Origin: Stappia sp. 28M-7
Lineage (GTDB): Bacteria > Pseudomonadota > Alphaproteobacteria > Rhizobiales > Stappiaceae
Reading direction: 5' to 3'
Assembly (NCBI RefSeq): GCF_014252955.1
Contig: NZ_JACMIA010000001.1
Coordinates: 2,688,258 to 2,752,257 of the forward strand
Length of the DNA: 64,000 nt
How positions within the stretch are numbered: the first letter of the stretch is position 1; each line of letters starts with the position of its first letter. Under the pieces are notes generated by a model. It saw only the letters and a program-made list of their open reading frames with translations. It did not search any database and was not told where the DNA came from. Position numbers and translations under genes: made by a program. Below are positions 1 to 64,000 of this stretch, in pieces.

Positions 1-252
1 GGCGGTCAGCGGGGTGAACTTCACCGCGGTGGCATCGTCGAAGATCGCGGCCGCGATGGCGCGGCACATGGAGACGTCGAGGCCGGTCCACTCGCCCTTG
101 TCGTCCGGAGCCGCAAAACCGGCCAGGCCGGTGTTGGAGCCGCACTGCAGGAAACCCTTCGCCTTGACGTCGTCGAGCGTCGCGGCGGAAGCGGCGGTGG
201 CCGTCAGGCCGAGCGCCGCGCCGAGCACGATCGGAAGCAATTTATGCGTCAT
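1..252 (-). CDS. aapJ: General L-amino-acid ABC transporter periplasmic binding protein (5' part only)
   Basis: The first 84 codons are present; the rest lies beyond the left edge of the window. An ATG at 252 opens a Sec signal peptide (MTHKLLPIV, then an Ala/Leu-rich core ending ASAA). The mature start TLDDVKAKGFLQCG is followed by SNTGLAGF and GEWTGLDVSMC, the pattern of AapJ-type binding proteins of the rhizobial general amino-acid permease AapJQMP. Family knowledge: AapJ delivers many L-amino acids to the inner-membrane permease, and metC is its usual divergent neighbour in rhizobia, as seen here. The remaining aapQMP genes would lie to the left of the window. A BztA-type glutamate/aspartate binding protein is the main alternative. 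Confidence 0.85.
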   Translation of the reverse strand, partial: MTHKLLPIVLGAALGLTATAASAATLDDVKAKGFLQCGSNTGLAGFAAPDDKGEWTGLDVSMCRAIAAAIFDDATAVKFTPLTA

Positions 253-495
253 GGATATGCAGCCTTCTCTTTTGCCCTGTCTATTCTGGGTTTTTTCGAG
301 ATCACGCGTGCGGGAATCAGGATGCGGCCATGATGCGCCTGCAAAAAGCAGTATCGGCACAGAAAACCCCCTCCCGGCATTTCCGCGGCCCTTCTTGTTT
401 TCTGGCCGTCGGAGATGCCACCGTCATCTCATGAGTGCATTCGATGGCATTTATCGCTAAGGGTCAAGTACCCGACGCACCGTAAGGTACGATTT

Positions 496-511
496 GCGAA
501 AAATTTTTCGC
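496..511. promoter_or_regulatory. Perfect 16-bp palindrome in the aapJ-metC divergent promoter region
   Basis: GCGAAAAATTTTTCGC is a perfect palindrome ending 39 bp before the metC start codon. It lies in the 298-bp divergent spacer (253-550), which contains no other gene. Its position suits a repressor operator for metC. No regulator could be assigned, and the A/T core makes chance less unlikely than for a GC-rich palindrome. Confidence 0.4.
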
Positions 512-550
512 TAACTGAAAATCCAGTCAACTCACCGCGAAAGGTACTGC

Positions 551-1729
551 ATGTCTGCCTCCCAGTCGAACCGCGCCCGGGGTCTTGCAACGAAACTCAC
601 CCATGCCGGACGCAAGCCCGAGGAGTTCCACGGATTCGTCAATCCGCCCGTGGTTCACGCCTCCACGGTGCTGTTTCCGGACTGTGCGACGATGCTCTCC
701 GGCGGCCAGACCTATCACTATGCCCGGCGCGGCAATCCGACGACCGATGCGCTGGAAGAGGCGCTGGCCGAACTGGAAGGCGCGGCCGGCGTGCGCCTTG
801 CCGCCTCGGGCCTGAACGCCGTCTCCGTGGCGCTGCTGTCGTGCCTGTCCTCCGGCGACCATGTGCTGATCACCGACAGCGCCTATGGACCCACGCGCCA
901 TTTCGCCGAGACCACCTTGAAGCGGCTGGGTGTTGCGGTCGACTACTACGATCCCGCGCTCGGCGCCGGCATCGAGGCGCTGTTCCGGCCCAACACCCGC
1001 GCGGTCATGACCGAGGCGCCCGGCTCCCTCACCTTCGAGATGCAGGACATCCCGGCCATCGCCAGGGTCGCCCATGCGCATGACGCTCTGGTCGTCATGG
1101 ACAACACCTGGGCAACGCCCTGCTTCTTCGACGCAATCGGCCACGGCGTCGACCTGTCGGTGCAGGCCGGCACCAAGTATCTGATCGGCCATTCCGACGC
1201 CATGCTCGGCACGGTCGCGGCCAGCGAGCGGGCCTGGCCGGGCCTGAAGGAGACCCACGGCGCGCTCGGCATGCATGTGGGGCCGGACGACGTCTATCTG
1301 GCCCTGCGCGGCCTGCGCACGCTGGATGTGCGCCTGCGCCGCCACATGCAGAACGCGCTGGAGATCGCCCGCTGGCTGGAGGAGCGGCCCGAGGTCGCCC
1401 GCGTACGCCATCCGGGCCTGGAGAGCGATCCGGGCCACACCATCTGGAAGCGGGATTTCACCGGCGCCTGCGGCCTCTTCGCCTTCGACTTCGTCGACAG
1501 CATCACCGAGACGCAGAGCTACGCCTTCCTCGACGCGCTGCAGCTGTTCGGCCTCGGCTATTCCTGGGGCGGCTTCGAGAGCCTGGCGATCCCCGTGCGG
1601 CTCAAGGGCGCGCGCACCGCGACCCCGATGCCGACCGGCGGCCCCAGCGTGCGCCTGCATATCGGTCTTGAGGACACCGCCGATATCCGCGCGGACCTGG
1701 AAGCCGGCTTTGCCGCGCTGAAGGGCTGA
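551..1729 (+). CDS. metC: Cystathionine beta-lyase
   Basis: This 392-residue protein belongs to the Cys/Met-metabolism PLP family (fold-type I) and has the usual MetC length. It cleaves cystathionine to homocysteine, pyruvate and ammonia in methionine synthesis. Visible landmarks are YARRGNPTT (about 57-65), the cofactor-binding region with D184 in VVMDNTWATP, and the Schiff-base lysine K209 in QAGTKYLIGHSD. The ATG at 551 follows an AAAGGT-type ribosome site and gives the expected N-terminus; the start of the conserved region, THAGRKPEEFHGFVNPP, lies at residues 17-33. The gene is divergent from aapJ and probably monocistronic, because the next gene is convergent. Cystathionine gamma-synthase is less likely, since VHASTVLFPD and YSWGGFESL match the beta-lyase group. 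Confidence 0.93.
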   Translation: MSASQSNRARGLATKLTHAGRKPEEFHGFVNPPVVHASTVLFPDCATMLSGGQTYHYARRGNPTTDALEEALAELEGAAGVRLAASGLNAVSVALLSCLSSGDHVLITDSAYGPTRHFAETTLKRLGVAVDYYDPALGAGIEALFRPNTRAVMTEAPGSLTFEMQDIPAIARVAHAHDALVVMDNTWATPCFFDAIGHGVDLSVQAGTKYLIGHSDAMLGTVAASERAWPGLKETHGALGMHVGPDDVYLALRGLRTLDVRLRRHMQNALEIARWLEERPEVARVRHPGLESDPGHTIWKRDFTGACGLFAFDFVDSITETQSYAFLDALQLFGLGYSWGGFESLAIPVRLKGARTATPMPTGGPSVRLHIGLEDTADIRADLEAGFAALKG

Positions 1730-1740
1730 GACACACGCCG

Positions 1741-1772
1741 GTCCGGCGCAGCGTTACAGCGCTGTGCCGGAC
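1741..1772. terminator. Bidirectional hairpin between metC and the convergent glycosyltransferase
   Basis: The 13-base arms GTCCGGCGCAGCG and CGCTGTGCCGGAC pair with one mismatch around the glycosyltransferase stop codon. There is no clear T-run. The position between two convergent genes makes a shared terminator likely. Confidence 0.5.
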
Positions 1773-3283
1773 GCGGCAGGCTCCGAAGCCTCGGACTGGG
1801 AACCGGCGGGCTCGGACACTGCCGGAGCAGGCACTGAAGACGGCGCCACCGACGGCAAGGTGAAGATCCACACGGCGGCCGACAGCAGGATGCCCGCTCC
1901 CAGCGCCGGCATCAGGGCGGCGGCGGCCTCGCCGCGCGCCAGCCGCCGCAGCGCCGAAAGCCCTGGCACCAGCGCCAGCAGCCCGATCACCGCCCCCGGC
2001 GGCGAAGGCCAGGATCCCGTCAGCGGGCCGGCCGCAAGGGTTGCCGCCACCAGCCCCAGGAACGGCACGGCAAAGAGGCCAGCCGCACCATAGCGCAGGA
2101 TGCGACCCGGACGGCGCGGCGCGCTGCCTTCCTCCCCGCTCGTGCGCGACAGCAGCAGCGCGGCAAGGCCGGCCAGCGCCGGCACCAGCGGCAGGGCATG
2201 CTGCGGCGCCTTGACCGGCAGCAGCTCGATCAGCAGCCAGTACGGCACCAGGCAGCACAGGAAGAACACGACCTGCGGCGTGCGAGTGCTGCGCAAGAAC
2301 ATCGGCAGGCCCAGCAGGGCAAAGGCCGGCAGCGGCCAGAAGGTTGCCAGCGACAGCAGCAGATGGGCGAGCGGCGGAGCGCCGATGCCCTGCCCGGCGA
2401 AGGGCGCACCGAGGCCCGCGCCCCCGAGGAGCCCGGCAAGGAGCGTCAGGCTCCCGCCCGACAGGATGCCGCCCTCGCCCCGCAGTGCGCTGGCGACACA
2501 CCAGGGCAGCACGATCACGGCAAGGATCGCCAGGCCCGCCAGCGGCATCAGGCGGGAAAGCCAGCGCAGGTCCCGCGCGGCAAGGCAGAGAGCCGCCACG
2601 CTCAGCCCGATGACGACCGGCCCGCTCGCCCCGCCCGCCAGCACCGAGACCGCAAGCCCGGTCCAGAAGACGGCCGCGAGGCTCCGTGACGCGAAACGGC
2701 CCGGCGAGGACGTGCCGGGCAGACGCGAGAGCCAGATCCGCGCCAGCGCGCCCTGCATGGCAAGGATCGCGGCCAGCAGCACCGCATCCGGACCGGCGAG
2801 GCGGGCAGCACCGCCCAGCAACAGCGCGGCCGCCGTCAGCGCCCCGGCCAGCAGCGCCGGCGGCGGCGCGACGAAGGCACGCGCGCACCAGTAGCTCAGC
2901 AGCACGGCCAGAACGGCGCCGGCCAGGGAAGGCAGGCGGAAGATCCAGAGCGGGGCGTCCGCCCCCTGCCCGCTCACTGTCGCACTCAGGGCCTGCAGCA
3001 AGGGCAGGCCCGGCGGCACAAGGCGATCGCTTCCGTCGCGCAGCCGCGTGTCGACGAGATCGCCGCTCGCCAGCATGTGCCGCGTGGTCTCGATCAGCTG
3101 CGCCTCGCCGGTGCCGGGCGGCGGCGCCACCGTCAGCCCCGGCAGGTAGAGCGCAAGGGCGAGCAGCAGCAAGGCCAGCGGCGCCAGCCCCCGATGCCCC
3201 AGCAATCGCAGCCAGCGCGCGCCGGGTCCGGAAAACCGGACCTCGAAACTGCCTGTGGATTGCCGCGCCTGTGTATCCGTCAT
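1754..3283 (-). CDS. Polytopic membrane glycosyltransferase of the ArnT/PMT type (GT-C fold)
   Basis: The protein has 509 residues from the ATG at 3283 (MTDTQARQS). An in-frame ATG at 3406 would add 41 residues without family character, so the shorter form is preferred. The first membrane helix (APLALLLLALALYLPGL) is followed by a periplasmic loop with GEAQLIETTRHM, the arrangement of GT-C enzymes such as ArnT and dolichyl-phosphate-mannose transferases. About ten further hydrophobic segments follow, then a Pro/Ala/Ser-rich hydrophilic tail. The usual role is transfer of a sugar from a polyprenyl-phosphate donor to lipid A or another envelope acceptor. The acceptor cannot be deduced here, and there is no aminoarabinose pathway nearby. 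It is convergent with metC and divergent from the phosphoesterase. Confidence 0.7.
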   Translation of the reverse strand: MTDTQARQSTGSFEVRFSGPGARWLRLLGHRGLAPLALLLLALALYLPGLTVAPPPGTGEAQLIETTRHMLASGDLVDTRLRDGSDRLVPPGLPLLQALSATVSGQGADAPLWIFRLPSLAGAVLAVLLSYWCARAFVAPPPALLAGALTAAALLLGGAARLAGPDAVLLAAILAMQGALARIWLSRLPGTSSPGRFASRSLAAVFWTGLAVSVLAGGASGPVVIGLSVAALCLAARDLRWLSRLMPLAGLAILAVIVLPWCVASALRGEGGILSGGSLTLLAGLLGGAGLGAPFAGQGIGAPPLAHLLLSLATFWPLPAFALLGLPMFLRSTRTPQVVFFLCCLVPYWLLIELLPVKAPQHALPLVPALAGLAALLLSRTSGEEGSAPRRPGRILRYGAAGLFAVPFLGLVAATLAAGPLTGSWPSPPGAVIGLLALVPGLSALRRLARGEAAAALMPALGAGILLSAAVWIFTLPSVAPSSVPAPAVSEPAGSQSEASEPAASGTAL

Positions 3284-3460
3284 GTCAAGATCGCCTGCTA
3301 CTGCGCTCACGTCGCCTGTCCCTGCGTTTCCTACAGGAGCGCGGGACAAAGGGGAACCGGAGGCCGCGGCCAGGCCGATTCCGCCCCTCGCGCGAAGCCC
3401 GGACATCCGCTAAATCGGAAAGATGCGCTTGCCGCAGCCGACCTTTCCAGGGAGACCTTG

Positions 3461-4282
3461 ATGACACTGATCGCCCAGATCACAGACCTGCACGTACGCC
3501 CCAGCGGGACGGCGTGCTACCGCGTCAGCGAGACCAACATGCTCGCCTATCGTGCGGTCGAGGCGCTGAATGCGCTCGATCCGCAGCCCGATGCCGTGAT
3601 CATCACCGGCGATCTGGCCGACACGCCGGACCCGCGCGAATACGGCGGCGTCCAGCGCCTCGTCTCCTTGATCAAGGCTCCGGTCTATGTGCTTCCGGGC
3701 AATCACGATTCGGCGACGATGATGCGCGAGATGCTGATCGGCGTCGGGCCGATCAACGAGGGCGAGAACGGCAAGATGCACTACGCCGTCGATATCGGCG
3801 ATGTGCGCCTGATCGCGCTCGACAGCTCCGTGCCCGACGCCCCGCACGGGTTGCTCGGCGAGGCCCAGCTCGCCTGGCTCGACGCGACGCTCGCCGCCAG
3901 CACCCGGCCGACGCTCATCGCCCTGCACCATCCGCCGGCACTCACCGGCATTGCGCATATGGACACGATCGGCCTTGCCGACGCGGCCGCCTTCTCCCAG
4001 GTCGTCTCCCGCCACACCCATGTGCGCCGCGTGATGTGCGGCCATGTGCACCGGGCGATCATCGCCTCGGTCGGCCACACGGTCATGACCCTGTGCCCCA
4101 GCACCGCCCATCAGGTGCATCTCGACTTCGTCGACCGCGGCACCGGCCACTTCATCATGGAGCCGCCGGCCTTCTTCCTGCACCACTACGCGCCGACGAG
4201 CGACGTGGTCAGCCACCTTGCCTATGTCGAGCGCTTCCCCGGGCCGTTCCCCTTCTTCGCCGACGAGGGCGTAAGCTTCTGA
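3461..4282 (+). CDS. Class III calcineurin-like phosphodiesterase (CpdA/GpdQ type)
   Basis: The 273-residue protein carries all five metal-binding blocks of the metallophosphoesterase fold: QITDLHV (7-13), ITGDLAD (about 49-55), LPGNHDS (about 78-84), LHHPP (about 152-156) and CGHVHRA (about 192-198). This layout is that of cyclic-nucleotide and glycerophosphodiester phosphodiesterases (CpdA, GpdQ), which use a two-metal centre. The ATG at 3461 follows a strong AGGGAG ribosome site and begins directly at the first strand of the fold. The gene stands alone, with a hairpin downstream and the glycosyltransferase divergent. The substrate (cAMP or a glycerophosphodiester) is not determined by sequence; GpdQ-like length and DLH-type first block fit either. 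Confidence 0.85.
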   Translation: MTLIAQITDLHVRPSGTACYRVSETNMLAYRAVEALNALDPQPDAVIITGDLADTPDPREYGGVQRLVSLIKAPVYVLPGNHDSATMMREMLIGVGPINEGENGKMHYAVDIGDVRLIALDSSVPDAPHGLLGEAQLAWLDATLAASTRPTLIALHHPPALTGIAHMDTIGLADAAAFSQVVSRHTHVRRVMCGHVHRAIIASVGHTVMTLCPSTAHQVHLDFVDRGTGHFIMEPPAFFLHHYAPTSDVVSHLAYVERFPGPFPFFADEGVSF

Positions 4283-4293
4283 CGTTCCGAAAA

Positions 4294-4322
4294 GGCCGCC
4301 GCGCACGTCCTGCGCGGCGGCC
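4294..4322 (+). terminator. Hairpin downstream of the phosphodiesterase gene
   Basis: There is a perfect 11-bp stem (GGCCGCCGCGC / GCGCGGCGGCC) with a 7-nt loop, starting 11 bases after the stop codon. The T-rich tract that follows is interrupted (GCTTGCATTTT). Confidence 0.65.
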
Positions 4323-4380
4323 GCTTGCATTTTCTCGCAAAACGTTCAGTCTGGACTTCCACGTATACCAACGAGTCATG

Positions 4381-4430
4381 TCCAAGTAGACGAAGCCACT
4401 TTTTTCAATTTTCATAACCCGTCTACTGGA
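4381..4430. promoter_or_regulatory. Long inverted repeat upstream of the GGDEF-EAL gene
   Basis: TCCAAGTAGACG (4381-4392) and CGTCTACTGGA (4420-4430) are inverted copies, with one extra A in the left arm. They are separated by 27 bp of A/T-rich sequence, unlike the GC-rich surroundings. The element lies 45 bp before the chosen start of the next gene. It could be an operator with two half-sites or a leader hairpin. Confidence 0.35.
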
Positions 4431-4474
4431 CCTCAACGCGTGTTACGCGAACAGGGTGGCCGACGCCCCCAAGG

Positions 4475-6718
4475 GTGCGAAGGACGCCCCGGCATTCGGC
4501 CGGAATTTCCGGCGCGGGCCAAAGCAGCCGGAAAAGACCTGTGGCAACCACATCGGCGAAACCGGAACTGAACAGGCGGAGTGCCGCGAGAGCGAGAGCG
4601 CTCGACAGCCCTGCGGGACGGCTGATCCTGGCCAATCCGCCGCCCTTCTGCGTCATGCGCGTGTCTCGCAACTCGCCCCACGAGCGCTTTCGGATCAATT
4701 ACATCAGCGAGGGGTGCCAGGCCGTATGGGGCTTGGCCGACACCGAGATCGCCGGCGACCTGCGGGTGCTTTGGGGGCGGATCCATCTCGACGACCTGCC
4801 TCATCTCAGCGACCGGCTGCGGACCGCCGGACGCGCATACCGGGACTGGACGGCGACCTTCCGCATCCGCAGCCTCGAGGGCGATGCGGCGGCGAGGACA
4901 CCGCGGGGCCGGAAGGAGATCTGGGCGGTCGCCCGCGGCCTGCCCTGCCCGGACCTGCCGGGCGATACCTGGAGCATCATCGTCACCGACATGACCGCGC
5001 AGGTCCAGGCCTATGCCGACCTGCAGGCCAGCGAGGCCCGCTTCCGCGCCCTGGCGGAGAACATTCCCGGCGCGGTGTTCCGCTACCGCCTGCGCGCCGA
5101 CGGTGCCCATGAGATCTTCGACATGACGCCGGGCAGCGTCGCCATCTGGGAGCTGCCGGTGAGCGAGATCGGCAACGACCCCACCCCCATCTGGCAGATG
5201 ATCCATCCCGAGGACATACCGCCGATGCTGGAATCGGTGCAGGAATCGGCCCGCACCCTGCAGCCCTGGCATTACATCTGGCGTCTGACCACGCCGTCGG
5301 GCCGCTTCAAGTGGCTGGAAGGACGCGGCCTGCCGCGGCGCGAGGAAAACGGCGACACCGTCTGGCACAGCGTCATCATCGACGTCACCGTGCAGCGCAA
5401 GAAGGACGAGGAAATCCGCCGCCTTGCCGACCGCGACGAGCTCACCGGCCTTGCCAACAGGGCCCTGCTGCGCGGTCGCCTCGACGAGGCCCTGCGCCAG
5501 CGTCTTGCCGATGGCGGTCGCGGCGCGCTGATCCTGCTCGATCTCGACCATTTCAAGGACATCAACGACACGCTCGGCCACGATGCCGGCGACATCTTCC
5601 TGCGCGCCACCGCCGAGCGGCTGACCGAGAGCGTCTGCCACGAGGACATCGTCGCGCGGATCGGCGGCGACGAGTTCGTCGCCGTGCTGCCGGAGATCGC
5701 CAGCGAGGAAGCGGTGCTGGCCACCATCGGCCGTATCGCCGCGCGCCTGTGCGACGAGGTGCATATCGAGGAGCATGCCCTGTCGAGCAGCGTCTCCATG
5801 GGCATCGTCTTCTTCCCCCGCGACGGGCAGACGCCGAACACCCTGCTCAAGCATGCCGACATCGCCCTGTTCGAGGCCAAGGCGGCCGGTCGCCAGACCC
5901 ACGTCTTCTTCTCCCCCGCCTTGCGGGAGGTGCGCGAGCGCCGCCGCGTCCTGGCCGAGGCGCTGCGCACGGCGATTGCCGCCGATGCGCTGTCGATTGC
6001 CTTCCAGCCGATCGTCGAGGCCAGCAGCAACACCCACAAGGGATTCGAGGCGCTGGCCCGCTGGACGCTGGACGGCCAGCCGATCTCGCCGGCCGAGTTC
6101 ATTCCCCTTGCCGAGGAGACGGGCCTCGCCGTGCCGCTGGGCAAGGTGCTGCTGGCCCGCAGCCTCAGCCTTGCCCGCAAGCTGGCGCAAACCGGCATCG
6201 ACCCCGGGACCATTTCGGTAAACGTCTCGGCCGCCCAGCTGCGCGAGCCGGACTTCGCCGCGACCGTCGCCGCCATGCTCGAGGAGCACGGCCTGTCGCC
6301 GACGCAATTGGAGGTCGAGGTCACGGAAACGGTCGTCTTCGGCCGCTTCGCGGAGCAAATCGCGCTCACCTTGCGCGAGCTGCGCCGGCTCGGCATCCGC
6401 ATCGCGCTTGACGATTTCGGCACCGGCTATGCCTCGCTCGCCCATCTCAAGCGTCTTCAGGTCGACCGGCTGAAGATCGACCAGTCCTTCGTGCGCGATA
6501 TCGAAACCGACCCCGACGATGCGGTGATCGTGCGCACCGTGATCGGCCTTGCCAAGGCGCTCGGCATGGATGTCGTGGCCGAAGGCATCGAGACGCACGA
6601 GCAGCTGGACTTCCTGCGCCGGTTCGGCTGCGACCTGGCACAGGGCTATCTCTTCGGCCGGCCGACCACCCGCGAGGAAGACCTCGTCACCTATCTGAAC
6701 AACACCGAGAAAGTGTGA
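4475..6718 (+). CDS. PAS-PAS-GGDEF-EAL cyclic-di-GMP signalling protein
   Basis: This 747-residue cytoplasmic protein has no convincing membrane helix. Two PAS-like sensor regions span about 50-175 and 185-310 (the second opening SEARFRALAENIPGAVFRYR). A GGDEF domain follows with intact GGDEF at 397-401, then an EAL domain with EAL at 525-527, DDFGTGYASL and EGIET. Both catalytic signatures are intact, so it may make and break c-di-GMP. The inhibitory-site arginine of RxxD before GGDEF is replaced (CHED), suggesting weak product inhibition of the cyclase. The GTG at 4475 is taken as start; the first 45 or so residues are low-complexity, so a later start is possible. The gene ends at a hairpin shared with the convergent chemoreceptor. 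The signal sensed is unknown. Confidence 0.88.
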   Translation: MRRTPRHSAGISGAGQSSRKRPVATTSAKPELNRRSAARARALDSPAGRLILANPPPFCVMRVSRNSPHERFRINYISEGCQAVWGLADTEIAGDLRVLWGRIHLDDLPHLSDRLRTAGRAYRDWTATFRIRSLEGDAAARTPRGRKEIWAVARGLPCPDLPGDTWSIIVTDMTAQVQAYADLQASEARFRALAENIPGAVFRYRLRADGAHEIFDMTPGSVAIWELPVSEIGNDPTPIWQMIHPEDIPPMLESVQESARTLQPWHYIWRLTTPSGRFKWLEGRGLPRREENGDTVWHSVIIDVTVQRKKDEEIRRLADRDELTGLANRALLRGRLDEALRQRLADGGRGALILLDLDHFKDINDTLGHDAGDIFLRATAERLTESVCHEDIVARIGGDEFVAVLPEIASEEAVLATIGRIAARLCDEVHIEEHALSSSVSMGIVFFPRDGQTPNTLLKHADIALFEAKAAGRQTHVFFSPALREVRERRRVLAEALRTAIAADALSIAFQPIVEASSNTHKGFEALARWTLDGQPISPAEFIPLAEETGLAVPLGKVLLARSLSLARKLAQTGIDPGTISVNVSAAQLREPDFAATVAAMLEEHGLSPTQLEVEVTETVVFGRFAEQIALTLRELRRLGIRIALDDFGTGYASLAHLKRLQVDRLKIDQSFVRDIETDPDDAVIVRTVIGLAKALGMDVVAEGIETHEQLDFLRRFGCDLAQGYLFGRPTTREEDLVTYLNNTEKV

Positions 6719-6731
6719 GGCCCGCAAAGGC

Positions 6732-6758
6732 AAGGGCCGGCGCGAGGTGCCGGCCCTT
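6732..6758. terminator. Hairpin between the convergent GGDEF-EAL and chemoreceptor genes
   Basis: A perfect 10-bp stem (AAGGGCCGGC / GCCGGCCCTT) with a 7-nt loop lies 13 bases after the GGDEF-EAL stop. A/T ends on both sides of the stem allow termination from either direction. Confidence 0.7.
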
Positions 6759-6777
6759 CTATCGTGCTAGCTGACGG

Positions 6778-8187
6778 CTAGCGGGCAAGGACGGTCGCCG
6801 CCTCGCGCGTGCGCTTGAAGGCGCTGTCGATCTGGGTGACAGCCGCGCCGATATCGGTGATCGAGCTGGAAATGTCGCCGACCGCACCGGCAACCTCGTG
6901 CATGCTCTGCGACATGCCGCTGGTCACCACGCTCTGTTCCTCGACCGCCGAGGCCGCAGCCGCCACCTGCGAGAACAGCGTGTCGACCGCCCCGCGGATG
7001 TTCTCCAGCATGGTGGCCACATCGTCGGTGATCGCCTGCACGCCGTCGATTTCGCGGGTGATCTGGTCCGTCGCCTTGGCCGCCTCGATGGTCGCGTTGA
7101 GCGCCAGCAGGTTGATCTGACCGGCAATGTCCTGGATCAGGCTGACGATACCGCCCATCGCCGTTGCCGCCCCCACCAGTTTCCCGGTCGCGGCCTCCGC
7201 CTCGCGGGCATGGGACGCCGCACTTTCCGTTGCTATGCGCGAGCGCGACATGTTCTGCGAGATCTCGGCGATGGACGAGGCCAGCTCTTCCGCGCTGGCG
7301 GCCAGCATCTGCACGTTGTCGGAGGTCTTGCCGACCGCCCCGGCCACCGTTTCGGCCCGCTGGTCGGACTTCGACAGGGCGGTCTCCACCTCGACGAAGT
7401 TCTCATCGATCATCTTGCGCAGGTTGGCCAGCAGCTGCATCTGCGCCGTGATGTCGGTGGCGAACTTGACCACCTTGTAGGGCACCCCGTCCGGCGTCAG
7501 GATCGGATTGTAGGAGGCCTCGATCCACACTTCCTTGCCGCCCTTGCCCAGGCGGCGGAACTGGCCGGCCTGGAACTCGCCGCGCCGCAGCCGGTCCCAG
7601 AAATCGCGGTACTCGGAGCTCTTGGCATAGGCCGCATCGACGAACATGCGGTGATGGCGACCGCGGATCTCATCGAGGCTGTAACCGACGGTCGACAGGA
7701 AATTCTCGTTCGCATCCAGGATGTTGCCGTCGAGATCGAAGGCGATGACGGCGCTGACCTTGCCGATCGCCGCCACCTGGCCCTTCATCTCCGCATGCTC
7801 TTTCGTCCGCTCGGTGATGTCGGAGGCAAACTTGACGATCTTGTAGACCTTGCCCGCACGATCGAGGATCGGGTTGTAGGACGCCTCGATCCAGACCTCG
7901 CTGCCGTCCTTGGCATAGCGCTTGAACTGGCCGGCCTGGAACTCGCCGCGCCGCAGCCTTTCCCAGAAGGACGTATAGTCGGAGCTGTTGGCCACCGCCT
8001 TGCCGACGAACATCGCGTGGTGGCGGCCGCGGACCTCATCGATCGTATAACCGAGTGCTGAGAGGAAGTTCGCGTTGGCGTCGAGAATGGTACCGTCGGG
8101 CGAAAACTCTATGCGGGCCTGCGACCTGTCCAGCGCGCTGGCAATGGCGTCGCAATCTGACTGCCGGCGGCGACCTGAAAGAAACAT
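6778..8187 (-). CDS. Soluble PAS-PAS methyl-accepting chemotaxis protein lacking the hairpin-tip segment
   Basis: The 469-residue protein has no transmembrane segment. Two PAS domains (about 22-125 and 145-247) are near copies: both contain GRHH.MFV, FW.RLRRGEFQAGQF and EVWIEASYNPIL. The C-terminal half (about 260-469) is an MCP signalling coiled coil. QINLLALNATIEAA is present up to A370, but the next residues are KATDQITREI at K371. In canonical receptors about 24 residues (R-A-G-E-x-G-x-G-F-A-V-V-A-x-E-V and following) separate these two parts; they form the hairpin turn and the CheA/CheW contact. The gap is exactly in frame, at 7077/7078. The protein may be a defective receptor, a specialised dimerising protein, or the product of a recent deletion. 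The convergent neighbour is the GGDEF-EAL gene. Confidence 0.9.
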   Translation of the reverse strand: MFLSGRRRQSDCDAIASALDRSQARIEFSPDGTILDANANFLSALGYTIDEVRGRHHAMFVGKAVANSSDYTSFWERLRRGEFQAGQFKRYAKDGSEVWIEASYNPILDRAGKVYKIVKFASDITERTKEHAEMKGQVAAIGKVSAVIAFDLDGNILDANENFLSTVGYSLDEIRGRHHRMFVDAAYAKSSEYRDFWDRLRRGEFQAGQFRRLGKGGKEVWIEASYNPILTPDGVPYKVVKFATDITAQMQLLANLRKMIDENFVEVETALSKSDQRAETVAGAVGKTSDNVQMLAASAEELASSIAEISQNMSRSRIATESAASHAREAEAATGKLVGAATAMGGIVSLIQDIAGQINLLALNATIEAAKATDQITREIDGVQAITDDVATMLENIRGAVDTLFSQVAAAASAVEEQSVVTSGMSQSMHEVAGAVGDISSSITDIGAAVTQIDSAFKRTREAATVLAR

Positions 8188-8406
8188 GAATCCTCCTTAC
8201 ACCCCCGAAGGATGGTCCTGAAATACTTATACCCCTCCCATTCCCGGCCGTTGCTTATTTCCGGCGCACCACAACCTTAGGGAAAAATCGGTGAAAACTG
8301 AGTTAATTTGAATTTACGTTGCGGAACAATAGTTTGCTTATTTCACTAAAATACCCGCCGAGATGATTGCACAAGAAACCATCATTTCCGACCGGAAAGC
8401 AGACTC
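8188..8406. other. A/T-rich promoter region of the chemoreceptor gene
   Basis: No gene is seen. Part of the region is clearly richer in A/T than its neighbours (about 8280-8400). TTAA-TTTGAAT-TTAC at 8303-8317 is one base from the CtrA consensus TTAA-N7-TTAA, which commonly controls alphaproteobacterial motility genes; a single near-match is weak evidence. Confidence 0.35.
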
Positions 8407-8436
8407 AAAAAGGGCGCAAGGTTTCCCTCGCGCCCC
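8407..8436 (-). terminator. Intrinsic terminator of acdS
   Basis: Read on the minus strand, GGGCGCGAGG-gaaa-CCTTGCGCCC forms a 10-bp stem with one G-U pair and a GAAA tetraloop, followed directly by TTTTT. It lies about 55 bases after the acdS stop. Confidence 0.85.
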
Positions 8437-8490
8437 TCTCAATACTGTCCGCACCCTGCGTCAACCTGCAGGATTTACCAATACGGCAGA

Positions 8491-9504
8491 TCAGCCGTTG
8501 CGGAAGGTGTAGCCGTAGCCGTTCAGGGCCGGCGCGCCGCCCAGATGCGCGTAGAGCACCTTGGAGCCTTCCGGGAAATAGCCCTTCTTGACCAGGTCGA
8601 TCATGCCCTGCATCGACTTGCCCTCGTAGACCGGGTCGGTGATCATGCCCTCGAGGCGCGCGCACAGGCGGATCGCCTCCTTGGTCTCGTCCGACGGCAC
8701 GCCGTAGACCGGGTACGCGTAGTCTTCCACCAGCACCACGTCGTCCTTCTCGATCGGCCGGCCGAGCTCGACCAGCTCCGCCGTGCGCGTGGCGATCTCG
8801 TGCACCTGGTCGCGGGTCTGCTCCGGCGTTGCCGAGGCGTCGATGCCGATGACATTGCGCGCGCGGCCGTCCTTGGCAAAGCCCACCAGCATGCCGGCAT
8901 GGGTGGAGCCGGTCACGGTGCACACGACGATGTAGTCGAACTTGTAGCCGAGCGCCTCTTCCTGCGCCCGCACTTCCTCGGCGAAGCCGACATAGCCGAG
9001 ACCGCCATACTTGTGCACCGAGGCGCCGGCCGGAATCGGATAGGGCTTGCCGCCGGAGGCCTCGACCTCGGCGATCGCGTCTTCCCAGCTACGGCGGATG
9101 CCGATGTCGAAGCCTTCGTCGACCAGGCGCACATCGGCGCCCATGATGCGGCTCAGCATGATGTTGCCGACCCGGTCGTAAACCGCGTCCTCGTGCGGCA
9201 CCCAGCTTTCCTGCACCAGGCGGCACTTGAAGCCGATCTTCGCCGCGACGGCCGCGATCATGCGCGTGTGGTTGGACTGCACGCCGCCGATGGAAACGAG
9301 CGTATCGGCGCCGGAGGCGATGGCATCCGGCACGATGTACTCCAGCTTGCGCAGCTTGTTGCCGCCGAAGGCGAGGCCCGAGTTGCAGTCCTCGCGCTTG
9401 GCATGGATCTCGACCTTGCCGCCCAGATGCTGGGTCAGCCGCTCCAGCTTCTCGATGGGGGTGGGACCGAAGGTCAGCGGATAGCGTTCGAATTTCTCAA
9501 GCAT
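8491..9504 (-). CDS. acdS: 1-aminocyclopropane-1-carboxylate (ACC) deaminase
   Basis: The 337-residue protein is nearly full-length identical in layout to AcdS (338 residues in Pseudomonas putida UW4). It opens ACC, the ethylene precursor of plants, to 2-oxobutyrate and ammonia using PLP. The start at 9504 ([16 protein letters not shown]) matches the family N-terminus; an in-frame start at 9564 adds 20 unrelated residues. The PLP lysine is K50 in [11 protein letters not shown]294 (in [12 protein letters not shown]) and L321 (in [12 protein letters not shown]) are the residues that separate true ACC deaminases from D-cysteine desulfhydrases, so substrate assignment is firm. acdS is divergent from acdR, the classic arrangement. 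The 161-bp spacer between them holds the shared promoters. Confidence 0.96.
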
Positions 9505-9665
9505 GCCTGTCCTCGCCGGTAAGCGCCTCTTGGGGCCTTGTGGAACCGGCGAAAAAGCTAGCAATCGACGAATGAAATGTGCTCTCTAATTTGGCGTCCG
9601 AATTTCCCTTCTGCGCTCATGAACACCTCCATAAGCCCTCTCTTCTTCCGATAAACAGGCCTGAA

Positions 9666-10145
9666 ATGAAAGAACCTTCCAGAGAGGATCGCCTCGACCG
9701 CATCGACCTGAAGATCCTCAAGCTGTTGCAGGAGGATGGCCGGCTGACCAACGCGGAACTGGCGCAGCGCACCAACACCTCGCCGGCCACCTGCCACCGC
9801 CGCACCCAGCGGCTTTTCGCGGAGGGCTATATCAGCGGCGTGCGGGCGATGGTGGCGCCGGACAAGGTCGGGCGCGGCTCGCTGGTCATGGTCGGCGTGG
9901 TGCTGGACCGCTCGACACCGGAGAGCTTCCGCGAGTTCGAGGAGGCGGCGCGCAAGCTCGCCTTCGTACTCGACTGCCACCTGGTTGCCGGCGACTTCGA
10001 CTACATGCTGAAGATTCGCGTGCGCGACATGGCCGACTTCAACCGCCTGCACGGCGACAAGCTGCTCGCCCTGCCCGGCACGCGCCAGACCCGCACCTTC
10101 TTCGTCATCCGGGAAGTGATCGACAACGCTTTGCTGGAGTTTTGA
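9666..10145 (+). CDS. acdR: Lrp/AsnC-family regulator of acdS
   Basis: The 159-residue protein has an N-terminal helix-turn-helix (RIDLKILKLLQEDGRLTNAELAQRTNTSPATCHRR) and a C-terminal AsnC/RAM ligand domain (about 70-155). The ATG at 9666 gives the usual Lrp start; upstream in-frame codons from 9579 lie in the promoter. In other bacteria AcdR is the Lrp-type activator transcribed divergently from acdS and needed for ACC-induced expression; the same layout here supports the assignment. Its binding sites are expected at 9505-9665 but no clear Lrp motif was recognised. An unrelated Lrp-type amino-acid regulator is the alternative, made unlikely by position. Confidence 0.9.
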   Translation: MKEPSREDRLDRIDLKILKLLQEDGRLTNAELAQRTNTSPATCHRRTQRLFAEGYISGVRAMVAPDKVGRGSLVMVGVVLDRSTPESFREFEEAARKLAFVLDCHLVAGDFDYMLKIRVRDMADFNRLHGDKLLALPGTRQTRTFFVIREVIDNALLEF

Positions 10146-10163
10146 GGCGCGACGGGCGCGCTG

Positions 10164-10328
10164 TCAGAGCCGGCCGAGCAACATCAGGATGACCACGATC
10201 AGCAGGATCGTGCCGAGCACACCCACGCCGGCATGGCCGAAGCCGTAGCCGTACCCTCCGAAGCGCCCGCTGAACCCGCCGAGAAGGAAGATGACGAGTA
10301 TGATGATGAGGATTGTGCTGAGGGACAT
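10164..10328 (-). CDS. DUF3309 small membrane protein
   Basis: The 54-residue protein consists of a hydrophobic N-terminal helix (STILIIILVIFLLGG), a Gly/Tyr-rich link (GRFGGYGYGFGHAG) and a second hydrophobic helix ending LLGRL. This is the DUF3309 pattern, common in Alphaproteobacteria and often found near stress genes. The start at 10328 follows an AAGGAGAA ribosome site; the longer reading from 10376 is rejected for that reason. It is the last of the minus-strand small genes downstream of the CsbD gene. No molecular function is established. Confidence 0.8.
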   Translation of the reverse strand: MSLSTILIIILVIFLLGGFSGRFGGYGYGFGHAGVGVLGTILLIVVILMLLGRL

Positions 10329-10409
10329 GGCATTTTCTCCTTGGCAGGGAACGCTCGCCCGCCATACGCGGCTCACGCCTGAAGGGTCCGGGGCGGACGG
10401 CGCGCCGTT

Positions 10410-10553
10410 TCAGTTGCCGTCGATGGTCAGGCCGCGCCTGTCGATGCTGATGTCGATGCCGCTCCGGCCCTCCTCCAGGGCGAGATAGGTAGCACCGGTG
10501 GCCACCACCGCGACGAGCACCCCGATCACCAGGAGGAGGCCTTGTCGGGTCAT
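10410..10553 (-). CDS. Small single-helix membrane protein of unknown function
   Basis: This 47-residue reading frame starts at an ATG at 10553 (MTRQGLLLVIGVLV) and ends at a TGA at 10410. It has one N-terminal transmembrane helix of about 20 residues followed by a short polar tail with alternating charged and hydrophobic residues (IDISIDRRGLTIDGN). It lies between the DUF3309 and CsbD genes on the same strand with short spacers, which supports its being a gene. Similar tiny membrane proteins occur in rhizobia, but no function is known to me. Confidence 0.6.
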   Translation of the reverse strand: MTRQGLLLVIGVLVAVVATGATYLALEEGRSGIDISIDRRGLTIDGN

Positions 10554-10601
10554 TGGACGCTCGCCGATGAGGTTTTGGAACCGGCGCATCGGCCGCGTTC
10601 C

Positions 10602-10775
10602 CTACGCGTCACGAAGCGTATCCTTGATGCTGCCGAGGGTGTTCTGGATGCTCCCCTCGACCTTGTCGGCCTCCCCTTCCGAGCGCAGCTTGGCATCGCC
10701 GAAAGCCTTCCCGGCGACGACCTTGAGCTTGCCCTTGACGACCTTTGCCGACCCGATCACGCGATCCTTGTCCAT
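10602..10775 (-). CDS. CsbD-family stress protein
   Basis: The 57-residue protein starts MDKDRVIGSAKVVKGKLKVVAGKAFGD and ends EGSIQNTLGSIKDTLRDA, the CsbD repeat pattern of a small helical, highly charged protein. In Bacillus subtilis csbD belongs to the general stress regulon; its biochemical role is unknown. The start at 10775 is the family start. A 19-bp sequence identical to one upstream of the gene at 12136-12324 lies 79-97 bp before the start codon (positions 10854-10872) and is a candidate regulator site. Confidence 0.88.
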   Translation of the reverse strand: MDKDRVIGSAKVVKGKLKVVAGKAFGDAKLRSEGEADKVEGSIQNTLGSIKDTLRDA

Positions 10776-10858
10776 GGCCTTGTCCCCTTCGACCGAAAAC
10801 GCCCCGAACATCGTTCGGGCAACACCCGTCAGCTAGCCGGTTTTCTGTCCTCTGCGCA

Positions 10859-10872
10859 CTGACGCAGGTTAG
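10859..10872. promoter_or_regulatory. Candidate Crp/Fnr-type operator upstream of the CsbD gene (copy 1)
   Basis: CTGACGCAGGTTAG has the dyad CTNAC-N4-GTNAG, a 5-4-5 geometry like the FNR site TTGAT-N4-ATCAA. It lies within a 19-bp stretch (10854-10872) repeated exactly at 12481-12499. Confidence 0.65.
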
Positions 10873-10951
10873 TGCGCCCGCCCGCGCCGCTCGAAAGCCG
10901 AGGGCCGGCAGGCACCTGCGCGCTCCGGCCGCCTCGACGGATGCGGCTTGC

Positions 10952-11224
10952 TTATGGGCGCCGGACGGAGTTGCCGCCGGCAATGATCCGGTTGATCAAC
11001 TCGGCGGCGGCCTGGTGCGCTTCCCGGTCCCCTTCCGGGGCAACGGCATTCTCGTGCGCCGCTGCGGCATCGCGCAAAATGCCGAGGATCTCCGCCTCGG
11101 GAAGGAGATTGTGATCGTTGAGGGCGAGCAGGAGCGCCTCGCAGATCGACAGTGCGGCCATCCCCGAGTAGTCTGAATGAGGGGGTATCGACAGGATCCT
11201 TTCCGGCGGCGAGTGATCGGTCAC
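10952..11224 (-). CDS. Conserved protein of unknown function, 90 residues
   Basis: The protein starts MTDHSPPERILSIPPHSDYSG and contains SICEALLLALNDHNLLPEAEILGILRDAAAAHE, followed by an amphipathic helix (EAHQAAAELINRII). It is soluble and mainly helical. I have the impression that the ICEALLLAL segment recurs in small rhizobial proteins found near stress or oxygen-response genes, but no function can be named. It is divergent from the Crp/Fnr gene across a 113-bp spacer, so it may be a target of that regulator. Confidence 0.7.
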   Translation of the reverse strand: MTDHSPPERILSIPPHSDYSGMAALSICEALLLALNDHNLLPEAEILGILRDAAAAHENAVAPEGDREAHQAAAELINRIIAGGNSVRRP

Positions 11225-11337
11225 GACAGAATTTCGCTGCCGGACACGACTCTACGGGCAAGCACGGATCGCCGGACTGATCGAAAGCAGCTGTCGTTCC
11301 GGCTTTCCCTCGATCCTCCAAGGGACGGCCGAAGTTC

Positions 11338-12072
11338 ATGAACACGAGGCACGCATCCCCGCTCGCCCGAAAGCTCTCGGCCTTTGTCGCCCTTTCGCAG
11401 GCCGAGCTCGAGATGCTGGAGCGTCTGCACGAACGTCGTCGGACCTTCGCCGCGGGGCGCGATCTCGTGCACCAGGGGCAGTCCGATCAGGCCGCCTACA
11501 TCCTCTCCTCGGGCTGGGTCTGTTCGTACAAGATCCAGACGGACGGAACGCGTCAGATCGTCGACTTCCAGATACCGGGGGATTTCCTGGGGCTGCGCAG
11601 CGTCCTGCTGCGCACCTCGGATCACAGCTTCGAGCCGATCATGGAGATCCACGCCGCCGAAGTTCTGGTGAGCGACCTTCTGGAGGCCTTCGCGCAGACA
11701 CCCCGCCTGGCGACGGCCATTCTCTGGGCCGCCTCGCGGGACGAGGCGATGGTGGTCGAGCATCTCGTGGGCATCGGGCGCCGCGACGCGGAAGCCCGGA
11801 TGGCGCATTTCCTGCTCGAACTGCATGCGCGGCTGGCGCTGGTCGGGATGGGCACCAGGGACGGCTACCCCTGCCCACTCACCCAGTATCACCTCGCCGA
11901 CGCCCTGGGCCTGAGTGCGGTGCATGTGAACCGCGTCCTGCGCAAGCTGCGTGATAGCGGGCTCGTCACCTTCCGCGATGGCCATGTGACATTCGACGAC
12001 TACGGCGCTCTGGTGGCCTTCGCGGAGTTCGACCCGATGTATCTGGACCAGGGCGGCCCGCTGCTGAAATGA
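11338..12072 (+). CDS. Crp/Fnr-family transcriptional regulator
   Basis: The 244-residue protein has an N-terminal cyclic-nucleotide-type beta-barrel (about 15-130; FAAGRDLVHQGQ, IVDFQIPGDFLGL), a dimer helix (about 135-165) and a C-terminal winged helix (about 170-235). No FNR cysteine cluster is present at the N-terminus, so it does not look like an Fe-S oxygen sensor. The recognition helix is L192-SAVHVNRVLRKL. Compared with FNR it keeps the Arg (R199), but has Val at the Glu position and Asn at the Ser position, implying a different operator. Two copies of a CTNAC-N4-GTNAG dyad flank the gene at 10859 and 12486 and are good candidates for its sites. The signal it senses is unknown. Confidence 0.88.
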   Translation: MNTRHASPLARKLSAFVALSQAELEMLERLHERRRTFAAGRDLVHQGQSDQAAYILSSGWVCSYKIQTDGTRQIVDFQIPGDFLGLRSVLLRTSDHSFEPIMEIHAAEVLVSDLLEAFAQTPRLATAILWAASRDEAMVVEHLVGIGRRDAEARMAHFLLELHARLALVGMGTRDGYPCPLTQYHLADALGLSAVHVNRVLRKLRDSGLVTFRDGHVTFDDYGALVAFAEFDPMYLDQGGPLLK

Positions 12073-12080
12073 ACAAGACC

Positions 12081-12101
12081 GCCCGCCGTCGAACGGCGGG
12101 C
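12081..12101. terminator. Hairpin between the Crp/Fnr gene and the convergent small gene
   Basis: A perfect 9-bp stem (GCCCGCCGT / ACGGCGGGC) with a CGA loop starts 8 bases after the regulator stop codon. There is no T-run. Confidence 0.55.
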
Positions 12102-12135
12102 GACCCGGCAGTCACGTCAGCTCAGACAGCACGTA

Positions 12136-12324
12136 TCACCCAAGGGCGCGGGTCGTCGCGTCGAGTTCCTTCATCGCATCGGCGTGGTTGTTCGCCGTCT
12201 GCGCGGTCTCGGCAGCCTTGTAGTGCTTGAAAGCCGCATCCTTCTTCGGGCCTGCCGGGGCCTTGTCCCAGGCAGCCTTGACGGAGGTCATCTTCTCGGT
12301 GACGTTGTTGCGGTCGGGTGTCAT
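12136..12324 (-). CDS. Small conserved helical protein of unknown function, 62 residues
   Basis: Starting MTPDRNNVTEKMTSVKAAWDKAPAGPKKDAAFKHY and ending DAMKELDATTRALG, the protein is soluble, rich in Ala and Lys and mostly helical. The start at 12324 has an AAAGGGAC ribosome site; the longer reading from 12459 runs through the promoter. The TGA lies at 12136. The sequence resembles small rhizobial proteins without known function. The same 19-bp element found before the CsbD gene lies 157-175 bp upstream (12481-12499), suggesting co-regulation. Confidence 0.7.
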   Translation of the reverse strand: MTPDRNNVTEKMTSVKAAWDKAPAGPKKDAAFKHYKAAETAQTANNHADAMKELDATTRALG

Positions 12325-12485
12325 GAAATGTCCCTTTCTGGACCATCCGGGAAGCTGAAAGCGCCAGGACAGCGCGGTTCCGTGAAGGAGCCTCGCCACA
12401 AGTGCTTTCGCGTTTTCCGGAAGTGCGTGCCACCGGTCATCCGGCGGGCACGTCCACACTCAATCGCAATATCGGCTCCGGCGCA

Positions 12486-12499
12486 CTGACGCAGGTTAG
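12486..12499. promoter_or_regulatory. Candidate Crp/Fnr-type operator (copy 2)
   Basis: A second exact copy of CTGACGCAGGTTAG inside the 19-bp identical sequence at 12481-12499. It is upstream of the 62-residue protein gene and in the same orientation relative to its target as copy 1. Confidence 0.65.
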
Positions 12500-12604
12500 C
12501 CCTGCCCGGTTTTGCGCGCAGCCAACGACCGGACCCGGATGCGCACGGCATCCCATGCCCTGCATGTGCGGGGGAAGGACAGGTTTGGCCGTACAAGGGA
12601 AAAA

Positions 12605-12680
12605 TGGCGACCCCGGCAGGATTCGAACCTGCGACCATCGGCTTAGAAGGCCGGTGCTCTATCCACTGAGCTACGGGGCC
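12605..12680 (-). tRNA. tRNA-Arg (TCT)
   Basis: The 76-nt cloverleaf reads on the minus strand from GGCCCCGTAGCTCAG to an encoded CCA. The anticodon loop CTTCTAA gives TCT, and the T-loop is GGTTCGAATCC. The acceptor stem pairs over 7 bp with one G-U. Confidence 0.97.
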
Positions 12681-12711
12681 GTTCCGGCGCGCGCGGCGCG
12701 AGGATCGCGGC

Positions 12712-13017
12712 TCAATGCGTCCAGGGCATGAAGCGATCGAAACGGAAATTGTCCGAATAAGCGATCTTCGGCACGCGGCGCGAGCGCGGCTGCTCCACCC
12801 GATAGGCGATGCCGTTCTTGCGGGCGTAGGCTTCCGCCTCTTCCTGCGTCTCGAAGCGCAGGCGCAACTGCTGCTTCATGTCGGTGGAGGACGTGTAGCC
12901 CATCAGCGGCTCGATCGTGCGCGCCTGCTCCGGCTCGAACTCCAGCACCCAGTCATGGGTCTTGCCGCGCCCCGACTGCGTTGCCGTCTTCGCCGGGGAA
13001 TAGATGCGTGCGACCAT
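12712..13017 (-). CDS. NDUFS4-like accessory subunit of respiratory complex I
   Basis: The 101-residue protein starts MVARIYSPAKTATQSGR and contains HDWVLEFEP, EPLMGYTSSTDMKQQLRLRF, EEAEAYARKNG and a basic C-terminal stretch before YSDNFRFDRFMPWTH. This is the ETC complex I (NDUFA4/NDUFS4, 18-kDa) family, an accessory NADH dehydrogenase subunit that alphaproteobacteria share with mitochondria. The length is typical and the start is the family start. It is monocistronic, between tRNA-Arg and tRNA-Pro, and far from a nuo operon, as in other Hyphomicrobiales. Confidence 0.92.
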   Translation of the reverse strand: MVARIYSPAKTATQSGRGKTHDWVLEFEPEQARTIEPLMGYTSSTDMKQQLRLRFETQEEAEAYARKNGIAYRVEQPRSRRVPKIAYSDNFRFDRFMPWTH

Positions 13018-13281
13018 CGTGCAGTGCCCCTCTTGCGGTTGCCTTGCGTCTCGTTGCGACCCGCTGGGCGAAAAGCGGCGCAGGATTGCTGCCGCGCTTT
13101 CGGTCCATTCGTCGCGTTCAGTCGGTTATTCATTGGTTCGGCGCGCGAAGTCAACTCGGCAAAATGCCTGCCCGCCCGGCTTTTCCCGCCGCTATCGCCG
13201 CCGGCGGCCAGGGGGTGGGCATCCGTGGTTCAGCCTTGACGCCCCATCCCAACCCCGATACACCGCAGAAATTCTCCAAGT

Positions 13282-13358
13282 CGGGGTATAGCGCAGCCTG
13301 GTAGCGCATCTGCTTTGGGAGCAGAGGGTCGCAGGTTCGAATCCTGCTGCCCCGACCA
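13282..13358 (+). tRNA. tRNA-Pro (TGG)
   Basis: The 77-nt cloverleaf begins CGGGGTATAGCGCAG and ends with an encoded CCA. The anticodon loop TTTGGGA gives TGG. The acceptor stem is fully paired apart from one G-U. Confidence 0.97.
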
Positions 13359-13475
13359 TTTTTCTTTTCTGCTTTCGGCTTAAGCCTTGGGAAACAGCCC
13401 CTTATGGGGCTTTCCTGAAGTCTCGCGCGAACTCCCGGCCCACCGGAAATTCTCAGGCGCGGGGGCGCCCTCGCC

Positions 13476-14444
13476 TCAGGCGCGGCGGCTTTGCCGCTTC
13501 ATGCCATACATGCCGGCCTCGGCATTGCGCAGCACGCTCTCGAACGACATGTCCGTCTCCTGCACGGTGAACACGCCGATGGAGGCGGAAGCCGTCAGCA
13601 GGCAGCTGTGGTCCGCGTCCGGCGGGTTCCAGTGCATCGGCTGGCGGATGCGGTCGGAGATCTCGTGCATCCTGTCGGCGATGTCGGCGGCCTGCGCATC
13701 GGCAAAACCGATCATGAACTCGTCGCCGCCCATCCGCCCGATGATGTCGCCGCTCCGCACGGCCCGCTTCAGGATATGGGCGATAGCGCGGATCACCATG
13801 TCGCCGGCCAGATGGCCGAAGCGGTCGTTGACCTGCTTGAAATTGTCGAGATCGAGATAGGCGAAGGTGACGCAGGAGATGCCGGCGCCGATCTCCGCGA
13901 TCATCCGCCCTGCCTGCAGGCGGAATTCCACCGGGTTGAGCAGGCCGGTCATGCGGTCGGTGGCGGAGAGCTGGCGCAGTCTCTTGGCTTCCTCGTGCAG
14001 CTGGCGCTGCTGCTGCAGGCTGTCGGCCAGACGCTCGCGGTGGTCCGCCACTTCCTGGGAAACGGCCAGGAACCGCGCCGCCAGCGACTTTGCCTGGTCG
14101 TATTGCAGCATGGCCAGCACTTCCCCGCCGGGGCCGCTCACCCCGAGCCGCCAGCCGGAAAACGTCAGATTGGTCCCGTCTGCTGCCTGCAGGCCGATAA
14201 AGGCGGGCGTCGTCGAGCGGAAGGCCCGGCCGACGCGCTCCAGCACCTCTTCTCGCGGCAGGTCGGTCAGGGCGCAGACGCCGTCCGCCTCCAGCCGGTC
14301 GAACTGCCGCAGCGCCTGCCGGTTGGCCAGTCGCACACGGCCGCTTTCGTCGAAGACCAGCGTCGCGCGCGGCATGTTGTCCAGCGCGACCCGCATGCCC
14401 TCCATCAAGAGGGTCGCGTCAGGCAAAGAACTCATGACCGTCAT
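13476..14444 (-). CDS. PAS-coiled-coil-GGDEF diguanylate cyclase
   Basis: The 322-residue soluble protein has a PAS-like domain (about 12-115), a helical linker (about 118-158) and a GGDEF domain with intact GGDEF at 239-243. The RxxD inhibitory site is present (R230-S-G-D233), exactly where product-inhibited cyclases have it. The start at 14444 follows a GGGGAGGG ribosome site and lies inside the end of the upstream gene (26-base overlap), so the two are translationally coupled. The upstream gene encodes a cysteine-containing sensor-like protein, suggesting that c-di-GMP synthesis is controlled by that partner. The PAS ligand is not evident. Confidence 0.9.
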   Translation of the reverse strand: MTVMSSLPDATLLMEGMRVALDNMPRATLVFDESGRVRLANRQALRQFDRLEADGVCALTDLPREEVLERVGRAFRSTTPAFIGLQAADGTNLTFSGWRLGVSGPGGEVLAMLQYDQAKSLAARFLAVSQEVADHRERLADSLQQQRQLHEEAKRLRQLSATDRMTGLLNPVEFRLQAGRMIAEIGAGISCVTFAYLDLDNFKQVNDRFGHLAGDMVIRAIAHILKRAVRSGDIIGRMGGDEFMIGFADAQAADIADRMHEISDRIRQPMHWNPPDADHSCLLTASASIGVFTVQETDMSFESVLRNAEAGMYGMKRQSRRA

Positions 14445-14943
14445 CGCCGCCCTCCCCTCGTTTCAAGGCCACGCGGACCCGGCAGCAGCCGTGGCCGGTG
14501 GCGATCGCCTCCTCGACGCGGACCCGCGCATAGCCCCTGGCCTGCGACACGATCCGCCCGAACACGGTCGCGGTCATCATGCAGAGCGAGGGCCGGCCGA
14601 CCACCTTCTCCGCGAAGGGGCAGTCGCCGTTCACCAGGACGATCTCGTCCTCGCTCAGGCTGGCGATCTCGAAGCTGGCGCCGATCCGGGCCTTCAGGTC
14701 GACGAGAATCGCCGCAACCGCTTCCAGATCCGCCACCTCGCCGCCCAGTGCCGTGCGGTACTGCTGGGACAGGTCGTCGCCGATCCGCGTGCCCACCACG
14801 CTGACGAAGGCGGATGCGTCCTCCCGGCCGATCACCTCCTCCATGGTGCCGGCCAGGGCTCCGATCACATTGCGGAAGAAGCCGGCCTGATCCAGGTCGA
14901 CCTTGCAATTCCCGACAGTGGCCGACACACCGCTCCCAGCCAT
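14419..14943 (-). CDS. Sensor-like protein resembling the methanogen output domain 1 family
   Basis: The 174-residue protein from the ATG at 14943 (MAGSGVSATVGNCKVDLDQ) has a helical N-terminal half and a C-terminal domain with VNGDCPFAEKVVGRPSLCMM, VFGRI and GYARVRVEEAIATGHGCCRV. These motifs fit the family called methanogen output domain 1, known from archaeal sensor kinases and some bacteria; the assignment is from memory. C108, C121 and C153/C154 sit at conserved-looking positions and could bind a metal, an Fe-S cluster or a redox signal (inference). A GAGGGCAGGG ribosome site supports this start over 15021. The gene overlaps the diguanylate cyclase gene and is probably its input partner. 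Confidence 0.65.
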   Translation of the reverse strand: MAGSGVSATVGNCKVDLDQAGFFRNVIGALAGTMEEVIGREDASAFVSVVGTRIGDDLSQQYRTALGGEVADLEAVAAILVDLKARIGASFEIASLSEDEIVLVNGDCPFAEKVVGRPSLCMMTATVFGRIVSQARGYARVRVEEAIATGHGCCRVRVALKRGEGGDDGHEFFA

Positions 14944-15168
14944 CACCCTGCCCTCAACGCCGCGCCCCTTTGCGCAATGGCACGAGTACCCGCGTGACGG
15001 GATCATGCCGGAACGAATCATAAATTGATTCGATCAAGGTGATTCGCACCATAAGCGGAAAAAATTGCGAATGCGGCCCCCAGGCAGGGCCGGATCAGCC
15101 GAAATCACGCTGCAATAACGGGGGGATCACGGACAAATACCGGACTTGACAGCCCGGAGCGCCATCGA

Positions 15169-15717
15169 TCAGGGCGCGGCGGCGCGGATTGTCGGGCTGT
15201 CGACCCGGTCGCCCGGCGCAATGCCGAGCGCGGCGCTGGTTCCGGCCGGCACTTCCAGCACGAAGCGCACCACCGCGTTGGAGGGCACCAGCGCCTCCGA
15301 CAGGGGCACCGTGTTTTCGGCGATGCTGGCGATGTGCCCGTCTTTCCTGATGAAGATCATGTCGAGCGGAATCAGCGTGTTCTTCATCCAGAACACCACC
15401 TCCCGATCGGCGTGATAGTCGAACAGCATGCCCGCATCGGCGGCGAGGTTCTCGTAGAACATCAGCCCGCGAGCCCGCGATTCCGCCGTATCGGCGATCT
15501 CCACCGAGAAGTCGTGCACCTTGCCGCCGGCGGTGGTGATGCTCAGCGCCTCGCGCTTGAGGCCGGTCTGCGGCGCGCCGCGCTCCTGCGCCGCCGCCGG
15601 AAAGGCGAGCAGCAGGGCTGCCGCGAGCGACAGGCACAGCACGGCGAAGACGGCCAGCGCGTAGAGAGAGCTGGAGCGGCGGGCAGGAGGACCGGCGGTG
15701 ATCATCATGGTGGGCAT
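15169..15717 (-). CDS. DUF192 family exported protein
   Basis: The 182-residue protein has an N-terminal hydrophobic helix (YALAVFAVLCLSLAAALLLAFPAAAQ), read as a signal peptide cleaved after AAA, and a DUF192 domain (about 60-175). Motifs ESRARGLMFYENLAADAGMLFDY, VVFWMKNTLIPLDMIFI and GDRVDSP are the family hallmark. The fold is a small beta-barrel with no established activity. The start at 15717 is one of several near ATG codons (15753, 15708). It lies 94 bp after the two-domain cold-shock gene on the same strand, a linkage frequent in Hyphomicrobiales. Confidence 0.87.
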   Translation of the reverse strand: MPTMMITAGPPARRSSSLYALAVFAVLCLSLAAALLLAFPAAAQERGAPQTGLKREALSITTAGGKVHDFSVEIADTAESRARGLMFYENLAADAGMLFDYHADREVVFWMKNTLIPLDMIFIRKDGHIASIAENTVPLSEALVPSNAVVRFVLEVPAGTSAALGIAPGDRVDSPTIRAAAP

Positions 15718-15811
15718 CGGTCGGTCCTGCACAAGCGACACTCTCAGGTCCATGCGGTCGGAACGGGATCCTCGCCGGACAGGGATGTCGCGACGATGCC
15801 CGCCGGGCCGC

Positions 15812-16396
15812 TTAGTGGGAGGACGGGATGTGAACGCCTTCGCCGTCGGGCCGGATCTCGGCCGCCATGCGTCCCTTCGGGCCCTGGCCGAAGCGCACCA
15901 TCACGGTCTGGCCGGGGCGCAGCTCGGTGATGCCGAAGCGCCGCAGCGTCTCCATGTGCACGAAGATGTCTTCCGTGCCTTCGCCCTGGGTCAGGAAGCC
16001 GAAGCCCTTCACCCGGTTGAACCACTTGACGACCGCCGGCTCGTATCCGCCTTCCGGCGTCACCTGCACATGAGTGCGCGACGGCGGCAGCTGCGAGGGG
16101 TGCACGGCGGTGGATTCGTCCATCGACAGCACGCGGAAGGCCTGCAGCCCCCGAGAGCCCGGCGTCACCTCGCAGACGATGCGCGCGCCCTCGTAGGCGG
16201 TGCGAAACCCGTCGCGCCGCAGGCAGGTCACATGCAGGAGAATGTCGGGCTGCCCGTCATCGGGCACGATGAAACCGTAGCCCTTGGCCACGTCGAACCA
16301 TTTGATCGAGCCCGCGACGACCGTCAGATCGATCCCGGGATCTTCCGATCCCGTATCACGCGAGGCCACAACCGGCTTTGCCCCCAAGTCCTTCAT
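15812..16396 (-). CDS. Cold-shock protein with two CSD domains
   Basis: The 194-residue protein carries two cold-shock domains: about 28-95 ([22 protein letters not shown]...DILLHVTCL) and about 122-190 ([21 protein letters not shown]...DIFVHMETL). Each has the RNP1-like KGYGFI/KGFGFL and RNP2-like DI.VH motifs that bind single-stranded nucleic acid. Double-CSD proteins are typical of alphaproteobacteria, where they act as RNA chaperones in cold or stationary phase. The start at 16396 follows AGAGGCGGG. A long 5' region (16397-16779, shared with the divergent gloA) may contain a structured leader, as is common for csp genes. DUF192 is the downstream partner. Confidence 0.92.
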
Positions 16397-16779
16397 AGTC
16401 CCGCCTCTGATACGCCGTAAGCTGGATCCGTGAGTGCACAACCGGAAAACCACCGATTCCGCAAGACCAAGGATAGCATCCCACGTCCCTGGAACCAGTG
16501 CATTTTGCGAAAAAGTGCCATGGTTACCCTTGTGCAACAGTTTCTCCGGCTCAGCGCGATTCGCAAGCCTTCAGCGACCGCTGCGTGCGCGAAAGATCGC
16601 AGGCCTCCATTGAAGTCGCCGCGCAAGGCCATATTCTCTGCGGCGGAACCCGGCGCCGGGCGCGTCGTTTCCCAACCGGGCGCCCCGCGCGTCGTTTCTT
16701 TCTGCGACCCCATTTTCGGCCTCCGTCCTGCCGGGGCGGCCGGCCGCCACGAAGCACCGCACAGCACGAAGAGGTATTC
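16397..16779. other. Divergent promoter region, cold-shock gene and gloA
   Basis: No gene is supported in these 383 bp. The 12-base sequence GCGCGTCGTTTC occurs twice, 31 bases apart (about 16659-16670 and 16690-16701), in the gloA leader. No clear promoter elements are seen. Confidence 0.5.
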
Positions 16780-17220
16780 ATGCGCTACCTGCACACCATG
16801 GTCCGTGTCCGCGACATCGACGAGTCGCTCGACTTCTACTGCAACAAGATGGGCATGCAGGAAGTGCGCCGGCTCGAAAGCGAGGCCGGCCGCTTCACGC
16901 TGATCTTCCTCGCCGCCTCCGAGGACGTTGAGGCCGTGAAGAACGGCCAGGCGCCGGCGCTGGAACTCACCTACAACTGGGATCCGGAAGACTATCAGGG
17001 CGGGCGCAATTTCGGCCATCTCGCCTATGAGGTCGACGACATCTACGAGACCTGCGCCAAGCTGCAGGCCGCCGGCGTCACCATCAACCGCCCGCCGCGC
17101 GACGGCCGCATGGCCTTCGTCCGCTCGCCCGACAACATCTCCATCGAGCTGTTGCAGAAGGGCGGCGCGCAGGAGCCGCAGGAGCCCTGGGCCTCCATGG
17201 GCAACACCGGCAGCTGGTAA
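16780..17220 (+). CDS. gloA: Lactoylglutathione lyase (glyoxalase I)
   Basis: The 146-residue protein starts [20 protein letters not shown]. Its metal ligands are visible as H5, E62 (PALELTYNW), H80 ([10 protein letters not shown]) and E123 (ISIELLQ). It isomerises the methylglyoxal-glutathione hemithioacetal to S-lactoylglutathione in the cytoplasm. The length is typical of single-domain bacterial GloA and the ligand set fits the Ni/Co-dependent class. The start follows GAAGAGGT; longer in-frame readings from 16498 run through the promoter region. A hairpin follows the stop, and the convergent hipA lies beyond. Confidence 0.93.
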
Positions 17221-17232
17221 GCCCCAGCTTGC

Positions 17233-17255
17233 GGAGGGGCGCCCGGCGCCCCTCC
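17233..17255. terminator. Hairpin between gloA and convergent hipA
   Basis: GGAGGGGCGCC and GGCGCCCCTCC are exact inverted copies separated by one base; a smaller loop-closed form gives a stem of about 9 bp. It lies 12 bases after the gloA stop and 10 bases before the hipA stop. Confidence 0.6.
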
Positions 17256-17265
17256 CTTGCACGTC

Positions 17266-18573
17266 TCACATGTCGAGAGCCCCGGACAGGCGCTCCGCCC
17301 CCCCTTCGAAGATGAAGGGGTTAAGGAAAATGCGGCCGGCCAGCAGGTCCCGGTCCGCCTCGCTCAGGTCCGCCTCTTTCGCAACCTCCGGCCACGCGGC
17401 TCGCATCCGCTCGATCTGATCGGCGATCAGATCTTCCGCCGTCTGCGCGTCGAGCAGAAAGTTTGGCGCGGCGGCGAGGCAGGTGGTAATTCGGCTCATC
17501 CGGTCCTCTCCGGTAATCAACATGGCCTGCGTCGCCTCGTTTCCTGCTCGGTTCTGCGGACAGATGTCGTAGGCCGGCGTCAGCGCCAAATGCCTGCCGT
17601 CCCAGAATGCCGCATGGTTGCGGGCATGGTCGTCCGTGTTGCCGCACAGAACGTTGAACACCAGCCGGCCGAACAACTCGCGCAGCGTTTCCTTCGGCCG
17701 CACGAAGCGGTGTCGGATGATTTCCCCCAGGTCCGCATAGCTCGCGTAGCGCGCCATCATCTCGTCCAGCCCGAACAGAGTGAGCGCAGAGACCATGGCG
17801 CGGCGCTGCCAGCCGTCGGCGCTGAGCAGGCGGTCGAAGCGCTCGACCAGCAGCACGTCCTTGCCCGCGACTCGTGCGAGCCGCACCGGCGCAACATCGA
17901 GACCGACCTCGCCCGCAAGACGCATGGCGACATACTCGGCTTTCACCACGTTATACGTGTCGGTCGACGAAGAGAATTTGGCGATCAGCTTGCGGTCGCC
18001 GTCCTCGATCATGGCTTTGGGCCGCGCCCCACCCAGCGAACTGCCATGGAAGAGGGCCTGATCGAGTTCGGGGGTCAGGCGAATTCCCCGCTCCACCCTT
18101 TCCGCCGCGCCGAGCAGCTCCTCGAGGCTCGCGGCTTTCGCTGCGCGCGCCTGGTACTGCGTGGGTGATCGCTGAAAATCCAGCGCGCCGATCCGGTCGG
18201 ACCCGGATTCCAGCATGTAGGTCAGCTCGTCGAGAGCGCCGATGTCTGCGTCCCGACCGCGCAAGCCCATCATTCGGTTGAGGATCACTCGGCGCCCCCA
18301 GGCGTCCGGAGCACCATCCCGAAGACATCCGGCAATCGTCAACCCCGCCGCCGGGGCAATCGCACCACGCGTGAGCGGAAGATCCGGCTCGAAGATGGAA
18401 ATGGCCTCCTCGCGGTCGAGATAGCTCTGACCGTAATTGAAGATAAGGCGCTCGCCGTCGCGCCAGATCCGCCCTGCCACTACGGGCATCGTCGCTTGCG
18501 GCAACCAGATCCACACGTAGGCTTCATCGTGGGCCGCGTTCGGGTGTGCGTCCTGGCCCGACCTAGAAGTCAT
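17266..18573 (-). CDS. hipA: HipA-family serine/threonine kinase toxin
   Basis: The 435-residue protein is about the length of E. coli HipA (440). It has the N-terminal HipA subdomain (about 20-120), the Gly-rich ATP loop SSLGGARPKA (178-187), the Lys of LIAKF (about 199), the catalytic loop LCGNTDDHARNH (309-320) and the metal Asp in LTPAYDICP (331-339). All kinase signatures are intact, so the toxin is probably active. HipA phosphorylates glutamyl-tRNA synthetase in E. coli; the target here is unknown. The ATG at 18573 lies inside the end of hipB, an 11-base overlap typical of toxin-antitoxin pairs. A tRNA-Glu gene lies 0.7 kb away, beyond hipB and its promoter region. Confidence 0.93.
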   Translation of the reverse strand: MTSRSGQDAHPNAAHDEAYVWIWLPQATMPVVAGRIWRDGERLIFNYGQSYLDREEAISIFEPDLPLTRGAIAPAAGLTIAGCLRDGAPDAWGRRVILNRMMGLRGRDADIGALDELTYMLESGSDRIGALDFQRSPTQYQARAAKAASLEELLGAAERVERGIRLTPELDQALFHGSSLGGARPKAMIEDGDRKLIAKFSSSTDTYNVVKAEYVAMRLAGEVGLDVAPVRLARVAGKDVLLVERFDRLLSADGWQRRAMVSALTLFGLDEMMARYASYADLGEIIRHRFVRPKETLRELFGRLVFNVLCGNTDDHARNHAAFWDGRHLALTPAYDICPQNRAGNEATQAMLITGEDRMSRITTCLAAAPNFLLDAQTAEDLIADQIERMRAAWPEVAKEADLSEADRDLLAGRIFLNPFIFEGGAERLSGALDM

Positions 18574-18901
18574 CTTTCACCGCCTTCTGGCCCTGACGCA
18601 CCGCCTTGGGAAGCAGGGTCAGCTTGTCGCCAACCATCCCGAGGTGGCGGGTGAGCGTGGTCGGCTCCGCATCGAACAGCCGGACGCCGACGATTGCCGC
18701 CACTTCGAAGGCCGCGCCGATGGAGCATCCCATGTCGCCGCTTTCGATCCGGTGGACGAGACCGCGCGATACCCCGGCCCTCTCGGCCAGCTCGGTAATG
18801 GTCATTTCCCGCTCGACGCGGGCGCTCCGGATCATATGCCCGAGCAGTTCGACCGCTTCCTGCCCGTAGCGAGAGTAGCTGCGTGTCGCCGGCTTGCTCA
18901 T
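18563..18901 (-). CDS. hipB: HipB-like XRE antitoxin
   Basis: The 112-residue protein starts MSKPATRSYSRYGQEAVELLG. It has an XRE helix-turn-helix (about 20-75): REMTITELAERAGVSRGLVHRIESGDMGCSIGAAFEVAAIVGV. It is expected to bind and inhibit HipA and repress the operon. The start at 18901 is chosen because upstream codons (to 19015) run through the palindrome-rich promoter. Its stop overlaps the hipA start. Several TCCATAA-type repeats upstream are probable binding sites. Confidence 0.9.
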   Translation of the reverse strand: MSKPATRSYSRYGQEAVELLGHMIRSARVEREMTITELAERAGVSRGLVHRIESGDMGCSIGAAFEVAAIVGVRLFDAEPTTLTRHLGMVGDKLTLLPKAVRQGQKAVKDDF

Positions 18902-18913
18902 TCGCGCCTCGAT

Positions 18914-19056
18914 GTTCCATAAAAAGGTCTGGTAGCGACTTCTCGCTCCATTTATGGAGCATCTTACCATAGAGCCTCTTGGAGACGCCAGCCATGTTCC
19001 ATAATTGGATCGCAAGGCAATAATAAGATCTATTTATGAAGCAAGATCTCCATAAG
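18914..19056. promoter_or_regulatory. Candidate HipB operator array
   Basis: A perfect dyad GCTCCATTTATGGAGC lies at 18945-18960, with related half-sites TTCCATAA at about 18915 and 18996 and CTCCATAA at about 19048. All share (C/T)TCCATAA. The stretch is A/T-rich compared with its surroundings. E. coli HipB also binds several spaced palindromes, so multiple sites fit the family. Confidence 0.6.
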
Positions 19057-19239
19057 ACACCGTCTTAGGCACGCGCCCCTTTGGCGACGCGGCACATCCT
19101 GGTCCGGCAAAGGCGCGAAGATCGACATCGGCAAGCTCGTGCCGACCGCTTCTCTTCACGAGCCTGTGGACGACGCGTCACCTACCCTCTTGCCGACGGC
19201 GAGAAAGCTGCTTATAACCCGCGCACATCGACGGACCGG

Positions 19240-19315
19240 GCGCCCATCGTCTAGCGGTCTAGGACGCCGCCCTTTCACGGCGGAAACACGGGTTCGAGTC
19301 CCGTTGGGCGTGCCA
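19240..19315 (+). tRNA. tRNA-Glu (TTC)
   Basis: The 76-nt cloverleaf begins GCGCCCATCGTCTAG and ends with an encoded CCA. The anticodon loop CTTTCAC gives TTC, and the T-arm contains GGTTCGAGTCC. Confidence 0.96.
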
Positions 19316-19467
19316 CTCCGTCGCTGTTCTCCCCCACATCCTGCTTTCCAGATGCACCGCCTGCGGCGCGCCGGCGCTTGCGCAAGGACGGCATCATGCT
19401 GTCATGGTCCCGCAACATCGCGCGGCTACACGGCGCCGTCCGCAAGCAACAGGCAGGAGAGGACGAC

Positions 19468-20739
19468 GTGACGAGGAGCACCCCCGTCCCGCGAGAGCAG
19501 ACGATGCCCCCCGCGCCGCAGCCGCGCGGCAGCGCTGGCGAGGTCTTCCGCGCCTTCCTCAAGCTCGGCCTCACCTCCTTCGGCGGCCCGATCGCCCATC
19601 TCGGCTATTTCCGCCAGGAACTGGTGCTGCGCCGCAAGTGGCTGGACGAGGCCGCCTATGCCGATCTCGTCGCCCTGTGCCAGTTCCTGCCCGGCCCCGC
19701 CTCCAGCCAGGTCGGATTCGCGCTCGGGCTGATGCGCGCCGGCCCGCTCGGCGCCCTTGCCGCCTGGACCGCCTTCACGCTTCCCTCCGCCTTGCTGCTC
19801 GTCGCCTTCGCGCTCGGCGCACCGCTGTTTGCCGGCCCCCTCGGCCAGGGCCTCGTTGCCGGGCTGAAGCTTGTGGCCGTTGCCATCATCGCCCATGCGG
19901 TGCTCGGCATGGCCCGGGCCCTGTGCCCCGACCGGGAGCGGGCGACACTGGCGCTCGCCGCCGCCGCCATCGTCCTGCTCGTTGCCGGGCCGCTGGCCCA
20001 GGTCGCTGCCATCGCGCTCGCCGCGCTGGCTGGTCTCACCTTGAGGCTTCCCACGGCCGGCGCCGCAGCTGGCGCCGCAACTGGCGGCACGCCTGCCCCC
20101 GCCTCCCGCGCGCCCGTTTCCCGCCTCGCGGGCCTTGTCTGCCTGGCGCTCTTCGTCCTGCTGCTGGTCGGCCTGCCGCTTGCCCAGCTTGTCGCGCCCT
20201 CGCAGGCGCTTGCCGTGCTCGATGCCTTCTACCGCGCCGGCGCGCTGGTCTTCGGCGGCGGCCATGTGGTGTTGCCGCTGCTGGAGGCCGAGGTCGTGCG
20301 CAGCGGCTGGGTTGGCGCGCAGAGCTTCCTTGCCGGCTACGGCGCGGCGCAGGCCGTGCCCGGTCCGCTCTTCACCTTCGCCGCCTACCTCGGCGCGGTG
20401 ATCGCCCTGCCGCAGGGCGCTGTATTCGGGGCCGCGCTGGCGCTTGTCGCGATCTTCCTGCCGGGCCTGCTGCTGCTCGTCGGCGTGCTGCCGTTCTGGC
20501 AGGCGTTCCGCGCCCGCACCGGCGCGCGCGCCGCGATGGCCGGGGCCAATGCCGCCGTCGTCGGCATCCTGGGTGCCGCGCTCTACGATCCGGTCTTCGC
20601 CAGCGCGGTCACGACGCCGGCGCAGTTCACTGTGGCGCTCGCCTGTTTCGTGCTGCTGACCGCGTGGAAGGCTCCGCCCTGGATCGCGGTCCTCGTCGGC
20701 GGGCTCGGCGGCATGCTGATCGGAGCCACAGGATGGTAG
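19468..20739 (+). CDS. chrA: Chromate transporter, long two-domain ChrA
   Basis: The 423-residue polytopic membrane protein has two homologous CHR halves. The first contains FLKLGLTSFGGPIAHLGYFRQELV and CQFLPGPASSQVGFALG; the second contains RAGALVFGGGHVVLPLLEAEV and GYGAAQAVPGPLFTFAAYLGA. About ten to eleven hydrophobic segments are visible. ChrA effluxes chromate across the inner membrane. The GTG at 19468 is preferred because GGAGAGGA lies at ideal spacing; an ATG at 19504 is the alternative. The last 7 bases overlap the next gene, so the two are co-translated. No chrB regulator or chromate reductase is adjacent, so a housekeeping anion-transport role is possible. Confidence 0.9.
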   Translation: MTRSTPVPREQTMPPAPQPRGSAGEVFRAFLKLGLTSFGGPIAHLGYFRQELVLRRKWLDEAAYADLVALCQFLPGPASSQVGFALGLMRAGPLGALAAWTAFTLPSALLLVAFALGAPLFAGPLGQGLVAGLKLVAVAIIAHAVLGMARALCPDRERATLALAAAAIVLLVAGPLAQVAAIALAALAGLTLRLPTAGAAAGAATGGTPAPASRAPVSRLAGLVCLALFVLLLVGLPLAQLVAPSQALAVLDAFYRAGALVFGGGHVVLPLLEAEVVRSGWVGAQSFLAGYGAAQAVPGPLFTFAAYLGAVIALPQGAVFGAALALVAIFLPGLLLLVGVLPFWQAFRARTGARAAMAGANAAVVGILGAALYDPVFASAVTTPAQFTVALACFVLLTAWKAPPWIAVLVGGLGGMLIGATGW

Positions 20740-21170
20740 AGATCGGGGTCTATGGCGGGCTGTTCCTCTCCGCGCTCGGCGCGGCGACGCTGCTGCCGAT
20801 GCAGTCGGAGGCGGTGCTCGTCGGCCTGCTGCTCAGCGGCCGGCCCGTGCTGCTGCTGCTGTTCGTTGCCAGCCTCGGCAACACGCTCGGCGGGCTCATC
20901 AACTGGGCGCTGGGGCGCGGCATCGAGCGCTTCCGCCACCGCCGCTGGTTCCCGGTCAGCGAGGCCGCCCTCACCCGCGCGCAGGACTGGTACTCCCGCT
21001 GGGGCAAGTGGTCGCTGCTGTTGTCCTGGATGCCGATCATCGGCGATCCGCTGACGCTTGCTGCCGGCGTGATGCGCGAGCGCTTCCTCACCGTGCTGGT
21101 GCTGGTGGCCATCGCCAAGACCGGCCGCTATGCGGTGCTGGCCGCCGTCACGCTCGGCTTTTTCGGCTAG
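20733..21170 (+). CDS. YqaA-family (DedA-like/SNARE-associated) membrane protein
   Basis: The 145-residue protein has about four hydrophobic segments and the YqaA motifs ATLLPMQSEAVLVGLLL, GNTLGGLINWALGRG and WSLLLSWMPIIGDPLTLAAGVM. The ATG at 20733 lies inside chrA (7-base overlap), indicating translational coupling. Family knowledge: YqaA/DedA proteins are small inner-membrane proteins related to VTT-domain lipid or ion transport factors; the exact role is unknown. Pairing with ChrA suggests a shared membrane function but nothing more specific. Confidence 0.85.
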   Translation: MVEIGVYGGLFLSALGAATLLPMQSEAVLVGLLLSGRPVLLLLFVASLGNTLGGLINWALGRGIERFRHRRWFPVSEAALTRAQDWYSRWGKWSLLLSWMPIIGDPLTLAAGVMRERFLTVLVLVAIAKTGRYAVLAAVTLGFFG

Positions 21171-21226
21171 CCACGGCCACTGATTCAAACTCGCTCCTGC
21201 GAGCCGAATGGCGTGGTTTGCGAGAA

Positions 21227-21271
21227 CCGGAGCGCAGCGTACATTCGGGTACGTGAGCACCGGAAGCGCAG
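21227..21271. repeat. Possible extragenic repeat with internal direct and inverted repeats
   Basis: CCGGAGCGCAG (21227-21237) and CCGGAAGCGCAG (21260-21271) are direct repeats flanking an inverted CGTAC/GTACG pair (from 21238). The layout resembles dispersed extragenic repeats in proteobacteria. Only one unit lies in this window, so dispersal is not shown. Confidence 0.35.
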
Positions 21272-21312
21272 AAAACCGCGATAGGCGGCCGCGGGAGTAG
21301 AGTTTCCTGCCC

Positions 21313-22092
21313 TTACGCGAGAGCGACGACAGACGAAATCGTCCGCGACGCATCGGTAATCGCCGGCACGAGCTCGCGCTTCACCCGCTCCTCGCTCCAT
21401 TCGGGGATGTAGACCGGCATGCTTATGGCCGCGACCGCCTGGCGGTTGGCGCCGATCACCGGCGCGGCAATGACGATTTCCTGCAGCATGATCTGCTGGT
21501 TGGTGATGACATAGCCGTCGCGCTGCGCCTGCGCCACGCGCTCCCGCACGAGCGCAGGATCCTGGCAGGTGAAGGGCGTCACCGGCTCCGGCAGGCCCGG
21601 CTCCATCATCCGCTCCAGCACCTCGGGCGGCGAGAAGGCGGCGATCACCTGCCCCACCGCGGTCACCGCCGCCGGCTGGCGCACGCCGATCAGCGTCGTG
21701 TCGTAGGCAAGGCTCGTATGCGGGATCCGCGCCTTGTAGACGACCTCGTGCCCGTCCAGCACTCCGAGATTGACGGTGGTGCGCAGCGTCCGGCTGACCT
21801 CGATCATGCGCGGCAAGGCGCGCTCCAGCAGCCGGTCGTGGATCAGGAACGCATAGGCCAGATCCAGCATCCTCAGGCCCGGGCGATAGCGGCGGGTCTT
21901 GTCGTCGCGGTCGAGATAGCCGAGCGCATGCAGCGTATAGGTCAGCCGCTGCGCCGCGCTCTTCTCCAGCCCGGCCGCTTCCGCGATCTCGGTCAGGCTC
22001 AGCGCCACATGGTGATCGCGGAACAGCGCCAGCACCCGCATGCCCCGCTCCAGCGTGCTCGCCAGCACCGGCGGCCTGGTCTGTTCGCTCAT
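21313..22092 (-). CDS. IclR-family transcriptional regulator
   Basis: The 259-residue protein starts MSEQTRPPVLASTLERGMRVLALF. It has an N-terminal winged helix (about 10-75; HVALSLTEIAEAAGLEKSAAQRLTYTLHALGYL) and the C-terminal IclR effector domain (about 85-255; TVNLGVLDGHEVVYKARI, GQVIAAFSPPEV, ISMPVYIPEW). The start at 22092 is chosen because upstream codons (to 22302) run into the divergent promoter. It is divergent from a dipeptide-type ABC transporter operon with an enolase-superfamily enzyme and is probably its regulator. The ligand is likely a substrate or product of that pathway (inference). Confidence 0.9.
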   Translation of the reverse strand: MSEQTRPPVLASTLERGMRVLALFRDHHVALSLTEIAEAAGLEKSAAQRLTYTLHALGYLDRDDKTRRYRPGLRMLDLAYAFLIHDRLLERALPRMIEVSRTLRTTVNLGVLDGHEVVYKARIPHTSLAYDTTLIGVRQPAAVTAVGQVIAAFSPPEVLERMMEPGLPEPVTPFTCQDPALVRERVAQAQRDGYVITNQQIMLQEIVIAAPVIGANRQAVAAISMPVYIPEWSEERVKRELVPAITDASRTISSVVALA

Positions 22093-22267
22093 CTTGCAGT
22101 CATCTCCCACTGGCGCCTTCCGCTTTCCCGCGATCCTCGGCACCGGAAAAATCCACCGCCCGTTTCGCCGGCAAAAACCGGAGCACCATGAATGCCTTGG
22201 TGTGTCTCCACCGCCCGCAGCGGCCATGCGGAGGGCTTTTTCCCTAAGCCGCACGACCGGGCGCCGC

Positions 22268-22378
22268 TTGACAAGCAATAAGTTGTCACATTTAAATATC
22301 AATGTCGATAATCACTATTCGATAACAAGCACAAAATATCGATCACAGCCGGCGTCTATCGCGACCGGTATCGATCAA
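22268..22378 (+). promoter_or_regulatory. Promoter and repeated TCGAT elements before the peptide ABC operon
   Basis: TTGACA (22268-22273) and TTTAAA (22291-22296) are 17 bp apart, a good sigma-70 match. The arms TGACAA and TTGTCA form a dyad at 22269-22288 over the -35 element. Downstream are four TCGAT elements: TCGATAA at 22305 and 22319, ATATCGATCAC at 22336 and GTATCGATCAA at 22368. The layout suits repression by the divergent IclR protein. Confidence 0.6.
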
Positions 22379-22406
22379 AGGGCGATCCAGCGCCCAGGAG
22401 GTCCCC

Positions 22407-23972
22407 ATGTCCCGTAGCCTGTCCCAAAGCATGTCCTTGAAGTCTCTCAAGCTGAGCACCGCGCTCGCCGCTGCCCTGGTGCTGTCCGCACCGTTCGGCA
22501 CCGCGCTTGCAGGTCCGGACGACAACAGCCTGGTCTGGTCCGCCCAGAAGGAGCTGACCGCCGCCGACACCTATTTCGACACCTCCCGCGAGGCGATCGT
22601 CGTTGCCCAGCACGTCTATGACGGTCTGGTCTTCTGGGATCAGGAGGCCCAGGAGTTCAAGCCGCTTCTGGCCAGCGAGTGGCGCCAGATCGACCCGCAG
22701 ACGCTGGAGTTCGACCTGCGCGAGGGCGTCACCTTCCACGACGGCAGCAGCTTCGGCACCGAGGACGTGGTCTACACGCTGAACTTCGTCATCGACGAGA
22801 AGAACGGCGTTCTCAACTACGGCGACATCAAGTGGATCAAGTCGGCCGAGGCCGTCGGCGAGCGCACCGTGCGCATCGAACTGAACGAGCCCTTCCCGGC
22901 CGCGCTGTCCTATCTGGCGCTGGTCCTGCCGATCGTGCCTGAGGGCCATTTCGACAAGGCCGAGACCGGCAGCGACGGCACCAAGCGCTTTGCCTCCGTG
23001 CCCCCGGTCGGCACCGGTCCCTACAAGGTCACCAGCTTCGGCAATGGCGACACGGTCGTCATGGAGGCGAACGAGGCCTATTTCGACGGCCCCAAGGGCA
23101 AGCCGCAGATCGCCAAGCTGACCTACCGCACCATCACCGACGCGGCGACGCAGATCGCCGAGCTGATGACCGGCGGCATCGACTGGGTCTGGGGCATCAG
23201 CAACGACCAGGCCGAGAACCTCGCCCAGGCGCCGCACCTGACCTCGGTCAACGCGCCGACCATGCGCATCAGCTACCTGACCTTCGACCTGAAGGGCACG
23301 AGCGGCACCGATGTCTTCACCGACGCCAAGATCCGCAAGGCCGTCGGCCATGCCATCGACCGCGCCCGCATCGCCAAGTACCTGATGGGCGAGAACAGCC
23401 AGGTGGTGAACGCTGCCTGCCATCCGAGCCAGTTCGGCTGCACCAGCGAAGTCACGGCCTACGACTACGACCCGGAGAAGGCCAAGGCCCTGCTCGCCGA
23501 GGCCGGCAAGGCCGACGGCTTCTCCTTCGACCTCTACGGCTATCGCGACCGCGAAGTCACCGAGGCGATCATGGGCGATCTCGCCAAGGTCGGTATCAAG
23601 GCCAACCTGCGCTGGCTGCAGTACTCCGCCGCCCGCGACCTGATCCGCGAAGGCAAGGCGCCGGCCGCCAACATGACCTGGGGCTCGTCCTCGATCCCGG
23701 ACGTGTCGGCGATCACCAGCTACTTCTTCGGCGGCGGCCCGGACGACCCGGCCAAGGACCCGGCCCTGCAGGAGGCCATCCGCCGCGCCGACCTGTCCAG
23801 CGACCGCGACGTGCGCCTCGCCAGCTATGCCGAGGCCCTGCAGCTGATCGCCGACGAGGCCTACTGGCTGCCGCTGTTCAGCTACACCAAGAACTACAGC
23901 TACAACGCCCAGCTCGACTTCACCCCGTCGGCTGACGAGATGCCGCGCTTCTACGCGACCAGCTGGAAGTAA
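22407..23972 (+). CDS. Dipeptide/oligopeptide-type ABC transporter substrate-binding protein
   Basis: The 521-residue protein has a Sec signal peptide (about 1-36; LSTALAAALVLSAPFGTALA then GPDD) and the family 5 solute-binding fold. Landmarks are YDGLVFWDQEAQEFKPLLASEWRQIDPQTLEFDLREGVTFHDG (about 70-115) and GTGPYKVTSF. The mature protein would bind a peptide, peptide-like or opine-type solute in the periplasm. It heads an operon with two permeases, two ATPases and a dipeptide-epimerase-like enzyme, so the ligand is probably an N-acyl amino acid or a dipeptide (inference). A perfect 10-bp hairpin follows the gene, as is usual after highly expressed binding-protein genes. Confidence 0.9.
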   Translation: MSRSLSQSMSLKSLKLSTALAAALVLSAPFGTALAGPDDNSLVWSAQKELTAADTYFDTSREAIVVAQHVYDGLVFWDQEAQEFKPLLASEWRQIDPQTLEFDLREGVTFHDGSSFGTEDVVYTLNFVIDEKNGVLNYGDIKWIKSAEAVGERTVRIELNEPFPAALSYLALVLPIVPEGHFDKAETGSDGTKRFASVPPVGTGPYKVTSFGNGDTVVMEANEAYFDGPKGKPQIAKLTYRTITDAATQIAELMTGGIDWVWGISNDQAENLAQAPHLTSVNAPTMRISYLTFDLKGTSGTDVFTDAKIRKAVGHAIDRARIAKYLMGENSQVVNAACHPSQFGCTSEVTAYDYDPEKAKALLAEAGKADGFSFDLYGYRDREVTEAIMGDLAKVGIKANLRWLQYSAARDLIREGKAPAANMTWGSSSIPDVSAITSYFFGGGPDDPAKDPALQEAIRRADLSSDRDVRLASYAEALQLIADEAYWLPLFSYTKNYSYNAQLDFTPSADEMPRFYATSWK

Positions 23973-23981
23973 CGGCAAGGG

Positions 23982-24009
23982 CCGGTGCCGCGCCCGGATG
24001 CGGCACCGG
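23982..24009 (+). terminator. Stem-loop after the binding-protein gene (mRNA stabiliser or partial terminator)
   Basis: CCGGTGCCGC and GCGGCACCGG form a perfect 10-bp stem with an 8-nt loop. It lies 9 bases after the stop, inside the 209-bp gap before the first permease gene. There is no strong T-run, so partial read-through is expected. Confidence 0.6.
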
Positions 24010-24181
24010 TTCGCTTCGCTTTTCTGCCTGCCAGAGTATCCTGACCGCCAGCCCGGCTGCTCCCGAACGCCGCCGGAAATGCCTTCGCATGCGCTCTCGA
24101 TACCTTGCGGCACGGCCGCCGTCCTTACCGGCCCCGCTCGAAAGCCTCTCGTCGAAGGTCCAGACCAGTCAAAGGCCCGGC

Positions 24182-25099
24182 ATGATCCGCTTCACCCTCA
24201 AACGTCTGGCGATCGCAGCGCTCGTTGCCCTCGTCGTCTCCGGCATCAGCTTCGGCCTGATGTTCGTGTCCGGCGATCCCGCCATCGCCATCGCCGGTGA
24301 AGGCGCGACGGAAGACGACATCGCCGTCATCCGCGCCCGCTACGGCTTCGACCGCCCGGTCCCGGTGCAATATGCCGAGTGGATCGGCCGCGCCGTACAG
24401 GGCAATTTCGGCGACAGCATCTACTTCAGCAAGCCGGTGGTCGACCTTCTGGCCGAACGCTTCCCGGCCACCGCCACGCTCGGCGTGCTGGCCATCGGCG
24501 TCGCCATCCTGCTGGCGATCCCGCTCGGCATCATCGCCGCCATCCGCCAGAACCGCCTGCCCGACCGCGCCGCGCTCACCTTCGGCACCATCGGCCAGGC
24601 GACGCCCAGCTTCTGGCTCGGCCTGATGCTGATCTGGCTCTTCGCGGTCAAGCTTCGGGTCCTGCCGGTCTCCGGTTCCCAGACGCTGGCCCATTTCGTG
24701 CTGCCCGCCCTGGTGCTCGGCTACTACGCCGCGCCCTCCATGCTGCGCCTGTGCCGCGCCGGCATGATCGACGCCCTGTCGTCCGACTATGTGCGCACCG
24801 CCCGCGCCAAGGGCCTGCTGCCCCGCCAGGTGATCTTCGGCCATGCGATCCGCAACGCCATCCTGCCGGTGATCAGCGTCGCGGCGGTCGAGTTCGGCTT
24901 CATCCTCGGCGGCTCGGTCGTCGTGGAAAGCGTCTTCGGCATCCGCGGCATCGGCCTGCTGGCCTGGGAGAGCATCGCCCGCAACGACTTCCCCACCATT
25001 CAGGCGATCATTCTCGTCTACGCCATGATCTATGTCTGGCTGACCTTCCTCGCGGATGTGATCAATGCCTGGCTCGATCCCCGCATCCGCGTGAGCTGA
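24182..25099 (+). CDS. Dipeptide-type ABC transporter permease (DppB-like)
   Basis: The 305-residue protein starts MIRFTLKRLAIAALVALVVSGISFGLMFVSGDPA and has six hydrophobic segments. The EAA-type motif for ATPase contact is DYVRTARAKGLLPRQVIFGHAIRNAILP (about 200-228). An N-terminal helix followed by a large periplasmic loop is the DppB/OppB pattern. The gene is followed after 4 bases by the second permease gene. It forms the inner-membrane channel with that protein. Confidence 0.92.
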   Translation: MIRFTLKRLAIAALVALVVSGISFGLMFVSGDPAIAIAGEGATEDDIAVIRARYGFDRPVPVQYAEWIGRAVQGNFGDSIYFSKPVVDLLAERFPATATLGVLAIGVAILLAIPLGIIAAIRQNRLPDRAALTFGTIGQATPSFWLGLMLIWLFAVKLRVLPVSGSQTLAHFVLPALVLGYYAAPSMLRLCRAGMIDALSSDYVRTARAKGLLPRQVIFGHAIRNAILPVISVAAVEFGFILGGSVVVESVFGIRGIGLLAWESIARNDFPTIQAIILVYAMIYVWLTFLADVINAWLDPRIRVS

Positions 25100-25103
25100 T
25101 CCC

Positions 25104-26008
25104 ATGAGCACAAACACATCCTCGATCCCGGCGGCTCCGGCCCGCCTTCCCCATCCCTCGCCGCGTCGCATCCTGCTCAAGCGTGCGAGGGAACACCGCG
25201 GCCTCGTGATCGGCGGCGCCATCGTGCTGGCGGTCGTTCTGATCGCCCTCTTCGCGCCGCTGATCGCCCCGCACGATCCGTATGCCCAGGACCTGTCGAA
25301 GCGGCTGCTGCCGCCGGTCTGGTCGGAAAAGGGCAGCTGGGAGCACATCTTCGGCACCGACGCCCTGGGGCGCGACTATCTCTCGCGCATCCTGTTCGGC
25401 GCCCGCATCTCGCTGCTGATCGGCATCTCCGCTGCCATCGGCTCGGGCCTGATCGGCACGACGCTCGGCCTGCTTGCCGGCTATTTCGGTGGCCGCGTCG
25501 ACAGCGTCGTCACCTTCATCGTCTCGGTGCGCCTGGCGCTGCCGGTGGTGCTGGTGTCGCTGGCCGTCGTCTCCCTGTTCGGCGGCGACCTGTGGATCGT
25601 CGTCACGGTGCTGAGCCTGTTGCTCTGGGACCGCTTCGCCGTCGTCGTGCGCTCCGCCACCCAGCAGCTGCGCAACCAGGAATTCGTCACCGCCGCCCGC
25701 GCCATGGGCGCCTCCACCCCGCGCATCCTGATCGTCGAGCTGTTGCCGAACCTCATCGGCCCGCTCGTCGTCATCGGCTCGCTGGAGGTCGCCCACGCCA
25801 TCCTGCTGGAATCGGCGCTGTCCTTCCTCGGCCTCGGCGTGCAGCCGCCAACCCCGTCCTGGGGCCTGATGGTCTCGGAAGGCAAGGGCCTCGTCTTCTT
25901 CGACGCCCGGCTGATCGCCCTGCCCGGTGCCGCCATCGCCATCCTGGTGCTCGGCATCAACCTGATCGGCGACGGCCTTCGCGACGTGCTGACCCCGGAG
26001 GGCCGGTC

Positions 26009-26012
<4 letters not shown>
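25104..26012 (+). CDS. Dipeptide-type ABC transporter permease (DppC-like)
   Basis: The 302-residue protein has a cytoplasmic N-terminal arm with a basic stretch (RILLKRAREHRGLVIGG), a first helix, the DppC-type loop with LAPHDPYAQDL and HIFGTDALGRDYLSRILFGARISL, and four to five further helices. The EAA loop is EFVTAARAMGASTPRILIVELLPNLIGP. QPPTPSWGLMVSEG near the end is a family hallmark. Its last four bases overlap the first ATPase gene. Confidence 0.93.
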
Positions 26013-26856
<844 letters not shown>

Positions 26857-26860
<4 letters not shown>

Positions 26861-27666
26861 GCGACATCGTCATGGAACTGCGCGACGTGCGCCGCACTTA
26901 CCGCATCGGCGGCGGCATGTTCGGAAAGCAGCGCGACTTGCATGCGCTCGACGGCGTCAGCCTGCAGCTGCGCCGCGGCGAGGTTCTGGCGCTGGTCGGC
27001 GAATCCGGCTCGGGCAAGAGCACCCTGTCGCGCATCCTGCTCGGGCTCGAGGCCCCCACCTCCGGCGAGGTGTTCCTCGACGGCGCGCCGGTCGCCTCCA
27101 TCCGCCGCCGCGCCTTCGCTGCCCGCGTCCAGCCGGTGTTCCAGGATCCCTATTCCTCGCTCAACCCGCGCAAGACCGTGCGCCAGATCATCGAAGCGCC
27201 GCTGGTCATCGCCGGCGGGGTCGCGGCGTCCGAGCGGCTGCGCCGGGTGCGCGAGCTGCTCGACATCCTGCGCATGCCCGAGCGCATGCTGGAGGCCTAT
27301 CCGAGCCAGATGTCCGGCGGTCAGCGCCAGCGCGTTGCCATCGCCAGGGCGCTGATCTCCCGGCCCGAGATCGTCGTGTGCGACGAGCCGACCTCCGCGC
27401 TCGACGTCTCGGTGCAGGCGGAGGTGCTGAACCTCCTGATGGAGCTGCGGGCCGAGTTCGGTCTGACCTATCTCTTCATCAGCCACGACCTTGCGGTGGT
27501 CGAGTACATCGCCGACCGGGTCGCGGTCATGCAGTCCGGCCGTCTCGTCGAGGTCGCCGACGCCGAGGCGCTCTTCGCCGCCCCCGCGCACGACTACACC
27601 CGCCGCCTGCTCGCCTCCGCGCTCACCGTTCCCGCAGCCAGCCCGGACGTCAGCCCGGAGGCCTGA
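26857..27666 (+). CDS. Dipeptide-type ABC transporter ATPase (DppF-like)
   Basis: The 269-residue protein has Walker A GESGSGKS (about 47-54), Q-loop PVFQDPYSSLNPRKTV, signature MSGGQRQRV, Walker B IVVCDEPTSALD and ISHD. The N-terminal RTYRIGGGMFGKQRDLHALDG fits DppF/OppF. It completes a full five-component importer with the preceding four genes. The following gene, 70 bases on, encodes an enolase-superfamily enzyme. Confidence 0.92.
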
Positions 27667-27736
27667 AATCTTCTGCCTTTCCCGAAGCCGGCGCGCCCTC
27701 GCCCGCCGGCTTCCCATTCCCCAGAGGGTCACTGAA

Positions 27737-28879
27737 ATGACACGCCCCATCGCCACCCGGCAGCTGCCTCTCACCATCGACAGCGCCGAGCTGCACATCG
27801 TCCGCCTGCCGCTGATCTCGCCCTTCACCACCTCCACCGGCACCATGCACGAGAAGGTGTTTCCGCTGCTGGTGCTGAAGTCCGGCGAGCTGGAAGGCTA
27901 TGCCGAAGGCGTGATGGATCCGCTGCCCGACTATCTCGACGACACCATCTCCGCCGCCACCTACTTCCTGCGCGAGGCGATCCTGCCCAACGTGGTGGGC
28001 AAAAGCTTCGAGAACCCGCAGGAGCTGGAAAAGGTGCTCGCCCCCTGGCGCGGCCACTGGATGGCCAAGGCCACCGTCGAGATGGCCTTCTGGGACCTGT
28101 GGGCCAAGGCGCTCGGCCTGCCGCTCAAGACCCTGCTCGGCGGCACCGGCGACAAGGTCGCCGTCGGCGTCTCGCTCGGCCTGCAGGACATCGAGGCGAC
28201 CGTCGAGGCGGCCAAGCGTCATCACGCGGAAGGCTACAAGCGGATCAAGCTGAAGATCGAGCCGGGCCACGACGTCGAGCTCGTCGCCAGGGTGCGTGCC
28301 GCCCTGCCGGACGCGCGCATGAGCGTCGACGCCAACACCGCCTATTCGCTCGCGGATCTGCGGGTTCTCAAGGCGCTCGACGCCTACGACCTCGAGTATA
28401 TCGAGCAGCCGCTCGCCTATGACGACATCCACGACCACGCCGTGCTGCAGTCGCGCATCGCCACGGCCGTCTGCCTCGACGAGAGCATCCGCTCGGCCGC
28501 CGACGCCCGCAAGGCGCTGGCGAGCGATGCCGCCCGCGTCGTCAACATCAAGGTCGGACGCGTCGGCGGCCATCTGGAAGCCCGGCGTATCCATGATATT
28601 GCGCAGGCGTGGAGCGTTCCGGTGTGGTGCGGCGGCATGCTGGAGTCCGGCATCGGCCGCGCCCACAACATCCACATGTCGACCCTGCCGAACTTCCGCA
28701 AGCCCGGCGACACGTCGAGCGCGCGGCGCTATTTCCGCAAGGACCTGACGGTGGAATGGCTGGAGACCGAGGGCGGCATGATGCCCGTGCCGGAAGGCCC
28801 CGGCATCGGCGTGCGCCTCGACCGCGAGTTCCTGGAGAGCATCTCCAGCGACCGCGAGACCTTCGGGGCGGCCGGGTAG
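27737..28879 (+). CDS. Enolase-superfamily enzyme, OSBS/N-succinylamino-acid racemase-dipeptide epimerase type
   Basis: The 380-residue protein has the muconate-lactonising-subgroup catalytic set: K171-L-K173, metal ligands D198 (VDANTAY), E223 (YIEQPL) and D248 (CLDESI), and K272 (NIKVGRVGG). It resembles o-succinylbenzoate synthase/N-acylamino-acid racemase. Menaquinone synthesis is not expected in this lineage and no men genes are near, so a racemase or epimerase of an N-acyl amino acid or dipeptide imported by the adjacent ABC system is more likely (inference). The start at 27737 is chosen by the GAGGGT site; upstream in-frame codons belong to the previous gene's region. The convergent AbrB-like gene begins its stop 10 bases after this one. 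Confidence 0.85.
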   Translation: MTRPIATRQLPLTIDSAELHIVRLPLISPFTTSTGTMHEKVFPLLVLKSGELEGYAEGVMDPLPDYLDDTISAATYFLREAILPNVVGKSFENPQELEKVLAPWRGHWMAKATVEMAFWDLWAKALGLPLKTLLGGTGDKVAVGVSLGLQDIEATVEAAKRHHAEGYKRIKLKIEPGHDVELVARVRAALPDARMSVDANTAYSLADLRVLKALDAYDLEYIEQPLAYDDIHDHAVLQSRIATAVCLDESIRSAADARKALASDAARVVNIKVGRVGGHLEARRIHDIAQAWSVPVWCGGMLESGIGRAHNIHMSTLPNFRKPGDTSSARRYFRKDLTVEWLETEGGMMPVPEGPGIGVRLDREFLESISSDRETFGAAG

Positions 28880-28889
28880 CCGCCCGCCC

Positions 28890-29921
28890 CTACCCGCCCT
28901 TGCGGCGGCCGACGAGGAACGGCATCGCGGCGAACAGCGCCAGGATGCGGAAGACGTGATGCGTCGCGACGTAGACCGGGTCGTAGCCGAGCGCCAGCGC
29001 CATCGACGACATCGCCTCCACGCCGCCCGGCGCGAAGGCCACCCACACCTGCCCGAACGGCAGTCCGGTCATCGCGGCGGTGAGCCAGCTCGCCGCCGCG
29101 GAGATCGCCAGCGCGCCGCTCGCCGCGGCAAGGCCGGCAACGCCGAGCAGCCGCAACTCCTTGCCCGTCAACCCGCTGAACCTTGCGCCGATCACCGCGC
29201 CCGTCACCGTGAACCCCAGGAAGGTCAGCGGCAGCGGCAGCCGCCCCTCGACGAGGCCGGCCGCATGGGTCGCAGCGCTCAGGATCAGGCCGGCCAGCAG
29301 ATAGGCCGCCGGCACGCCGAGCCGGTCGCCGGCAAGCCCGGCCGCGAACCCGGCGATCAGGATCACCACCGCCGCGCCGTAGCCGATCTCGCCCATCGTC
29401 GTCAGCACCGCCCCGCTCGGCGCGCTGTCGATCAGCGCGATCACCGGCGGCAGCAGCACCGTGATCACCAGCAGCCGCAGGCTCTGCAGCACCATGACGG
29501 CGCGCAGGTCGCCGACGCCGGAGGCGGCCAGCGACAGGCAGTAGCTCAGCGCGCCGGGCGACGTCGCAAGCCGTGCGGTCGCAGGGTCCAGCCCGTAGCC
29601 GCGCTGCAGGATCGTGCCCGACACCACCATCACCGCGGCGATGGTCGCCGCCAGCATGGCAAGGCTCACCGGCCACTTGGCGATGTCGGAGAGAAAATGC
29701 GGCGTGACCCCGGCTCCCAGGGTCACGCCGATCACCAGAAAGGCGCAGTTTCGCAACAGGCCCGGCACCTCGGGTTTGAGGCCCAGCATCGCGGCGAGCG
29801 TCACCGCGACGGTGCTGCCGATCAGCGCGGCGGCGGGCAACCCTGCCAGCGTCGCCGCTCCCGCGCCGGCAAGCCCGGCCGAAAGGGCAACGGCAAGGCT
29901 GCGCCACCGCGCTCCAGTCAT
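28890..29921 (-). CDS. AbrB/AmoA-family membrane protein (PF05145 type)
   Basis: The 343-residue protein has nine to ten hydrophobic segments in two related halves. Motifs are AALIGSTVAVTLAAMLGLKPEVP, GVTLGAGVTPHF, SPGALSYCLSLA in the first half and AYLLAGLILSA, VTGAVIGARFSGL and AFAPGGVEAMSSMAL in the second. This is the family often named AbrB or (wrongly) ammonia monooxygenase; it is a probable transporter of unknown substrate. The ATG at 29921 overlaps the tctA stop by 4 bases, so it is co-translated with the tripartite tricarboxylate transporter. That linkage suggests a related organic-acid substrate (inference). Confidence 0.85.
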   Translation of the reverse strand: MTGARWRSLAVALSAGLAGAGAATLAGLPAAALIGSTVAVTLAAMLGLKPEVPGLLRNCAFLVIGVTLGAGVTPHFLSDIAKWPVSLAMLAATIAAVMVVSGTILQRGYGLDPATARLATSPGALSYCLSLAASGVGDLRAVMVLQSLRLLVITVLLPPVIALIDSAPSGAVLTTMGEIGYGAAVVILIAGFAAGLAGDRLGVPAAYLLAGLILSAATHAAGLVEGRLPLPLTFLGFTVTGAVIGARFSGLTGKELRLLGVAGLAAASGALAISAAASWLTAAMTGLPFGQVWVAFAPGGVEAMSSMALALGYDPVYVATHHVFRILALFAAMPFLVGRRKGG

Positions 29922-31420
29922 GCCTCGACAGCCTTCTTTTTGCGGCGGCCGAGCCAGATCGGCACGATCACCACGATCACGGCCAGCACATAGAGCATGA
30001 TGCTGTTGCCCGAGTTGAGCAGGATCGACCAGTCGCCGCCGGAGATCGACAGCGCGCGGCGCAGGTTGTCCTCGAACAGCCCGCCCAGCACGAAGCCGAG
30101 GATCACCGGCGCCAGCGAGAAGTCGAGCTTGCGCAGGATCCAGCCGAACACGCCGAGCAGCGTGATCATGTAGAGATCGTGCGGGTTGCTGACGACCGAG
30201 TAGACGCCGATGAAGGCCAGCACCGCGATCAGCGGCGTCAGGTACTGCTGCGGGATGGTCAGCAGGCGGGCGAACAGCCCGACCAGCGGCAGGTTGATGA
30301 CCAGCAGCGCGACGTTGCCGATATACATCGACGCGATCAGGCCCCAGGCGATTTCCGGCCGCTGCTCGAACATCAGCGGGCCCGGCGTCACGTTGAACAG
30401 CAGCAGCGCGCCGAGCAGGATCGCCGTCGTGCCGGAGCCGGGAATGCCGAGGGTCAGCATCGGCACCATGGCACCGCCCGCGGCGGCGTTGTTGGCCGAT
30501 TCCGGCGCCGCAAGGCCCCGGATGTCGCCCTTGCCGAAGTTCTCCGAGTTCGGCGCCACGCGCTTTTCCGTGCCATAGGCAACGGCGGAGGCAACCGAGG
30601 CGCCGGTGCCCGGCAGGATGCCGATGAAGAAGCCGATCACCGAACCGCGCAGGATCGTCCACTTGGTGAAGGCAAGGTCCTTCATCGAGACGAAGCTCTT
30701 GTCCAGCGCCAGCGGCTTCAGCTTGCCGGTCACCTGCTGCTCGACGAGGTGGATCAGCTCGGCCATGCCGAACAGGCCGATGACCACCACCAGGAAGTCG
30801 ATGCCGGCCAGGATGTCGGGAATGCCGAACGTGTAGCGGGCAACGCCGGTGTTGGCGTCGATGCCGATCGAGGCGAGCATCAGGCCCATCACGGCGGCGA
30901 GCAGCGTCTTGACCGGGTTGCTGCCGACCAGCGAGGCAAGGCTCGCGAAGGCGAAGACCATCAGCGCCACATAGTCGGACGGCGAGAAGGTCACAGCATA
31001 GGAGGCCAGCGCCGGGCCGCTCAGGGACATCAGCACGACGGCGAAGGTGCCGCCGCAGAACGAGGCAACCGCCGAGAGCGACAGCGCCCGTCCCGCCTCG
31101 CCGCGCTTGGCCAGCGGGTTGCCGTCCAGCGTCGTCATCACCGCACCGGCATCGCCCGGCACGTTGAGCAGGATCGAGGAGATGCGCCCGCCGTATTCGG
31201 CGCCGTAGTAGATGCCGGCGAGCAGGATCAGAGCCGACTCCGGCGGCAGGCCGAGGCCGTAGGCGATGGGAAGCAGGATCGCCACGCCGTTGATCGGGCC
31301 GATGCCCGGCAGCGCTCCGATGAGCGTGCCGGCAAAGCAGCCGATGAGCACGAGCGACAGGTTGAAAGGCTGCAAGGCTACGGCAAAGCCCGCAGACAGC
31401 CCGGAAATGACAGCGTCCAT
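29918..31420 (-). CDS. tctA: Tripartite tricarboxylate transporter large membrane subunit
   Basis: The 500-residue protein has about eleven to twelve membrane segments. Landmarks are GALPGIGPINGVAILLPIAYGLG (about 33-55), YYGAEYGGRISSILLNVPGDAGAVMT, and GSVIGFFIGILPGTGASVASAVAYGTEKR, the two conserved TctA motif blocks. It is the main permease of a sodium-dependent secondary transporter that uses the periplasmic protein TctC. Gene order is tctC-tctB-tctA-abrB, all on the minus strand. Substrate may be citrate or another carboxylate. Confidence 0.95.
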   Translation of the reverse strand: MDAVISGLSAGFAVALQPFNLSLVLIGCFAGTLIGALPGIGPINGVAILLPIAYGLGLPPESALILLAGIYYGAEYGGRISSILLNVPGDAGAVMTTLDGNPLAKRGEAGRALSLSAVASFCGGTFAVVLMSLSGPALASYAVTFSPSDYVALMVFAFASLASLVGSNPVKTLLAAVMGLMLASIGIDANTGVARYTFGIPDILAGIDFLVVVIGLFGMAELIHLVEQQVTGKLKPLALDKSFVSMKDLAFTKWTILRGSVIGFFIGILPGTGASVASAVAYGTEKRVAPNSENFGKGDIRGLAAPESANNAAAGGAMVPMLTLGIPGSGTTAILLGALLLFNVTPGPLMFEQRPEIAWGLIASMYIGNVALLVINLPLVGLFARLLTIPQQYLTPLIAVLAFIGVYSVVSNPHDLYMITLLGVFGWILRKLDFSLAPVILGFVLGGLFEDNLRRALSISGGDWSILLNSGNSIMLYVLAVIVVIVPIWLGRRKKKAVEA

Positions 31421-31427
31421 GGGAGCC

Positions 31428-31868
31428 TCACAGAATGTGGTTGAGCAGGCCTGCGGGAAGGTTCAGCTCCAGCAGGCGGGTGCAGGCGAAATAGCCGACC
31501 GTGCCGGTCACCGCGCCGAAGGCGATCGCCTTGAGCGGGGCCGCGCCGAGCATGATGCCGAAGACGGCGCAGAAGACCCATGTCGACACCAGGAAGCCGA
31601 GCGGCTCGAACGCCCGCGCGTAGACCATCAGCATGACGACGACCAGCGCCAGCCGGCCCAGCGTGGCCAGATCGGCCTTGAGCTTGGCGACATCCGGGCG
31701 CGCGATCAGGTAGAGCGTGCAAAGGATGGCGACGATGCCCAGCAGCTTCGGCCAACTCTCCGGCCCCAGCGGGTCGTACTGGAACGGCGCCTTGATGACT
31801 GTGAAGGCGATGTAGGTGTAGAGCAGTGCGATCACGAGGATCGCGCCCGCAAAGACGCGGTCTGCCAT
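31428..31868 (-). CDS. tctB: Tripartite tricarboxylate transporter small membrane subunit
   Basis: The 146-residue protein starts MADRVFAGAILVIALLYTYIAF and has four hydrophobic segments. FQYDPLGPESWPKLLGIVAILC is the conserved TctB block. The start at 31868 is preferred to 31934, because the latter reads through the 15-bp tandem repeat of the leader. The stop is 7 bases before the tctA start. Confidence 0.9.
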   Translation of the reverse strand: MADRVFAGAILVIALLYTYIAFTVIKAPFQYDPLGPESWPKLLGIVAILCTLYLIARPDVAKLKADLATLGRLALVVVMLMVYARAFEPLGFLVSTWVFCAVFGIMLGAAPLKAIAFGAVTGTVGYFACTRLLELNLPAGLLNHIL

Positions 31869-31893
31869 GACGTCCTCCCTTCCCGGGTCTTGC

Positions 31894-31923
31894 CCCGGTT
31901 GGCATGGGCCCGGTTGGCATGGA
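31894..31923. repeat. Two-copy 15-bp tandem repeat in the tctC-tctB spacer
   Basis: CCCGGTTGGCATGGG is followed at once by CCCGGTTGGCATGGA. It sits 26 bp upstream of the tctB start, next to a small inverted repeat (GGCACG/CGTGCC). It is probably a local replication-slippage duplication in the spacer. Confidence 0.7.
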
Positions 31924-31990
31924 GCCGGCGGCACGTTGCGTGCCGTCGGCCCCAGCTGTCCGGTTACCTTGGCCTTGCGGCCTTCTCGCG

Positions 31991-32959
31991 TTACTGGATC
32001 AGGCCGGCTTCGCGGGCGATCTCGCGCATGTTGGCGATGCGCTGCTTGATCGACTCATCCAGCTCGGCGCCGGCGAGGTTCAGCGGCAGCAGGCCCTTTT
32101 CCTTCTGCAGCTTGGCGAAGTCCTCGCTGGCATAGGCCGCCTTGAACTTCTCGACCCACGCATTGTAGGCCTCGTCCGAGACGTTCTTGCCCATGTAGAA
32201 GCCGCGCAGGATGGTCCACTCCGCGTCATAGCCCTGCTCCTTGACGGTCGGAATGTCCGCGAAGGGCGCGTCGAGGCGCTCGTCGGACATCACGCCCAGG
32301 ATACGCAGCTTGCCGGTGCCGATATGGGAGACCATCTCGCCGACGTCGCCCATGTAGACCTGGATGCTGCCGCCGAGCAGCGCCGCGATGGACTCGCCGC
32401 CGCCGTCGAAGGCGACGTAGCGCATCTTCTTCGGATCCTGCTCGATGGCCCGCAGCAGCAGCGCGCCCTTCATCCAGTCCTGCGAACCGACCGAACCGCC
32501 GGCACCGAAGACGATGGACGAGACATCGGCCTTCACCGCGTCCATCAGGTCGGACAGCTTCTCGAACGGGCTGTCGGCACGCACCACGACCGCGCCGAAG
32601 TCGGCACCGGCGGTGGCGAGGAAGCGCACGTCGTTCTCGGTCCACTGGCCGTATTTGCCGGTGGCGATGTTGAGCAGCGAGCCGGAGGAGAAGGCGACGA
32701 TGGCGTTCGGGTCGTCGGTACGGGTGGTGTTGAACAGGTTGATGGCCACCGCGCCGATGCCGCCCGGCATGAAGCTGACCTGCATCGGGGTGTCGAACTG
32801 GCCCTGCAGGCCGGTCTGGGCGACGCGGCAGGTCAGGTCGAAGCCGCCTCCCGGCTGCGCCGGCGCAATGCACTCGGGCTTGGAGATCTCGGCGGCGAAT
32901 GCAGGGGTGGCGAGGCCGGCGACGATGATCGCCGCGGCCGCGGTCTTGAAGAGTTTCAT
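31991..32959 (-). CDS. tctC: Tripartite tricarboxylate transporter periplasmic binding protein
   Basis: The 322-residue protein has a signal peptide (MKLFKTAAAAIIVAGLATPAFA, then AEISKPECIAPAQPGGGFDLTCR). APAQPGGGFD is the TctC ligand-binding loop and VSFMPGGIGAVAIN a second family block. Two cysteines (in PECIA and LTCR) may form a disulphide. It delivers a carboxylate to TctAB. It is the first gene of the operon, divergent from tctD across a 176-bp spacer that should hold the controlled promoter. Confidence 0.93.
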   Translation of the reverse strand: MKLFKTAAAAIIVAGLATPAFAAEISKPECIAPAQPGGGFDLTCRVAQTGLQGQFDTPMQVSFMPGGIGAVAINLFNTTRTDDPNAIVAFSSGSLLNIATGKYGQWTENDVRFLATAGADFGAVVVRADSPFEKLSDLMDAVKADVSSIVFGAGGSVGSQDWMKGALLLRAIEQDPKKMRYVAFDGGGESIAALLGGSIQVYMGDVGEMVSHIGTGKLRILGVMSDERLDAPFADIPTVKEQGYDAEWTILRGFYMGKNVSDEAYNAWVEKFKAAYASEDFAKLQKEKGLLPLNLAGAELDESIKQRIANMREIAREAGLIQ

Positions 32960-33135
32960 GTAGTCCTCCCGGTTGTCGCACGAAACGGGCCGCAGCGGCG
33001 GCGCCGTTCATGGATCAGCGACACTAGGCCGCCTGGCTGACCGGAGCTTGACCCGTCGCTGACGCGACGCTGACAGGAAACCCTGCGGCAACGGTTTTTC
33101 TTCCCGGAGGTCACCGCTTGCACTAATCAAGTGGG

Positions 33136-33807
33136 ATGCGGATCGTTCTTGTGGAGGACAATGACGAACTTGCCGAAGCGATCATCGATCGCTTCCGGGG
33201 GGAAGGTCATGCCATCGACCGGGAGGCGGATGGCGAGCAGGCGAGCGAGCTCCTGCGCTACAAGACCTTCGACCTCATCCTGCTGGACGTGAACCTGCCC
33301 GGCCGCAACGGCTTCGAGATCCTCCGCCAGCTCCGCCTCAGCGGCAACCACACGCCCGTCATGCTGCTCACCGCCCGCTCCGAGGTCGACGACCGCGTCG
33401 TCGGGCTGGATGCGGGTGCCGACGACTACATCGTCAAGCCGTTCGACCTGCGGGAGCTCGCCGCCCGCTGCCGGGCGCTGGCCCGCCGCCGCGCCGGCGA
33501 ATCCAGCAACCTGTTCATCGCCGGCAACTTCACCTTCGACCGCGCCGCCAAGCGCGCAACCGTCGACGGCCAGGACGTCGACCTGCGCCACCGCGAGGTG
33601 CAGCTGCTGGAGGTGATGATCGGCAATATCGGCCGCGTCCTGTCCAAGGAGGAGGTCGCCGACAAGCTCTACACCTTCGAGGAAGTGCCGACGCTGAACG
33701 CCGTCGAGCAGACCATGACCCGGCTGCGGCGCAAGCTGGAGGGCGCGGCCTTCTCCATCCGCACCATCCGGGGCCTCGGCTATATCGCGAGCGTCCGCGA
33801 CGAATGA
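33136..33807 (+). CDS. tctD: OmpR-type response regulator
   Basis: The 223-residue protein has a receiver domain (1-118) with acidic pair E7-D8, phosphoacceptor D51 (LILLDVNLPG), T79-type switch residue (MLLTAR) and K101-type lysine (VKPF), then an OmpR winged helix (about 127-220; LRHREVQLLEVMI...IRTIRGLGYI). It is divergent from tctCBA and cotranscribed with the kinase (4-base overlap). By analogy with Salmonella TctDE it should activate the tct transporter when the carboxylate is present. Confidence 0.9.
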   Translation: MRIVLVEDNDELAEAIIDRFRGEGHAIDREADGEQASELLRYKTFDLILLDVNLPGRNGFEILRQLRLSGNHTPVMLLTARSEVDDRVVGLDAGADDYIVKPFDLRELAARCRALARRRAGESSNLFIAGNFTFDRAAKRATVDGQDVDLRHREVQLLEVMIGNIGRVLSKEEVADKLYTFEEVPTLNAVEQTMTRLRRKLEGAAFSIRTIRGLGYIASVRDE

Positions 33808-35237
33808 CGCTGCCCCCGCCCCTGGCTGAAGCACGCACCGTCCCCTATTCGCTGCGCCGGCGGCTGACCGTCGGCATGGTCGCCGGCTTCCTGGCGATCC
33901 TCGTCGTGCTGTCCATCGGCCTGTGGACCTACGCGCGCAACGCCGCCAACCAGACCTACGACCTGCTGCTGGCCGGCTCGGCCATCGCCATCCTGGAGCG
34001 CATCTCGCCGACGCCCGACGGGCTGATCGTCGACATTCCCTCCTCGGCGCTGGAGATCGTTGGCCTCGCCAAGGAGGACCGGGTCTTCTACCGCGTCTTT
34101 CGCCTCGGCGGCAGCACGCTGACCGGCGATGCCGAGCTGCCGCTGCCGCCGGGCGGCGTGCGCGCCGGCGACCAGCCGCGCTTCTTCGATGCCCCCTTCA
34201 GCCGCGAGGTCTCGCGCTTCGTGCTGCAGGGCAAGCTGATCATCGAGCCGACCGGGCCGGACTGGATCATGCTCCAGCTCGGCCACACGCGCCGCGCGCG
34301 CGATGCGATGCAGATGGACCTTTTCTCCAAGGGGCTGGCCGGCCTCGTCGCCATCGCCGTGCTCGGCCTCGTCTTCATGCGGCTCGGCATCAACCGGGCG
34401 ATGGCTCCGCTCGCCGGCATCGAGGCCGACATCCGCGGCCGGGAGCCCTCCGACATGACGCCGCTGGACGCCAAGCCGCCGCGCGAGGTGGAGGGGCTGA
34501 TCGGCGCCATCAACGACTTCATGGGCCGTCTCGTCACCAGCAAGGAGCACGCCCAGTCCTTCATCGCCGATGTCGCCCACCAGATGCGCACCTCGCTCGC
34601 CGCCCTGCAGGGGCAGTTGCAGCTGGCCGCCGAGCAGGACGAACCCGAGCGCATGCGCCAGCGGCTGGAGCGCGCCTCCGAGCAGGCGACGCGCACCATC
34701 CGCCTCACCAACCAGCTCCTGTCGCATGCCATGGTCACCCATCGCGGCATCGACGAGCCGGTCGAGAAGATCGACCTGATGCCGCTGATCCGGGCCTCGG
34801 TCGAGGAGTTCCTGCGCCACCCGGAGACCGAAGGCATCGACATCGCCGTGCTGCACGACGACCTGCCGGCCGGCTCCGCCCTGCTCATCGCCGATCCGGT
34901 GGCGCTGCGCGAGGCCCTGCGCAACCTGCTCGACAATGCCACACGGCACGGACCGAAGGACATCCGTATCGACATCGGCCTGTCACGTACCCGGATCGAT
35001 GAGCGCGAGGCCCTGTGCATCTCGCTGGACGACAGTGGTCCGGGCATTCCGGCGGCCGAACGCGAAAAGGTGCTGGAACGCTTCTATTCGCTGAACCGGG
35101 CCGGCGGGGGATCCGGCATCGGGCTCAGCATCGTCAACGCGGTGGCGCGCAGCCATGGCGGCCGGCTCGCCCTTTGCGACAGCCGGCTCGGCGGGTTGCG
35201 CGTCGAGCTGGACCTGCCGGTCGACGGGCCGGCGTGA
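33804..35237 (+). CDS. tctE: TctE-like sensor histidine kinase
   Basis: The 477-residue protein has an N-terminal membrane helix (LTVGMVAGFLAILVVLSIGLW), a periplasmic sensor of about 150 residues, a second helix (GLAGLVAIAVLGLVFMRLGI), a HAMP-like linker and a kinase core. H259 in DVAHQMRTSLAAL is the phosphorylated histidine; the box has Q-M-R instead of the common E-L-R, as in the TctE group. LRNLLDNATRHGP and DSGPGI are the N and G1 boxes. The 81-base gap downstream leads to a periplasmic binding protein gene. Confidence 0.9.
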   Translation: MTLPPPLAEARTVPYSLRRRLTVGMVAGFLAILVVLSIGLWTYARNAANQTYDLLLAGSAIAILERISPTPDGLIVDIPSSALEIVGLAKEDRVFYRVFRLGGSTLTGDAELPLPPGGVRAGDQPRFFDAPFSREVSRFVLQGKLIIEPTGPDWIMLQLGHTRRARDAMQMDLFSKGLAGLVAIAVLGLVFMRLGINRAMAPLAGIEADIRGREPSDMTPLDAKPPREVEGLIGAINDFMGRLVTSKEHAQSFIADVAHQMRTSLAALQGQLQLAAEQDEPERMRQRLERASEQATRTIRLTNQLLSHAMVTHRGIDEPVEKIDLMPLIRASVEEFLRHPETEGIDIAVLHDDLPAGSALLIADPVALREALRNLLDNATRHGPKDIRIDIGLSRTRIDEREALCISLDDSGPGIPAAEREKVLERFYSLNRAGGGSGIGLSIVNAVARSHGGRLALCDSRLGGLRVELDLPVDGPA

Positions 35238-35318
35238 CGTGAGAGGGGGCGACCGGCGCGAGCGAACCAGCGCCGGCACCCGACAGGGAACGGAAACGGG
35301 AACGGGAGGAAGACGGGC

Positions 35319-36431
35319 ATGACGCTTGCGTCCCTTGCCATGACACGCATCGCCGCCGCGCGCCGCATGCTTGCCGCCGCGCGCGGCGTGGCAGCGCTGG
35401 CCCCCGCCGTGCTCGGCGCGGCAGCACTTGCCATGGCCGGCATCGGCCCCGCCCGGGCCCAGACCGTGCTGACCATCTACAGCGCCACCGACACCTCGGC
35501 GATGACGGAGGTGATCGCCCGCTTCGAGGCGACCCATCCGGCGGTCAAGGTCGAGTATGTCGAATACAACACGTCCGAGCTTTACGAGGCCATCGCCTCG
35601 CATCGCCATTCGGTCGACGTGGTGATCAGCTCCTCGATGGACCTGCAGGCGAAGCTGGTGAACAGCGGCGATGCCTACGCCTTCAGCCCACCCAATGCCG
35701 ATGCCCTGCCCGAATGGGCGCGCTGGCGCGGCGAGCTCTACGGCTTCACCTGGGAGCCGGTGGTCATGGTCTACAACAAGAAGGCCTTCGCCGACCGGCC
35801 GCTGCCGCAGACCCGTTCCGAGCTTGCCGGCATGATCCGCGACGACCCGGACTTCTTTCGCGGGCGCGTCGGCACCTACGACATCCACCTGTCCGGCGTC
35901 GGCTACCTCTTCGCCACCCAGGACGCCCAGCGCGGCTACCAGTTCTCGCGCGTCGCCGAATCCTTCGGCCGCGCCCGCGCCCGCACCTTCTGCTGCACCC
36001 GCGACGTGCTCGACCGCGTCGCCAGCGGCGAGCTGGTCTACGGCTACAACATGATCGGCTCCTACACGCTCGGCGTCGCACGCAACGACGAGCGCATCGG
36101 CTACTACCTGCTCGACGACTACACGCTGGTGATGAGCCGCACCGCCTTTATCCCCGAAACCGCGCCGAACAAGCGGGCCGCCGTTTCCTTCGTCAATTTT
36201 CTCCTGTCCCCGCAAGGCCAGGCCGCCCTTGCCTCCTCGCCGGAACTTATCCCCCTCCTGCCCGAGGCGAACGCGGCCTCCGGCCATAGCGGCGTGCCGG
36301 GCACCGAAGGGCGCTCGCTGCTGCCGATCCGGCTCGGCACCGGCCTGCTCACCTATCTCGACCGGCTGAAGAAGGAGGCCTTCCTCGCCGACTGGTCGGC
36401 GGCGATGCAGGTCGAAAGCGCCTCGCAGTAG
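35319..36431 (+). CDS. Periplasmic binding protein (family 1/FbpA-like) linked to the TctDE system
   Basis: The 370-residue protein has a long signal peptide (about 1-48, ending GIGPARAQ) and the two-lobed fold of iron(III)/phosphoglycerate-type binding proteins: TVLTIYSATDTSAMTEVIARFEATHPAVKVEYVEYNTSELY, then TWEPVVMVYNKKAF and GYNMIGSYTLG. No permease or ATPase gene follows; a strong terminator does. It may therefore present a ligand to the TctE-like sensor rather than serve transport, in the manner of the binding-protein-like PgtC of Salmonella (inference). FCCTRDV contains an unusual Cys pair. The start at 35319 has a GGGAGGAAG ribosome site. Confidence 0.8.
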   Translation: MTLASLAMTRIAAARRMLAAARGVAALAPAVLGAAALAMAGIGPARAQTVLTIYSATDTSAMTEVIARFEATHPAVKVEYVEYNTSELYEAIASHRHSVDVVISSSMDLQAKLVNSGDAYAFSPPNADALPEWARWRGELYGFTWEPVVMVYNKKAFADRPLPQTRSELAGMIRDDPDFFRGRVGTYDIHLSGVGYLFATQDAQRGYQFSRVAESFGRARARTFCCTRDVLDRVASGELVYGYNMIGSYTLGVARNDERIGYYLLDDYTLVMSRTAFIPETAPNKRAAVSFVNFLLSPQGQAALASSPELIPLLPEANAASGHSGVPGTEGRSLLPIRLGTGLLTYLDRLKKEAFLADWSAAMQVESASQ

Positions 36432-36450
36432 AGTGCGGGGATAAACGGCC

Positions 36451-36486
36451 AAAGGCCGGCCCGGAGGAGCCTCCGGCCGGCCTTTT
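36451..36486 (+). terminator. Strong terminator after the tctDE-binding-protein operon
   Basis: AAAGGCCGGC pairs with GCCGGCCTTT (36476-36485), and the inner CCGGAGG/CCTCCGG extends the stem to about 16 bp with one bulge. A run of T follows. Confidence 0.85.
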
Positions 36487-36535
36487 CGCGATTTTGGGCA
36501 TCTTGCGACGCCCGACTCCAAAAAAACGCGATTTC

Positions 36536-36562
36536 GAGACGGAATTTTGCAAAATCCGTCTC
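36536..36562 (-). terminator. Inverted repeat downstream of the sugar ABC ATPase gene
   Basis: GAGACGGAATTTT and AAAATCCGTCTC form a near-perfect 12-bp stem with a GC loop. On the minus strand it follows the ATPase stop by about 45 bases and is followed by a T7 run after ten further bases. A terminator is likely; a convergent-region regulatory hairpin is possible. Confidence 0.6.
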
Positions 36563-36608
36563 AATCTCGATATCGCCTGCAAGCTCTTGTCATCATAGAA
36601 GAAAACGC

Positions 36609-37685
36609 TCAGAGAGCCTCGATCCGCGCACCATTTTCGCCGTCGAAATAGTGCAGGTCCGCAAGCTCGTAATCGAGGCTTATCCTCTCGTTCGGGCGCA
36701 GCGCCACGGTCGGCGCCAGCCGGGCCGTCAGCTCCTGGCCGCCGAGCCGGCAGATCGCCATCGTGTCCGAGCCGAGCGGCTCGAACACCTCGACCACCGG
36801 GGCGATGGCGCCCCCCTTGTCCCCGGCAAAGGCGAGATGCTCCGGGCGGATGCCGACGTCCAGCCGCGCCCCGTCGGCAGCCGCCACCTCGCCCAGCCGC
36901 AGGGCCGCATCGCCCACCCGCAGCACCGGCGAACTGCCTGATCTGTCGACATTTCCGCTGAACACATTCATCTGCGGCGAGCCGATGAACTCGCCGACGA
37001 ATCGGCAGTTCGGCCGGCTGTACAGCTCGATCGGATGGCCCTGCTGCACGATTTTACCCCCGCGCAGCACCACCACCCGGTCGGCTAGCGTCATCGCTTC
37101 CGTCTGGTCATGGGTGACATAGACCGTCGTGGTCTTGAGCATCGCGTGCAAGCGCTTGATTTGCGTACGCATTTCGACACGGAGCTTGGCATCGAGGTTC
37201 GACAGCGGCTCATCGAACAGGAACACCGCGGGCTTTCTCACGATGGCCCGGCCCATGGCGACGCGCTGGCGCTGGCCGCCCGAAAGCTGCCCCGGCTTGC
37301 GGTCGAGATAGGCCTCGATCTGGAGGATACGTGCCGCCTCGCGCACCTTCGGCTCGATCTCGGAAGCCTTCAACCCCCTCATTTTCAAGCCGAATCCGAT
37401 ATTCTCGGCCACGCTCATATGCGGGTATAGCGCGTAGTCCTGAAACACCATGGCCACGTCCCGGTCGCGCGGCTCCACGTCGTTGACGACCCGCTCGCCG
37501 ATCTTCAGGACGCCGCCCGAAATCTCCTCGAGCCCGGCGATCATCCGCAGCATCGTCGACTTGCCGCATCCCGACGGCCCGACGAAAGCGACGAATTCCC
37601 CGTCCTCGATGTCCAGGCTGACCCCATGGATCGCCCGCACCGACCCGTAGTCCTTGACGATCCCCTCCAGCCGGATATCCGCCAT
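36609..37685 (-). CDS. Sugar ABC transporter ATPase (UgpC/MalK type)
   Basis: The 358-residue protein has Walker A GPSGCGKST (about 36-44), Q-loop MVFQDYALYPHMSV, signature LSGGQRQRV, Walker B FLFDEPLSNLD, VTHDQTEAM, and a C-terminal TOBE domain (about 280-355). Motifs DYALYPHMSVAENIGFGLKMRG and NRDVAMVFQ-type sequence are those of sugar-importing MalK/UgpC/MsmK ATPases. It is divergent from the GntR regulator gene. It lies at the other end of the locus from the binding protein and permease genes (39497-42640) and completes that transporter. Confidence 0.93.
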   Translation of the reverse strand: MADIRLEGIVKDYGSVRAIHGVSLDIEDGEFVAFVGPSGCGKSTMLRMIAGLEEISGGVLKIGERVVNDVEPRDRDVAMVFQDYALYPHMSVAENIGFGLKMRGLKASEIEPKVREAARILQIEAYLDRKPGQLSGGQRQRVAMGRAIVRKPAVFLFDEPLSNLDAKLRVEMRTQIKRLHAMLKTTTVYVTHDQTEAMTLADRVVVLRGGKIVQQGHPIELYSRPNCRFVGEFIGSPQMNVFSGNVDRSGSSPVLRVGDAALRLGEVAAADGARLDVGIRPEHLAFAGDKGGAIAPVVEVFEPLGSDTMAICRLGGQELTARLAPTVALRPNERISLDYELADLHYFDGENGARIEAL

Positions 37686-37723
37686 GGCCCTCTCCCTTGA
37701 CCGCCCGCTTCTACGGGGCTTGC

Positions 37724-37758
37724 ATTATCGATAATTTGAATGTTATCGATATCGATAA
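37724..37758. promoter_or_regulatory. Paired palindromic operators in the GntR-ATPase divergent promoter region
   Basis: ATTATCGATAAT (37724-37735) and TTATCGATATCGATAA (37743-37758) are perfect palindromes separated by 7 bp, in the 163-bp divergent spacer. They lie beside the ATPase start and are candidate GntR-type binding sites. Confidence 0.7.
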
Positions 37759-37848
37759 TGAAGCGCAACCCCGGTCGGCAACCCCGACGGGCGGAGCGAA
37801 AAAGGGTCGCCGGCGCACGGTTGGCGACAAGCAGGGAGCCGCTGTCTG

Positions 37849-38543
37849 ATGGCCGTTGAGAGCTTCTCGACCGCATCCGTGATGGATCTTGTCCCCCGTC
37901 AGTCGAGCCGGCGCAGCCATGCCGTCTTCGTCGCCTTGCAGAAGGAGATCGTGCTCGGCGAGCTGCCGCCGGACTCCTCCCTGACCGAGATGGAACTGGC
38001 CCAGCGCTTTCAGTGCAGCCAGAGCACGGTGCGCGAGGCATTGATGCAGCTGTCCGAGGAAGGGCTGGTCAAGCGCCTGCCCCATCGCGGCACGCTGGTC
38101 GCCCCCTGCCGCGCCGCCGATGCCCGCGCGCTTATCAACATCCGCCGCGAGGTGGAGTGCACCTATCTGGAAGAGGTGCTGCGCAATTCCGGCCGCGGCC
38201 TCGTCGGCCAGCTCCGCGACGAGCTGAACGCCATGCGCAACGCCGCCCGCGACGGCGACGAGTATCGGCTCTCGGTGCATGACCGCGCCTTCCACACCAC
38301 CTTGTTCGCGGCCGCCGACCTGCCGCTGGTGGTGCCGATCCTGACCCGCTGCCTGATCCACAATCACCGCTACAAGATCATGAACTCCCAGCCGAACCGC
38401 GCGCTGGAAGAGACGGCCGAGCGGCATGTCCCCATCATCGACGCGCTCAAGGACGGCGATCTGGAGCGCCTACGCACAGTGCTCGGCCACCACATTTCCA
38501 CCATCGTCGATTTCGGCCCGGACCTGACCGAGGACGCCGGAGC

Positions 38544-38547
<4 letters not shown>
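37849..38547 (+). CDS. GntR-family (FadR subfamily) regulator
   Basis: The 232-residue protein has an N-terminal winged helix (about 20-90): QSSRRSHAVFVALQKEIVLGELPPDSSLTEMELAQRFQCSQSTVREALMQLSEEGLV. The FCD ligand-binding domain (about 98-222) has the metal ligands suggested by D144 (VHDRAFH), H148-type and later His residues (NHRYKIMNSQ, ERHVPIIDAL, GHHIST). It is divergent from the ATPase gene and overlaps the downstream hydrolase gene by 4 bases. It probably controls the whole sugar locus, sensing a sugar or sugar acid. Confidence 0.9.
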
Positions 38548-39461
<914 letters not shown>

Positions 39462-39496
39462 GGAGCGGCCTGAAACTCCAGGGAGGAACCAAACCA

Positions 39497-40714
39497 ATGA
39501 AAATACTCAGGAAAATCACTGTAGCCGCCAGCGCTCTGACGCTGATGGCCAGCCTTGCCCATGCCGACAGCACCGTGCGCTTCTGGTATCACTTCGACAA
39601 TGCCGACAACCCGATGAACGAGCTCGTCGCCGAGTTCGAGAAGCAGAATCCGGGCATCAAGGTCGAAGCCGAGAACATTCCCTGGAACAGCTACTACGAC
39701 AATCTCTACACCGCGATCATCGGCGGGAATGCCCCCGACGCGGCGATGGTCAAGATGTTCGCGCAGCCGCGCCTCGTCGAGATGGGGGCGCTCGAGCCCA
39801 TCGGCGCACGCATCGACGCCTGGGACGGCAAGGCCGGCCTCGAGGACAACCTGCTGAACCTCACCAGGGCCTCCGACGGCGAGACCTATTATCTCCCCGT
39901 CCAGTACGTCGTGCTCTACCTCTACTATCGCCAGGACATGCTGGACGAGCTCGGCCTCAAGGTACCGGCGACCTGCGACGAATTCCGCAATGTCGCCAAG
40001 GCCTTGACCCGCGACACCAACGGCGATGGCTCTCCGGACGTCTACGGCTTCGGCTTCCGGGGCGGCAAGGGCGGCCACGACCACTGGGCGAGCCTTACCC
40101 TCTCCCACGAAGGCGTCAGCCTCGAGGACGGCCTGACCTCCGAGGCGGGGATTGCCGGCACACAGTACGTCGTCGACCTCTTCCGCAAGGACGGCGTCTT
40201 CCCGCCCTCCGCGCCCAATGACGGCTTCCAGGAAATCCTCGGTGCCTTCAAGGCCGGCAAGACGGCGATGACCATCCACCACATCGGCTCGGCCAACGGC
40301 ATCGTCGAGGTGCTCGGCGACAAGGTCTCGGCCGCGCCGGTGCCCGAATGCGGCGGCGGCCGCTGGACCTCCTTCGGCGACGAGAGCACCGCGGTCCTCT
40401 CTTCGGCCTCCGACAAGGACGCGGCCTGGAAGTGGATCTCCTTCCTCTCCTCGCCGGTCAACAACGCCAGGTTCAACGAGGCGACCGGCCAGCTGCCGGT
40501 GGTCAAGTCGGATGCCGAGAGCTGGTCGCTGCACCCGCAGCGCTTCGTCAAGGCGACGGTGGACTCCCTTCCCTATGCCCACCTTCTGCCTAACGTCTCG
40601 CAGACCTCCGACTTCGTGAACACCGTCTGGCCGGTCAACATGCAGCGCGCGCTGACCGGCGAGATCACGGCGCAGGAGATGAACGAGAAGATCGCCGAGC
40701 TCTACGCGCAGTAA
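39497..40714 (+). CDS. Sugar ABC transporter substrate-binding protein
   Basis: The 405-residue protein starts MKILRKITVAASALTLMASLAHA with a signal peptide cleaved before DSTVRFWYHFDN. It has the family 1 (MalE-like) fold: NPMNELVAEFEKQNPGIKVEAENIPWNSYYDNLYTAIIGGNAPDAAM and the later FKAGKTAMTIHHIG. The Trp/Tyr-rich pattern fits an oligosaccharide or glycoside ligand. The ATG at 39497 follows GGGAGGAAC. In the 178-bp gap to the permease gene, a 6-bp stem (GCACCC/GGGTGC at 40785-40800) may limit expression of the membrane genes. Confidence 0.92.
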   Translation: MKILRKITVAASALTLMASLAHADSTVRFWYHFDNADNPMNELVAEFEKQNPGIKVEAENIPWNSYYDNLYTAIIGGNAPDAAMVKMFAQPRLVEMGALEPIGARIDAWDGKAGLEDNLLNLTRASDGETYYLPVQYVVLYLYYRQDMLDELGLKVPATCDEFRNVAKALTRDTNGDGSPDVYGFGFRGGKGGHDHWASLTLSHEGVSLEDGLTSEAGIAGTQYVVDLFRKDGVFPPSAPNDGFQEILGAFKAGKTAMTIHHIGSANGIVEVLGDKVSAAPVPECGGGRWTSFGDESTAVLSSASDKDAAWKWISFLSSPVNNARFNEATGQLPVVKSDAESWSLHPQRFVKATVDSLPYAHLLPNVSQTSDFVNTVWPVNMQRALTGEITAQEMNEKIAELYAQ

Positions 40715-40892
40715 AGGCGGTTATCCCCTGAATGCGGCCGGCGGGGCGCGAGCCGCCTTGCCCGTCGCCTTCCTGGAGCCGCCGGCACCCGAACGGGTGC
40801 GGGCACGCGGCTCCGGCATTCTGGAACCGATCAGTTTTCAGGGCTTTCGGCCAGGTTCGGCCACGCCCGCTGATCCAGCCGACGGCCAGACC

Positions 40893-41810
40893 ATGACCGA
40901 TACAACCGTTCCCGATGCCGGGCCGACCGGGCGCCCGCTCGGCCGGCGCGTGCTCCCTTACGCCATGTTGTCCCCGGCGGTGCTGGTGACGCTGGCCATC
41001 GTCTTCTTCCCCATGGTGCAGACCGCCTGGATGAGCCTGCACGACTACGTGCTGTTCCGCCCGAACCATTTCGAGTTCATCGGGCTCGACAATTTCCGCA
41101 AGGCCTTGGCCGACGAGGTGTTCTGGATATCCCTGCAGCACACCGCGATCTGGATCGGCATCACGATCCCGGCGCAGGTCCTGCTCGGCCTCGCCACCGC
41201 CTTGCTGCTGAACCAGGACTTTCCCTGGCGTCCGCTCGCCCGCGCGCTGATCATCATCCCCTGGGCCCTGCCGTCGGTCGTGATCGCCCTGATGTGGGTG
41301 TGGATCTACGACAGCAACTACGGCTTGATGAACGACTTCCTGCTGCGCCTCGGTCTCATCGAGCAGGCCGTGCCCTGGCTCGCCCGGCCCGACACCGCGC
41401 TCGGTGCCATCATCCTGACGCTGACCTGGCAGGGCTTTCCGTTCTTCGCGGTCATGATCCTCGCCGGCCTGCAGTCGATCCCACGCAGCTATTACGAGGC
41501 CGCGGCCATCGACGGGGCCAGCACCTGGCGCCAGTTCTGGCACATCACCCTACCCGGGATCTCCGGCGTCCTGGTGACGGCAATCCTGCTGCGGATGATC
41601 TGGGTCGCCAATTCCTTCGACGTCATCTTCGTCATGACCGGTGGCGGGCCGGGCTACAGCACCTACACCCTGCCGCTCTATGCCTTCGTCAAGTCCCGCA
41701 CCAATCTCGACTTCGGCTACGGCTCCGCGCTGGCCGTCCTGTTCACCCTGCTGCTGATGGTGGTCGTGCTCGTCTACCTGCGCCGCACCGGAAAGGCGGT
41801 GAGCCGATGA
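40893..41810 (+). CDS. Sugar ABC transporter permease (MalF/UgpA-like)
   Basis: The 305-residue protein has six membrane segments. The EAA loop is [25 protein letters not shown] (about 202-226), the ATPase-contact motif. [34 protein letters not shown] is the first helix and family start. The start at 40893 is chosen for length; upstream in-frame codons are non-conserved. It overlaps the second permease gene by 4 bases. Confidence 0.92.
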
Positions 41811-42640
41811 GACTGCGCAAGCTCCCCCTGTGGCGGCGGATCCTGACCGTCGACCTGCCGATGCTGGCGATCCTGGCCTTCACGCTCGGACCTTATGCCT
41901 GGATGTTCCTCACCTCGGTGACGCCGGAAGCCAGGCTTTTCGTGGAAGGTCCGTCGATCCTCGGCGCGACATTCGAAAACTATGCCCGCCTGTTCCGCAC
42001 CGTCGGCTTCGGCCGCAACCTGCTCGACAGCCTGATCGTCGCAGGCGGCACGGTGGTCGTAGGGCTGTCCCTGTCGATCACCGCCGCCTACTCGTTCTCG
42101 CGCTTCGAGTTCCGGGCCAAGCGCCTGCTGATGATGCAGTTCCTGCTCATCAACATGTTCCCGCTCGTGCTGCTGATCCTGCCGCTTTTCGTGCTGATGC
42201 GCGTGCTCGGCCTGCTGGACACCCACGCGGCGCTGATCATCGCCAACTCGACCATCGCCATCCCGTTCTCGGTCTGGATGATGGTCAGCTACATGAACGG
42301 CATTCCGCGCTCGCTCGACGAGGCGGCGATGACCGACGGGTGCTCGCGGCTCGGCGCGCTGCGCCGGGTGATCCTGCCGCTCTGCGCACCGGGCATCGTC
42401 GCGACCGGCATCTACATCTTCATCACCGCCTGGAACGAGTACCTCTACGCACTGACGCTGGGCGGCCGCAACGTGCGCACCATCACCGTCGCGGTGCAGA
42501 CCCTGATCGGCGAATACGAGGTCCAGTGGGGCCTGCTCACCGCCGGCGGCATCATCGGCGCCATGCCCGCGACCGTTCTCTTCCTGCTCGTCCAGAAACG
42601 CCTCATCTCCGGCCTCACCCAGGGCGCGGTGAAGGGCTGA
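41807..42640 (+). CDS. Sugar ABC transporter permease (MalG/UgpE-like)
   Basis: The 277-residue protein has six membrane segments and the EAA loop [29 protein letters not shown] (about 173-201). The ending [21 protein letters not shown] is the standard MalG-type C-terminus. It pairs with the preceding permease. The isomerase gene follows after 20 bases. Confidence 0.93.
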
Positions 42641-42660
42641 GACTCGAAAGGACCCTCCCC

Positions 42661-43548
42661 TTGAAGAACCCGATTGGCATCATCTCCATGCAGTTCGTCC
42701 GCCCCTTCACGGGCGCCGACCTGCATCACTTCGCAAGGGCGGCGAAGCTCGGCTTCGACTTCGTCGAGCTGCTGGTGCCTGAGCCCGAGGACGGGCTCGA
42801 CCTTGCCGAAACGCGGCGCGCCGCCGAGGACGCCGGCCTCTTCCTGGTGCTGGCAGCGCGCGTCTCGCCGACCCGCTCCATCGCCTCGGACGACCCCGCC
42901 AACTGCCAGGGCGGGCTCGACTACCTCAAGCGCTGCGTCGATGTCGCAGAGGGCCTCGGCGCCCGGATGATCGGCGGTCCGCTCTACGGCGAGCCGATGG
43001 TCTTTGCCGGCCGTCCGCCCGTGCCGCGCAGCGATGCCGACATTGCGGCCCGCGCCGAGCGCACCGTCGAGGGACTCAAGCAGGCGGCGGCCGTTGCCCG
43101 CTCCGCCGGCAAGGTGCTGGCGCTGGAAGCACTGAACCGGTTCGAAACCGACGTGATCTCGACGACACGGCAGGCAATCGAGGTGGTCGACGCAGTTGGT
43201 GATGCGGGCCTCGGCCTGATGCTCGACACGTTCCACATGAACATGGAGGACCGCTCGATCCCCGACGCGATCCGCGCCGCCGGCAATCGCATCGTCCATT
43301 TCCAGGCCAACGAGAACCATCGCGGCCACCCCGGCACCGGCCATATCGACTGGCCGGCGGTGATGCGGGCCCTGCATCAGGTCGGCTACACCGGCCCGAT
43401 CTCGCTGGAGCCCTTCCGCCGCGCCGACGACCGGGTGGCGCTGCCCATCGCCCATTGGCGCGCACCGCGCGAGGACGAAAGCGCAAAGCTGATGGCCGGC
43501 CTCGGCGTCATCCGCAACGCGCTGGCGCTGGCGGAGGTCGACCAATGA
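42661..43548 (+). CDS. Sugar phosphate isomerase/epimerase (AP-endonuclease-2-like TIM barrel)
   Basis: The 295-residue protein is a xylose-isomerase-like TIM barrel. Metal ligands are likely E143-type ([11 protein letters not shown]), D-type in [13 protein letters not shown] in [20 protein letters not shown], and E in ISLEPF. The TTG at 42661 is preferred as start because AAAGGA lies at good spacing and the reading reaches the first strand; an ATG at 42688 would cut into it. It overlaps the dehydrogenase gene by 4 bases. Such enzymes (for example D-psicose/tagatose epimerase or inosose isomerase) convert ketoses or inositols; the substrate here is unknown. Confidence 0.88.
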
Positions 43549-44537
43549 TCAATATCGGTTGGATCGGCTGCGGCCGCCACGCACGGCAGATGCTGCTGCC
43601 GCAGTTGGGCCGCAACGGCTTCCGCATCGCAGCCCTGTGCGACCGCGATGCGGCCGCGCTCGGCGAGGCGGCGGCGAATTACGGCGTCACCTCCCTGCAC
43701 AGCGACTATCGCGACCTGATCGCCCAGCCGGGTCTCGACGCCATCGGCATGGCGGTCGGGCCGGAGCTGCACCGACTCGCCTCCATCGCAGCGCTGGAGA
43801 AAGGCCTGCCGGTCTTCATGGAAAAGCCCCCCGCAGCCGATGCGGCGGGCGCGCGCGAGGTCGCAGCAGCCTCGCAACGGGCCGGCAAGCCGGTGATCGT
43901 CGGCTTCATGAAGCGCTACTCGACCGGCAACAGGATCGCGCGCAACGTTCTGGACGGAGACAGCTTCGGCAAGGTGCTGGGCATCACCGGCAGCTACATG
44001 ACCGCACCGACCTATTTCGTCGGCGAGCCGGACTATACCGGCTTCTTCCTGCATCACTGCGTCCACTACATGGACCTCATCCCCTGGTTCGCCGGCGAGG
44101 ACTTCGGCGACATGCTGGTGCGATCAGTCAGCCCGGCTCCGGGCAAGCTGCTGCTGCATGTCAACTTCACCACCAGGGGCGGCACGATCGGCAATGTGGT
44201 GATGGGCACGGTGCAGTCGCGCGGCACGCCCATGGAAGAAATCCGCATCATCGGCGACCATGCGCGGCTGGAGATCGACAACATCATCAATGTGCGGCTC
44301 TATCGCGACCCGCCGTTCAAGGCGGACGACCCGGCCGCGACCCTCGATCCGGCCTGCGACACGCTGTCCTGGACGCCAAATTTCACCGCCGCCGCCAACG
44401 AGGACCACAAGGGCTATGCCGCCCTTCTGGCCGACACGGCGCGGGCCCTACGCGGCGAGCAGGCGAACGCGCCGGGCATCGAGGCCGGCGTCCTCGCCAT
44501 GGAGCGGCTGGAACGGATGATCGCGCAGATTTCCTAA
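43545..44537 (+). CDS. Gfo/Idh/MocA-family oxidoreductase
   Basis: The 330-residue protein has an N-terminal NAD(P)-binding Rossmann fold ([21 protein letters not shown]) and the family sequence [11 protein letters not shown], with lysine about 98 as catalytic or substrate contact. The C-terminal domain includes [15 protein letters not shown] and [14 protein letters not shown]. It probably oxidises a sugar or cyclitol formed by the isomerase or released by the hydrolase (inference). It is the last gene of the sugar operon and is followed by a hairpin. Confidence 0.9.
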
Positions 44538-44542
44538 AAAAG

Positions 44543-44572
44543 CCGCGCGTGAAGCGAAGGCTCCACGCGCGG
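44543..44572. terminator. Hairpin between the sugar operon and the convergent hyuB
   Basis: A perfect 9-bp stem (CCGCGCGTG / CACGCGCGG) with a 12-nt loop. An A6 run precedes the left arm, which gives a T-run after the hairpin on the minus strand. Confidence 0.7.
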
Positions 44573-44584
44573 TTCCGCGCCCTG

Positions 44585-46222
44585 TCACGCGGCAGGCGCC
44601 ACTCCGTAGATCTCGCGGGCGGCCTGTGGCGAAACGAAGCCGTTGCGGACATCCTCCAGAACCGCGTCCCGGTTGCGCTGCTTCGGGTCGCCAAAGCCGC
44701 CGCCGCCCGCCTCGTGGATGGTCAGCGTATCGCCCTGCGCCAGCACGTAACGCCCCTTCGGGTGAACCATCTCCCCGTTGATCGAGATCTCGCGCAGCTT
44801 GCCCGGTTCACCGCCCAGCATGCCGAGCGGGGGGAACTCGGTCCGCCCCGACAGGCAGGAAACGGTGAGGGGATAAGGCGACTCGTTGCGCAGCACGATC
44901 TCCTGACCGAGGCCGCCGCGGAACTCGCCCGCACCGCCGCTGTCCGGCAGCAGCCGTTTGGCGAGGACCGTCATGCTGGTCAGCCGCTCCCAGACCTCGA
45001 TGGGGATCGAGGTCATGTTGGAGGGTGACGGCGTCGTCGGCGCCCCGTCGATCCCCTTCAGCGCGCCGAACCCGCCACAGGCAAAGAAGATGCTGGACAC
45101 CTCCCTGCCCTCGCGATTGCGCCCCTGCACGTTGATCAGATTGAGCATGCCGGAATCCGCCTGCACCCTGTCAGGCATGACGCTGGCCAACGCCCCGAAG
45201 ATCAGCGGGGCAACATAGTGGCCGATCACGTGGCGCCCGCCCGTCGGACTGGGATGGAGGGGATTCAGGATCGAGCCTTCGCGCGCCGTCACCTCGACCG
45301 GCGTCACCGACCCCAGATTGTTGGGAATGCCCGGCGTGGTCAGGCATTTGATGGCATAGCAGGCCATGGCGTGGGTGTAGCAGACCGGCACGTTGATCGC
45401 CGAAGGCACGGCATCGCAGGAGCCGGAAAAGTCGATCCGCGCGCGCCCATCGGCGATATGCACCGCGCAGGCGAGCCGAACGGTCTCTTCCACGCCCTCG
45501 ACCAAGATCGCATTCTCGTAGCATCCGTCCGGGATCTTGCGCAGTTCCTCCCGGATCGCGGTCTCGGACTGCGAGATGATGACATCGGCAATCTCCGAGA
45601 TGTCGTCGATCCCGTATTCGTCCATGAACTCCAGCAGCATGCGTCCACCAACCGAGGTGGCCGAGGCATTGGCCATCAGATCGCCAATGGTCTCTTCCGG
45701 TGCCCGCACGTTGCAACGGAACAGCTCGAGGATCAGCTCCGAGACCTGCCCCTTCTCCATCAGCTTCAGCACCGGCAGGCGCAGGCCTTCCTCGTAGACC
45801 TCGCGGGCGACCGCCGAGAAGCCGCGCCCGCCGATATCCGGCAGATGGCTGATGCTCATGCAATAGCCGACGATCCGGCCGTTGCGGAAAATCGGCTGCA
45901 TGACGTTGATGTCGAACATGTGCCCGGTGCCGAGCCAGGGATCGTTGGTGATGACGACGTCGCCGGGCGACAGCGTCTCGGGCGGAAACCGCTTCAGCAT
46001 GTGCTGCAAGGTAGCGGGCGCAGTTCCGGTGAAGGACGGAACGCTGTAGCTGCCCTGTGCCAGCATCCGGCCGCGCCCGTCGAACAGCATGCAGGACAGA
46101 TCGTAGCTTTCACGCACATTGGTGGAGAAGGACGTCCGCACGAGGGTGTTGACGATCTCGTCGGTGATGGAGATCAGCCTGTCCCAGTAAATGCCGACGG
46201 CGATGGGGTCGATCTTGCTCAT
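44585..46222 (-). CDS. hyuB: Hydantoinase/oxoprolinase B subunit
   Basis: The 545-residue protein is a full-length HyuB family member. N-terminal DPIAVGIYWDRLISITDEIVNTLVRTSFSTNVRESYDLSC and DVVITNDPWLGTGHMFDI are typical, as is the central MACYAIKCLTTPGIPNNLG. With HyuA it forms an ATP-dependent enzyme that opens cyclic amides (hydantoins, 5-oxoproline, caprolactam) or carboxylates ketones. It is the last gene of the cluster, 3 bases after hyuA. The substrate cannot be read from sequence. Confidence 0.9.
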   Translation of the reverse strand: MSKIDPIAVGIYWDRLISITDEIVNTLVRTSFSTNVRESYDLSCMLFDGRGRMLAQGSYSVPSFTGTAPATLQHMLKRFPPETLSPGDVVITNDPWLGTGHMFDINVMQPIFRNGRIVGYCMSISHLPDIGGRGFSAVAREVYEEGLRLPVLKLMEKGQVSELILELFRCNVRAPEETIGDLMANASATSVGGRMLLEFMDEYGIDDISEIADVIISQSETAIREELRKIPDGCYENAILVEGVEETVRLACAVHIADGRARIDFSGSCDAVPSAINVPVCYTHAMACYAIKCLTTPGIPNNLGSVTPVEVTAREGSILNPLHPSPTGGRHVIGHYVAPLIFGALASVMPDRVQADSGMLNLINVQGRNREGREVSSIFFACGGFGALKGIDGAPTTPSPSNMTSIPIEVWERLTSMTVLAKRLLPDSGGAGEFRGGLGQEIVLRNESPYPLTVSCLSGRTEFPPLGMLGGEPGKLREISINGEMVHPKGRYVLAQGDTLTIHEAGGGGFGDPKQRNRDAVLEDVRNGFVSPQAAREIYGVAPAA

Positions 46223-46225
46223 GTC

Positions 46226-48310
46226 TTACCTGATTTCGATTACGAGGTTCATGAAAGGGTCGACGGTCAGATGGTCGCCGGGCCCCAGAACGCAGGTCGA
46301 TTCCCGCTCCTCGATGAGGGCCGGGCCCGTGACCTGATCGCCGCTCGCCAGCGCGTAGCGGTCATAGACCGGGCAGTCGACGAAGCCGCCCGCGTCCGGG
46401 AAATAGGCCTTGCGGCTGCCTTTCAGCGCCACCTCGCCCTCCGGCTCCTGAAGCACCCGGTAGGTCTGGTGCTGGGCCGCCAACGGTCCATAGGCCTCGA
46501 TCTTCCAGTTGAGGATCTCGATCGGCCGCCCGGGCAGTGTCATGCCGAAGATCGCCGCGTAGGCCTCATTGAAGAGCTGCGGCAGTGCGGCGTGGAGGCA
46601 CTGCGGATCTCCTTCGTCCGGTAGTGCCACCTCCACCTCGTAACCCTGGCCGCTGTAGCGCATATCGAGACGGCGGCGAAAACGGATCGCCTCCGGCGCG
46701 ACGCCACCGGTCGCAAGGACTTCGGCGGCCTCGGCCTCCAGCTCGGTGCAGATGGCGGCGAGATCGGACGGGGCGAGCCGGTCGATGCCGATCTGGCGAG
46801 AGCGCACCACCTCGAAGGCCGGCGGACTGCTCAACAGCCCGAAGGCGGACATGACGCCGGCACCGGCCGGGCAGATGACCTTGGGAATCTTCAGCTTGCG
46901 GGCGACGCGCACGCCATGCAGCGGGCCCGATCCACCGAAAACCACCATGCTGGAACGGCGATAGTCGATGCCTCGCTCGGACGCATGGACGCGAAAGGCC
47001 CGCGCGACGTCCTCGTTGATGACCTCATGCATGCCCCACGCGGCCGCCACCAGGTCGACATTCAGCTTTTCGGCGACATGATCGCCGATTGCCTTGCGCG
47101 CTGCGGCTTCATCCAGCGCCATCTTTCCCCCGAGAAAGGAGCCCGCCCCGAGATAGCCGAGCAGGAGGTTGGCATCCGACAGGGTCGCTCGCTCCCCGCC
47201 ACGGCCGTAGCAGGCCGGCCCTGGATCCGCGCCCGCGCTGCGCGGTCCCATTGCCAGCGTCCCGCGCTCGTCGGTTCCGGCAAGGCTGCCGCCGCCCGAG
47301 CCGATCTCGATCATGTCGATGACCGGGATCTTGGCCGGAAGGCCGCTGCCACCCTTGAATTCGTGAACCCGCGCCACTTCCATCTCGTAGCGCTTGATCG
47401 GCGTGCCGCCGCGAATGATGCAGCCCTTGGCAGTCGTACCGCCCATGTCGAAGGCAAGGACGTTGCGCTCGTCGAGCACCTTGCCGACATGGGCCGACAT
47501 CAGGGCGCCAGCCGCCGGCCCCGACTCCAGCAGACGGATCGGGAACTCGCGGGCGATGGAACTCGCCAGCGTACCGCCACTGGAACTCATCACCAGGAAC
47601 TTCCCGGTGAAGCCGATTTCGCCGAGCCCGGCCTCGAGCCTGGCCAAATACCGGTCGACGATCGGCTGGACATAGGCGTTCATGCAGGTCGTCGTCCAGC
47701 GCTCGTATTCGCGCGGATAGGGAAAGACGGTCGAGGACAGGCTGACATAGAGATCGGGGAAACGCTCGCGGATCCAGCTGGCCACCAGGCGCTCATGCGC
47801 GGGATTGGCGTAGGAGTTCAGGAAACACACGGCCACCGCCTGAATGCCCTGCTCTTCCACCAGACGGGCAAGCCCGGCCTCCAGTCCCGCGCGATCCGGA
47901 GCGGTGACGACGCTGCCGTCGTCGCGGATGCGCTCGCGCACCTCCAGGCGCTGGTTTCGTGCCACCATGGGCTGCGGGAAGGCGATGCGCATGTCGAACA
48001 GGTCGTAGCGGCGCTCCAGCGCGATATCGAGCACGTCCGAAAAGCCTTCGGTGGTTACCAGCGCCGTCGGCACACCCCGCCGCTCGATCACCGCATTGGT
48101 GACGAGCGTCGTTCCGTGGGCGATGGCGGAGACCTCGCTCATGGCGATCCCCGCGCTCTCGGCAATGGCAACGACACCTGCCAGGACCGAGCGGGATGGT
48201 TCGTCCGGCGAGGTCAGCAGCTTGTGGGTGATGGCGGTGCCGGCTGCATCGTCGAAGAGAGCCAGATCGGTGAAGGTGCCGCCGATATCTACTCCGATAC
48301 GGTATGTCAT
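46226..48310 (-). CDS. hyuA: Hydantoinase/oxoprolinase A subunit
   Basis: The 694-residue protein opens MTYRIGVDIGGTFTDLALFD, the ASKHA-type ATP-binding motif of HyuA. IAHGTTLVTNAVIERRG, YVSLSSTVFPYPREYERWTTTCMNAYV, NVLAFDMGGTTAKGCII and SGPLHGVRVARKLKIPKVICPAGAGVMSAFGLL follow. It supplies the ATP-driven step of the HyuAB complex. Its start overlaps the threonine-aldolase-like gene by 4 bases, so these are coupled. An acetone or acetophenone carboxylase subunit is an alternative, but a gamma-type subunit is missing. Confidence 0.92.
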   Translation of the reverse strand: MTYRIGVDIGGTFTDLALFDDAAGTAITHKLLTSPDEPSRSVLAGVVAIAESAGIAMSEVSAIAHGTTLVTNAVIERRGVPTALVTTEGFSDVLDIALERRYDLFDMRIAFPQPMVARNQRLEVRERIRDDGSVVTAPDRAGLEAGLARLVEEQGIQAVAVCFLNSYANPAHERLVASWIRERFPDLYVSLSSTVFPYPREYERWTTTCMNAYVQPIVDRYLARLEAGLGEIGFTGKFLVMSSSGGTLASSIAREFPIRLLESGPAAGALMSAHVGKVLDERNVLAFDMGGTTAKGCIIRGGTPIKRYEMEVARVHEFKGGSGLPAKIPVIDMIEIGSGGGSLAGTDERGTLAMGPRSAGADPGPACYGRGGERATLSDANLLLGYLGAGSFLGGKMALDEAAARKAIGDHVAEKLNVDLVAAAWGMHEVINEDVARAFRVHASERGIDYRRSSMVVFGGSGPLHGVRVARKLKIPKVICPAGAGVMSAFGLLSSPPAFEVVRSRQIGIDRLAPSDLAAICTELEAEAAEVLATGGVAPEAIRFRRRLDMRYSGQGYEVEVALPDEGDPQCLHAALPQLFNEAYAAIFGMTLPGRPIEILNWKIEAYGPLAAQHQTYRVLQEPEGEVALKGSRKAYFPDAGGFVDCPVYDRYALASGDQVTGPALIEERESTCVLGPGDHLTVDPFMNLVIEIR

Positions 48311-49368
48311 TCGTCATCTTGCCTTTCATGCGTGTTGGCGAGGTGCGCCAGCGCCTGCAGCGCCTGGTCGACCGCCGAATGGGTGATGTCGCGATAGGTG
48401 ACGAAGCGGACGAGGTCCGCCCCGAAGGGGATGGCGATAACGCCCTCCCTCGAAAGCCGCTGGCAGAACGCTTCCGGACCTCCCCAACGGGGCGCCAGAC
48501 GCAGCAGGACAATGTTGGTGGGCACTGGAGGATCGACCGGCATCAGGCCGGGAAGACCGCGACAGCCTTCGCGCAGCCGGGCGGCAGTCTCGTGATCGGC
48601 CCCCACCTCCCCCCAGTTTTCCAGCGCCACGAGTCCCGCCGACGCGATCATGGAAACGGGCCGCATGCCGCCACCGAGCCGCTGACGGATCCGCAAGGCC
48701 TCGCCGATGAAGTCGCGGGGACCGGCAAGCATTGCGCCGGACGGTGCCCTCAAACCCTTGTTGAGACTGACGGCAACAGACGAGGCCTCCGCAGCCAGTC
48801 GGGCCGGCACCTCGCCGAGCGCAACGGCCGCGTTGAAGAGGCGGGAGCCGTCGAGATGCAGATGGGCTCCAGCCTGCCGCGCGACCTCTGCGACCGCCGC
48901 CACATAGGTGCCGCCGATGGCATTGCCGCCGCCCCGGTTGTGGGTGGTCTCCAGTGCAAAAAGACGCACCGAAGAGCGCTGTGCATCGGTGGGCGGAGCG
49001 CCGGCTGCCCGCCACTCGGCAAGGGCCGACATGCCGTACTCTCCGGCGAGCCCGCGATACTCGACCCCTGCGACCGCCGCGTGCCCTCCCGCCTCGGAGG
49101 TCGCCAGATGGTTGGTCGCATCGCCCAGCACGGTGTCGCCCGGCCGGGTCCAGGCGATCATCGCCGCAAGGTTCGCCATGGTGCAGGTCGGGAACAGGAG
49201 GGCATCCTCCTTGCCCAGAAGCTCCGCTGCACGGGCCTCCAGCCGCTGCTGCCAGGGATCGTCCCGCAGTCCGAAGGCGCCGGGCGAGAGCGCCGCCTCG
49301 CCCATGGTTTCGGCCATGCGCGCGCAAGGGCGCGACAGGAAGTCACTCCTGAAGTCCAGATACGTCAT
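48307..49368 (-). CDS. Threonine-aldolase-like beta-eliminating lyase (PLP)
   Basis: The 353-residue protein is a fold-type I PLP enzyme. The Schiff-base lysine is K204 (VSLNKGLRAPSG), with D173 in LHLDGSRLFNA and the N-terminal FRSDFLSRP (about 6-14) and FPTCTMANLAAM. It matches the L-threonine aldolase group, which splits beta-hydroxy-alpha-amino acids to glycine and an aldehyde. The usual opening SDTVT is instead SDFLS. It is transcribed between a TRAP transporter and hyuAB and is coupled to hyuA, so its substrate is probably generated by or imported with the same pathway (inference). Confidence 0.82.
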   Translation of the reverse strand: MTYLDFRSDFLSRPCARMAETMGEAALSPGAFGLRDDPWQQRLEARAAELLGKEDALLFPTCTMANLAAMIAWTRPGDTVLGDATNHLATSEAGGHAAVAGVEYRGLAGEYGMSALAEWRAAGAPPTDAQRSSVRLFALETTHNRGGGNAIGGTYVAAVAEVARQAGAHLHLDGSRLFNAAVALGEVPARLAAEASSVAVSLNKGLRAPSGAMLAGPRDFIGEALRIRQRLGGGMRPVSMIASAGLVALENWGEVGADHETAARLREGCRGLPGLMPVDPPVPTNIVLLRLAPRWGGPEAFCQRLSREGVIAIPFGADLVRFVTYRDITHSAVDQALQALAHLANTHERQDDE

Positions 49369-49389
49369 TGTACTTGCCTTTGTTGCGTA

Positions 49390-50694
49390 TCAGCCGGCCG
49401 TGTGCGGCAGCCAGAGGACGATCTCCGGCACTGCGTAGATCAACAGGCAGAACACCACGATGATCAGCGCATAGGGCAACGAGGAGTAGGCGATCTTCTC
49501 CAGGGAGACCTTGCCCGCTATCGACTGGATCGCGAACAGGTTCAGCCCCATCGGCGGGGTCAACTGCCCGAGCTCCATGAACAGCACCATGGCGATTCCG
49601 AACCACACCAGATCGAAACCGGCCCCCAGGATCGCCGGCAGCAGGACCGGCACCGTCAACAACATCATCGAGATGCCATCGATGAACATGCCGAGCACCG
49701 TGAACAGCGCCATGAGGCAGAGGAAGAAGACGAAGGGCGACAGGTCCAGCACGGCAATGCCTTCGGCAAGCGCCCGCCCCACTCCCGACAGAGTCAGCGC
49801 ATAGCTCAGAACCTGCGAGTTCATCATGATGAAGAGGACCACGGTCGTCGTCATCACGGTGCTTTTCAGCGCCTCGCTGAGCACCGCGATGCTGAGCGCC
49901 CGGCTCTGGAGGGACAGAAGCATTGCCAGAAGCGCACCGAGCCCGCCCGCCTCCGTTGGCGTGACGATGCCGAAGTACATGCCGCCGATCACCGCCAGCA
50001 CGAGGAGGATGACCGGGCCGCAGTCGCCCAATGCACGGGCGATGTCCCGACTGCTGCGCGGCTCGCTGTCCGGGCGCGGTGCCAGCGCCGGGTTGAGCCA
50101 GGTCCGGACCCAGATATAGGCCATGAAGACAGCGGCAAGCAGCAGCCCGGGCACGACACCGGCCATGAAGAGGTCGATCAGCGGCGCCTGCACGGAGGAG
50201 GCATAGATGACCAGCGGAATGCTGGGCGGGATCAGGATCCCGAGGCACCCGCCCCCGGTCAGGCTGCCGAGGTTGAGTGTATCGCTGTAGCCGCGCTTGC
50301 GCATTTCCGGCAGCGCGATGACGCCGATGGTCATGGCGGTTGCGGTCGACGATCCGGAGATCGCCGCAAAGATCGCGCAGCCCGCGATGTTCGACTGGGC
50401 TAGTCCACCCCGCACCCGGCCGATCAACGTCGTAAGGCCGGAATAGAGCCGAGCCGAAACCCCGGACCGGGCAATGATCTCGCCCATGAAGACGAAGAGC
50501 GGCACCGCTGCGAGCGTGAAGGAGTCCAGCGTGTTCCACACGATGTCACCCAGCGTCGGCCAGAAGCGGCTGCCGCCGACCAGCGTCACACCGACGATGC
50601 CGACGAAGCCCATCACGGAGCCGATGGCGACGCCGAAGAAGAGAAGTGCGAACAACAGGGCGCCGTAGATGGCGAAAGCGACTTCCCAGCTCAT
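49390..50694 (-). CDS. dctM: TRAP transporter large permease subunit
   Basis: The 434-residue protein starts MSWEVAFAIYGALLFALLFFG and has about twelve to thirteen membrane segments. VPLFVFMGEIIARSGVSARLY, GLAQSNIAGCAIFAAISGSSTATAMTIGVIALPEM, GILIPPSIPLVIYA and GIVTPTEAGGLGAL are the DctM hallmarks. It uses an ion gradient for solute import. The start at 50694 overlaps the dctQ stop by 4 bases; longer readings upstream have no family character. Confidence 0.94.
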   Translation of the reverse strand: MSWEVAFAIYGALLFALLFFGVAIGSVMGFVGIVGVTLVGGSRFWPTLGDIVWNTLDSFTLAAVPLFVFMGEIIARSGVSARLYSGLTTLIGRVRGGLAQSNIAGCAIFAAISGSSTATAMTIGVIALPEMRKRGYSDTLNLGSLTGGGCLGILIPPSIPLVIYASSVQAPLIDLFMAGVVPGLLLAAVFMAYIWVRTWLNPALAPRPDSEPRSSRDIARALGDCGPVILLVLAVIGGMYFGIVTPTEAGGLGALLAMLLSLQSRALSIAVLSEALKSTVMTTTVVLFIMMNSQVLSYALTLSGVGRALAEGIAVLDLSPFVFFLCLMALFTVLGMFIDGISMMLLTVPVLLPAILGAGFDLVWFGIAMVLFMELGQLTPPMGLNLFAIQSIAGKVSLEKIAYSSLPYALIIVVFCLLIYAVPEIVLWLPHTAG

Positions 50695-51200
50695 GCCTCG
50701 CCCCCCTCGCCGCGACGCAGGCCCGCGACCGCGTGGACCATCAATTGCAGGTAGACGAGGCAGAGCAGCCCGAAGCCGAACGGCAGCACCGCCTGGACGA
50801 CCCACAAGGGCGTGGCGGAAGGCTGGATCGACACCGTGCCGAAGCGATAGTTCATCGCCACCAGTCGATACGTCGCGTAGGTCAGCAAGACCGAGGCTGC
50901 CAGCCCGACCAGCGCCCCCAGAACAGCGGCCAAACGCTGCCCGACGGGAGAAAACCGCCGCGAAAACGCATCGACGGAGATGAACTGCCCGGACCGAAGC
51001 GCCTGACCGAAGCCAAGCAGGCAGATCCAGACAAGGGCATAGCCGCCGTATTCGTCCGCGACCAGGGTTGAGGTGTTGAAGACGTAGCGCGATATCACCT
51101 CGACATTGATGAGGATGACGAGCGCGACAACCAGCAGACAGGCGGTGAGCATCATTGCACGGGACAACCCGTCAATGGCTTTGTCGATCGGGTGTAACAT
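50691..51200 (-). CDS. dctQ: TRAP transporter small permease subunit
   Basis: The 169-residue protein has four membrane segments: MMLTACLLVVALVILINVEVISRYVF, YALVWICLLGFGQALRSGQFISVDAF, ALVGLAASVLLTYATYRL and VLPFGFGLLCLVYLQLMVHAV. The RYVFN motif after the first helix and the conserved R..QFI.VD are typical. Start 51200 (MLHPIDKAIDG) is the first codon after the spacer. Confidence 0.88.
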   Translation of the reverse strand: MLHPIDKAIDGLSRAMMLTACLLVVALVILINVEVISRYVFNTSTLVADEYGGYALVWICLLGFGQALRSGQFISVDAFSRRFSPVGQRLAAVLGALVGLAASVLLTYATYRLVAMNYRFGTVSIQPSATPLWVVQAVLPFGFGLLCLVYLQLMVHAVAGLRRGEGGEA

Positions 51201-51282
51201 GGGAAACGATCGGCTCCGTCGGAAGGATCGGGAGCCGGCGGGCCGCGGGTGAGGCACGGCCCGCCGGAGCGGACTAGCAGCC

Positions 51283-52293
51283 TCAGGCCGGGCCGCAGAC
51301 CTTCATCGCCGCATCCAGCAGCGTCCGGCCGGTCTTGCCGTTCCGCTCGGCCCAAGCCTGCCAAAGCGGCTGCAATGCCGCCCCGGCCTTGTCCATGTCA
51401 TCCTTACTCGGGGTGACGAGCGCGACGCCATTGTCGCTGAGGTTCTTGCGGGCAAGCTCCTCGTTCTCCTGCGACATCGCGTTGTATTTCGGGCCCCACT
51501 CCGCAAACTTTTCGCGCAGGATAGCCTGGATATCCTCCGGCAGCTTGCCGAACTCCTCGCCGTTCACCAGCATCATCTGGTGGCCCATCGTCATGTTGAC
51601 CATGTAGCCGGTCTTGACGATGTCATAGGCACGCCAGTCGTTGGCCGACAGGGCGGAGGTGATCGCACCATCGATGGTGCGGCGTTCCAGGGCGGGAATG
51701 ACTTCCGCGGATGTGATGGAAACCGGGCTGCCGCCGAGCAGCTTGATCATCTCCACCTGCTCGGGATTCCAGGTACGCACCTTCAGACCGGAGATCTCGT
51801 CCAGAGAGCCGATCTCCCGGTTGAGCCACAGATTCTGCGGCGGCATCGTCCACTGAACCCCGGCAACGATATCGAACTTCTCCTCCATCACCGCCGAGAC
51901 CGTGGGAGCAATCTCGCTGGCGGCCGCCTCGAACTCCTCGAACGAGGTGCACAGGAACGGCATCGACAGGACGTTCAGCTCCGGCACGTCGCCAGACGCG
52001 AAGCCCACCGCCACATCGCCCATCTGAACCTGGTTGGTGGCAACGCTGCGCACCACATCGGCCGCCTTGTATGGCAACTCGCCTGCGGTGAAGATCGTGA
52101 TCTTCAAGCGCCCATCGGTTGCAGCCTCGACATCTTGGGCGAAAGCCCTCGTCAGCTGCGTCGGCTTGTCATTGGTGGGAAAGTAGGTGAAATACCGCCA
52201 CTCGAACTCTTGCGCAGAGGCTGAAGAAGCCAGCATTGCGGCAGAAACCCCAAGACCGAGCAACTTGATCAATTTAGCCGTGTTCGATTTCAT
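51283..52293 (-). CDS. dctP: TRAP transporter periplasmic binding protein
   Basis: The 336-residue protein has a signal peptide (about 1-27, LLGLGVSAAMLASSASAQ), then EFEWRYFTYFPTNDKPTQLTRAFAQDVEAATDGRLKITIFTAGELPYKAADVVRSVA. The conserved carboxylate-binding Arg lies in GLKVRTWNPEQ (about 171). The ligand probably carries a carboxylate. A GTG at 52296 precedes the chosen ATG and is possible too. It is the first transporter gene of the cluster and follows the regulator gene after 253 bp. Confidence 0.92.
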   Translation of the reverse strand: MKSNTAKLIKLLGLGVSAAMLASSASAQEFEWRYFTYFPTNDKPTQLTRAFAQDVEAATDGRLKITIFTAGELPYKAADVVRSVATNQVQMGDVAVGFASGDVPELNVLSMPFLCTSFEEFEAAASEIAPTVSAVMEEKFDIVAGVQWTMPPQNLWLNREIGSLDEISGLKVRTWNPEQVEMIKLLGGSPVSITSAEVIPALERRTIDGAITSALSANDWRAYDIVKTGYMVNMTMGHQMMLVNGEEFGKLPEDIQAILREKFAEWGPKYNAMSQENEELARKNLSDNGVALVTPSKDDMDKAGAALQPLWQAWAERNGKTGRTLLDAAMKVCGPA

Positions 52294-52546
52294 CACACAG
52301 TTCCCCTCTCATTTCCCGGTCATACCCGGGATTTACTGATTTTTATTTTTTCTAAACCGCATCCTCCCGATCAGGAGACCACCGTCACCCAAATGTGTCA
52401 AAGCTGTAAATTGCCGGCGAAACGAGGGCGTTTCACAGCTCGTGGTCGGGTCTTCAGGCAGCAGAATGCACGCTCCGAAAGCCCCAAAGGACCTCCGGAT
52501 GCCGGCGAAAATCGCTTGAAAGGTAAGACCCGCGGCCGGACGGCGT

Positions 52547-53089
52547 TCAGCGCTTGGTGCGCACGGGAGGCGGGAGCACATTCGGCGCAGCAGCCGTGGC
52601 CGAGCGGCCCGACTGGTCATACATCGCCGTCATGGTTTTCAGGAAAAGCGTGACCTGCTGCATTTCGGTCGAGGAGCGCCCCTCGATGAACCATTGGATG
52701 TTCGGCACGAGGAACTCATCCCGCACCCGGCGATATTCGTCGCAGGTCTGGTCGCCCAGTTCCGTGGTCTCATAGTGGCTTTCCCTGCCGCGGCGATGCA
52801 CGCGGGCAAGATCCGCAGCCAACAGCTTCTTCAGCGAGTAAGAAACCAGGTGCGTGTCGTCGATGTTGAGCACCATGCAGATTTCCGCGAGCCGCCGCCC
52901 TCGTGCCCGCAGATTGATTCCGTGCAGCACAAGGATGTCCATCGGGCTCAATCCGCGTGTACCGCTGGCGGACATGCAGATCTCGACCCACTTGTGAAAC
53001 CCGAAGGAGAGATTGACGATCGCGAACTCCAGATCACTGAGGATCCGGCTGAACTCCTGTACGGATTGCGTCTTCCTGTCGTCGTCCAT
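52547..53089 (-). CDS. MarR-type winged-helix regulator
   Basis: The 180-residue protein has a MarR-like layout: an N-terminal helix, then DILVLHGINLRARGRRLAEICMVLNIDDTHLVSYSLKKLLAADLARVHRRGRESHYETTELGDQ (about 52-115), and a C-terminal dimer helix. It lies on the same strand as and upstream of the TRAP/hyu cluster and probably controls it, perhaps sensing the catabolised compound. The tail (TAAAPNVLPPPVRTKR) is disordered. No dyad operator was found in the 253-bp spacer before dctP. Confidence 0.8.
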   Translation of the reverse strand: MDDDRKTQSVQEFSRILSDLEFAIVNLSFGFHKWVEICMSASGTRGLSPMDILVLHGINLRARGRRLAEICMVLNIDDTHLVSYSLKKLLAADLARVHRRGRESHYETTELGDQTCDEYRRVRDEFLVPNIQWFIEGRSSTEMQQVTLFLKTMTAMYDQSGRSATAAAPNVLPPPVRTKR

Positions 53090-53410
53090 GTCCCGGTAAC
53101 CTATCCACTTGCAAAGGCGCCCGTCCGTCGATCCTCAGGAGCGCACGGCAGGCCAGGATCCCGATACGAAGCATCGGGAAGCGAGACCTGGCAGGAACGG
53201 CAATTGGCCGGCCCCCAGGGTCGATCGGAGCGGAGCGGTTACCGGCAGGCCGGCATCGAAGGTGACAACAGGGTCCACCATCAAGTCAAGCAGTCGCCGG
53301 TTGCCACAGCCGGAGAGCACCCGGCGAACTGGGTCGGAACAAACCCAGTTTCACGCCTGCCGGCGCAGAAGCCAGCTGTTGATCGCACAGGAATTCAGGT
53401 CGGGAAAACG
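53090..53410. other. Intergenic region upstream of the MarR-type gene
   Basis: There is no supported gene, RNA or strong repeat in these 321 bp. The region must hold the promoter of the MarR-type gene; it also separates the hyu cluster from tRNA-Val. Confidence 0.5.
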
Positions 53411-53486
53411 TGGTGGGCGGTGAGAGACTCGAACTCCCGACATCCTCGGTGTAAACGAGGCGCTCTACCAACTGAGCTAACCGCCC
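53411..53486 (-). tRNA. tRNA-Val (TAC)
   Basis: The 76-nt cloverleaf on the minus strand begins GGGCGGTTAGCTCAG and ends with an encoded CCA. The anticodon loop TTTACAC gives TAC. It is downstream of hupB. Confidence 0.97.
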
Positions 53487-53686
53487 GTCCGGCGCGGCCC
53501 GGAGCAATCCAGGGCCACCGCGGAGGGAGCCTTGCGGGCAGGCCGAAGGCTGGTGCCTTTTAAGCCGAGCCGGCGGCGAATTCAACCGGTCAGATCACCG
53601 GCGCAAGATGGCGCGCCCCGGCCCTCTTGCGGCCTGTGGGGCACGGAACGCACAAGGACAGCCCCCAAGAGCTCCTCGGACGCAAA

Positions 53687-53717
53687 ACGGCCCCGGCGGG
53701 CATCCCGCAGGGGCCGT
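53687..53717 (-). terminator. Terminator of hupB
   Basis: On the minus strand ACGGCCCC and GGGGCCGT pair around an inner GCGGG/CCCGC stem. TTTT follows the 3' arm. It lies 30 bases after the hupB stop. Confidence 0.8.
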
Positions 53718-53746
53718 CAGCGGAAGGGTTCGAACGGTCGCGCCAA

Positions 53747-54022
53747 TCAGGCGTTGACGGCGTCCTTGAGGCCCTTGCCGGCCTTGAACTTCGGGGTCTT
53801 CGACGCCGGAATCTGGATCGTCTCGCCGGTGCGCGGGTTGCGGCCCTCGGAGGCAGCGCGCTCGGAGACGGAGAAGTTGCCGAAGCCGATGATACGCACT
53901 TCGCCGCCGCTCTTCAGCGTGCCGGTGATCGCGTCGAGCGCTGCATCAACAGCCTCGCCGGCCTGCGCCTTGGTGAGGCCCGTCTTCTCTGCGACAGCGG
54001 CGATCAGGTCGTTTTTGTTCAT
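53747..54022 (-). CDS. hupB: DNA-binding protein HU
   Basis: The 91-residue protein starts [32 protein letters not shown] and contains the DNA-binding arm [44 protein letters not shown]. This is the canonical HU sequence and length. HU bends and compacts DNA. The position after lon is usual in alphaproteobacteria. The start at 54022 has a family Met; upstream codons (to 54157) run through the promoter and the lon terminator. Confidence 0.97.
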
Positions 54023-54155
54023 GGCAGTCCCTTTCCTGGAAACAGCAAGCCCGACGATTCGTGACAGGCTTCGGGGAGGGACAGTCTTGCGAAATCCCGC
54101 CCGTGGCAAGCTGAAAAGCGCAGAAATCCGCGATTTTTTCGGCTTTTTGCATGAC

Positions 54156-54187
54156 AAAGGGGCGCCTGCTGACGCCGGCGCCCCTTT
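54156..54187 (-). terminator. Terminator of lon
   Basis: AAAGGGGCGCC and GGCGCCCCTTT form a perfect 11-bp stem with a 10-nt loop. T-rich sequence follows on the minus strand. It starts 20 bases after the lon stop. Confidence 0.85.
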
Positions 54188-54207
54188 TCCTGTGAATAAG
54201 CGGTGGA

Positions 54208-56631
54208 TCAGTGGGCGACGAGCTTCGCCGCATCATCCTCCTGCACCACCGACTTGGCCGCCGCATCGGCCGCTGCCTCGTCCCATTCGATGGGCTCCGG
54301 CGTGCGAACCAGCGCGGTTTTCAGCACCTCTTCCATCCGCGCGACCGGAATGATCTCCAGCCCGTTCTTGACGTTGTCGGGGATGTCCGCAAGGTCCTTG
54401 GCGTTGTCCTCGGGGATCATCACCGTGGTGATGCCGCCCCGCAACGCGGCCAGCAGCTTCTCCTTCAGACCGCCGATCGGCAGGATCCGCCCACGCAGGG
54501 TGATCTCGCCCGTCATCGCCACATGGCGGCGCACCGGAATGCCCGTCATCACCGAGATGACGGCGGTGGCCATGGCGATGCCGGCCGACGGACCATCCTT
54601 CGGCGTCGCGCCTTCCGGCACGTGCACGTGGATGTCGCGCTTGTCGAACAGCGGCGGCTCGATGCCGAAATCCACGGCCCGCGAGCGGACATAAGATGCC
54701 GCAGCCGAGATGGACTCCTTCATCACGTCGCGCAGGTTGCCCGTGACGGTCATCTTGCCCTTGCCGGGCATCATGACACCCTCGATGGTGAGCAGCTCGC
54801 CCCCCACCTCGGTCCAGGCAAGACCGGTGACGACACCGACCTGGTCCTCGAGCTCCGCCTCGCCGTAGCGATAGCGCGGCACGCCCAGGAACTCCTCGAC
54901 GACGGCCTCGTCGACCTTGATGGCCGGCTTGTCGGACATCAGGATCTCCTTGACCGCCTTACGGGCAAGGGTTGCCAGCTCGCGCTCCAGGTTACGCACG
55001 CCCGCCTCGCGGGTGTAGCGCCGGATCACCTTGCGAAGAGCCTCGTCCGACACCTCGAACTCGCCCTTGCGCAGCCCGTGGTCCTTCTCGGCCTTGGGCA
55101 GCAGGTGACGACGGGCGATCTCCACCTTCTCGTCCTCGGTGTAGCCGGCGATGCGGATGATCTCCATCCGGTCCATCAGCGGCGCCGGGATGTTGAGGGT
55201 GTTGGCCGTGGTCACGAACATCACGTCCGAGAGGTCGTACTCGATCTCCAGGTAGTGATCCATGAAGGACGAGTTCTGCTCCGGATCCAGCACCTCCAGC
55301 AGGGCCGAGGACGGATCGCCGCGGAAGTCCATGCCCATCTTGTCGATCTCGTCGAGCAGGAAGAGCGGGTTGGCCTTCTTCGCCTTCTTCATCGACTGGA
55401 TGACCTTGCCGGGCATCGAGCCGATATAGGTGCGCCGGTGACCGCGGATTTCCGCCTCGTCACGCACGCCGCCGAGCGACATGCGCACGAACTCGCGGCC
55501 CGTCGACTTGGCGATGGACTTGCCGAGCGAGGTCTTGCCGACACCCGGAGGGCCGACAAGGCACAGGATCGGGCCCTTCAGCTTGTTGGCGCGCTTCTGC
55601 ACGGCGAGATACTCGACGATGCGGTCCTTGACCTTCTCCAGGCCGTAGTGGTCCGCGTCCAGCACCTCCTGGGCATGCTTGAGGTCGTGCTTGACCTTGC
55701 CCTTCTTGCCCCACGGAATGCCCAGCAGCCAGTCGAGATAGTTGCGCACGACCGTGGCTTCCGCCGACATCGGGCTCATCTGCTTGAGCTTGCGCAGCTC
55801 TGCATTTGCCTTCTCGCGCGCTTCCTTCGACAGCTTGGTCTTGGCGATGCGCTCTTCCAGCTCGGCCACCTCGTCGCGGCCTTCCTCGCCGTCGCCGAGC
55901 TCCTTCTGGATCGCCTTCATCTGCTCGTTCAGATAGTACTCGCGCTGGGTCTTCTCCATCTGGCGCTTGACGCGCGAGCGGATGCGCTTTTCCACCTGCA
56001 GGACGGAGATCTCGCTCTCCATCAGACCGAGCACGCGCTCCAGACGACCGGCGACGGAGGTGATCGCGAGGATCTCCTGCTTCTCCGGGATCTTCACCGC
56101 CAGATGCGAGGCGATGGTGTCGGCGAGCTTGGAATTGTCGTCGATCTGGCCGATCGCGCCGAGAACCTCGGGTGAGACCTTCTTGTTGAGCTTCACGTAA
56201 TTGTCGAACTCGGCAACGACCGAGCGCGACAGCGCCTCCACCTCGACCGTGTCGGTGTCGGTGTCGGGCAGCTCTGTGGCATGCGCCTCGAACAGGTCGC
56301 TGCGATCCGTGAAGGACGAGATGCGGGCGCGCGACACGCCTTCCACCAGCACCTTCACCGTGTTGTCCGGCAGCTTCAGCAGCTGCAGCACGGTGGCGAG
56401 CGTGCCGACCTCGTAGATGTCGGAGGGCGACGGCTCGTCGTCGGAGGCGTTGATCTGCGTCGCAAGCAGGATCTGCTTGTCGGCGCTCATCACCTCCTCG
56501 AGGGCGCGGATCGACTTCTCGCGGCCGACGAAGAGCGGCACGATCATGTGCGGGAACACGACGATATCGCGCAAGGGGAGGACGGCATGGAGGGTGGTAT
56601 CGCCCTCGGTCCGCGCATCGAAATCAGTCAT
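54208..56631 (-). CDS. lon: ATP-dependent protease Lon
   Basis: The 807-residue protein is of typical LonA length. It has an N-terminal substrate-binding domain (about 10-310), AAA+ module (about 320-585) with Walker [10 protein letters not shown] (about 357-365) and Walker [11 protein letters not shown], and a C-terminal protease domain with catalytic S682 (DGPSAGIAM) and K725 ([10 protein letters not shown]). The dyad spacing of 43 residues equals that in E. coli (S679/K722). Lon degrades unfolded and regulatory proteins. The start at 56631 ([13 protein letters not shown]) is the family start. A heat-shock-type promoter candidate lies upstream. Confidence 0.98.
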
Positions 56632-57026
56632 GGGTCTTCCTTTCCTTGCGAACCCGCCGCCCCGGGGAGTGGCAGACACGACGGGCGCATTACGGAAGCG
56701 GTGCCAGGATCATCTCGCCCCTGCCCGGCCGTTGGCCGATGGGAGCTGGCGTCCAGACCGGCCGACCACCCTCGCCCCGTTTGCCGGGCACGGCGGCGGT
56801 CGCCCCGCTTGCCTGTTATGCCAATAGGTGGCGAGCCCCCCGCAACGTGTCAAGGCACGCTGACCGCGCGGGCGCCCCGCGTTAGCTTCGAGTCTAAGCC
56901 CAAACCGGTTTGATTCGCCGAAAAACTGCGCTTCCGCCGGCATAAAAAGCCAGAAATCCGGGGAAATCGGTTACCCGACTTCCGCAGCGTAATCTCAGGA
57001 CACTCCGCAACGGGTCCTTTGACGGC
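56632..57026. other. Intergenic region upstream of lon
   Basis: No gene is supported in this stretch between lon and the clpX terminator. On the minus strand at 56821-56854, CTTGACA and CCTATTGG are spaced like a heat-shock (RpoH) or sigma-70-type promoter; the spacer is 19 bases from the end of CTTGACA, slightly long. It would give a leader of about 180 bases. Confidence 0.4.
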
Positions 57027-57056
57027 AAAAGCCCCGGACCGTTGCCGGACCGGGGC
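57027..57056 (-). terminator. Terminator of clpX
   Basis: GCCCCGG and CCGGGGC arms (57031-57037, 57050-57056) with a partially paired inner part, followed by TTTT on the minus strand. It lies about 30 bases after the clpX stop. Confidence 0.75.
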
Positions 57057-57088
57057 CTTCAAGATCACGAAGCGGAAGAAACGCTGCC

Positions 57089-58354
<1,266 letters not shown>

Positions 58355-58374
58355 CAGGTAAACCCCGCGTGCTT

Positions 58375-58429
58375 CGGAAGGACTGGTCCTTCCGCTGTAT
58401 CTGGCGAGAAGAACGAAGCCGTTCTTCTC
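58375..58429. promoter_or_regulatory. Two perfect inverted repeats in the clpX leader
   Basis: CGGAAGGAC-tg-GTCCTTCCG (58375-58394) is followed by GAGAAGAAC-gaagcc-GTTCTTCTC (58406-58429). Both have 9-bp perfect arms. They lie 21 and 52 bp upstream of clpX. They may be leader hairpins that control clpX expression or the end of the clpP transcript. Confidence 0.6.
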
Positions 58430-58598
58430 TTTTCCGGAACCGGACTAGAGACCCGCCCGCACTCGTCCCGTAAATGTCATCATGCTTCCACCTCAAAAAT
58501 CAATATACGTTTAAGGCGAAGCCATGGCGCCGGTCTTCTCTGACCGAACGGGACGCCGCACGCCACCCTAAGGCGGGTCCGCCCCTGGCACCGTTACG

Positions 58599-59240
58599 TC
58601 ACTTAGACTTGTCGTCGCTACCGGCAAGACCGGCCCGGCTGGTGATGACGCCATCGATCAGGCCGAACTCCTTGGCCATCTCCGGCGTCAGGAACTTGTC
58701 GCGCTCCAACGCCTCCTCGACGGCGTCCAGAGACTGCCCCGTATGCTTCACATAGATCTCGTTGAGCCGCTTCTTGAGGCTCAGGATCTCCTGCGCATGC
58801 AGCATGATGTCCGCCGCCGTGCCGCGGAAACCGCCGGACGGCTGGTGCACCATCACCCGCGAGTTCGGCAGCGAGAAGCGGCTGCCCTTGGCGCCGGCCG
58901 CCAGCAGCAGCGAGCCCATCGAGGCGGCCTGGCCGATGCACAGCGTGGAGACTTCCGGGCGAATGAACTGGATCGTGTCGTAGATCGCCAGGCCCGAGGT
59001 GACGTAACCGCCGGGCGAGTTGATGTAGATCGCGATCTCCTTGGTGGGGTTCTCGGCCTCGAGATAGAGCAGCTGCGCACAGACGAGCGTTGCCAGATGA
59101 TCCTCGATCGGCCCAGTGAGGAAAATGATGCGCTCCTTGAGAAGCCGCGAATAGATATCGAACGCGCGCTCGCCCCGGTTCGTCTGCTCGACGACCATCG
59201 GCACGAGTGAGTTCACGGCGAAATCGACTGGATCCTTCAT
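58599..59240 (-). CDS. clpP: ATP-dependent Clp protease proteolytic subunit
   Basis: The 213-residue protein has the serine protease triad S107 ([11 protein letters not shown]), H132 (VMVHQPSGG) and D181 (ERDKFLTP), with NSPGG at 74-78 for the oxyanion and [11 protein letters not shown] tetradecameric chamber is formed with ClpX. The start at 59240 ([10 protein letters not shown]) is preferred; longer readings to 59376 run through a GC-rich leader. The next gene in the block, clpX, begins 245 bases later. Confidence 0.97.
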
Positions 59241-59359
59241 GCCTCGTCCATGCTTTGGAGGAACGCTCCCGGGCTGCACCGCTCGCGCGCAGCCACCTCT
59301 TCAAATCGGTTTGCCGCTCGCAAGCGGCCGGGAACGGTCTCGGTCTCGGTCTTGAGTCG

Positions 59360-59392
59360 AAAAAAGCGACACCCATTCATAAGGGATGTCGC
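59360..59392 (-). terminator. Intrinsic terminator between tig and clpP
   Basis: On the minus strand GCGACATCCC pairs with GGGTGTCGC around a loop of about 8 bases, followed directly by TTTTTT. It lies about 140 bases after the tig stop and before the clpP promoter, and could end the tig transcript or a small RNA. Confidence 0.75.
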
Positions 59393-59472
59393 CTCGTATC
59401 GGAAGATAGGTGCTGACGGGTCGGGAACAAGGGTTAAAAACGCAAGGAACAAGGCTGCCTTCCTCGCGAATA

Positions 59473-59497
59473 CGGCCCCGGAGGTCATCCGGGGCCG
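59473..59497 (-). terminator. GC-rich hairpin just after tig
   Basis: CGGCCCCGGA and TCCGGGGCCG form a perfect 10-bp stem with a 5-nt loop, 32 bases after the tig stop. No T-run follows, so it may protect the mRNA end or act with the next hairpin. Confidence 0.6.
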
Positions 59498-59528
59498 GTC
59501 CGTCAAACCGTCAGGTCGGGAACGAGGA

Positions 59529-60869
59529 TCAGGCCTCGTCCTCGTCTTCCGCCATCAGCTCGTCCTTGGTGACCGTCTTGTCGGTGACCTTGGCAAGCTC
59601 GAGGATGTAGTCGACGACCTTCTCCTCGTAGATCGGCGCCTGCAGGCTGGCGAGCGCCGTCGGGTTGCTGCGGTAGAAGTCGAAGACCTGCTTCTCCTGG
59701 CCCGGGAACTGGCGAACCTTCTCGTAGAGGGCGCGCTGCACCTCTTCGTCGGTCACCTTGACCTGGTTCTGCTCGCCGACCTCGGAGAGCACCAGGCCGA
59801 GACGGACCCGGCGCTCGGCGATCTTGCGATACTCGCCGCGAGCCTCTTCCTCGGTCGTCTCTTCGTCCTCGAAGGACTTGCCGGAGCGCTGCATGTCCTG
59901 CTCGACCTGGCGCCACACGCCGTCGAACTCGGACTGCACCAGACGCTCGGGCAGGTCGAACGTGTAGACCTCGTCCAGCTTGTCGAGGAGCTGACGCTTC
60001 ACCTTCTGACGGGTCATCGCGCCGTACTGGCTCTCGATCTGGCCGCGGATGATCTCCTTCAGCTTGTCGAGACCCTCAAGGCCCAGACCCTTGGCGAAGT
60101 CGTCATCGATCTTCACCTCGCCCGGAGCCTGCACTTCCTTGACGACGATGTCGAAGGTGACAGCCTTGCCGGCCAGGTGCTTGGCGGGATAGTCCTCGGG
60201 GAAGGACACCTCGATGACCTTCTCGTCGCCGGCCTTCAGACCGACGAGCTGCTCCTCGAAGCCCGGAATGAACTGCTTGGAGCCGAGCACCAGCTGTCCG
60301 TTCTCGTCGGCACCGCCGTCGAACGGCGTGCCGTCCAGCTTGCCGAGATAGCTCATGAGGACACGGTCGCCCTCCTCGGCCGCACCGTCCTTGGTCTCGA
60401 ACGGCTTGTTGTTGTCGGCGATCTGGGCGATCTGCTCGTCGATCTCGGCATCGGAGATCTCGACCACCGGACGCTCGATCTCGACCGTCTTGAAGTCGAT
60501 CAGCTCGAATTCCGGCAGGATATCGTAGCTCATCTTGAACGAGATATCGGCAGACCCCGACAGGATCGCCTCGGCGTCGCCGTCCGGCAGATCGATCTCG
60601 GGCTGCAGCGCCGGCTTCTCGTTGCGCTCCTCGACCGCCTTGCGGGTGGTCTCGTTGAGGAGCTCATTGAGGATCTCGGCGGTCGCCTGGCGCCCATAGA
60701 GGCGCTTCAGGTGCGCAGCCGGAACCTTGCCCGGCCGGAAGCCCTTGATCTTCACCTTGTCCTTGAGGTCGTCAAGGTACGTATCGAGGCGGCTAGCAAG
60801 CTCAGACGCCGGAATGACGACTTTCAGTTCGCGTTTCAGCCCCTCGGCCAGCGTTTCGGTTACCTGCAT
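59529..60869 (-). CDS. tig: Trigger factor
   Basis: The 446-residue protein has a ribosome-binding domain (about 1-110) with GFRPGKVPAAHLKRLYG, the trigger factor signature, then an FKBP-type PPIase domain (about 165-245; GDRVLMSYLGKLDGTPFDGG, FIPGFEEQLVGLKAGDEKVIEVSFPEDY) and a C-terminal chaperone arm. It binds nascent chains at the ribosome exit. The start at 60869 (MQVTETLAEGLKREL) is the family start. tRNA-Leu lies upstream and clpP downstream, the common alphaproteobacterial order. Confidence 0.97.
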   Translation of the reverse strand: MQVTETLAEGLKRELKVVIPASELASRLDTYLDDLKDKVKIKGFRPGKVPAAHLKRLYGRQATAEILNELLNETTRKAVEERNEKPALQPEIDLPDGDAEAILSGSADISFKMSYDILPEFELIDFKTVEIERPVVEISDAEIDEQIAQIADNNKPFETKDGAAEEGDRVLMSYLGKLDGTPFDGGADENGQLVLGSKQFIPGFEEQLVGLKAGDEKVIEVSFPEDYPAKHLAGKAVTFDIVVKEVQAPGEVKIDDDFAKGLGLEGLDKLKEIIRGQIESQYGAMTRQKVKRQLLDKLDEVYTFDLPERLVQSEFDGVWRQVEQDMQRSGKSFEDEETTEEEARGEYRKIAERRVRLGLVLSEVGEQNQVKVTDEEVQRALYEKVRQFPGQEKQVFDFYRSNPTALASLQAPIYEEKVVDYILELAKVTDKTVTKDELMAEDEDEA

Positions 60870-60992
60870 GGTCGTGTGCTTCGTCCTAGATCGAGAACGT
60901 CTTTCCGACTGCTCTTGTGATTGTGTGGCCCGGCTGGGCGTGCTTGACCGGATTCGCTGCCAAAACGGGAGCGCATCGCCCAAGGCCTGACG

Positions 60993-61077
60993 TGGTGCGG
61001 GCGGAGGGACTTGAACCCCCACGGCTTGCGCCACCAGAACCTAAATCTGGCGTGTCTACCAGTTCCACCACGCCCGC
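60993..61077 (-). tRNA. tRNA-Leu (TAG)
   Basis: The 85-nt class II tRNA on the minus strand begins GCGGGCGTGGTGGAAC and ends with an encoded CCA. The anticodon loop TTTAGGT gives TAG. A long variable arm is present. Confidence 0.95.
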
Positions 61078-61203
61078 GACGTGCCTTCAAGCGCCCGAAG
61101 TCAAGGCGCGGCCTCTATAGCACCCCGCCCGGCAGGGTCAAAGAAAAAACGGGGCTTCTCGACAGGCTGTACAGCGCAATCTGGAGCCCTCGCCCCGCCC
61201 CGC

Positions 61204-62733
61204 TCAGCCCGCGCGGGAAAAGAACTCCGCCAACGCCAGCCGCAGAGCCGGCTCAAGATCCTCCGCCGTCAATGCAGGCCCCGCCAGCGCGCCCGCGCGC
61301 CCATGCAGCCACACACCGGCGCAAGCCGCTTCGAACCCGCCAAGCCCCTGCGCCAGGAGGCCGGTGACAATGCCCGAGAGCACATCGCCGGAGCCCGCCG
61401 TGGCAAGCCAGGCCGGCGCGCTGTCGTTGATCGCCGCCCGCCCGTCCGGGTCGGCAACGACCGTATCGGCGCCCTTCAAGACCACAACGGCTCCGCTTGC
61501 CCTTGCCCCGGCGCGCGCCCGCGCTAGTCGCGAAGGCCCACCGGCTCTCTCGCCAAAGAGGCGGGCGAACTCGCCGTCATGGGGCGTCAGCACGACGTCG
61601 GCGGCCCGCGCGCCTGTGCGACGAGAGAGCGCACCGGCCAGCGCCTCCACCTCTCCGGTAAAGGATGTGATCGCGTCTGCGTCCAGCAGCACCGCCCGTT
61701 CGCCCGACAGGCAGGTCAGCGCGAGCGCCCGCGTCTCCTCGCCGACACCAGCCCCCGGCCCCAGCGCAATTGCATTGAGGCGCCGGTCGGCCAGCATCTC
61801 GGCAAGCCCCCCGCTCCCGCGAAAGGAGCGTACCATCACCGCGGTCAGATGGCTGGCATTCACCAGCGCGGCGGAGGGCGGCGTTGCCACGGTCACGAGC
61901 CCGGCCCCGGCACGAAGCGCAGCACCGGCGGCCAGCCGCGCCGCTCCGGTGGACAGGGCCGGTCCAGACACCACCACCGCATGGCCGCGTGCATATTTGT
62001 GCCCATCGAGCCGCGGCGGGCGCAGACCCATCCCCCAAAGCTCCGGGTCGTTGCGCCAGGTCTTTCCCTGCTCGCTGCCATGCACCTCATCGAGGACCGA
62101 GGCCGGAATGCCGATATCGGCAAGCTCCACCCGCCCGGCGAGCAGGCGGCCTGGAAGCAGCAGATGGCCCGGCTTCAGACGAAAGAATGTCACCGTCCGA
62201 CTGGCACGGATCGCCGGGCCCATCGCCCCGCCGCTCGCCCCGTTCACGCCCGACGGCAGGTCGACCGCCAGCACCGGAACGCCCGAGCCGTTGACCCGGT
62301 CGATGGCCGCGCCCGCAACGCCCTCGATCGGACGCGAGAGCCCTGCCCCGAACAGCGCGTCGATCACCACCGACGCCTGCCCCGGCACACGGTCCAATGT
62401 GTCCTGCGACAGGATGCCGACAGTCAGGCCCGCCGCCTGCATCTCGGAAAAGGCGAGCGCCGCATCGCCCGACAGGCGCTCGGGATCGCCGAGCAGCAAC
62501 AGCTCGACGCGGTACCCCCGCTGGCGCAGGACCTTCGCGGCAACGAATCCGTCGCCGCCATTGTTGCCGGGGCCGGCCAGCACCAGGACTTGTCCCGAGT
62601 GCCCGGCCATGCGGCTGCAGGCATCGGCCACCGCCAGCCCCGCGCGCCGCATCAGCTCGATGCCCGGCACGCCGCCGGCAATGGCGAGTGCATCCGCCCG
62701 GCCCATCTCGCCGGGAGTGAGAAGTTCGATCAA
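61204..62733 (-). CDS. nnr: Bifunctional NAD(P)H-hydrate epimerase / ADP-dependent dehydratase
   Basis: The 509-residue protein fuses an NnrE epimerase (about 1-215; LTPGEMGRADALAIAGGVPG, LAGPGNNGGDGFVAA) and an NnrD dehydratase (about 235-500; AVVVSGPALSTGAARLAAGAALRAGAGLVTVATP, LDADAITSF, VLTPHDGEFARLFG, GSGDVLSGIVTGLLAQG). It repairs hydrated NAD(P)H. The start is the TTG at 62733, overlapping the VOC gene stop (TTGA), with a GGAGGCGG ribosome site. Longer readings to 63066 enter the VOC gene. Alphaproteobacteria often have this gene next to glnB-glnA, as here. Confidence 0.95.
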   Translation of the reverse strand: MIELLTPGEMGRADALAIAGGVPGIELMRRAGLAVADACSRMAGHSGQVLVLAGPGNNGGDGFVAAKVLRQRGYRVELLLLGDPERLSGDAALAFSEMQAAGLTVGILSQDTLDRVPGQASVVIDALFGAGLSRPIEGVAGAAIDRVNGSGVPVLAVDLPSGVNGASGGAMGPAIRASRTVTFFRLKPGHLLLPGRLLAGRVELADIGIPASVLDEVHGSEQGKTWRNDPELWGMGLRPPRLDGHKYARGHAVVVSGPALSTGAARLAAGAALRAGAGLVTVATPPSAALVNASHLTAVMVRSFRGSGGLAEMLADRRLNAIALGPGAGVGEETRALALTCLSGERAVLLDADAITSFTGEVEALAGALSRRTGARAADVVLTPHDGEFARLFGERAGGPSRLARARAGARASGAVVVLKGADTVVADPDGRAAINDSAPAWLATAGSGDVLSGIVTGLLAQGLGGFEAACAGVWLHGRAGALAGPALTAEDLEPALRLALAEFFSRAG

Positions 62734-63134
62734 GCACCGCCTCCGGCGATCACCACCGCCTGCGGCTCGGACAACTCGATCAGGTTGCCGTCGGGATCGC
62801 GTATATAGACGGAGCGGAGCGGCGACTGGGCACCGGTACGCGAGACCGGCCCCTCCTCGATCGTCACGCCGGCCTCTTTCAGCCGCGCGATCGCCGCCTC
62901 GAGCGAGGCCACCAGAAAGCACAGGTCGCCCGATCCGGCCGTCGGCTTGCGCGCGGCCGGAGAAAACTCCGCGCCCGCCTTGTGCAGGTTGATCTTCTGC
63001 GCACCGAAATGCAGCGCCCGCCGGCCGCCGCCGAACACCACCTCTTCCATGCCCAGCACGCCACAATAGAAACTGACGGTCTCGTCGATATCAGCGACCG
63101 TCAGGACCAGGTGGTCGAGCGCCTCGATCCGCAT
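62730..63134 (-). CDS. VOC-family (glyoxalase/bleomycin-resistance fold) protein
   Basis: The 134-residue protein starts MRIEALDHLVLTVADIDETVSFYCGVLGMEEVVF and ends with VYIRDPDGNLIELSEP, the VOC pattern with metal ligands H8, H-type in LHFGAQKINLH and E in NLIELSE. The fold is found in lactoylglutathione lyases, dioxygenases and resistance proteins; the substrate is unknown. The stop overlaps the nnr TTG start, so it is translated together with it. Start 63134 is chosen as the fold start; longer readings to 63251 are unlikely. Confidence 0.85.
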   Translation of the reverse strand: MRIEALDHLVLTVADIDETVSFYCGVLGMEEVVFGGGRRALHFGAQKINLHKAGAEFSPAARKPTAGSGDLCFLVASLEAAIARLKEAGVTIEEGPVSRTGAQSPLRSVYIRDPDGNLIELSEPQAVVIAGGGA

Positions 63135-63473
63135 CCGTATCTCCCTGTCGTTCCCCAAACGCTTGATGCGACGCGCCTCCACGCAGGACGCCGCCGCGCC
63201 GCACCTGATGTTTGGCCGATTGGCACAGGCGCGCAAGCCGCTTTCGGGCAAACGCCCCCAGGGCTGCCCGCCAATTGTGCGAAACGGTCACGATCGAGGC
63301 AGCCCCGCCGGAGCCCCAACCCCGGAAAAGGTGGATTTGATGCCGCCAGATTCGCCTATTTATTGTTCAGCCCGCACAGTATTTAATCATCGCTGTGATA
63401 CCGAACGCTGGACGGCCCGGAAAACCCTGCTGGAATTGCCCGATTTGCAGGCTCTTTTTTCGGCAAGCAAACT
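63135..63473. other. Intergenic region between the VOC gene and glnB
   Basis: No gene supported. It contains the VOC-nnr promoter on the minus strand and sequence upstream of the sigma-54 promoter of glnB where NtrC sites would be expected; no clear TGCACC-type NtrC site was recognised. Confidence 0.45.
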
Positions 63474-63488
63474 TGGCACGGGGCATGC
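63474..63488 (+). promoter_or_regulatory. Sigma-54 (RpoN) promoter of glnB
   Basis: TGGCACG (63474-63480), four bases, then ATGC (63485-63488). GG and GC are 10 nt apart, exactly the -24/-12 geometry; the only mismatch to TGGCACG-N4-TTGC is A for T. It lies 71 bases before the glnB start. RpoN control of glnB is known in related bacteria. Confidence 0.75.
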
Positions 63489-63540
63489 TAGTCAGGAGTT
63501 GGCACAGGCCCGGAACGGCCGGCATTTCGAAACCGAATGA

Positions 63541-63897
<357 letters not shown>

Positions 63898-64000
63898 GGC
63901 TCTGGCCGGACGACGGCCGAAACTTCCGGGCAGACCGGCAGATCCTGAAGCGGACTGCACGGCGGCCCATCTGCAAGAACCCTAACGGGACCGACCCCAA

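Follow-up and report, generated by a model that had tools for sequence, protein, structure and literature searches.

A putative operator with an FNR-like dyad repeated on both sides of a Crp/Fnr-family regulator gene in an inserted gene block

Described Crp/Fnr systems and the regulator of this locus

FNR and FnrL are oxygen-sensing Fe-S activators with the box TTGAT-N4-ATCAA, and FNR is known to act from the classical class II position, with the dyad centre at about -41.5. At the level of gene blocks, the transmissible locus of stress tolerance, or locus of heat resistance, is a mobile cluster of protein-quality and ion-antiport genes. The FNR contact residues of the recognition helix are given as Glu209, Ser212 and Arg213 in the sections of PMC4505428 used here. 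In CprK of Desulfitobacterium a Val is found at the place of FNR Glu209, and the third half-site base is A where FNR has G (excerpts of PMC2610375). Among the Rhodobacterales, the FNR/DNR sites of Dinoroseobacter shibae, TTGAC-N4-GTTAA and TTAAC-N4-GTCAA, lie at -41.5, and the Dnr sites, with outer T/A, precede denitrification genes, nosR2 and norC among them (parts of PMC5398030). CrpK of Rhodobacter sphaeroides (RSP_2572), also a Rhodobacterales Crp/Fnr protein without N-terminal cysteines, is predicted to share the FnrL targets in photosynthesis and respiration (parts of PMC4344238); we liken it to the protein described below by description, not by sequence.

We analysed a 64,000-nt stretch of DNA (the window) in which a Crp/Fnr-family regulator is encoded between two copies of a 19-bp repeat (Table 1). 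The protein contains a cNMP-binding-like domain (PF00027, 4.3e-12) followed by a Crp-type helix-turn-helix (PF13545, HTH_Crp_2, 4.2e-15), both above the gathering score, which places it in the Crp/Fnr superfamily. Its best family match in NCBIfam is Fnr, at 76.8 bits against a cut-off of 228; the CRP equivalog scores 32.4 bits (cut-off 266) and the FixK and FnrL equivalogs 56.3 and 50.5 bits (cut-off 300), so that the regulator reaches no NCBIfam cut-off. It is apparently an undescribed protein, a variant within the known Crp/Fnr kind: neither searches with strings for the site and for the helix nor searches by topic found a description of this site or regulator in the open-licence PMC literature covered, in agreement with the preliminary description, which knew of no described site of such sequence.

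The recognition helix, SAVHVNR, corresponds to residues 193-199. A gap-free alignment to the reference helix ETISR of an FNR-type chain places Val195, Asn198 and Arg199 at FNR Glu209, Ser212 and Arg213, with His196 at Thr210. The preliminary description had noted that this helix lacks the Glu and Ser of FNR and keeps the Arg, and the same holds for the relatives: His196, Asn198 and Arg199 are present in 106 of 106 sequences and position 195 is Val in 85 and Ile in 21, so that only the Arg of the three contact residues is kept in all of them. His96 and Cys179 are likewise identical in all 106 sequences. The regulator's cysteines are Cys62 and Cys179 only, and it has no counterpart of the N-terminal cysteine cluster of FNR. 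In sum, it is like FNR and FnrL in fold, domains, recognition-helix Arg and, if the sites described below are its own, 5-4-5 dyad and class II spacing; it is unlike FNR in that cluster, in Val/Ile for Glu209, in Asn for Ser212 and in outer C/G for T/A.

Table 1. Positions of the features discussed, in window coordinates
Feature	Position	Strand	Basis or remark
Inserted block: csbD operon, 90-aa gene, regulator, 62-aa gene and both operators	10152..12600	.	Absent at the same place in G001 and G007
DUF3309 gene, 55 aa	10164..10331	-	Pfam PF11752, 3.6e-10
59-aa open frame behind csbD	10410..10589	-	Open-reading-frame list
csbD, 57 aa, CsbD-like; first gene behind operator 1	10602..10775	-	Pfam PF05532, 2.4e-15
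Predicted -10 element TAGCTG, csbD promoter	10830..10835	-	Sequence; TA 31 bp from dyad centre (30 in most relatives)
Operator 1 (putative), 24-bp imperfect palindrome	10854..10877	-	Core CTAACCTGCGTCAG at 10872-10859; exact repeat, palindrome
90-aa gene divergent from regulator	10952..11224	-	Homologue in 85 of 91 sequences examined, window included
Weak operator-like dyad CTGAT-N4-AGCAG	11277..11290	+	Regulator's own upstream region; block conserved among 88 orthologous upstream sequences
Crp/Fnr-family regulator, 244 aa	11338..12072	+	Pfam HTH_Crp_2 and cNMP_binding; orthologues
62-aa gene, proposed target of operator 2	12136..12324	-	Of 91 sequences compared, the window being one, 77 have a homologue
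Structured 5' leader of the 62-aa gene	12325..12451	-	Leader start predicted; terminal GUCC...GGAC hairpin
Expected -10 position, 62-aa gene	12458..12463	-	TTGAGT here, without the TA of most relatives
Operator 2 (putative)	12481..12499	-	Core CTAACCTGCGTCAG at 12499-12486; exact repeat
tRNA-Arg(tct), block on its 3' side	12605..12680	-	ARAGORN

The 19-bp repeat and its footprint in relatives

The repeat, GCGCACTGACGCAGGTTAG, occurs at 10854-10872 and 12481-12499, on the + strand in both cases and as exact copies. The preliminary description had reported these copies, the 5-4-5 dyad CTNAC-N4-GTNAG inside them, and the positions of csbD, the 62-aa gene and the regulator; all are present as described, the inner dyad in both copies, and Pfam confirms the CsbD and Crp/Fnr domains. 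With up to 3 mismatches allowed, the window holds 2 occurrences against 0.01 expected in shuffles and has no third copy, and the 5.13-Mb genome holds one further match, with 3 mismatches. The bare pattern CTNAC-N4-GTNAG is not enriched, either in the window (2 against 0.39 expected, with at least 2 in 7 of 100 shuffles) or across the window's genome (14 places against 35 for the reversed pattern). Evidence must therefore rest on the full sequence and on the relatives. Copy 1 extends into an imperfect palindrome of 24 bp, GCGCACTGAC-GCAG-GTTAGTGCGC, in which 18 of 24 bases equal the reverse complement. Both copies, read toward the minus-strand gene that each precedes, give CTAACCTGCGTCAG, the dyad centre lying 90 bp upstream of the csbD start in operator 1 and 168 bp upstream of the start codon of the 62-aa gene in operator 2. 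Operator 1 is conserved in the relative G002 (= L005). The regulator's own promoter lacks a full operator; what it has is a weak dyad, ACTGAT-N4-AGCAGT, within a conserved block, and through this dyad the gene might possibly be autoregulated.

A search with the regulator yielded 475 relatives; the analysis continued with the best 80 (80-85% identity; by their titles mostly Rhodobacterales). Among these best 80 of 475, CTNAC-N4-GTNAG occurs 180 times in 70 of the orthologue loci, against 2 occurrences of the reversed pattern over these 643 kb. Three sites are present in 44 of the 80 loci, and a locus can carry up to four copies with different flanks. The DNA around the regulator is without the exact motif in 10 of the 80 (L041, L049, L051, L080-L083, L098, L105, L107); the variant CTNAY-N4-RTNAG is present in L049, L080 and L098 and in none of the other seven. 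The commonest locations are the equivalent of copy 2 of the window and a pair of sites between two divergent operons. The former is found ahead of the 62-aa gene in 60 sequences, the window among them; its dyad centre lies 165-172 bp from the start codon in 57 of the 60. The pair comprises 58 sites lying 120-126 bp upstream of a conserved 104-aa gene and, on the other side, 58 sites lying 84-136 bp upstream of a 141-aa gene. The motif had 0 matches in L008-L033, a set of 26 loci that belong to other Crp genes of the same genus.

The more specific form CTRACMTGYGTMAG was found in 23 of 24 genomes or records, at 73 places in all, with 0 occurrences of the reversed control in all 24. As many as 57 of the 73 fall within the 3.7 to 8.7 kb around a regulator gene; for this count contigs were matched by coordinates, and the coincidences G024:C17 and G029:C34, whose loci have no site there, were set outside. 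The remaining places are one about 0.6 kb beyond the locus (G024), three on another contig of G029 and 12 elsewhere. All of these last 12 read CTGAC...GTCAG. None of the 180 sites within the loci has this combination; in 177 of them a CTGAC half is joined to a CTAAC or CTTAC half. The preliminary description had named two outcomes that would speak against an operator, a random distribution of the motif over the genome and its absence near orthologues of the regulator. Given the 70 of 80 loci that carry the motif and the 57 of 73 places near a regulator gene, neither holds.

Co-occurrence was then assessed in a sample of 120 genomes from the family of G017, four of which (G014, G015, G017, G026) were known from the first search, with E<=1e-50 defining a regulator homologue. 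The operator CTAACMTGYGTCAG is present in 17 of the 120 genomes and the homologue in 26, and all 17 are among the 26; this gives 17 of 26 genomes with the regulator against 0 of the 94 that lack it (Fisher p 1.6e-14, kinship ignored). In the nine regulator genomes that lack the exact operator the homologues have 63-78% identity. Site and regulator are on different contigs in G057 and about 11.6 kb apart in G116. In the window's genus, the operator occurs in 2 of 14 genomes, both with a 92-100% regulator, and two other genomes with a 71-72% homologue have no operator.

Promoter spacing, outer base and rival explanations

We collected 194 sites in 76 sequences (87 loci and the window), of which 193 with full flanks were oriented by match to the consensus and one was dropped; 181 are unique. 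The oriented sites yield the consensus GNACTRACMTGYGTMAGYGC, and a second conserved element, T (83%) A (72%) NNN T (59%), was noted 30-35 bp from the dyad centre in these 193. When the promoters were grouped by downstream sequence into 22 clusters, the TA of the -10 box lay at exactly +30 from the dyad centre in 15 of the 22, with no other distance accounting for more than 3; the clusters are not all independent, several singletons being divergent copies of the same promoters. The same spacing is seen in a diverged set of 20 loci, whose regulators have 60-80% identity and of which L116, L117, L119 and L120 are also in the first set: here, with either direction counted, 33 CTNAY-N4-RTNAG sites (for example CTGATCTGGATCAG) have TA at +30 in 19 cases, and the next best distance accounts for 4. 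Five of these 20 loci, namely L143, L006 and L007, with 70-75% regulators, and L137 and L142, have no such dyad.

A -10 box about 30 bp away puts the dyad centre at about -41.5, that is, in the class II position. The two promoters of the window fit this spacing only in part, with TA at +31 for csbD and no TA for the 62-aa gene. Twelve places outside the window match CTNAC-N4-GTNAG in the same genome; six were inspected, and TA lies at +30 in 0 of the 6 in either direction. Each of these six is under at least one open frame of at least 120 codons from stop to stop, which says little in G+C-rich DNA. We took these six as chance matches. The predicted regulon is a local one in this genome, with two promoters, both in the inserted block.

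Among the 80 loci, the same inner pattern with T as the second base has the outer pair CT 205 times, against TT 9, AT 15 and GT 13; the commonest of the other outer pairs are GC (89), GG (74) and GA (62). Outer CT is 0 in the 26 loci of other Crp genes. The diverged loci give CT 33, TT 7, AT 5 and GT 12, but GC 35, with the G+C-rich background uncorrected. Since GC outnumbers CT there, the outer base in these loci is carried by the -10 evidence and not by the counts alone. If the sites belong to the regulator, they depart from the TTGAT-N4-ATCAA type in their outer C/G, and the putative operator is most aptly seen as an FNR box in which C/G replaces the outer T/A. The third half-site base is A, G or T. 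We infer that loss of the Glu relaxes half-site position 3 and that C at position 1 accompanies the change from Ser to Asn. A changed third base together with Val at the Glu209 position (85 Val and 21 Ile of 106) is also a feature of CprK; the operator differs from the CprK box TTAAT-N4-ATTAA (excerpts of PMC2610375) in its outer CT and in having mostly C at the fifth place, and CprK itself differs in outer base T, halophenol ligand and other targets. The substitution of Asn for Ser212 together with C for T at the outer position offers a candidate residue-to-base case, specificity change in Crp/Fnr proteins being a long-standing question.

Conservation of the sites, their orientation, the -10 spacing in most relatives, the co-occurrence with the regulator, the invariant helix and the insertion of the block are all directly supported, and we consider it very probable that the 19-bp repeat is the operator of the regulator encoded between its copies, acting through class II activation. 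It could be argued that the repeat served the recombination or mobility of the inserted block and is no operator, as the copies are inside this block next to a tRNA gene. However, they do not lie at the block ends (10854 and 12481, within 10152-12600), both point to gene starts, and in relatives there are up to four copies with differing flanks and mostly a -10-like element at fixed spacing, which makes such a role very improbable. That a stretch upstream of a gene was duplicated by chance and has no function would agree with the unenriched bare pattern in the window's genome; the dyad is conserved over 70 orthologue loci and occurs together with the regulator, which renders this hardly credible. 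Repression deserves more weight: Crp/Fnr proteins can repress, and were the regulator to bind the dyads in this manner the -10 spacing would simply be promoter overlap. Nevertheless, a dyad centre at about -41.5, found at most promoters with a recognizable -10, is the classical class II activator position (parts of PMC5398030), and we regard repression as unlikely.

The dyads might instead belong to another, housekeeping Crp/Fnr regulator of the FnrL, Dnr or FixK type that controls the same genes. Other Crp/Fnr genes are present in the window's genus, and the D. shibae FNR/DNR sites at -41.5 match the operator except for the outermost base pair, as comparison with CTGAC-N4-GTTAG and CTAAC-N4-GTCAG shows (parts of PMC5398030). 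Yet the FNR-like outer TT is rare at the regulator loci (9 against 205 for CT), and the operator is absent both from the 94 family genomes without the regulator and from the 26 loci of other Crp genes. Furthermore, among the matches listed for the FNR-type pattern TTRAC-N4-GTYAA the sites are spread over many contigs, whereas the CT form clusters at the regulator locus. Ownership by such a housekeeping regulator is accordingly quite unlikely.

Under the preferred reading, with the regulator of the block as the activator, its dimer would bind the dyad, in generic form CTNAY-N4-RTNAG and in the window's lineage GNACTRACMTGYGTMAGYGC as read toward the gene. From a dyad centred about 41.5 bp upstream of the transcription start it would activate RNA polymerase in class II fashion, turning on the csbD operon (csbD, the 59-aa gene and the DUF3309 gene) and the 62-aa gene with its structured leader. 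Binding by the regulator, activation rather than repression, the operons of small genes and an output in stress protection are what this scheme would entail. Regulator, targets and operators would form a self-contained module that moves as a block, 2.4 kb in size beside tRNA-Arg here and part of larger stress islands in Rhodobacterales, several of them on plasmids. More broadly, and with moderate confidence, we favour an undescribed branch of Crp/Fnr proteins whose operator code, CTNAY-N4-RTNAG, is its own and is determined by the Val/Ile and Asn of the recognition helix. Its members would be dedicated activators of a mobile stress-tolerance island in Rhodobacterales and neighbours; regulator and operator would travel together as a portable module, linked to a structured leader RNA that is conserved on the 62-aa target. 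On this account a stress block carries its own small regulon into new hosts. The pairing of the protein with its likely binding site recurs across many relatives and their plasmids. Operator, promoter architecture and target set are thereby assigned, from sequence alone, to a widespread Crp/Fnr branch, and are directly testable.

The leader, the inserted block and its gene content

A conserved leader, about 127 nt long, precedes the 62-aa gene. From the 58 leaders at 160-175 bp spacing, 52 distinct ones were compared in a 24-pair structure, in which 97.2% of the cells are paired and 9 of the 24 pairs have compensatory changes; 0 of 500 shuffles reached either value, although kinship was ignored and the structure was derived from the same alignment. 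Against shuffles, folding of the leader in the window is better by 2.8 sd; the short csbD leader does not stand out (z -0.7). No Rfam family matched in 10100-12600 at E<=1. The terminal GUCC...GGAC hairpin is predicted to span the likely Shine-Dalgarno region and could possibly act as a temperature-sensitive switch.

Neither the 62-aa gene nor the 59-aa frame has a Pfam or NCBIfam match at E<=0.001. Judging from the spacing, the 59-aa frame is probably part of the csbD operon, and the DUF3309 gene is probably the last of this predicted operon. In place of the block, the relative G001 has 250 bp and the relative G007 about 80 bp, with both flanks aligning at 93-98%. The same place holds about 12 kb of other DNA in G011 and about 2.1 kb in G008, and it therefore looks like a hotspot. 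A comparison of 10101-10300 with 12301-12720 for direct repeats of an attachment site at the block ends gave a single match, of 11 bases (10106 and 12344), and its two positions do not bracket the block.

The preliminary description had suggested a stress regulon with a non-canonical operator. The operator part is supported by the relatives; the regulon is local, with its two promoters, and not genome-wide, and the stress role is one that we infer from gene content, namely CsbD here and GroEL, HflKC and NhaA in relatives. In the latter the sites front operons of stress islands, several of which are on plasmids. These islands, which hold GroEL, HflKC, NhaA and desaturase in varying combinations, may be likened in kind to the transmissible locus of stress tolerance or locus of heat resistance. 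In L115 a site precedes a plus-strand gene run ending in hflK-hflC, and hflK is within 2.5 kb of 11 of 58 such sites. Directly before groES-groEL, L115 has no such site. Across 91 sequences, with flank length limiting the counts, groEL is found near the regulator in 40, a desaturase gene in 21, hflK in 16 and nhaA in 14, while csbD is seen in 4, including the window and G002. On seven annotated plasmid stretches the regulator gene has differing selections of groES-groEL, nhaA, a fatty acid desaturase gene, hflK-hflC and transglutaminase genes as neighbours.

Upstream regions of the regulator and of one of its predicted targets

Upstream of the regulator gene the block cTAtGcTGgACTGATCcAgAGCAGT is highly conserved across 88 orthologous sequences, and within it a -10-like TATGCT is immediately followed by a weak operator-like dyad. 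This arrangement would fit negative autoregulation of the Crp/Fnr-family regulator. The leader of the 62-residue protein gene, a predicted target, has a conserved structure with compensatory changes, and a hairpin in it is predicted to cover the probable ribosome-binding site. The Rfam search gave no match to this leader.

Features of upstream and promoter regions
Feature	Location	Strand	Basis
Weak operator-like dyad in conserved block cTAtGcTGgACTGATCcAgAGCAGT	window 11277-11290		88 orthologous regulator upstream sequences
Structured leader of the 62-residue protein gene	window 12325-12451	-	alignment A1 (window and 51 relatives)
Example of the plus-strand promoter class with 12-bp inverted repeat	L115 11174-11260	+	cluster consensus

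Operator variants and places outside regulator loci

At the loci of diverged regulator homologues (60-79%; L132-L145) drifted operators, such as CTGAT-N4-ATCAG, were found in most cases, and many of these keep the same -10 spacing. Variant sites of the form CTAACYTCGATCAG lie at 9935 and 11590 of the locus on a Roseibium aggregatum plasmid (L116), the former with TAAGAT where the -10 element is expected. Twelve motif places that the genome-wide search located outside regulator loci all have the symmetric form CTGAC...GTCAG, which is seen at none of the 180 in-locus sites. In the consensus of the plus-strand promoter class the -10 element sits between the arms of a 12-bp inverted repeat, CAGTCGAACGAT ... 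ATCGTTCGACTG; judging from sequence, this repeat is perhaps the site of a second regulator or an RNA hairpin.

Surroundings of the inserted block

Comparison of related genomes makes the stretch 3' of tRNA-Arg(tct) look like a hotspot for insertions within the genus of the window: it is nearly empty in two relatives (G001 and G007), and G008 (L131) and G011 (L130) carry about 2.1 kb and about 12 kb of other DNA there. A frame at window 8491-10145 resembles, judging by its translation, an ACC deaminase or D-cysteine desulfhydrase, and is adjoined by what is presumably, again by its translation, an Lrp/AsnC-type regulator.
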